A stretch of 23,219 nucleotides of DNA from positions 1-23,219 of the IMG/VR virus record IMGVR_UViG_3300025853_009693. The stretch is one strand, 5' to 3'. This stretch comes from a virus. Every line of letters begins with the position of its first letter. Position 1 is the stretch's first letter. Shown here piece after piece: positions 1 to 23,219 of the stretch. The position numbers and the translations under genes are program-made. The notes under the pieces were generated by a model. The model was not told the origin of the DNA. It was given only the letters and a program-made list of their open reading frames with translations, and made no database searches.

Positions 1-74
1 AGCAGATTACTAATCGCACATATCAAATCAAGAATGCAATTGAGTTCATGAGATTCAATGCTGGACTAGGGTAG
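1..74 (+). CDS. uvsY: UvsY recombination mediator, C-terminal end only
   Basis: The frame starting at base 3 is open from the window edge and ends at TAG (72-74), giving 23 residues ending in FMRFNAGLG. They match the end of T4 UvsY as I recall it (AIKHIQDMRAFEAGK) in spacing and in the R-F/A-x-AG finish. The next complete gene but one is uvsW, as in other T4-like cyanophages. UvsY loads the UvsX recombinase onto ssDNA coated with gp32. Most of the gene lies outside the window, so the assignment rests on a short match plus gene order. Confidence 0.72.
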   Translation, partial: QITNRTYQIKNAIEFMRFNAGLG

Positions 75-84
75 ATAAATATTT
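61..84 (+). repeat. Direct repeat, left copy, flanking the NUMOD3 gene
   Basis: This 24-base segment (CTGGA-CTA-...-GATAAATATTT) resembles the 23-base segment at 414-436 (CTGGA-TAT-...-GATAAATATTT). The first 5 and last 11 bases are identical. The left copy covers the end of uvsY, its stop codon and the late-promoter-like motif. The right copy covers the end and stop codon of the NUMOD3 gene and the same motif. Confidence 0.6.
75..81 (+). promoter_or_regulatory. Late-promoter-like motif ATAAATA after uvsY
   Basis: ATAAATA directly follows the uvsY stop codon. It matches the core of the T4 late promoter (TATAAATA), which is read by gp55-containing RNA polymerase. An 11-base copy of the same element, GATAAATATTT, recurs at 426-436. 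Use as a promoter is inferred from the motif and its position only. Confidence 0.5.
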
Positions 85-94
85 GAAGTAACAA

Positions 95-430
95 ATGCAA
101 AGTATGGATGATATATTTTCCTCTCTAAAAGATTTTGATTTTGACGACAATAATTTTGAACCTTTTGATCATAAGTATTGGAGAAAGGGATGGAATCATA
201 CAGAAGAAGCAAAATTAAAAATGTCTCTTTCAAAAAAAGGGAAAGAACCTTGGAATAAAGGATTAACCGGGTTTTCTCACAGTGAAGAGACTAAAGAAAA
301 AATGAGAAAAAGAATGCAGGGCAATAGTTACACAAAAGGAAGAAAACTTACAGAAGAAGAAAAAAAGAAGAGAAGTGATAGTTTAAAGGAATACTATAAA
401 AAAAGAAGAGAGTCTGGATATAAGAGATAA
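95..430 (+). CDS. Orphan NUMOD3-repeat DNA-binding-like protein
   Basis: This 111-residue protein is rich in Lys, Arg and Glu. From about residue 35 it carries tandem NUMOD3-type repeats: HTEEAKLKMSLSKKGK, then the bridge EPWNKGLTG, then HSEETKEKMRKRMQG, and a weaker LTEEEKKKRSDSLKE. NUMOD3 repeats form the DNA-contacting tails of phage GIY-YIG and HNH homing endonucleases. No GIY-YIG, HNH or other catalytic motif is present: the first 34 residues are acidic and Phe-rich (DFDFDDNNF). It is either a remnant of a homing endonuclease or a stand-alone DNA-binding protein. ATG at 95 is used; ATG at 104 is also possible and neither has a clear ribosome site. The gene separates uvsY from uvsW and is flanked by short direct repeats. 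Confidence 0.75.
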   Translation: MQSMDDIFSSLKDFDFDDNNFEPFDHKYWRKGWNHTEEAKLKMSLSKKGKEPWNKGLTGFSHSEETKEKMRKRMQGNSYTKGRKLTEEEKKKRSDSLKEYYKKRRESGYKR

Positions 431-436
431 ATATTT
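414..436 (+). repeat. Direct repeat, right copy, flanking the NUMOD3 gene
   Basis: Right-hand partner of the repeat at 61-84. The shared GATAAATATTT lies at 426-436 here and at 74-84 in the left copy, and both are preceded by CTGGA. The pair brackets the NUMOD3 gene almost exactly. Confidence 0.6.
427..433 (+). promoter_or_regulatory. Late-promoter-like motif ATAAATA before uvsW
   Basis: ATAAATA overlaps the TAA stop (428-430) of the NUMOD3 gene and lies 20 bases before the uvsW start. It is the same motif as at 75-81 and would place a T4-style late start just ahead of uvsW, which is a late-expressed gene in T4. The assignment is by motif only. Confidence 0.5.
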
Positions 437-453
437 CCAGATAGAATCTTAAT

Positions 454-1932
454 ATGAATACTACTGATCTTGTTATAAAAAAAGCAAATGAAGTATTTTT
501 AAGAATAGAAACACAACCACACATTGAATACGAATTAAGAGATAAATTTACCTTTCAAGTGGAAGGGGCTAAATTTATGCCCCAATATAGAAATAGAAAC
601 TGGAACGGGGAGATTCATTTATATGATATGAGATCCAAACAGATTTATGTTGGACTCTTAGATAAGATTGTCAATTTCTGTAAGCAATACGGATATACTT
701 ATAAGTTTGAAGACAATAAGTTCTATGGAACTCCATATGAGGAAAATGAACATATCTCATATGAAGGTGTCAAGGATTATATGCATTCCATTTGTGTCCA
801 TACTCCCAGGAAGTATCAAATTGAGGGAGTATATGGTGCCCTAAAGCATAATAGAAAACTATTGATAAGCCCCACAGCGAGCGGCAAATCACTAATGATT
901 TATTCCCTCGTAAGATACTATGTGGATAAAGGCAAAAAAATTCTTCTAGTTGTTCCGACGACATCTCTTGTAGAGCAGATGTACAAGGACTTTTTGGATT
1001 ATGGTTGGGATGCTGACTCATATTGCCACCGTATCTATTCTGGTAGAGAGAAGAGTAATGATGCTCCAGTGACAATTACCACATGGCAGTCAGTATATAA
1101 ACTAGAGCGATCTTTTTTTGAAGATTATGGATGTATTATAGGTGATGAAGCACATCTTTTCAAGTCCAAATCATTAATACAAATCATGACTAAACTACAT
1201 CATGCAAAATATAGATTTGGATTTACTGGAACATTAGATGGTACACAAACTCACAAGTGGGTTCTTGAAGGATTATTTGGCCCATCGTATAAGGTAACAA
1301 GAACTGATGAGTTGATGAGACAAGGACATCTTTCTCAACTTGACATTCAGTGTCTTGTTCTTAAACACCCACCACAAAAGTTTGAAACTTATGAAGATGA
1401 GATACAGTATTTAATCGGTCACGAACAGAGAAATAAGTTCATTCGTAATCTTACTTTAGATTTAAAAGGCAATACTCTTGTTTTGTTTGCAAGAGTAGAA
1501 GCTCATGGTGCAGTACTTTACGAACAAATAAATAGTAACACTAGTGAAGAACGTAAAGTATTCTTTGTTCATGGTGGAGTGGATGCTGAAGAAAGAGAAT
1601 TAGTCAGAGAGATTACAGAGAGAGAAAACAACGCAATTATTGTTGCCTCTTATGGAACTTTTTCTACAGGTATCAATATTAAAAACCTCCATAATGTTAT
1701 CTTTGCCTCTCCAAGTAAGTCCAGAATCAGAAATCTTCAAAGTATTGGACGAGTTCTTAGAAAAGGAAAAGACAAAGTAAAAGCCACTCTTTACGATATC
1801 TCTGACGATTGCACTTATAACACTAGAAAAAATTATACTCTTAATCACTTTATTGAAAGAATTAAAACATACAATGAAGAGAATTTTAACTATGAGATAA
1901 TCACTATTCAATTAAAGAAAAATGGGAATTGA
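454..1932 (+). CDS. uvsW: UvsW-like superfamily 2 DNA helicase
   Basis: This 492-residue SF2 helicase is close to the length of T4 UvsW (about 500). Visible motifs are Walker A SPTASGKS (139-146), Walker B DEAH (231-234), motif III-like FTGT (257-260) and motif VI SIGRVLRKG (430-438). The roughly 110 residues before the helicase core match the position of the small N-terminal DNA-binding domain of UvsW. UvsW unwinds branched DNA and R-loops, and in T4 it shifts replication from origin-primed to recombination-dependent. The neighbours (uvsY upstream; gp55, gp47 and gp46 downstream) fit. The next gene starts 11 bases before this stop, which suggests coupled translation. Confidence 0.95.
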   Translation: MNTTDLVIKKANEVFLRIETQPHIEYELRDKFTFQVEGAKFMPQYRNRNWNGEIHLYDMRSKQIYVGLLDKIVNFCKQYGYTYKFEDNKFYGTPYEENEHISYEGVKDYMHSICVHTPRKYQIEGVYGALKHNRKLLISPTASGKSLMIYSLVRYYVDKGKKILLVVPTTSLVEQMYKDFLDYGWDADSYCHRIYSGREKSNDAPVTITTWQSVYKLERSFFEDYGCIIGDEAHLFKSKSLIQIMTKLHHAKYRFGFTGTLDGTQTHKWVLEGLFGPSYKVTRTDELMRQGHLSQLDIQCLVLKHPPQKFETYEDEIQYLIGHEQRNKFIRNLTLDLKGNTLVLFARVEAHGAVLYEQINSNTSEERKVFFVHGGVDAEERELVREITERENNAIIVASYGTFSTGINIKNLHNVIFASPSKSRIRNLQSIGRVLRKGKDKVKATLYDISDDCTYNTRKNYTLNHFIERIKTYNEENFNYEIITIQLKKNGN

Positions 1933-2317
1933 AGACGACTTTTATGCAACAATAAAGTTAAAAACAGGAGAAGAGATATTTGCTAAAGTAGCAGCTTCTG
2001 AAGAAGAAGATAGAACTATGTTAATAGTTTCTAATCCAATTATTGTTAATGAAATAACAGGAAGAAAAGGTGTTGTTGGTTATTCATTAGAACCTTGGCT
2101 TAAAACAACAACTGATGATATGTTCATCTTAAATCTAGAAGATGTTCTTACTATCTCTGAATCTTCTGATATTGAAATGATAATGATGTATCAAACTTTC
2201 GTAAGAGAACCTTTAGACAAAGGAACTAATAAAAAGAATATTACTAAAACAATGGGTTATGTCTCTAATGTCAATGATGCTAAAGAGATTCTAGAGAAGC
2301 TCTATAAGAGTAGCTAA
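1922..2317 (+). CDS. Sm-like (Lsm-fold) small protein, paralogue A
   Basis: This 131-residue protein starts inside the end of uvsW (11-base overlap). The pattern is short beta strands: TIKLKTGEEIFAKV (10-23), then SNPIIV (37-42), then YSLEPWL (54-60), DDMFI (65-69) and EDVLTISE (73-80). The L-K-T/S-G-E-[ED]-I strand-turn followed by NP-x-[IV]V and [EF]PW recurs in the protein at 16808-17194 and, more weakly, at 17133-17390, so the three are paralogues. The first strand pair resembles the Sm1 motif of Sm/Lsm/Hfq proteins. I recall a published crystal structure of an Sm-like protein of putative cyanophage origin, which makes RNA binding plausible. That function is inference. A C-terminal helical tail (about 95-131) is not shared closely. 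Confidence 0.7.
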   Translation: MGIEDDFYATIKLKTGEEIFAKVAASEEEDRTMLIVSNPIIVNEITGRKGVVGYSLEPWLKTTTDDMFILNLEDVLTISESSDIEMIMMYQTFVREPLDKGTNKKNITKTMGYVSNVNDAKEILEKLYKSS

Positions 2318-2366
2318 GCCATCTCTATCAACCCTAACAAAGGTATTCTACTGAGTATTTGAGGAC

Positions 2367-2395
2367 TTGTCAAGCATTTTTAAAAATGGTATAAT
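2367..2395 (+). promoter_or_regulatory. Sigma70-type promoter for gp55, palindromic spacer
   Basis: TTGTCA (2367-2372) is one mismatch from the -35 consensus. It is followed by exactly 17 bases and a perfect -10 TATAAT (2390-2395). A start near 2402 gives a leader of about 18 bases to the gp55 ATG. The spacer holds a perfect 14-base palindrome, CATTTTTAAAAATG (2375-2388), centred between the two boxes. This is the only clear control element between the Sm-like gene and gp55. No terminator is visible in 2318-2366. Confidence 0.85.
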
Positions 2396-2419
2396 TCATA
2401 CATATTATGAGATAAACTA

Positions 2420-2959
2420 ATGATATCAACAGCAGTTATGGCCAAAAGAAAGAGGTCAGAGCACTACGTAAACAATAAAGAGTTTCTCTCCGCACTGATT
2501 AAATATCGTGAAGATGTTGAGATTGCCTTTATCAAGAAGTATGGTAGAGAACCAACCAAAGAAGATCGCTCTCAGAGATGGGACACTAAGCCTCCTATTC
2601 CCCGCTACATTGGTGAGTGTTTCCTGAAGATTGCTAATCACCTATCATTCAAACCAAACTTCGTGAACTACATGTTCAAAGAGGATATGATTTCTGATGG
2701 GATTGAGAACTGTGTTCAATACATTCACAACTTCAATCCAGAGAAGTCACAGAACCCCTTTGCATACTTCACCCAAATCATTCACTATGCTTTCCTTCGT
2801 CGTATCCAAAGAGAAAAGCGTCAGTTAGAAATCAAGAACAAAATCCTTGAGAAGTCTGGATTCAGTGAAGTGTTTGATGATAGCAATACACTTGACGGCT
2901 CTAACTATTCCGACTACAATAGCATTAAGGACAACGTTCACTCAAAACTGCGCGGTTAA
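2420..2959 (+). CDS. 55: gp55-like sigma factor for late transcription
   Basis: At 179 residues it is close to T4 gp55 (185). The central segment has region-2-like sigma features: IENCVQYIHNFNPEKSQNPFAYFTQIIHYAFLRRIQREKRQ, read here as IENCVQYIHNFNPEKS followed by NPFAYFTQIIHYAFLRR (about 95-132). It contains the aromatic-rich -10 recognition helix typical of phage-type minor sigma factors. In T4, gp55 joins host RNA polymerase, reads TATAAATA and is activated by the gp45 clamp, which is also encoded here. ATG 2420 is preferred (GAGA 5-8 bases ahead); ATG 2438 is a weaker alternative. It is transcribed from the promoter at 2367-2395, and its stop overlaps the gp47 start by one base (TAATG). 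Confidence 0.92.
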   Translation: MISTAVMAKRKRSEHYVNNKEFLSALIKYREDVEIAFIKKYGREPTKEDRSQRWDTKPPIPRYIGECFLKIANHLSFKPNFVNYMFKEDMISDGIENCVQYIHNFNPEKSQNPFAYFTQIIHYAFLRRIQREKRQLEIKNKILEKSGFSEVFDDSNTLDGSNYSDYNSIKDNVHSKLRG

Positions 2960-3999
2960 TGAAAGTTGCAATTATTACCGATCAGCATTTCGGTGCAAGA
3001 AAGAATTCAAAACTTTTTCATGATTACTTTCTGAAGTTTTATGAGAACGTATTCTTTCCTACACTAAAAAAAGAAGGTATCACAACTGTAATTGATATGG
3101 GTGATACCTTTGACAGTCGCAAAGGTATTGATTTCTCAGCACTTTCTTGGGCAAAGAATAATTATTACGATAGACTCCAAGCAATGGGAGTAACTGTCCA
3201 TACCATTGTTGGAAATCATACTGCATATTATAAAAATACAAATGAAGTAAATGCTGTAGATTTACTTCTACGTGAATATGACAATGTAACCGTATATTCC
3301 GAACCAACTGAAGTCACATTAGATAAACTTAAAGTTCTTTTTATACCCTGGATTAATCAAGAAAATTATGAAACTACTCTCACATCTATTAAAACTACAT
3401 CTAGCATATGTGCGATGGGGCACCTTGAGCTACAAGGATTTAGAGTTAATAAAAGTATCGTCATGGAACACGGTATGGAGAGCAAATTATTTGAGAAGTT
3501 CAGTCATGTCTTCTCGGGACACTATCACACTCGATCGGACAACGGAAGAATCTTTTATCTAGGAAATCCATATGAATTGTATTGGAATGATTTGAATGAT
3601 AAAAGAGGTTTCCACATCTTTGATACTGAAACGTTAGAACACACTCCAATCAATAATCCTTATAGAATGTTCTATAGCATCTACTATGAGGATACAAACT
3701 ACCAAACATTTGATACCAGGGAATATGAGAACAAAATTGTAAAGGTTATTGTTCGTAAAAAAACTGATACCAAGCAATTTGAAAAGTTCATTGATAAACT
3801 TTATGCTTCTAATGTTTCTGACTTAAAGGTTGTAGAAAATTTTGTAATTGAAGAATCTGAAGAGTTTGAAGCATTTGAGTCAGAAGACACCCTTTCTATC
3901 TTGAATAGATATATTCAGGAGGCAGAAATTAATCTTGATAAATCAGTTGTTCAGCGAATGATGCAGGAGATATATCAAGAAGCTTGTGAACTAGTGTAA
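2959..3999 (+). CDS. 47: gp47-like recombination nuclease subunit (Mre11-like)
   Basis: This 346-residue calcineurin-like phosphoesterase has the Mre11 metal-binding set: D8-x-H10, GD (48-49, in GDTFDSR), GNH (85-87), GHLEL (near 154) and SGHYH (186-190). With gp46 it forms the SbcCD/Rad50-Mre11-type complex that resects DNA ends for UvsX-driven recombination and takes part in host DNA breakdown. The start overlaps the gp55 stop by one base, and the next gene's ATG overlaps this stop in the same way, so translation is probably coupled. Length and order match T4 (339 residues). Confidence 0.95.
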   Translation: MKVAIITDQHFGARKNSKLFHDYFLKFYENVFFPTLKKEGITTVIDMGDTFDSRKGIDFSALSWAKNNYYDRLQAMGVTVHTIVGNHTAYYKNTNEVNAVDLLLREYDNVTVYSEPTEVTLDKLKVLFIPWINQENYETTLTSIKTTSSICAMGHLELQGFRVNKSIVMEHGMESKLFEKFSHVFSGHYHTRSDNGRIFYLGNPYELYWNDLNDKRGFHIFDTETLEHTPINNPYRMFYSIYYEDTNYQTFDTREYENKIVKVIVRKKTDTKQFEKFIDKLYASNVSDLKVVENFVIEESEEFEAFESEDTLSILNRYIQEAEINLDKSVVQRMMQEIYQEACELV

Positions 4000-4271
4000 T
4001 GTTTATTCTAACAATTCATGGAAAAGAAACTGAAGGCGCATATTCAGTAAAGAATGAAGAAGGAGAACAAATTCTTTATCTCTTTGAAGAGGAAGATGAT
4101 GCCGTTAGGTTTGCCATGATGTTGGAAGAAGACGGAAGTCCAGAAATGCATGTGATTGAGATTGAAGATGAAATAATGATAAAGACATGCGAGATGAGTG
4201 ATTATAGATATGCTATCATTACTAAAAATGACTTTGTAATTCCTCCTAGAACTGAACATGATTTTATTTGA
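3999..4271 (+). CDS. DUF3110-like small acidic protein
   Basis: A 90-residue acidic protein lies between gp47 and gp46, overlapping both (1 base and 14 bases). The pattern ILTIHGKETEGAYSV, then ILYLFEEEDDAVRFAMMLEEDG (25-46), then a strand VIEIEDEIM resembles DUF3110, a small family I know mainly from cyanobacteria and plastids with a conserved F-E-x-E-D-D-A-x-R-[FY]-A core. The function is unknown. Its place inside the nuclease operon suggests a role with the gp46/47 complex, but nothing in the sequence shows it. Capture of a host gene is the likely origin. Confidence 0.65.
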   Translation: MFILTIHGKETEGAYSVKNEEGEQILYLFEEEDDAVRFAMMLEEDGSPEMHVIEIEDEIMIKTCEMSDYRYAIITKNDFVIPPRTEHDFI

Positions 4272-5970
4272 AAAAATTCGTTGGAAAAATTTTCTTAGTA
4301 CAGGACAACAGTTTACTGAACTAGACTTTACCAAACACAATACAAACTTAATCATTGGTACGAACGGTGCTGGTAAGTCAACCGTTCTTGATGCTCTTAC
4401 GTTTTCTTTGTTTGGTAAGCCTTTTCGTAAAATCAATAAACCTCAACTAATTAACTCTGTAAATGAAAAGGACTGTAGAGTTGAAGTTGAATTTTCTATT
4501 GGTGGAACTCAATGGAAAGTTGTAAGGGGAATCAAACCTAATATTTTTGAAGTATGGCGAGATGATTCTCTTCTCGATCAAGCTTCCGCTGCTCTAGATC
4601 AACAGAAGTGGTTGGAGCAGAATGTTCTGAAAATGAATTACAAGTCATTCACTCAGATTGTGATTCTGGGTAGTAGCACGTTTGTTCCTTTTATGCAACT
4701 AACTGCTGCTAATCGTAGAGAAGTGATTGAAGATTTGCTCGACATCAAAATCTTTTCTTCAATGAATTCTGTAATTAAAGACAAGATTCGTCTTATCAAA
4801 GAAGATATCAAAGTTCTTGATTTGAAGAAAGAATCTCTTCTAGATAAAGTTCAAATGCAGAAGAACTTTATTGAAGAGCTTGAGAATCGTGGTAAAGAAA
4901 ATATCAAAGACAAAGAAACTAGTATTCAAAAACTTCTTGCAGAAGAAAACAATACTATCAATGAAAATATTGAGATTTCTAATAATGTGAATTTATTAGA
5001 AAAACAACTAGAAAAACATATCGGAGCTACAGAGAAACTTCGCAAGTTGGGAAACCTTAAGGGTAAGATTTCTCAGAAAGTATCTGCAATTACGAAAGAG
5101 CATAAGTTCTTTACTGAGAATACGGTATGCCCTACTTGCACACAGTCCATCGAAGAGGAGTTTAGAATAAATAGAATTAAGGACGCTCAAGATAAAGCAA
5201 AGGAGTTGCAATCTGGTTACAAAGAACTGGAGGAGGCAATTAAAGAGGAAGAGGAGCGAGAGCGTCAATTCACTGCTCTATCGAAGGAGATTTCAAAACT
5301 AACTAATGGCATTTCTCAAAACAATATCAAGATTTCTGGATGTCAGAGACAAATCAGAGATATTGAACATGAAATTCAAGTTCTTACCGAGAACCTTGCA
5401 AACCGAAATTCTGAACATGAGAAGTTAGAATCCTTCAATAAAAACTTAAAAACTACATACGACGAGCTCGCTTCTAAAAAAGACACAATCAACTACTACG
5501 ATTTTTCGTATAGTTTGCTTAAAGACGGTGGAGTAAAATCCAAAATCATTAAGAAGTACCTACCGCTGATAAATCAGCAAGTTAACCGTTATCTTCAGAT
5601 GATGGATTTCTATATTAACTTCACACTTGATGAGGAATTTAACGAAACCGTCCAGTCACCTATCCATGAAGATTTCTCCTATGCTTCTTTTAGTGAAGGG
5701 GAGAAGATGAGAATTGACTTAGCACTTCTTTTCACTTGGAGAGAAGTTGCGAGAATGAAGAACTCAGTCAATACAAATCTTTTAATCATGGATGAGGTAT
5801 TTGATTCATCACTCGATGGCTTTGGGACAGAAGAGTTTCTCAAAATCATCCGCTTCGTTATCAAAGATGCAAATGTATTTGTCATCTCCCACAAGCAAGG
5901 GATGGAAGACAGATTCGATCAGTGTATTAGATTTGAGAAAATTAAAGGATTCAGTAGGATGGCTGTATGA
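4258..5970 (+). CDS. 46: gp46-like recombination nuclease ATPase (Rad50/SbcC-like)
   Basis: This 570-residue SMC-type ATPase (T4: 560) has Walker A GTNGAGKST (34-42) and long coiled-coil arms rich in Glu/Lys (about 170-420). The arms are broken by the zinc-hook CPTC (291-294). The ABC signature FSEGE (478-482) and Walker B LLIMDE (508-513) follow. It powers gp47 and tethers DNA ends through the zinc hook. The start lies 14 bases inside the DUF3110-like gene, and the stop overlaps the next start as ATGA, so it is translated as part of a coupled set. Confidence 0.96.
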   Translation: MILFEKIRWKNFLSTGQQFTELDFTKHNTNLIIGTNGAGKSTVLDALTFSLFGKPFRKINKPQLINSVNEKDCRVEVEFSIGGTQWKVVRGIKPNIFEVWRDDSLLDQASAALDQQKWLEQNVLKMNYKSFTQIVILGSSTFVPFMQLTAANRREVIEDLLDIKIFSSMNSVIKDKIRLIKEDIKVLDLKKESLLDKVQMQKNFIEELENRGKENIKDKETSIQKLLAEENNTINENIEISNNVNLLEKQLEKHIGATEKLRKLGNLKGKISQKVSAITKEHKFFTENTVCPTCTQSIEEEFRINRIKDAQDKAKELQSGYKELEEAIKEEEERERQFTALSKEISKLTNGISQNNIKISGCQRQIRDIEHEIQVLTENLANRNSEHEKLESFNKNLKTTYDELASKKDTINYYDFSYSLLKDGGVKSKIIKKYLPLINQQVNRYLQMMDFYINFTLDEEFNETVQSPIHEDFSYASFSEGEKMRIDLALLFTWREVARMKNSVNTNLLIMDEVFDSSLDGFGTEEFLKIIRFVIKDANVFVISHKQGMEDRFDQCIRFEKIKGFSRMAV

Positions 5971-6755
5971 TTGGAATTGTAGGTAATGGATTTGTTGGTA
6001 ACGCTGTTTATCAAAATTTCAGAGACAAATTAGAGTGCAGAGTTTTTGATGTTGACAAGAATCGATCTCTCAACACTCTAGAAGAAGTTCTGCAACAGAG
6101 GTATATCTTTGTGTGTCTTCCGACACCAATGAGAAGCATGGGAGAATGTGATACTTCAATTTTGAATAACTTTTTTGAAAACCTTCCTGAAGAAGTGAAT
6201 GGAATTTTTGTCATCAAATCTACTGTTCCGATTGGAACGACAAAAAAATATTCTCAAAAATATAAAGTTATTCATAATCCAGAATTTCTGACAGCAAGAA
6301 ATGCTGTTCAAGATTTTAGAAATTCTGAGCGTAATGTAATTGGTGGGGATTACGACATTTGTTATAAATTTGCGGTAATGTTTGCTGAGATATTTCCGCA
6401 TATTCCAAATATTATTGTATCCTCCGATGAAAGTGAAGCGATTAAATATTTTTCTAATACATTCTTAACACTTAAGGTAGCATACTTTAACAAGATGTAT
6501 GATATGTGTGAAAAATTAGGAATGGATTATGATAAAGTTTGTATGGGAGTAAAATCTGATAGTAGAATCGGAGAATCTCATACTAAAGTTCCTGGTATTG
6601 ATGGTGACAGAGGATTTGGTGGGACTTGTTTCCCTAAAGATTTGAACTCCCTGATTGTTCAAATGGAAAACAATGAAATCAATTCAGATTTTCTAAAAGA
6701 AATTTGGAAATATAATCAGCAAATTCGCAAAGTAATTGACTGGCATGTTACTTGA
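5967..6755 (+). CDS. Short UDP-glucose/GDP-mannose 6-dehydrogenase-like protein
   Basis: In 262 residues it has an N-terminal Rossmann glycine motif GIVGNGFVG (3-11), STVPIGTT (85-92), HNPEFL (103-108) and a central helix with K170 and N174 of the family. It ends with GFGGTCFPKD, in which C221 is the expected catalytic cysteine. Family enzymes oxidise a nucleotide sugar to its uronic acid with NAD+ and are usually over 400 residues. Here the C-terminal nucleotide-sugar-binding domain is missing: the protein ends about 40 residues after the catalytic loop. It may act as a compact enzyme, need a partner, or have another substrate. With the sulfotransferase that follows (one-base overlap) it forms a two-gene insert. 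The preference for AT-ending codons is stronger than in the gp44 to regA genes. Confidence 0.85.
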   Translation: MIGIVGNGFVGNAVYQNFRDKLECRVFDVDKNRSLNTLEEVLQQRYIFVCLPTPMRSMGECDTSILNNFFENLPEEVNGIFVIKSTVPIGTTKKYSQKYKVIHNPEFLTARNAVQDFRNSERNVIGGDYDICYKFAVMFAEIFPHIPNIIVSSDESEAIKYFSNTFLTLKVAYFNKMYDMCEKLGMDYDKVCMGVKSDSRIGESHTKVPGIDGDRGFGGTCFPKDLNSLIVQMENNEINSDFLKEIWKYNQQIRKVIDWHVT

Positions 6756-7381
6756 TGGCTACATTTAGACATGTAGAAACAGGAAAAAGATTTTTCTTTA
6801 TTCATATTCCAAGAACTGCTGGAAGATTTATTGAAAGAAACCTAGAATCTCAAGGTTGGATATGGGACGATAAAGTAAACGTCTCTAACATGTATCAGAG
6901 CATTAATGGTATTGAAGTTGCTCACTTTCATAGGGAGTATTATCAACAGTACTTAGATGTAAAGAACATACCTCACGTTTCTATTATTAGAAATCCAGTA
7001 GAAAGATTCATATCTTCTTCATTCTTTCTCACTCACTTATATGGGAATGATATCCAAGAATTGATGGAAGATCCTATGCAGTTCTTTTCTATGATTGAAA
7101 ACTATCCTTTAGAGGAATCAAGAAATTGGTTTAGAAATCAAGTTGATTTTCTATCAGATAAAACTCATGTTTGGAAGTTTGAGGCTGGATTTGGAAATGA
7201 TTTCTCAGAATGGTTGAGTCATATATTAGAAATACAAGTATCAATGAATCAAGAATTGATATACACAAAAAGAAATGAAGGTAACAAGCTTGACAAGACA
7301 CCTGCTCTCATAGATAATATAAGGCAACTCTATCGTCAGGACATTGGCAAACTCTACCCCGAACTGGCAACACCACAGTAA
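6755..7381 (+). CDS. PAPS-dependent sulfotransferase-like protein
   Basis: In 208 residues from ATG 6755 the protein shows the two cofactor motifs of carbohydrate sulfotransferases: FFFIHIPRTAGRF (13-25; the 5'-phosphosulfate loop, usually HIPKTAG) and SIIRNPVERFISS (76-88; the 3'-phosphate site). These enzymes move sulfate from PAPS to sugars. No signal peptide or membrane segment is seen, so it would act in the cytoplasm. TTG at 6752 is in frame, but ATG 6755 gives the usual TGATG junction with the dehydrogenase gene. Acceptor and purpose are unknown. Joint work with the dehydrogenase on a sugar decorating the virion, the cell surface or DNA is a guess from adjacency. Confidence 0.78.
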   Translation: MATFRHVETGKRFFFIHIPRTAGRFIERNLESQGWIWDDKVNVSNMYQSINGIEVAHFHREYYQQYLDVKNIPHVSIIRNPVERFISSSFFLTHLYGNDIQELMEDPMQFFSMIENYPLEESRNWFRNQVDFLSDKTHVWKFEAGFGNDFSEWLSHILEIQVSMNQELIYTKRNEGNKLDKTPALIDNIRQLYRQDIGKLYPELATPQ

Positions 7382-7463
7382 GAAGGAACAGAAACGTCGC
7401 CTTAAACCTCAGGCAATGAGAGCAAGGCGAGAAGCATTACGCCACTTTAAAAAGCGTCACATG

Positions 7464-7484
7464 AACCGCTCCGATGGGGCGGTT
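7464..7484 (+). terminator. GC-rich hairpin, possible weak terminator
   Basis: AACCGCTCC (7464-7472) pairs with GGGGCGGTT (7476-7484) over 9 bp with one G-T wobble and a 3-base loop. Only TTT then C follows (last T at 7485), so the U tract is poor. It lies in the 113-base gap between the sulfotransferase and the CobT-like gene. It may end transcription of the two-gene insert partly, or it may shield the CobT-like start. The rest of the gap shows no promoter. Confidence 0.4.
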
Positions 7485-7494
7485 TCGTCGTATT

Positions 7495-9705
7495 ATGGCT
7501 TCATACGAAACGAGAATCATGGCTGTTCAACACGAAATCAAATCTCAACTCGCCAAACTGCTTGCTACTGAAGATTTGGTGGTTGAACACCGTAGGGTTG
7601 AGACGGCTCAATTCAATGTTCATACTCGTGTGCTGACTCTTCCTCTGTGGGAGAAAGCAAGTAATGTTGTGTATGATTTGTTGGTTGGACACGAAGTTGG
7701 ACATGCATTGTTTACTCCTGATGAGAATTGGTTGGAGGAAGTGAAAGTTCCTCCTCAGTTTGTGAACATTGTAGAAGATGCTCGCGTTGAGAAATTGATG
7801 AAGCGCAAGTATATGGGACTTGCAAAATCATTTTTCAACGGATATAAAGAACTTAGTGATTCTGATTTCTTCTCCCTTGAAGGTGAAGATATCTCTAAAA
7901 TGAATCTTGCTGATAGAGCCAATCTTTGGTTTAAGATTGGTAGTCATGTTGACATTCCTATTGAGAATGGTGAAGAAATGGAGATTATCAATATGATTGC
8001 TGAAACTGAAACGTTTGCTGACGTTTTGATTGTTGCTGAACAACTTTATAGGTTTTGTAAGCAACAAAAAGAGAATGAAGAGAAAGTCGATGATATTGAT
8101 TCTCAAGAACAACAAGGAGATTCTCAATCTCCTGCTAGTGAACTTGTAGAGAGCAATAGTTCCTCTTCAGAAGAAGAGGGTGAGAGTGATAAGTCATCTC
8201 CTCAAGATTCTGAGGGTGATAGTGGTGCTTCTAATAATGATGGAATTCCCTCAAGTTCTGCTGGAAACAGTGGTGAGCCTGAAGTTCGTACTGCTGATTC
8301 CTTGGAAGAAAAACTTCGTGATCTTGTGAACAGCGAAGGTTGTGACAACGTTTATGTTGAGATTCCTCAAGTGAATCTTGATACCATTATTGCTAAAAAC
8401 TCTGACGTGCATAAAGAGATTAATAATTCTTTTCTGCATCAAGAAAAAAATCATAAGAAACATGCTGAAGAGAAAGGATTTCCCGCTCTAAATCTTTTTA
8501 ATCAAGTTGATACTGAGTTCTACAAGTTCAAGAAGTCTGCCCAGAAAGAAGTCAACTATCTGGTCAAAGAGTTTGAGTGCCGTAAGGCAGCAGACTCCTA
8601 TGCCCGTGCCACCACTGCCCGCACTGGTGTGTTGGACTGCACCAAACTTCATACCTACAAGTACAATGAAGACCTCTTTAAGAAGGTTACCACTCTTGCT
8701 GATGGTAAGAATCATGGATTGGTATTCGTTCTTGATTGGAGTGGCTCAATGGCTGAGGTGATGCCTGACACCTGCAAGCAACTTTTCAATCTTGTTTGGT
8801 TCTGTAAGAAAGTTGCCATTCCTTTTGAAGTTTATGCTTTTACTGGTGAATGGCGTCGCAGTGAATTTGATTATGAAACTGGTAAGCATCTTGCTGTAGA
8901 AGTAACTCCTCATTATGAGAAAAAAGAAGGATTGCTTAACGTTGAAGAAATGTTCTCTATGATGAACATTCTTACCAGTAAAGTTTCTGGCAAAGAACTT
9001 GAAAATCAAATGCTCAATATTTGGCGTCTTGCTGTTTGTTTTGCGAACAACTATCGTTGTTTGTATACTTATTCTAACCGTATGTCTCTTTCTGGAACTC
9101 CCTTGAATGAAGCAGTGATTTCTCTTCATCAGATTCTTCCAAAGTTTCAAAAGGAAAACAAACTTCAGAAAGTTCAGTGCATTATTCTGACTGATGGTGA
9201 AGCAAATCAAATTCCCTATCATGCAGAAGTAAACCGCCATTGGGAAAAACAAAGTTACATCGGCTGCCGCAGGTTGATTCCTGGAAAGTCTTTCCTTCGC
9301 GATCGTAAACTTGGAACAACTTATAGTGTTGGTTATGGGTATCATGAATTTACTGATACTCTTCTCAAGAATCTGAAGGATAATTTTCCCTATATGAACT
9401 TTATTGGTATTCGAGTTCTTGAAAGTCGAAATGCTAATCGGTTCATTCAACTCTATCATTCTCAGGCAGACAAGCAGTATGATAAAATTCAAAGTGACTG
9501 GAGGAAACTTAGGAGTTTTACTATTACCAACTCTGGATATGATGCATACTTTGGATTGTCCGCGACTGCATTGGCTCAAGATACTGAGTTTGAAGTTGCT
9601 GAGGATGCTACCAAGTCTCAAATCAAATCCGCATTTGTCAAATCTCTCAAAACCAAGAAACTAAATAAGAAAGTTCTTGGTGAATTCATTTCTCTAGTGG
9701 CATGA
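7495..9705 (+). CDS. CobT-like protein: HExxH metallopeptidase region plus VWA domain
   Basis: Numbered from ATG 7495 (736 residues). HEVGH (66-70) and VEDARVE (93-99) fit a gluzincin-type zinc site (two His plus a downstream Glu). A Ser/Glu/Asp/Gln low-complexity linker follows (about 193-263). A VWA domain contains the MIDAS motif DWSGS (414-418) and, later, a second conserved stretch LTDGE. Cyanophage relatives are often called CobT or peptidase. CobT is the VWA subunit of cobaltochelatase and partners CobS, which is encoded just downstream. The peptidase motif is not part of classical CobT as I know it, so a MoxR-VWA protein-remodelling role is at least as likely as metal chelation. ATG 7474 (inside the hairpin) and ATG 7519 are alternative starts, and no strong ribosome site decides. 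Confidence 0.85.
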   Translation: MASYETRIMAVQHEIKSQLAKLLATEDLVVEHRRVETAQFNVHTRVLTLPLWEKASNVVYDLLVGHEVGHALFTPDENWLEEVKVPPQFVNIVEDARVEKLMKRKYMGLAKSFFNGYKELSDSDFFSLEGEDISKMNLADRANLWFKIGSHVDIPIENGEEMEIINMIAETETFADVLIVAEQLYRFCKQQKENEEKVDDIDSQEQQGDSQSPASELVESNSSSSEEEGESDKSSPQDSEGDSGASNNDGIPSSSAGNSGEPEVRTADSLEEKLRDLVNSEGCDNVYVEIPQVNLDTIIAKNSDVHKEINNSFLHQEKNHKKHAEEKGFPALNLFNQVDTEFYKFKKSAQKEVNYLVKEFECRKAADSYARATTARTGVLDCTKLHTYKYNEDLFKKVTTLADGKNHGLVFVLDWSGSMAEVMPDTCKQLFNLVWFCKKVAIPFEVYAFTGEWRRSEFDYETGKHLAVEVTPHYEKKEGLLNVEEMFSMMNILTSKVSGKELENQMLNIWRLAVCFANNYRCLYTYSNRMSLSGTPLNEAVISLHQILPKFQKENKLQKVQCIILTDGEANQIPYHAEVNRHWEKQSYIGCRRLIPGKSFLRDRKLGTTYSVGYGYHEFTDTLLKNLKDNFPYMNFIGIRVLESRNANRFIQLYHSQADKQYDKIQSDWRKLRSFTITNSGYDAYFGLSATALAQDTEFEVAEDATKSQIKSAFVKSLKTKKLNKKVLGEFISLVA

Positions 9706-9845
9706 AAGAAAACTGGAAAGAAATTGCAATCGCATCAGAAAAAGATCCTAAAGTAATACAAATTCTCAAAGAAGGAGCAAAATCTTTATCGCAAGCATAT
9801 TTGCTACAAGCTATGCGATACAAGTATGGACAGTCTGGGAAGTGA
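9702..9845 (+). CDS. Small 47-residue helical protein of unknown function
   Basis: ATG at 9702 overlaps the stop of the CobT-like gene as ATGA, and the frame runs 47 residues to TGA (9843-9845). The product starts MKENWKEIAIASEKDPKVIQ and looks like two amphipathic helices separated near GAKSL. It has no Cys, no membrane segment and no motif I recognise. The tight overlap with the gene before and the position before CobS suggest a real coupled gene, perhaps an adaptor in the VWA/AAA+ system. That role is inference only. Confidence 0.6.
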   Translation: MKENWKEIAIASEKDPKVIQILKEGAKSLSQAYLLQAMRYKYGQSGK

Positions 9846-9850
9846 CACGA

Positions 9851-9869
9851 GGGGGGGTGAGAACTCCCC
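9851..9869 (+). other. G7 tract with small hairpin in the cobS leader gap
   Basis: Seven consecutive G (9851-9857) followed 8 bases later by CCCC (9866-9869) can form a 4 bp GGGG/CCCC stem (9854-9869), followed by TTT. It is the longest G run noticed in this AT-rich window. It could be a weak terminator for the gene upstream or a length-variable tract. It lies immediately ahead of the -10 box at 9879-9884. Confidence 0.35.
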
Positions 9870-9878
9870 TTTCTGCCT

Positions 9879-9884
9879 TATAAT
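9879..9884 (+). promoter_or_regulatory. Perfect -10 box TATAAT before cobS
   Basis: TATAAT (9879-9884) would start a transcript near 9891, giving a leader of about 17 bases before the cobS ATG (9908). No -35 hexamer is found 16-18 bases upstream, where the G-rich hairpin lies. The promoter would therefore need an activator or be weak. A phage middle-type promoter is possible. Confidence 0.5.
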
Positions 9885-9907
9885 AAAGAAGTTCAAACGA
9901 AACACGC

Positions 9908-11005
9908 ATGGCACTTTCTTCTGATTATATCCGCACTTCTCTTCAAGCACTTTATGGTAACAACATTACCAGTGCTGACATTAAAGCCTGGTGTAATATT
10001 AATGATTCCAACTATCAAACTGTAACCAAGAAGATTGATGACTACAAAGTTGGCCGTGGTAAATGGAATCTTGAAGTGACAAAACAAAAGGTGGAAGAAA
10101 TCGAACGTACCTTCCAAGCACCCGCTGTAGTTCCTCCTGTAGAGCAAAACCTTATTCCTGCAAAAGATGATACCTTCGTCAAGTTTGGTAACTTTGGTGA
10201 TATTAAAAAAATTATTCAGTCCCGTCTCTTCTATCCTACGTTCATTACGGGCCTTTCGGGTAACGGTAAAACGTTCAGTGTGGAGCAAGCGTGTGCTCAA
10301 CTCAAACGTGAACTGATTCGTGTAAACATTACTATTGAAACTGATGAAGATGATCTCATTGGTGGATTCCGTCTCGTCAACGGTGAAACTGTTTGGCATA
10401 ATGGCCCAGTCATCGAAGCCCTGGAGCGCGGTGCGATTCTACTGCTTGACGAGATTGACTTGGCTTCCAACAAAATTCTTTGCCTTCAATCAATCCTTGA
10501 AGGAAAGGGAGTGTTCTTGAAGAAGATTGGTAAGCACATTGTTCCTACTGATGGTTTCAATGTGATTGCCACTGCTAACACTAAAGGCAAAGGTTCTGAT
10601 GATGGGCGCTTCATTGGCACTAATGTTCTCAATGAAGCATTCCTTGAGCGTTTTCCTGTGACATTTGAGCAGTCCTATCCTGCCCCTGCAACTGAGCAGA
10701 AAATCCTTGAAGGTGTTGCTCTGGACTTGGGTGTAGAAGACAAGGATTTCTGTAAGCGTCTGGTGGACTGGGGAGATATTATCCGCAAGACTTTCTACGA
10801 TGGTGGTATTGAGGAAATCATCAGCACTCGTCGTTTGGTTCATATCATTCGTGCTTTTAGCATCTTCCAAGATAAAGCAAAAGCAATCCAAGTTTGCGTA
10901 AACCGTTTTGATGATGAAACCAAACAGGCATTCTTGGAGTTGTATGACAAAGTGGATGCTGATTTCCAAATGCCCATTGCCATTGACGAGCAATCGCAAC
11001 TTTGA
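9908..11005 (+). CDS. cobS: CobS-like / MoxR-type AAA+ ATPase
   Basis: This 365-residue AAA+ protein has Walker A GLSGNGKT (115-122), Walker B LLLDE (D181, E182) and a sensor segment VIATANT followed by an Arg-finger-like LNEAFLERF. The first 90 or so residues are a non-ATPase domain with DIKAWCNI. T4-like cyanophages nearly all carry this gene, named cobS after the ATPase subunit of aerobic cobaltochelatase. In the CobNST complex CobS works with CobT, and a CobT-like VWA protein lies just upstream. No CobN is in the window. A MoxR-type ATPase acting with its VWA partner on a protein target is an equal reading. No Shine-Dalgarno site is visible. Confidence 0.9.
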   Translation: MALSSDYIRTSLQALYGNNITSADIKAWCNINDSNYQTVTKKIDDYKVGRGKWNLEVTKQKVEEIERTFQAPAVVPPVEQNLIPAKDDTFVKFGNFGDIKKIIQSRLFYPTFITGLSGNGKTFSVEQACAQLKRELIRVNITIETDEDDLIGGFRLVNGETVWHNGPVIEALERGAILLLDEIDLASNKILCLQSILEGKGVFLKKIGKHIVPTDGFNVIATANTKGKGSDDGRFIGTNVLNEAFLERFPVTFEQSYPAPATEQKILEGVALDLGVEDKDFCKRLVDWGDIIRKTFYDGGIEEIISTRRLVHIIRAFSIFQDKAKAIQVCVNRFDDETKQAFLELYDKVDADFQMPIAIDEQSQL

Positions 11006-11011
11006 TATAAT
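10983..11011 (+). promoter_or_regulatory. Sigma70-type promoter in the end of cobS
   Basis: TTGACG (10983-10988; one mismatch to TTGACA), 17 bases, then a perfect TATAAT (11006-11011). The -35 lies inside cobS codons, and the -10 starts right after the cobS stop (11003-11005). Start near 11018. It would drive the DUF3310 gene, the clamp gene and probably the clamp-loader operon behind them. Confidence 0.85.
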
Positions 11012-11026
11012 TGAAAAGAGGTTATT

Positions 11027-11587
11027 ATGACTTACAGCACTATGTCTGAAAATGATGATATCACCATTATTGGTGGTGCAAGTGAAACAACCGAAAGAGA
11101 TTGGAGTGATTTCTGGGAGGAGGATGGAAATCTGGGCCCATACGCTGCAGATACAGTAAACATTGGAAGTCTTCTTCCTGGTGGTATGGAAGAAGATATT
11201 ATTACTTTCTCCTCTCCCTATGATTCTTCAACATTTAAATTAAACATGAATGATGTACCTGAACTTCCTAAAGCACCTACCAATGAGAATGGTTTCTGGA
11301 AGTATCATGAGGATGTAATCCTCAAAGAGATTCGTGATTATCTTGGTGGCACTTACAATGCTCACTATGCCTCTCAAGAATCCAAGACTCAGACTCTTGA
11401 TTTGATTGAAGGTATTGGTGATGCAGAACCATTCTGTCGCAGCAATGCAATTAAATATCTTTCTCGCTTTGGAAAGAAGAATGGAAAGTCCAAGCAGGAC
11501 ATTCTAAAAGCAATTCACTACTGCATTCTTCTCTATCACTTCGCTGGCCTTTGTAATGAAAATTCGCAACCCTATGAAACTTTCTGA
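11027..11587 (+). CDS. DUF3310-type protein of unknown function
   Basis: This 186-residue protein has an acidic, Gly/Ser-rich N-terminal half (about 1-85) without clear fold. The C-terminal segment (about 108-175) carries YNAHYASQESKTQTLDLIEG and then FCRSNAIKYLSRFGKKNGK with KAIHYCILLYHF. This fits DUF3310, a helical domain common in phage replication clusters whose members are sometimes called nucleotide-kinase-like. AAGAGG (11016-11021), 5 bases ahead, fixes the ATG at 11027. It is the first gene after the promoter at 10983-11011 and overlaps the clamp gene by 14 bases. Confidence 0.75.
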   Translation: MTYSTMSENDDITIIGGASETTERDWSDFWEEDGNLGPYAADTVNIGSLLPGGMEEDIITFSSPYDSSTFKLNMNDVPELPKAPTNENGFWKYHEDVILKEIRDYLGGTYNAHYASQESKTQTLDLIEGIGDAEPFCRSNAIKYLSRFGKKNGKSKQDILKAIHYCILLYHFAGLCNENSQPYETF

Positions 11588-12239
11588 TAAAACCCTTTCT
11601 GTTCTCAAGAACTTCTCTTCTATCAACCAGTCTATTCTGTTCAAAGAAGGTAGCAAACTTCGCACTATTAGTGTGATGAAGAACATCCTTGCAGAAGCAA
11701 CGATTACTGAAGAGTTCTCTAAAGATTTTGGTATCTATGACTTGAATCAATTCTTGAATGGTTTGACTCTTCACCAAAGCCCTGAACTTGATTTTGGTAA
11801 CGATGGTTATGTCGTTATCCGTGAAGGTAAAATGCGTTCTAAGTATTTCTTCGCAGATCCTAATGTAATCGTCACTCCTCCCGACAAAGACATTACTCTT
11901 CCTAGTGAAGATGTTTGCTTTGAAGTGAGCACTGAACAACTGGACAAACTGCTCAAGGCAGCAGCAGTGTATCAACTTCCTGATATCTCTGCTGTTGGTG
12001 AAGCTGGTGTTGTCAAACTGGTTGTTCGTGATAAGAAGAACGAAACTTCTAACGATTTTGCAATTGTTGTTGGTGAAACTGATTCTGAGTTCTCCTTCAA
12101 TTTCAAGGTAGAAAACATCAAAGTTCTTCCTGGAACTTATGAAGTTGTTGTTTCCAAGAAACTCCTGTCACGATTTGCTTCTAAGAATCACGATCTTACT
12201 TACTATATCGCTCTGGAACCTGATTCCACGTTTGCTTGA
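11574..12239 (+). CDS. 45: gp45 sliding clamp
   Basis: From ATG 11574 the 221-residue protein begins MKLSDKTLSVLKNFSSIN, close to T4 gp45 as I recall it (MKLSKDTTALLKNFATIN). It also keeps the AIYDLN-like GIYDLNQFLNGL, FFADPNVIV and the ending YYIALEPDST (T4 YVVALEADST). The trimer ring tethers gp43 to DNA and, in T4, activates gp55 polymerase at late promoters. An in-frame ATG at 11556 would add six residues, but similarity favours 11574. No ribosome site is visible. It overlaps the DUF3310 gene by 14 bases, so coupling is likely. Confidence 0.95.
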   Translation: MKLSDKTLSVLKNFSSINQSILFKEGSKLRTISVMKNILAEATITEEFSKDFGIYDLNQFLNGLTLHQSPELDFGNDGYVVIREGKMRSKYFFADPNVIVTPPDKDITLPSEDVCFEVSTEQLDKLLKAAAVYQLPDISAVGEAGVVKLVVRDKKNETSNDFAIVVGETDSEFSFNFKVENIKVLPGTYEVVVSKKLLSRFASKNHDLTYYIALEPDSTFA

Positions 12240-12574
12240 TGAGACATATCCTCTTTACATTGAAAGGTTGCAATGTTGAGTTGATGGAGGATGAAAATTA
12301 CATGAGAAAAATGTTGTATAATGCAGCAAAAGAATGTAATTCAACCCTCCTTAACCTGTCTGTTTACAAGTTTGAACCACAGGGTTTCACTGGTATCGCT
12401 ATGCTTGCTGAGTCTCACATCAGCATTCATACTTGGCCAGAGAAAAGTATGGCAGTATGTGACGCTTTTACCTGTGGCGATCACACTACACCAGAAAAGG
12501 GTGTAGAATATATGCAAAAGATGTTGGAATCAACCGACATCATTATGAATGAATTTATTCGCCCTTTAGAATGA
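12239..12574 (+). CDS. speD: S-adenosylmethionine decarboxylase proenzyme (SpeD-like)
   Basis: This 111-residue prokaryotic class-1 AdoMetDC has the self-cleavage site LAESHISIHTWPE, with S59 as the residue converted to the pyruvoyl cofactor, H64 as the processing His, and C79 in FTCGDH as the catalytic acid. The spacing matches the Ser63/His68/Cys83 set I recall for the Thermotoga enzyme. It makes decarboxylated SAM, the aminopropyl donor for spermidine. It sits between gp45 and the gp44 group with TGATG and ATGA junctions, so it is made together with the replisome. Polyamine for DNA packing or host translation is the usual proposal for cyanophage speD. Confidence 0.93.
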   Translation: MRHILFTLKGCNVELMEDENYMRKMLYNAAKECNSTLLNLSVYKFEPQGFTGIAMLAESHISIHTWPEKSMAVCDAFTCGDHTTPEKGVEYMQKMLESTDIIMNEFIRPLE

Positions 12575-13098
12575 ACATTTTCGTAACATCTCCTAATCCC
12601 TGGACTTCTGCAAGAGTTCTTCCTGACAAGCATATTGTCAAGATGCCTTTAGAAACCTGTCAGATGCTTGCTATCGTAGCATCAGACAAATGGGGACATG
12701 GATTCGGCACTCTTCCTAAGGCAGACGGTACTCCCTATGCCACTGAGAAGGGTGCTTTTCGTAATCACCCCTGCACCAAATGGGCATCGGAGTTTGTTAA
12801 CAACTGGCAATGGCTTATTCAGCACGGTATTGCATTGTGTGATGAATACAAACTCCGTTATGGTAAACATCACACTTGTTTCAAAACTCTGATTGCAGCA
12901 AGAGAAATCTTTCCGTATGCTGATCCTCAAGGACGCAGCGGAAAAGAGACAACACCATTCGCCAGAGCTATGCCTGACGAATTCAAATATGATGACAGCA
13001 TTGATACATTCACTGCTTACAAAATGTATATTGCTTCTAAACCATGGGTGTGCGATAATTATATTCGTATGCCACAGCGTAAACCTGATTGGGTATAA
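12571..13098 (+). CDS. Conserved phage protein of unknown function (DKHxVKM family)
   Basis: This 175-residue protein has DKHIVKMPLETCQML (19-33), RNHPCTKW (64-71) and EYKLRYGKHH (92-101). I have seen the combination of D-K-H-[IV]-V-K-M, HPC-x-x-W and YG-K-x-H in many phage proteins of similar size that lack a proven function. The invariant His, Cys, Asp and Glu look like a metal or catalytic site. No signal or membrane segment is visible. ATG overlaps the speD stop as ATGA, and gp44 starts 3 bases after this stop, so the gene sits in the clamp/clamp-loader operon. Confidence 0.7.
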   Translation: MNIFVTSPNPWTSARVLPDKHIVKMPLETCQMLAIVASDKWGHGFGTLPKADGTPYATEKGAFRNHPCTKWASEFVNNWQWLIQHGIALCDEYKLRYGKHHTCFKTLIAAREIFPYADPQGRSGKETTPFARAMPDEFKYDDSIDTFTAYKMYIASKPWVCDNYIRMPQRKPDWV

Positions 13099-13101
13099 AT
13101 T

Positions 13102-14049
13102 ATGAGTCGTGATGAATTTCTTTGGGTTGAGAAGTATCGACCCAAAACTATTGAAGATTGCATTCTTCCCGATGCAACAAAGAAAACTTTTAAAGACTTC
13201 CTAGATAAGGGGGAAGTTCCTAATCTGCTCCTTGCAGGGCCTGCTGGGTGTGGAAAGACAACCGTAGCAAAAGCACTGTGTAATGAACTTGGAGTAGATG
13301 TATATGTCATCAATGGATCCGACGAAGGTAGATTCCTTGATACTGTCCGAAACAATGCGAAGAACTTCGCTTCGACCGTATCGCTTTCGTCAACTGCTAA
13401 ACACAAAGTCATCATCATTGATGAGGCAGATAACACAACAAACGACGTACAACTCCTCCTACGTGCGTTTACTGAGGAATTTAGTGGCAACTGCAGATTC
13501 GTCTTCACCTGCAACTACAAGAACAAAATCATTGAACCTCTTCACTCCCGATGTGCCGTCGTTGACTTCTCAATCAAAGGGAAAGAGAAGGCGCAGTTGG
13601 CTGCAGGTTTTTATGGACGCCTTCAGGAAATTCTACAGGCAGAGGGTGTCAAGTATGACACAAAAGTCCTCCTTGAACTTATTAACAAACATTTCCCCGA
13701 TTGGCGACGAGTCCTTAATGAGTGCCAACGCTATTCGTCGGGAGGAGAAATCAATACGGGCATTCTTGCAACTTTTAGTGATGTAAAAGTAAATGACTTG
13801 GTTAAGAACCTTAAGGAAAAGAACTTTGCTGAAGTTCGTAAATGGGTTGTCAATAACCTGGACAATGATTCTGGTGTACTATTGCGTCGCATTTACGATG
13901 CTCTTACTACATCCCTTGAAAACCCTAGCATTCCTGCTGCTGTGCTTATTATTGCTAAGTATCAGTATCAGATCGCATTTGTTGCCGATCAAGAAATCAA
14001 TCTTCTAGCGGCTTTAACTGAAATTATGGTGGAGTGTGAATTCAAATGA
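13102..14049 (+). CDS. 44: gp44 clamp-loader ATPase subunit
   Basis: This 315-residue RFC-type AAA+ ATPase (T4: 319) begins LWVEKYRPKTIEDCILP, the RFC box at the N-terminus. It has Walker A GPAGCGKTT (46-54), Walker B IIIDEAD (104-110), sensor TCNYK (136-140) and the RFC-type SRC motif (149-151) that supplies the trans-acting arginine. With gp62 it opens gp45 and places it on DNA. The stop overlaps a 49-residue gene as ATGA. In T4 gp62 follows directly; here two other genes come between. Confidence 0.97.
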   Translation: MSRDEFLWVEKYRPKTIEDCILPDATKKTFKDFLDKGEVPNLLLAGPAGCGKTTVAKALCNELGVDVYVINGSDEGRFLDTVRNNAKNFASTVSLSSTAKHKVIIIDEADNTTNDVQLLLRAFTEEFSGNCRFVFTCNYKNKIIEPLHSRCAVVDFSIKGKEKAQLAAGFYGRLQEILQAEGVKYDTKVLLELINKHFPDWRRVLNECQRYSSGGEINTGILATFSDVKVNDLVKNLKEKNFAEVRKWVVNNLDNDSGVLLRRIYDALTTSLENPSIPAAVLIIAKYQYQIAFVADQEINLLAALTEIMVECEFK

Positions 14050-14195
14050 TTAAACAAATTAAGTCTCATTGGTATTATGTGTTCTGGGGTATTTGTACTG
14101 TTACTGTTGTAGCAGGACAAATCTACGTTGGAACGGGCTATCGTCAGATGGCAGAAGCAACTAAATCAACCGCTATTCATGTTGTGTGTGAATGA
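14046..14195 (+). CDS. 49-residue single-pass membrane protein
   Basis: ATG 14046 overlaps the gp44 stop as ATGA. The frame gives 49 residues ending at TGA 14193-14195, where the next ATG (14192) overlaps again. After a basic start (MIKQIKSHW) residues 9-29 are hydrophobic and aromatic (WYYVFWGICTVTVVAGQIYV) and long enough to cross the membrane. A polar tail follows. Both junctions are coupled overlaps, which argues for a real gene. The function is unknown. A role with the DUF4338-like gene it precedes is possible. Confidence 0.65.
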   Translation: MIKQIKSHWYYVFWGICTVTVVAGQIYVGTGYRQMAEATKSTAIHVVCE

Positions 14196-15316
14196 TAGTT
14201 TCTGAAGAGACTGCTGTATGGGCAGCAGATGAATTTATCAAATACTTTTCCCATATGGGAAATATTGAAGACTACATGCGTTTTGTCAAAATGAACGTAG
14301 TGTCTGGAACTAGCCGAATCTTTTCTCTTAAGGATGAGTTCTTCAATGAAGACATTCATCCAGAAGACATGGACTTTGAAATTGTCCGTGTTGGTGGAAA
14401 AGTTAAAGGTGGTTCTCTTCAAGTATCTCAGGAGTATTTTACTGAACTTCTTGCTGCAGTTTCTTCTCATAATAATGAGCAGAATGTTCCTGGTAGAGAA
14501 CTGAAGTGGGTTATCTTTGAGAAGAATACTAAAAAGATTCTTGGATTCATTCGTTTCGGTTCTCCAACGATTAATTCCAAACCTAGGAATCTTTGGTTGG
14601 GTAAGTGTCCTGACTTGAGTATCTTCAATCGTCATGCTGCTATGGGGTTCGTAATCGTGCCTGCACAACCCTTTGGCTACAATTACCTGGGCGGTAAACT
14701 CCTTGCCCTTCTGTGCTGCTCTCACTATGCCAGAGAGCGCCTTAATGAGGAGTTTGAGAAGGACATTGGACTATTTGAAACAACGTCTCTTTATGGTTCT
14801 GTAACTGATGCCTCTCAGTATGACGGACTCAAACCATTCATGAGATACAAGGGACTGACTGAGAGTAAGTTTCTACCGCTTCTTCATGATGATGTGTTTC
14901 ATAAACTGCATGATCATTTCACCTATCTGAACAACAACACTCCTTTGACTGACAACAGTGCTTCCTCTAAGAAGATGAAGCGTCAGACAAAGATGATTTC
15001 TATTATCCGCAACTCTCTTCAGGATAAGGAGAAACTTGAGTTGTTCAATACAACACTTGCTTCTGCATTTAGTATTACTCAAAAGAAGAGATTTTATATT
15101 TCCGACTACGGATACTCAAATATCCGCGAAGTAATCAATGGTGAGCAAGAAGAACTTATTCGTGGACAGAACTGGGATAAGTTTTATCTTGATAATATTA
15201 TCTCTTGGTGGAAAAAGAAAGCAACGAAGAGATATGAGAAACTCAAAGAGGAAGGTAGGTTCAGAGATAAGGTTGAACTCTGGACAGAAGATGACGACAT
15301 TCAGATTATTAGATAA
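14192..15316 (+). CDS. DUF4338/DruA-like protein (tentative) within the clamp-loader operon
   Basis: This 374-residue protein has a core (about 105-225) that reads ILGFIRFGSP (116-125), LWLGKCPDL, FNRHAAMGFVIVP, NYLGGKLLALLCCS (164-177) and LFETTSLYG (194-202), then SQYDGLKPFMRYKGLT. The order FGSP, a hydrophobic strand ending in P, a Gly-rich helix start and [E]TT-S-LYG reminds me of DUF4338, the family of DruA from the Druantia anti-phage system. A GNAT-like acyltransferase fold is an alternative. The C-terminal 100 residues are basic and helical (WWKKKATKRYEKLKEEGR). It stands between gp44 and gp62, neighbours in T4, with overlaps on both sides. No function is shown. Confidence 0.55.
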   Translation: MIVSEETAVWAADEFIKYFSHMGNIEDYMRFVKMNVVSGTSRIFSLKDEFFNEDIHPEDMDFEIVRVGGKVKGGSLQVSQEYFTELLAAVSSHNNEQNVPGRELKWVIFEKNTKKILGFIRFGSPTINSKPRNLWLGKCPDLSIFNRHAAMGFVIVPAQPFGYNYLGGKLLALLCCSHYARERLNEEFEKDIGLFETTSLYGSVTDASQYDGLKPFMRYKGLTESKFLPLLHDDVFHKLHDHFTYLNNNTPLTDNSASSKKMKRQTKMISIIRNSLQDKEKLELFNTTLASAFSITQKKRFYISDYGYSNIREVINGEQEELIRGQNWDKFYLDNIISWWKKKATKRYEKLKEEGRFRDKVELWTEDDDIQIIR

Positions 15317-15684
15317 TGGAACTCAAAGATTGGCTGAACTCAATTAACTTTACAAAAGAAGATTTGTCAGAGGATATCAAATCCTATCCTCCATATATTA
15401 TCAATCGTTGTCTCTCTGGACATCTTGATTGTGTTTTGTTTGCAAATGAAATGAATAAGTATCATTTCCTAGAAAAAGATATGCAATATTCATTTTATCT
15501 AAATAGTCTCAGGAAAAAGAAGAGATTCTCTCCTTGGCTCCGTAAGGATAAAGTCACCGACTTAGAATGTGTAAAACAATACTATGGTTATAGTAATGAA
15601 AAAGCATCCCAAGCACTGAAAATCCTGACAAACGAACAAATCACTTTTATTAAACAACGACTTGACATTGGAGGAACAAAATGA
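15316..15684 (+). CDS. 62: gp62 clamp-loader small subunit
   Basis: At 122 residues it is shorter than T4 gp62 (187). The assignment rests on MELKDWLNSINFTKEDL, PPYIINRCLSGHLDCVLFANEMN and RFSPWLRKDKVTDLECVKQYYGYSNEKA, a pattern I associate with T4-type gp62, and on position directly before regA, as in T4. It has no ATPase motif; gp62 is the non-catalytic subunit that holds the gp44 tetramer to the clamp. The start overlaps the upstream stop by one base (TAATG), and its own stop overlaps the regA ATG (ATGA). Confidence 0.85.
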   Translation: MELKDWLNSINFTKEDLSEDIKSYPPYIINRCLSGHLDCVLFANEMNKYHFLEKDMQYSFYLNSLRKKKRFSPWLRKDKVTDLECVKQYYGYSNEKASQALKILTNEQITFIKQRLDIGGTK

Positions 15685-16121
15685 CTACTACGGTAGAACC
15701 TACAGTACAGTGGTCTCAAGACCAGATGGTGGAGGTAATTCTTAATGAACCTGATGACTTCCTTAAAGTCCGTGAGACTTTAACCCGCATCGGAGTTGCA
15801 TCACGCAAAGAGAAGAAACTCTATCAATCATGCCATATCCTGCATAAACAGGGTAGATATTTTATTGTTCACTTTAAGGAACTGTTTGCACTTGATGGCA
15901 AACACGCTAACCTCACAGTGAATGATGTTCAGCGTCGTAATCGCATTGCACGTTTGCTTGCAGACTGGGGATTGATTACGATTGTCAAAGAGGATAGTGT
16001 TGTTGATATTGCTCCTCTGAATCAAATCAAGGTTCTTGCTTATAAGGATAAGGGCGATTGGATTCTTGAGCAGAAGTATAACATTGGTAAGAAGGGTAAA
16101 ACTCAAGAGCAAGAAGCATAA
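15681..16121 (+). CDS. regA: RegA translational repressor
   Basis: At 146 residues it is longer than T4 RegA (122), mainly through a basic C-terminal tail (KKGKTQEQEA). Recognised segments are DDFLKVRETLTRIGVASRKEKKLYQSCHILHKQGRYFIVHFKELFAL, read here as DFLKVRETLTRIG and LYQSCHILHKQGRYFIVHFK, and LTVNDVQRRNRIARLLADWGL. RegA binds mRNA at the start codons of early genes, including the gp44 and gp45 genes in T4, and blocks their translation. It closes the clamp/clamp-loader operon and overlaps gp62 by 4 bases. A late-promoter-like motif overlaps its stop codon. Confidence 0.92.
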   Translation: MTTTVEPTVQWSQDQMVEVILNEPDDFLKVRETLTRIGVASRKEKKLYQSCHILHKQGRYFIVHFKELFALDGKHANLTVNDVQRRNRIARLLADWGLITIVKEDSVVDIAPLNQIKVLAYKDKGDWILEQKYNIGKKGKTQEQEA

Positions 16122-16124
16122 ATA
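16118..16124 (+). promoter_or_regulatory. Late-promoter-like motif ATAAATA at the regA stop
   Basis: ATAAATA overlaps the TAA stop of regA (16119-16121). It matches the late motif seen at 75-81 and 427-433. A transcript from it would begin near 16129 and meet the terminator at 16178-16204 before hsp20. Function is inferred from the motif only. Confidence 0.4.
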
Positions 16125-16128
16125 GTAA

Positions 16129-16204
16129 GTCGCCTTTCGTGCGCGACACGCTACATACGGAATATACGCTACAAAATGACGGGTTTCACTACCCGTCTTT
16201 TTTT
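16129..16204 (+). ncRNA. Candidate short RNA between a late motif and a terminator
   Basis: About 76 bases lie between the expected start of the late-type motif at 16118-16124 and the end of a strong terminator. A 5 bp hairpin GTCGC/GCGAC (16129-16133 with 16143-16147) opens the segment. ACGCTACA occurs twice, 18 bases apart (16148-16155 and 16166-16173), and the terminator hairpin closes it. No reading frame of note is present. This may be only a regA 3' untranslated region. A separate short RNA is a hypothesis. Confidence 0.3.
16178..16204 (+). terminator. Rho-independent terminator after regA
   Basis: GACGGGT (16178-16184), loop TTCACT, ACCCGTC (16191-16197), then seven T (16198-16204). 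The stem is a perfect 7 bp. It ends the gp45 to regA transcription unit and separates it from hsp20. Confidence 0.92.
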
Positions 16205-16213
16205 GTCTTCTTG

Positions 16214-16219
16214 TATAAT
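16214..16219 (+). promoter_or_regulatory. -10 box TATAAT for hsp20
   Basis: A perfect TATAAT lies 10 bases after the terminator, inside TTGTATAATT. No good -35 is seen 16-18 bases upstream, since that stretch is the terminator arm. Start near 16226 gives a leader of about 55 bases. The hsp20 start is set by AAGGAG (16267-16272), 8 bases before ATG 16281, the best ribosome site in the window. Confidence 0.6.
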
Positions 16220-16280
16220 TAGTAGTGGATGCCGAAAGGATCCACACAACACAAACTCGCTTTTTTAAGGAGCTACCATA

Positions 16281-16712
16281 ATGAACATTCAGCGTTATAC
16301 TGCTGCGGATCTTAATAACCTGATGGATAAGATTACCCGCAACAGCATTGGTATGGACGAATACTTCGATCGTCTATTTAATCTTCACGAAACTACAAAG
16401 AATTACCCACCTTATAATCTAATTCAGGTAAATAATGTAGAATCTCATTTAGAGATTGCACTAGCAGGATTTAAGAAAGGAGAGGTCAATGTCTTCACGG
16501 AGTATGGAAAACTTTTTGTCGAGGGGCAACGGGAGGACACCGAATCCGAAAAGACGTTTGTCCACAAGGGATTGGCTCAAAGAAGTTTTCAACGAGCGTG
16601 GACTTTATCCGACGACACAGAAGTACGGGAAGTCACCTTCGAAGACGGACTCCTCAGAATCGTCCTCGGAAAAATAGTTCCAGAGCATCATGCCCGTAAG
16701 GATTATCTCTAA
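16281..16712 (+). CDS. hsp20: Small heat-shock protein (Hsp20/alpha-crystallin family)
   Basis: In 143 residues it has an alpha-crystallin domain (about 44-131): YPPYNLIQVNNVESHLEIALAGFKKGEVNVF, read as YNLIQVNN plus LEIALAGFKKGEV, then LFVEGQRE, RSFQRAWTLSDDTEVREVTFEDGLLRI. The A-G-F/V and the DGLLRI strand are family hallmarks. The C-terminus (IVPEHHARKDYL) has only a weak version of the IxI anchor. Hsp20 proteins hold unfolding proteins in soluble oligomers; the gene is near-universal in T4-like cyanophages. It has its own leader, a strong ribosome site, and terminators on both sides, so it is expressed as a single-gene unit. Confidence 0.93.
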   Translation: MNIQRYTAADLNNLMDKITRNSIGMDEYFDRLFNLHETTKNYPPYNLIQVNNVESHLEIALAGFKKGEVNVFTEYGKLFVEGQREDTESEKTFVHKGLAQRSFQRAWTLSDDTEVREVTFEDGLLRIVLGKIVPEHHARKDYL

Positions 16713-16715
16713 ATA
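16709..16715 (+). promoter_or_regulatory. Late-promoter-like motif CTAAATA at the hsp20 stop
   Basis: CTAAATA overlaps the hsp20 TAA (16710-16712). It resembles the cyanophage form of the late motif. Start near 16722 would give only about 60 bases before the terminator at 16744-16784. The assignment is by motif only. Confidence 0.4.
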
Positions 16716-16743
16716 ATAACGAATATCGTCGGCGCTATGCCAC

Positions 16744-16784
16744 GAGGGGCAACTGGCAAAATCCAGTTGACGCCCCTCTTTTTT
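16744..16784 (+). terminator. Rho-independent terminator after hsp20
   Basis: The left arm GAGGGGC-AACTGG (16744-16756) pairs with CCAGTT and GCCCCTC (16763-16778) across a CAAAAT loop. A 3-base bulge GAC (16769-16771) sits in the right arm. Six T follow (16779-16784). The paired length is 13 bp. The bulge also forms part of the -35 box of the next promoter. Confidence 0.93.
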
Positions 16785-16795
16785 ATTGGTAGAAT
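16767..16795 (+). promoter_or_regulatory. Promoter whose -35 lies in the terminator stem
   Basis: TTGACG (16767-16772), 17 bases, then TAGAAT (16790-16795). The -35 spans the bulge in the right arm of the hsp20 terminator, and the T tract forms most of the spacer. Predicted start is near 16802. This is only about 6 bases before ATG 16808, so the GGAGG at 16800-16804 would be mostly outside the transcript and the first gene would be nearly leaderless unless ATG 16817 is used. The match is good but start mapping is lacking. Confidence 0.65.
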
Positions 16796-16807
16796 AAATG
16801 GAGGTTA

Positions 16808-17194
16808 ATGTATTCTATGACAATCAAACTTGTATTACTGAAATCTGGTGAAGACATTATTGCCGATGTTGCAGAAATGGCTTCTGGTGAGGGTGAAGAT
16901 AAAAGAGTAGTTGGATATTTCCTTCACAAACCATGTATTGTTAAACTCAGAGATTCTCAGGTTTTGACTGAAGAAGTTGAAGCAGAGCAAAAATCTTCAT
17001 TTAAGGTATCTTTGTTTCCATGGATGCCACTCACTTCAGATAAAACCATTCCCGTTCCTGCCGATTGGTTGGTAACTATGGTTGAACCAAAAGAAAAACT
17101 AAAACAAATGTACATTGAGGATGTTTTAACGTATGGACAAGATAATCAAAGTTCTGGTTCTGACGAACAATCAGATTCTAATCAGTCAGATTGA
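16808..17194 (+). CDS. Sm-like (Lsm-fold) small protein, paralogue B
   Basis: This protein has 128 residues from ATG 16808, or 125 from ATG 16817 (GGAGG at 16800-16804 lies 3 or 12 bases ahead). Numbered from 16817: VLLKSGEDIIADVAE (6-20), HKPCIVKL (37-44), VSLFPWMPL (64-72), then KTIPVPADWLVTMVEPKEKLKQMY. The same strand pattern and the LK-[ST]-GE-[ED]-I, P-x-IV and [EF]PW landmarks occur in the 1922-2317 protein. The first strands resemble Sm1. RNA binding is inferred from the fold only. The last 20 residues are a Ser/Asp/Gln tail (QSSGSDEQSDSNQSD), encoded where the next gene already runs in another frame (62-base overlap). Confidence 0.72.
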   Translation: MYSMTIKLVLLKSGEDIIADVAEMASGEGEDKRVVGYFLHKPCIVKLRDSQVLTEEVEAEQKSSFKVSLFPWMPLTSDKTIPVPADWLVTMVEPKEKLKQMYIEDVLTYGQDNQSSGSDEQSDSNQSD

Positions 17195-17390
17195 AGAAGT
17201 TGGTGCTGATATTGGAGAACCTGATTGTAAACTGATAAATCCTTTTGTAATTAAAGATAGAAGCACCCTGGAACCATTCTTGCTAGAATACACAAAGCAA
17301 GATACATTTATGATGAGCTCTGACAAGATTATAACTCTTGCAGATCCTATGCCCACCCTACTTGAAAAATATCAGGACTTGATTAAGTAA
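17133..17390 (+). CDS. Sm-like (Lsm-fold) small protein, paralogue C
   Basis: This 85-residue protein starts 62 bases inside the previous gene in another frame. KVLVLTNNQILISQIEEVG (6-24), KLINPFVI (33-40), TLEPFLLEYTKQDTFMM (45-61) and KIITLADPMPTLLEKYQDLI (65-84) align with paralogues A and B through NP-x-[IV], [EF]P[WF], D-x-F/T and the closing T-x-x-x-P-x-x-x-L-x-x-x-Y. The conserved Gly of the first turn is replaced (TNNQ). GAGG at 17117-17120 lies 12 bases ahead. The first strand begins within the overlap, so a later start would remove it. TAATG couples it to the polymerase gene. Confidence 0.72.
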   Translation: MDKIIKVLVLTNNQILISQIEEVGADIGEPDCKLINPFVIKDRSTLEPFLLEYTKQDTFMMSSDKIITLADPMPTLLEKYQDLIK

Positions 17391-19885
17391 TGCGTTTTTA
17401 CACTAATGTTCAATTGATTGGCAATCAGTTCCTCGTTCGGGGGGTTGATAATGGGAAAAGGTATGAACATCGTGATGAATTTTTTCCCACTTTGTATGTA
17501 AAGACAAAAAAAGAATCTAAGTATAAAACGCTAAATGGTGAATCTGTAGAAGAAGTTAATCCTGGAACTGTTCGGGATTGTCGGGAGTTCTACAAGAAAT
17601 ATGATGAGGTAGATGGCTTTGCCATTTACGGAAACGATAGGTACATCTATCAATATATTTCTGAGAAGTATCCAGAAGATGAAATCAAGTTTGATATTAG
17701 TCAAATCAAACTAGTCACTCTTGATATTGAGGTTGCTTCTGAGCAAGGATTCCCTGATGTTGAATCTTGTTCAGAAGAAATCCTTGCCATTACTATTCAG
17801 GACTACACTACAAAGAAGATTATTACTTGGGGAGTTAAACCCTTTAATAATAAACAGAGTAATGTAACCTATCATCACTGCCCAAGTGAGTATGAACTTC
17901 TCAATCACTTCATTAACTATTGGATGGTTGATGTTCCAGATGTGATTACTGGTTGGAACATTGAGATGTATGATATTCCTTATATCTGCAAGAGACTCAA
18001 TAGGGTTCTTGGTGAGAAACTGATGAAACGTTTCTCTCCTTGGGGACTTGTAAGTGAGGGTGAAGCCTTTGTTAAAGGACGTAGACACACAACCTTTGAT
18101 GTTGGTGGTGTGACTCAACTTGACTATCTTAATCTTTATAAGAAGTTTACTTATAAAGCACAAGAATCATATCGTCTTGATTATATTGCTGAAGTAGAAC
18201 TTGGACAGAAGAAACTCGATCACTCTGAGTTTGATACCTTTAAGGACTTCTATACTCAAGGTTGGCAAAAGTTTATTGAATATAACATCGTTGACGTGGA
18301 ACTTGTCGATCGCCTAGAAGACAAGATGAAACTGATTGAACTCGCTCTCACCATGGCTTATGATGCCAAGGTGAATTATGTTGACGTGTTCTATCAAGTA
18401 AGAATGTGGGACAATATTATCTACAACTACTTGAAGAAGAGAAACATTGTTATTCCTCCTAAAGTTCGTTCTGATAAGAATGAAAAGTATGCTGGTGCAT
18501 ATGTTAAAGAACCTATTCCTGGCAAGTATGATTGGGTTGTGAGCTTTGACTTGAACTCTCTATACCCACACCTCATCATGCAATACAACATTTCTCCAGA
18601 AACTCTTCTTGATGAAAGGCACCCTACGGTGACAGTAGATAAGATTCTGAATGAGGAACTTAGTTTTGTGTTGTATAAGGATAATGCAATCTGTGCTAAT
18701 GGTGCAATGTTCCGCAAAGATGTCCGTGGATTCCTTCCAGAATTGATGGAGAAGATGTATGGCGATAGGGTTATCTTCAAGAAGAAAATGCTTGCAGCAA
18801 AACAGCAGTATGAGAAGACTCCGACTAAAGCACTAGAAAAAGAAATCGCCCGTTGTAACAACATTCAAATGGCGAAAAAGATTTCTCTTAACTCTGCTTA
18901 TGGTGCTATTGGCAATCAATACTTCAGGTATTACAAACTAGCAAATGCAGAGGCTATTACTCTTTCTGGACAAGTCTCTATCCGTTGGATTGAGGGTAAG
19001 ATGAATCAATATCTAAATAATCTTTTGCAAACAGAAGATGTCGATTATGTTGTCGCATCAGATACTGATTCGATTTATCTTAATCTTGGACCTCTTGTTG
19101 ATAAATTTTTTGCTTCTAAGTCTGACGATAAAGAGTCAATCGTCAAAATTCTTGATAAGATCTGTCAAGATAAGTTTGAACCGTTCATTGAACAATCTTA
19201 CCAGGAACTTGCGGACTATGTATCGGCATATGATCAGAAGATGCAGATGAAGCGTGAGAATATTGCTGATCGTGGTATTTGGACTGCGAAGAAGCGATAC
19301 ATTCTCAATGTCTGGAACAGTGAAGGAGTTCAATATTCGGAACCCAAACTGAAGATGATGGGTATTGAAGCTGTTAAATCATCTACACCTGCACCATGTC
19401 GTAAGATGATTAAGAATGCTTTGAATCTGGTTATGACTGGAACAGAAGATGATGTAATTGACTTTATCGAAAAGAGTCGTAAGGAATTTAAAAACCTTCC
19501 CCCAGAAGATATTTCATTCCCTCGTTCAGCGTCTGATGTTGTTAAGTACAAGTCTTCGTCAGACATTTATGTAAAAGGAACACCAATTCATATTCGTGGT
19601 GCATTGTTGTTCAATCATTATATTAAAGAGAAAAATTTGTCGAATAAGTATTCTCTTATTCAGAATGGTGAGAAAATTAAGTTCTGCTATCTGAAAAAAC
19701 CAAATATCATTCACGAAAATATCATTTCCTTCATTCAAGAATTTCCAAAGGAATTGGGAATTGACAAGTACGTTGACTATGACTTACAATTTGAGAAAGC
19801 ATTTTTAGAACCACTTAAGGCAATCTTGGATGCAATCGGTTGGAATGTCGAAAAAACTGTAAACCTAGAATCGTTTTTCTTTTAA
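17390..19885 (+). CDS. 43: gp43 family B DNA polymerase
   Basis: In 831 residues (T4: 898) there is a 3'-5' exonuclease domain with LDIEVA (D112, E114), TGWNIEMYD and YNIVDVELVDRL (Exo III). The palm and fingers follow with motif A SFDLNSLYP (D387), motif B KKISLNSAYG (496-505) and motif C SDTDS (D558 and D560). A KxY-like KKRYILNVW lies near 634. All catalytic residues are present. It is the replicative enzyme, held to DNA by gp45. It starts on the overlapping TAATG of paralogue C and ends on the start of a 54-residue gene. Confidence 0.98.
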   Translation: MRFYTNVQLIGNQFLVRGVDNGKRYEHRDEFFPTLYVKTKKESKYKTLNGESVEEVNPGTVRDCREFYKKYDEVDGFAIYGNDRYIYQYISEKYPEDEIKFDISQIKLVTLDIEVASEQGFPDVESCSEEILAITIQDYTTKKIITWGVKPFNNKQSNVTYHHCPSEYELLNHFINYWMVDVPDVITGWNIEMYDIPYICKRLNRVLGEKLMKRFSPWGLVSEGEAFVKGRRHTTFDVGGVTQLDYLNLYKKFTYKAQESYRLDYIAEVELGQKKLDHSEFDTFKDFYTQGWQKFIEYNIVDVELVDRLEDKMKLIELALTMAYDAKVNYVDVFYQVRMWDNIIYNYLKKRNIVIPPKVRSDKNEKYAGAYVKEPIPGKYDWVVSFDLNSLYPHLIMQYNISPETLLDERHPTVTVDKILNEELSFVLYKDNAICANGAMFRKDVRGFLPELMEKMYGDRVIFKKKMLAAKQQYEKTPTKALEKEIARCNNIQMAKKISLNSAYGAIGNQYFRYYKLANAEAITLSGQVSIRWIEGKMNQYLNNLLQTEDVDYVVASDTDSIYLNLGPLVDKFFASKSDDKESIVKILDKICQDKFEPFIEQSYQELADYVSAYDQKMQMKRENIADRGIWTAKKRYILNVWNSEGVQYSEPKLKMMGIEAVKSSTPAPCRKMIKNALNLVMTGTEDDVIDFIEKSRKEFKNLPPEDISFPRSASDVVKYKSSSDIYVKGTPIHIRGALLFNHYIKEKNLSNKYSLIQNGEKIKFCYLKKPNIIHENIISFIQEFPKELGIDKYVDYDLQFEKAFLEPLKAILDAIGWNVEKTVNLESFFF

Positions 19886-20049
19886 TGGATTTGCCTATTA
19901 ATGACAAAGAGCTTGCTACTATCGTGAATGCAATGGCTCTTGGTGGTGATACTGCTCTGTATCAAAAACTTAAACTGGTAAAGGAATTGCGTGAGCAAGA
20001 CTTGCCTTATAAAAAAATACTTCGTGAACAATACGGGATGGTAGCTTGA
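19885..20049 (+). CDS. 54-residue protein between gp43 and uvsX, unknown function
   Basis: ATG 19885 shares one base with the gp43 stop (TAATG), and the TGA (20047-20049) shares one base with the uvsX ATG. The product MDLPINDKELATIVNAMALG... is helical, ends LPYKKILREQYGMVA and has no motif I recognise. The frame is open further upstream, but the earlier ATG (19840) lies deep in gp43, so 19885 is the natural start. Double coupling in the core replication block argues that it is real. Confidence 0.75.
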   Translation: MDLPINDKELATIVNAMALGGDTALYQKLKLVKELREQDLPYKKILREQYGMVA

Positions 20050-21053
20050 TGGATTTTCTTAAAGATATTGTAAAAGAGATTGGTGATGACTTCACCAAAC
20101 TTGCATCAGACATTGATGAGACTGAAACATATGTTGACACAGGTTCGTACATTTTTAACGCACTGGTTTCAGGTAGTGTATTTGGTGGTGTATCTGGGAA
20201 TAAGATTACTGCTATTGCTGGAGAGTCTTCTACTGGAAAGACTTTCTTCTCTCTCGCTGTGGTTAAGAATTTCCTTGATTCCAATCCTGATGGTTACTGC
20301 CTCTATTTTGACACTGAGGCTGCTATTACCAAATCTCTAATTGAGTCTCGCGGTATTGACACTTCTCGTCTTGTCGTTGTTAATGTCGTAACAATTGAGG
20401 AGTTTCGTGGCAAAGCACTCAAAGCAGTAGATATATACCTTAAGAAACCCTTAGAAGAACGCAAACCTTGCATGTTTGTGCTAGACTCTTTGGGTATGCT
20501 TTCCACAGAGAAAGAAATTACTGATGCGCTGAACGACAAACAAGTTCGTGACATGACTAAATCTCAATTAGTCAAAGGTGCATTCCGTATGCTCACACTC
20601 AAGTTGGGACAAGCAAACATTCCAATGATAGTTACCAACCACACCTACGATGTTATCGGAGCTTACGTACCAACTAAAGAAATGGGTGGAGGCAGCGGAC
20701 TCAAATACGCAGCGTCTACAATCATTTATCTCAGCAAAAAGAAAGAAAAGGACGGAACAGAAATTGTCGGCAATCTTATCAAAGCTAAGACTGCTAAGTC
20801 GCGTCTGAGCAAGGAGAACAAAGATGTTACGGTACGTTTGTATTACGATGAGCGTGGCCTTGATCGTTATTACGGTCTTCTTGAACTCGGTGAGATTGGC
20901 GGTATCTGGAAGAACGTCGCTGGACGCTACGAGATTGACGGCAAAAAAGTCTATGCTAAAGCAATTCTCAAAGAGCCCGAAGTTTATTTCACTCCAGAAG
21001 TAATGGAACAACTTGATGAGATTGCTAAGCGAGAGTTTAGTTATGGAAACTGA
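20049..21053 (+). CDS. uvsX: UvsX recombinase (RecA-like)
   Basis: This 334-residue protein (T4: 391) has Walker A GESSTGKT (58-65), the YFDTEAA strand (87-93) and Walker B CMFVLDS (D146). It also has TNHTYDVIGAYVPTKEMGGGSGLKYAAS, which includes the L2 DNA-binding region, here seen as TNHTYD and GGGSGLKY. UvsX forms filaments on ssDNA and starts recombination-dependent replication with UvsY. TTG 20046 is in frame, but ATG 20049 gives the TGATG junction seen elsewhere here. gp41 follows after 11 bases. Confidence 0.97.
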   Translation: MDFLKDIVKEIGDDFTKLASDIDETETYVDTGSYIFNALVSGSVFGGVSGNKITAIAGESSTGKTFFSLAVVKNFLDSNPDGYCLYFDTEAAITKSLIESRGIDTSRLVVVNVVTIEEFRGKALKAVDIYLKKPLEERKPCMFVLDSLGMLSTEKEITDALNDKQVRDMTKSQLVKGAFRMLTLKLGQANIPMIVTNHTYDVIGAYVPTKEMGGGSGLKYAASTIIYLSKKKEKDGTEIVGNLIKAKTAKSRLSKENKDVTVRLYYDERGLDRYYGLLELGEIGGIWKNVAGRYEIDGKKVYAKAILKEPEVYFTPEVMEQLDEIAKREFSYGN

Positions 21054-21064
21054 TTAAATTTTAA

Positions 21065-22441
21065 ATGGATAAAGTTGAAATTCTGATTCTGCGTAATCTT
21101 CTTTTTAATGAGGAATATCTCCGTAAAGTAGTTCCTTTTATCAAAGAAGATTACTTTGAGGATACACATCAAAAGATTATTTTTGAGGAGATATTGAAGT
21201 TTGTTCAGGAATATAATGAACCTGCAACAAAAGAAGTTCTCTGTATTGAAATAGAAAAGAGACAAGATATTAATGATAATGCATTCAAGGAAATCACTCA
21301 GATTATCAGTTATCTTGAGGATGTTCCTTCAGAATTTAATTGGTTAGTAGACACAACTGAAAAGTGGTGTAGAGATAGAGCAATTTATCTTGCTCTGATG
21401 GAATCTATTCATATTGCCGATGGTAATGATGAAAAGAAAAATCGTGATAGCATCCCTAGTATTCTATCCGATGCTCTTTCTGTTTCATTTGATACTCACA
21501 TTGGACACGATTATCTTCTAGATTATGAAGCACGTTACGAGACATATCATAGAAAAGAGGAGAAAATCTCTTTCGATCTTGAATACTTTAACAAAATCAC
21601 AAAAGGTGGTTTGCCTAATAAAACTCTCAACATCGCTCTTGCTGGTACGGGTGTCGGAAAAAGCCTATTCATGTGCCATGTCGCTAGTTCCGTCTTACTG
21701 CAAGGAAAGAACGTTCTCTACATCACACTTGAGATGGCAGAGGAACGAATTGCGGAAAGAATTGATGCCAACCTTCTTAATGTTCCTATTCAGGAAATAG
21801 TTGAACTTCCAAAGCAGATGTTTGATACCAAAGTCAACAATCTTGCAAAGAAGACTCAAGGCACCCTAATTATTAAAGAGTACCCTACAGCATCAGCACA
21901 CAGTGGACACTTTAAGTCACTTCTTAATGAACTTGCACTTAAGAAGTCATTCCGTCCTGATATTATTTTCATTGATTACCTTAATATATGTGCTTCCAGC
22001 AGGTATCGCGGAAACAGTGCTGTCAATTCATATTCTTATATCAAAGCAATTGCTGAGGAACTTCGAGGGTTGGCTGTTGAGGCAAACGTCCCTATCGTTT
22101 CTGCCACGCAGACCACTCGCTCTGGTTATGGTAGCAGTGATGTTGAACTTACTGATACTAGTGAATCCTTTGGCCTCCCTGCTACTGCTGATCTTATGTT
22201 TGCCCTTATTTCTACTGATGACCTTGAAGGGCTTGGACAAATCCTTGTGAAGCAATTGAAGAATCGATATAACGATCCAACTATTCATAAACGTTTTGTG
22301 GTTGGTATTGATAGAGCAAAGATGCGTTTGTATGACTGTGAACAATCTGCTCAAGAAGACATTCTTGACAACGGCAAAGAAGAGGAGTATGATTTTGAAG
22401 AAAGAAAACCTAAAAAATCATTTGAGGGATTTAAGTTTTGA
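21065..22441 (+). CDS. 41: gp41 replicative DNA helicase (DnaB-like)
   Basis: This 458-residue protein (T4: 475) has an N-terminal helical region and a RecA-type motor from about 170. Walker A is GTGVGKS (194-200), TLEMAEERIAERI is the DnaB-type motif H1a region, and Walker B FIDYLN carries D304. ATQTTRSGYGSSD and GIDRAKMR follow. It unwinds DNA as a hexamer at the fork and works with a primase, which is not in this window. The last bases are shared with a TTG-start gene. Confidence 0.96.
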   Translation: MDKVEILILRNLLFNEEYLRKVVPFIKEDYFEDTHQKIIFEEILKFVQEYNEPATKEVLCIEIEKRQDINDNAFKEITQIISYLEDVPSEFNWLVDTTEKWCRDRAIYLALMESIHIADGNDEKKNRDSIPSILSDALSVSFDTHIGHDYLLDYEARYETYHRKEEKISFDLEYFNKITKGGLPNKTLNIALAGTGVGKSLFMCHVASSVLLQGKNVLYITLEMAEERIAERIDANLLNVPIQEIVELPKQMFDTKVNNLAKKTQGTLIIKEYPTASAHSGHFKSLLNELALKKSFRPDIIFIDYLNICASSRYRGNSAVNSYSYIKAIAEELRGLAVEANVPIVSATQTTRSGYGSSDVELTDTSESFGLPATADLMFALISTDDLEGLGQILVKQLKNRYNDPTIHKRFVVGIDRAKMRLYDCEQSAQEDILDNGKEEEYDFEERKPKKSFEGFKF

Positions 22442-22692
22442 TTTACTATACGGTATTTGATAGTGGAGGTAAAAAGATTGCTGATTGTGGCAGTGAATCT
22501 GATGCCAAACAATTAGCAGATTATAGAAAAGGAACTTACAAAACAAACAGACTCCAATACTCTCAAACAGTTGATATTCAACTATCAAAACTTGAACTCC
22601 CAAGCATTAAAATCGGAGGACAAGAAATACCAGCACAACAAATTTTACCCCAATCTGAACTAGAACCTTTTATTCCTGATTACCATGACTGA
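22438..22692 (+). CDS. 84-residue protein with TTG start, unknown function
   Basis: The frame has an in-frame TAA at 22432-22434 and no ATG or GTG before the end, so TTG 22438 (overlapping the gp41 stop as TTGA) is the only usual start. GAGGG at 22424-22428 is 9 bases ahead. The product starts IYYTVFDSGGKKIADCGSES, a beta-hairpin-like segment with a helix (DAKQLADYRKGTY). It ends with a Pro/Gln-rich tail. No family is recognised. It overlaps mazG by 8 bases. Confidence 0.7.
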   Translation: MIYYTVFDSGGKKIADCGSESDAKQLADYRKGTYKTNRLQYSQTVDIQLSKLELPSIKIGGQEIPAQQILPQSELEPFIPDYHD

Positions 22693-23104
22693 AAATAAAG
22701 TAATTGATAGTAATAAGTATATTGACTTTGTTCGCCAAACCACAAGTCCTGCAAGCACTAACTATGCAGACTTGCTTTCTCGCCTTAGTCAACTTGAAGT
22801 TGAATCTGATGTTGATGTTCCCCGTCTTCTGACTGCTGCTCTTGGTATGACTGCAGAAGCAGGTGAGTTTACTGAAGTTGTGAAGAAAATCTTCCTCCAA
22901 GGTAAGCCTTATAATGAAGAAAGTGTCTTCCATATGAAGCGTGAACTTGGTGATATTATGTGGTATATTGCTCAGGCGTGTATGGCACTTGATACCAACT
23001 TCCGTGAGATTATGGAAATGAATTATGAGAAGTTGAGTGCTCGTTATCCTGAGGGTGCTTTTGATGTTTACCGTTCTGAAAATCGTGTGGAGGGAGATCT
23101 GTGA
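22685..23104 (+). CDS. mazG: MazG-like nucleotide pyrophosphohydrolase
   Basis: In 139 residues the metal-binding set is GMTAEAGE (E58, E61) and ELGD (E87, D90). The family ending NYEKLSARYPEGAF (113-126) is also present. All-alpha NTP pyrophosphatases of this type remove pyrophosphate from (d)NTPs. Cyanophage MazG was once thought to act on ppGpp; as I recall, work on the S-PM2 enzyme instead found activity on dGTP and dCTP, fitting reuse of GC-rich host nucleotides by an AT-rich phage. The start lies 8 bases inside the previous gene, and the stop overlaps a GTG start. Confidence 0.92.
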   Translation: MTENKVIDSNKYIDFVRQTTSPASTNYADLLSRLSQLEVESDVDVPRLLTAALGMTAEAGEFTEVVKKIFLQGKPYNEESVFHMKRELGDIMWYIAQACMALDTNFREIMEMNYEKLSARYPEGAFDVYRSENRVEGDL

Positions 23105-23219
23105 GTCAAGTAACTATTACTATGCCCGTTCGTGCTGCAGCAGCAGTTCGTCAAGTTCTGTTTGATGCTCAGAAAGGATACAGCACTGGTGTTGATTGTC
23201 CAGAGCGTGTCTTTGAAAT
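23101..23219 (+). CDS. Start of a gene of unknown function, cut by the window end
   Basis: GTG 23101 overlaps the mazG stop as GTGA. The frame stays open for 39 codons to the edge: VSQVTITMPVRAAAAVRQVL and then FDAQKGYSTGVDCPERVFE. The ATG at 23122 (MPVRAAAAV) is an alternative start. The Ala-rich helix and the GYSTG segment match nothing I can name. Coupling to mazG supports it as a real gene. Confidence 0.65.
   Translation, partial: MSQVTITMPVRAAAAVRQVLFDAQKGYSTGVDCPERVFE

What the first reader, a model, noticed from the sequence alone, without database searches (positions are those of the whole stretch)
16744..16795. Terminator and promoter fused: -35 made by the bulge of the stem
The right arm of the hsp20 terminator carries a 3-base bulge GAC that breaks pairing but creates TTGACG, exactly 17 bases ahead of TAGAAT. 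One short sequence seems to stop hsp20 transcription and restart for the Sm-like and polymerase genes. The bulge looks selected for the promoter.
Basis: seen in the sequence. Interest (0 to 1): 0.58.

Follow-up and report, generated by a model that had tools for sequence, protein, structure and literature searches.

The report
Terminator with a promoter built inside
In viruses of photosynthetic bacteria, one short DNA stretch folds as a stop signal for one gene while also carrying the start signal for the next genes, and this double use is kept in many related viruses.

Summary
Alone the promoter match is no better than chance (30 found, 32.8 expected), but relatives settle it. Of 130 distinct hairpins picked only by a motif upstream, 120 carry a nested promoter scoring >=10/12. 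Stem arms change with compensation while TTGAC and 17 nt stay. Among 186 distinct cassettes the extra right-arm bases go with the promoter: 141/152 with promoter have >=2, 20/24 without have <=1. The terminator's right arm plus T-tract serve as the 17-nt spacer; unrelated compact hairpins put TTGACA in the loop. The kind is known: composite terminator-promoters (PeSLs) of T4-like phages. RB49 has them in tandem, nt-1 nested but paired. This is a cyanophage variant, usually one strong copy per genome, at hsp20-gp43 or hli-psbA. New: TAAATA lies a fixed 6 nt before an invariant AATATCGTCG block (124/148), suggesting a ~64-nt late RNA. No transcript was mapped here.

The parts
16281..16712 (+). 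hsp20 (small heat-shock protein), the upstream gene whose transcript would be ended
   Evidence: ORF; matches annotated Hsp20 genes in cyanophages
16710..16715 (+). TAAATA, T4-late-promoter-like, overlapping the hsp20 stop codon
   Evidence: TAAATA lies exactly 6 nt before AATATCG in 124 of 148 distinct relatives; late-promoter role is inference
16721..16735 (+). invariant block GAATATCGTCGGCGC, possible 5' end of a short late RNA
   Evidence: nearly invariant in alignment of 49 diverse copies; no Rfam match
16744..16778 (+). bulged terminator hairpin (7-bp lower stem, 6-bp upper stem, 6-nt loop, 3-nt right-arm bulge)
   Evidence: fold; compensatory changes
16769..16771 (+). unpaired GAC, middle of the -35 hexamer
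   Evidence: GAC in 120 of 146 distinct cores
16779..16784 (+). T-tract of the terminator, also part of the promoter spacer
16767..16772 (+). -35 hexamer TTGACG
16773..16789 (+). 17-nt promoter spacer = right lower arm + T-tract + ATTGG
   Evidence: spacing 17 in 127 of 145 distinct cores
16790..16795 (+). -10 hexamer TAGAAT preceded by TG (extended -10)
16817..17194 (+). Sm-like gene expected to be expressed from the nested promoter (second ATG; first ATG at 16808)
   Evidence: first ATG lies 21-22 nt after the -10 in 74 of 149 relatives; homologues
17390..19885 (+). gp43 DNA polymerase, same direction downstream
   Evidence: ORF; same order annotated in S-SM2 and Bellamy

Best explanation
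A nested terminator-promoter cassette. RNA polymerase coming out of hsp20 makes the bulged GC hairpin and U6 and stops. The same DNA is a host-sigma70-type promoter whose -35 straddles the right-arm bulge, whose 17-nt spacer is the right lower arm plus T-tract, and whose extended -10 follows at once; initiation near 16802 lies downstream of the hairpin, so the new transcript (Sm-like gene, then gp43) escapes the terminator. The geometry works because the 3' half of a small intrinsic terminator (arm of about 7 plus about 7 T) is nearly as long as a sigma70 spacer. Shown: anatomy, conservation, covariation, association of bulge with promoter. Inferred: that it terminates, initiates, and is early.
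For: Nested promoter >=10/12 in 120 of 130 distinct hairpins chosen without regard to it. 158 of 187 distinct hairpins of this family have a promoter >=10, all with the -35 10-14 nt before the T-run, and 0 in the shifted control. Stem covariation: 8 pairs changed on both sides against 4.7 shuffled, 0 of 500; 209 of 238 arm cells pair against 183.9 +- 3.4. Promoter loss goes with bulge shrinkage in Syn9 and S-PM2 and across 186 cassettes. S-PM2 has a convergent gene next door, so no promoter is needed there. Extra bases in the bulge region are matched by a -10 shift that keeps 17 in L140 and L077. Unrelated compact hairpins reach the same geometry, TTGACA in the loop, spacing 17 in 32 of 41 distinct viral sites.
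Against: No 5' or 3' end is mapped. Copies are related by descent, so counts are not independent events. The predicted start falls inside ATGGAGG, leaving only AGG of a ribosome-binding site. Some relatives have weak -35s (TTGCNN, 14 of 146) or a best -10 at spacing 16, 18 or 20. Syn9, an isolate, keeps the hairpin without the promoter. The isolated promoter match is at chance level in the window.
Confidence: 0.85

Rival explanations
1. Only the terminator (and the RNA it ends) matters; the promoter look-alike is a by-product of an inherited sequence.
For: Copies without a promoter persist (Syn9, S-PM2; L211, L229, L237, L257, L270). A bulge stays even there. One promoter-like match is at chance level.
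Against: 17-nt spacing in 127 of 145 cores, TATAAT-like hexamers where nothing in the terminator needs them, and independent compact hairpins with the same spacing.
Confidence: 0.08
2. The promoter is real but the hairpin is not a working terminator; it is an mRNA-processing or stability element at the hsp20 3' end.
For: The 3-nt bulge weakens the stem; no 3' end is mapped.
Against: T-run directly after the stem in all distinct cassettes counted (selection required it, so not independent); the stem pairs despite sequence change; a T-tract is not needed by a promoter spacer.
Confidence: 0.07
3. The cassette is chiefly a gene for a short late RNA: TAAATA is a late promoter, GAATATCGTCGNCGC its 5' end, the hairpin its terminator; the early promoter is an optional extra. 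(Compatible with the best explanation, so the confidences overlap.)
For: TAAATA exactly 6 nt before AATATCG in 124 of 148; the block is nearly invariant while the hairpin beside it varies; promoterless copies keep block and hairpin.
Against: No expression data; TAAATA also overlaps the upstream stop codon; 24 of 148 differ in spacing, and Syn9 is about 2 nt shorter; no conserved pairing target found.
Confidence: 0.3

Closest known systems
PeSLs (promoter-early stem-loops) of T4-like phages, Arbiol et al. 2010 and Comeau et al. 2014, Genome Biol Evol (titles seen in the reference list of PMC4503421; the papers themselves not held; content recalled)
   Same: A terminator hairpin and a sigma70-type promoter form one short unit between genes of a T4-like phage.
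   Different: In RB49 the promoter follows the T-run (9 of 13 attached sites, -35 at +16 to +19 in most); in nt-1 it is nested but the -35 sits in the left arm (7 sites at -17). Here it straddles a right-arm bulge at -12, there is usually one strong copy per genome, and a late-promoter-like block precedes it.
Compact cyanophage terminators with TTGACA-like hexamer in the hairpin loop (S-SM2 167164, Bellamy 184241, S-PM2 124323)
   Same: Right arm plus T-tract is the 17-nt spacer.
   Different: No upper helix, no bulge, no GAATATCGTCG block; unrelated sequence.
Cyanophage terminators fused to a late promoter (T-tract running into TATAAATA; L049, L053, L074, L240)
   Same: Same upstream block and a right-arm bulge.
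   Different: Outgoing promoter is of the T4-late type, bulge 1 nt.

Membership tests
PeSL (composite promoter-terminator of T4-like phages) | intrinsic-terminator-type stem-loop plus T-tract | tested here: met
PeSL (composite promoter-terminator of T4-like phages) | strong sigma70-like early promoter in the same short unit | tested here: met
   sequence level only:
PeSL (composite promoter-terminator of T4-like phages) | many similar copies scattered in one genome | tested here: not met
   one strong copy (>=38.9 bits) in 18 of 20 records, none strong in S-CRM01 and P-SSM2
PeSL (composite promoter-terminator of T4-like phages) | found in a T4-like phage | tested here: met
   T4-like gene set in the window (names by resemblance) and cyanophage matches
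PeSL (composite promoter-terminator of T4-like phages) | mediates recombination / gene shuffling | tested here: inconclusive
   two main addresses, hsp20-gp43 (154 of 165) and hli-psbA (10 of 165), one strong copy per genome; sampling leaned to hsp20
PeSL (composite promoter-terminator of T4-like phages) | shown transcription start and stop | not testable with these tools
   no transcript data
Known Rfam RNA family | covariance-model match | tested here: not met
   no match at E<=1 in the window

The most novel reading that the evidence does not exclude
The cassette is a two-phase transcription switch and small-RNA gene: early, host polymerase starts inside the terminator toward gp43 (or psbA in other phages); late, the phage-modified polymerase starts at TAAATA and makes a conserved ~64-nt RNA beginning GAAUAUCGUCG that ends at the same hairpin. 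It would be an undescribed non-coding RNA of marine and freshwater cyanophages, with an early promoter folded into its own terminator.
Probability: 0.3. Interest if true: 0.68.

Novelty: new variant of a known kind. Interest (0 to 1): 0.5.

Why it matters
It gives a simple physical reason why terminators and promoters can be fused: the 3' half of a minimal intrinsic terminator is about as long as a sigma70 spacer, so a -35 placed in the hairpin loop or bulge falls at the right distance from a -10 after the T-tract. Cyanophages use this repeatedly, here in front of replication and photosynthesis genes, which would save space and insulate transcription units. It also gives a marked, conserved short-RNA candidate to look for in existing infection transcriptomes.

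Tried and rejected
Chance: the single promoter match is not significant in the window; the case rests on relatives. Known RNA: Rfam search at E<=1 gave nothing. Multi-copy cassette: rejected by the one-strong-copy result. Nested design unique to cyanophages: rejected, nt-1 has seven nested copies and the compact pattern occurs in 23 bacterial contigs, mostly Firmicutes/Clostridia by title and mostly with 16-nt spacing. KVP40 showed no excess over the shifted control (4 against 4). Antisense target of the block: a bare CGACGATATT count in ten phage genomes and the window gave 0-3 per genome, cassette included, no lead. Transcript data: searches listed no mapped start or stop for this site; only listings, abstract beginnings and the passages were seen; no whole paper was read and supplements could not be searched. 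The PeSL papers were not held, so their content is recalled and I measured RB49, T4, KVP40 and nt-1 myself.

Searches use distinct sequences over different regular expressions, so their totals differ (145, 146, 148, 186, 165). Of the 168, 38 lacked the CTGG..CCAG loop; by my reading about 22 are chance matches outside cyanophages and the rest are variant cassettes. The 186 include two or so probable chance hits without TAAATA (one L093 site, L225), and the 10 cassettes scoring 9 stand in neither group of the 152/24 comparison.

Full report
WHAT IS THERE. The window is a T4-like cyanophage contig (genome-search runs it a virus record of 23,219 bases; gene content; nearest annotated matches are Synechococcus and Prochlorococcus phages). 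Between hsp20 (16281-16712) and an Sm-like gene followed by gp43 lies GAGGGGC AACTGG CAAAAT CCAGTT GAC GCCCCTC TTTTTT ATTGG TAGAAT. RNAfold folds it with a right-arm bulge GAC. TTGACG (16767-16772) and TAGAAT (16790-16795) are 17 nt apart, with TG in the extended -10 position.

IS IT MORE THAN CHANCE. Not from this sequence alone: the scanner found 30 promoter-like sites against 32.8 +- 6.1 in shuffles. Relatives decide. 80 IMG/VR loci with a close hsp20 (79 printed) show many versions of the same junction. A pattern scan for the hairpin top only, pooled with other held loci, gave 145 distinct cores; 127 have the best -10 exactly 17 nt after the TTNNNN hexamer, and 120 of 146 carry GAC. Two of these cores (L128, L129) are chance hits. 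A second scan used only the upstream motif GAATATCGTCGNCGC: of 168 distinct sites 130 have the CTGG..CCAG hairpin, 120 of which carry a promoter of at least 10/12 and 127 of at least 9/12. The other 38 are chance hits or variant cassettes.

STEM VERSUS PROMOTER. In 49 diverse copies eight base pairs change on both sides, against 4.7 in shuffles, and 46 cells against 17.7. Among 34 distinct arm combinations 209 of 238 cells pair, against 183.9 +- 3.4, maximum 195 in 1000 shuffles. So the arms are held by pairing, while TTGAC, the spacing and the -10 are held by sequence. A subfamily with one more upper pair (CCTGG..CCAGG) changes the bulge but keeps TTGAC and 17 nt. L140 and L077 have an extra T before GAC, and the -10 has moved with it.

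The Syn9 copy (GGGGAC GACTGG..CCAGTC a GTCCCC) and the S-PM2 copy (GGGGTCT CTGG..CCAG a AGACCCC) have no nested promoter and only one unpaired A; in S-PM2 the next gene is convergent. Over 186 distinct cassettes, 141 of 152 with a promoter of at least 10 have two or more extra unpaired right-arm bases, while 20 of 24 scoring 8 or less have one or none (Fisher p 6e-15, ignoring relatedness); 10 cassettes scoring 9 are in neither group. L186 keeps a 3-nt bulge without the promoter. A 1-nt bulge persists without a promoter, so the bulge seems enlarged for the promoter rather than invented by it.

THE GEOMETRY IS GENERAL. I scanned whole phage genomes for terminators with a promoter of at least 10/12 near the T-run. 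Cyanophages: nested (-35 at -16 to -10) 3 in S-SM2, 2 in Bellamy, 1 in S-PM2, 1 in S-RIM2, none in Syn9 or S-CRM01. RB49: 9 of 13 after the T-run (tandem), 1 nested. T4: 1 after. nt-1: 9, of which 7 are of the GGGTTGACA type with the -35 in the left arm at -17. KVP40: 4, no more than its control. In 279 IMG/VR loci (1.7 Mb, 779 distinct terminators) the focal family has 158 of 187 with a promoter, all at -14 to -10, none in the shifted control; other terminators have 31 of 592, 23 of them at -15 to -10, against 9 in the control over the whole range. Many of these are compact hairpins whose loop holds TTGACA. A pattern for that form gave 73 viral stretches, 41 distinct, 32 with spacing 17 though the pattern allowed 11-21, and 23 bacterial contigs, none titled as cyanobacterial.

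WHERE IT SITS. In 20 records searched with a covariance model 18 have exactly one strong copy; S-CRM01 and P-SSM2 have only weak ones. Of 165 distinct cassettes 154 lie after hsp20 or before Sm-like/gp43, 10 at hli before gp214/psbA (S-PM2 has hli only), one is unplaced; loci bias this towards hsp20. Annotated examples: S-SM2, Bellamy, S-SCSM1, SynMITS9220M01 and S-RIM2, S-WHM1, Syn2, S-IOM18, Syn9.

THE UPSTREAM HALF. TAAATA, overlapping the upstream stop codon, ends exactly 6 nt before AATATCG in 124 of 148 distinct contexts. T4 late promoters carry TATAAAT-type -10s (the string 5'-TATAAAT-3' is given in PMC3037559, passage seen; the distance to late starts is recalled). This would start an RNA at the invariant GAATATCGTCG and end it at the hairpin, about 64 nt. 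The block matches no Rfam family. This is inference and my most novel reading.

MECHANISM AND STANDING. Best reading: stop hsp20, restart for Sm-like and gp43 from the same DNA. Shown: anatomy, conservation, covariation, association. Inferred: activity, timing, use of host sigma factor. It works like a PeSL and belongs near that group, but the many-copies feature was tested and not met, and the arrangement differs from RB49 and nt-1, so I call it a new variant.

Noticed in passing
window 16710-16735: TAAATA at a fixed 6 nt before an invariant AATATCGTCG block in 124 of 148 relatives: possible late promoter and 5' end of an undescribed short RNA.
   Followed up: partly
window 16798-16804: GAGG starts exactly 5 nt after the -10 in 58 of 76 relatives that have it, so the predicted start would cut the ribosome-binding site.
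   Followed up: no
L244, L272: Variant order: promoter first, then a terminator whose left arm holds the predicted start, so the new transcript could lack the hairpin.
   Followed up: no
L049, L053, L074, L240: The same cassette ending in TTTTTATAAATA: terminator T-tract runs into a late-type promoter instead of an early one.
   Followed up: partly
L008, L011: Hairpin lying between TTGCCT in its left arm and TATAAT, so most of the terminator forms the promoter spacer.
   Followed up: no
window 16178-16219: The RegA-hsp20 junction also has a terminator, with TATAAT (16214-16219) shortly after the T-run but no good -35.
   Followed up: no
L473, L474, L477, L480 and similar bacterial loci: Clostridia contigs share CCCTTGACAGGG..TTTTTTGCGCTATAAT..ATAGTACA..TTCTATCGAAC, a recurring unit with 16-nt spacing that looks like a promoter with a palindromic operator.
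   Followed up: no
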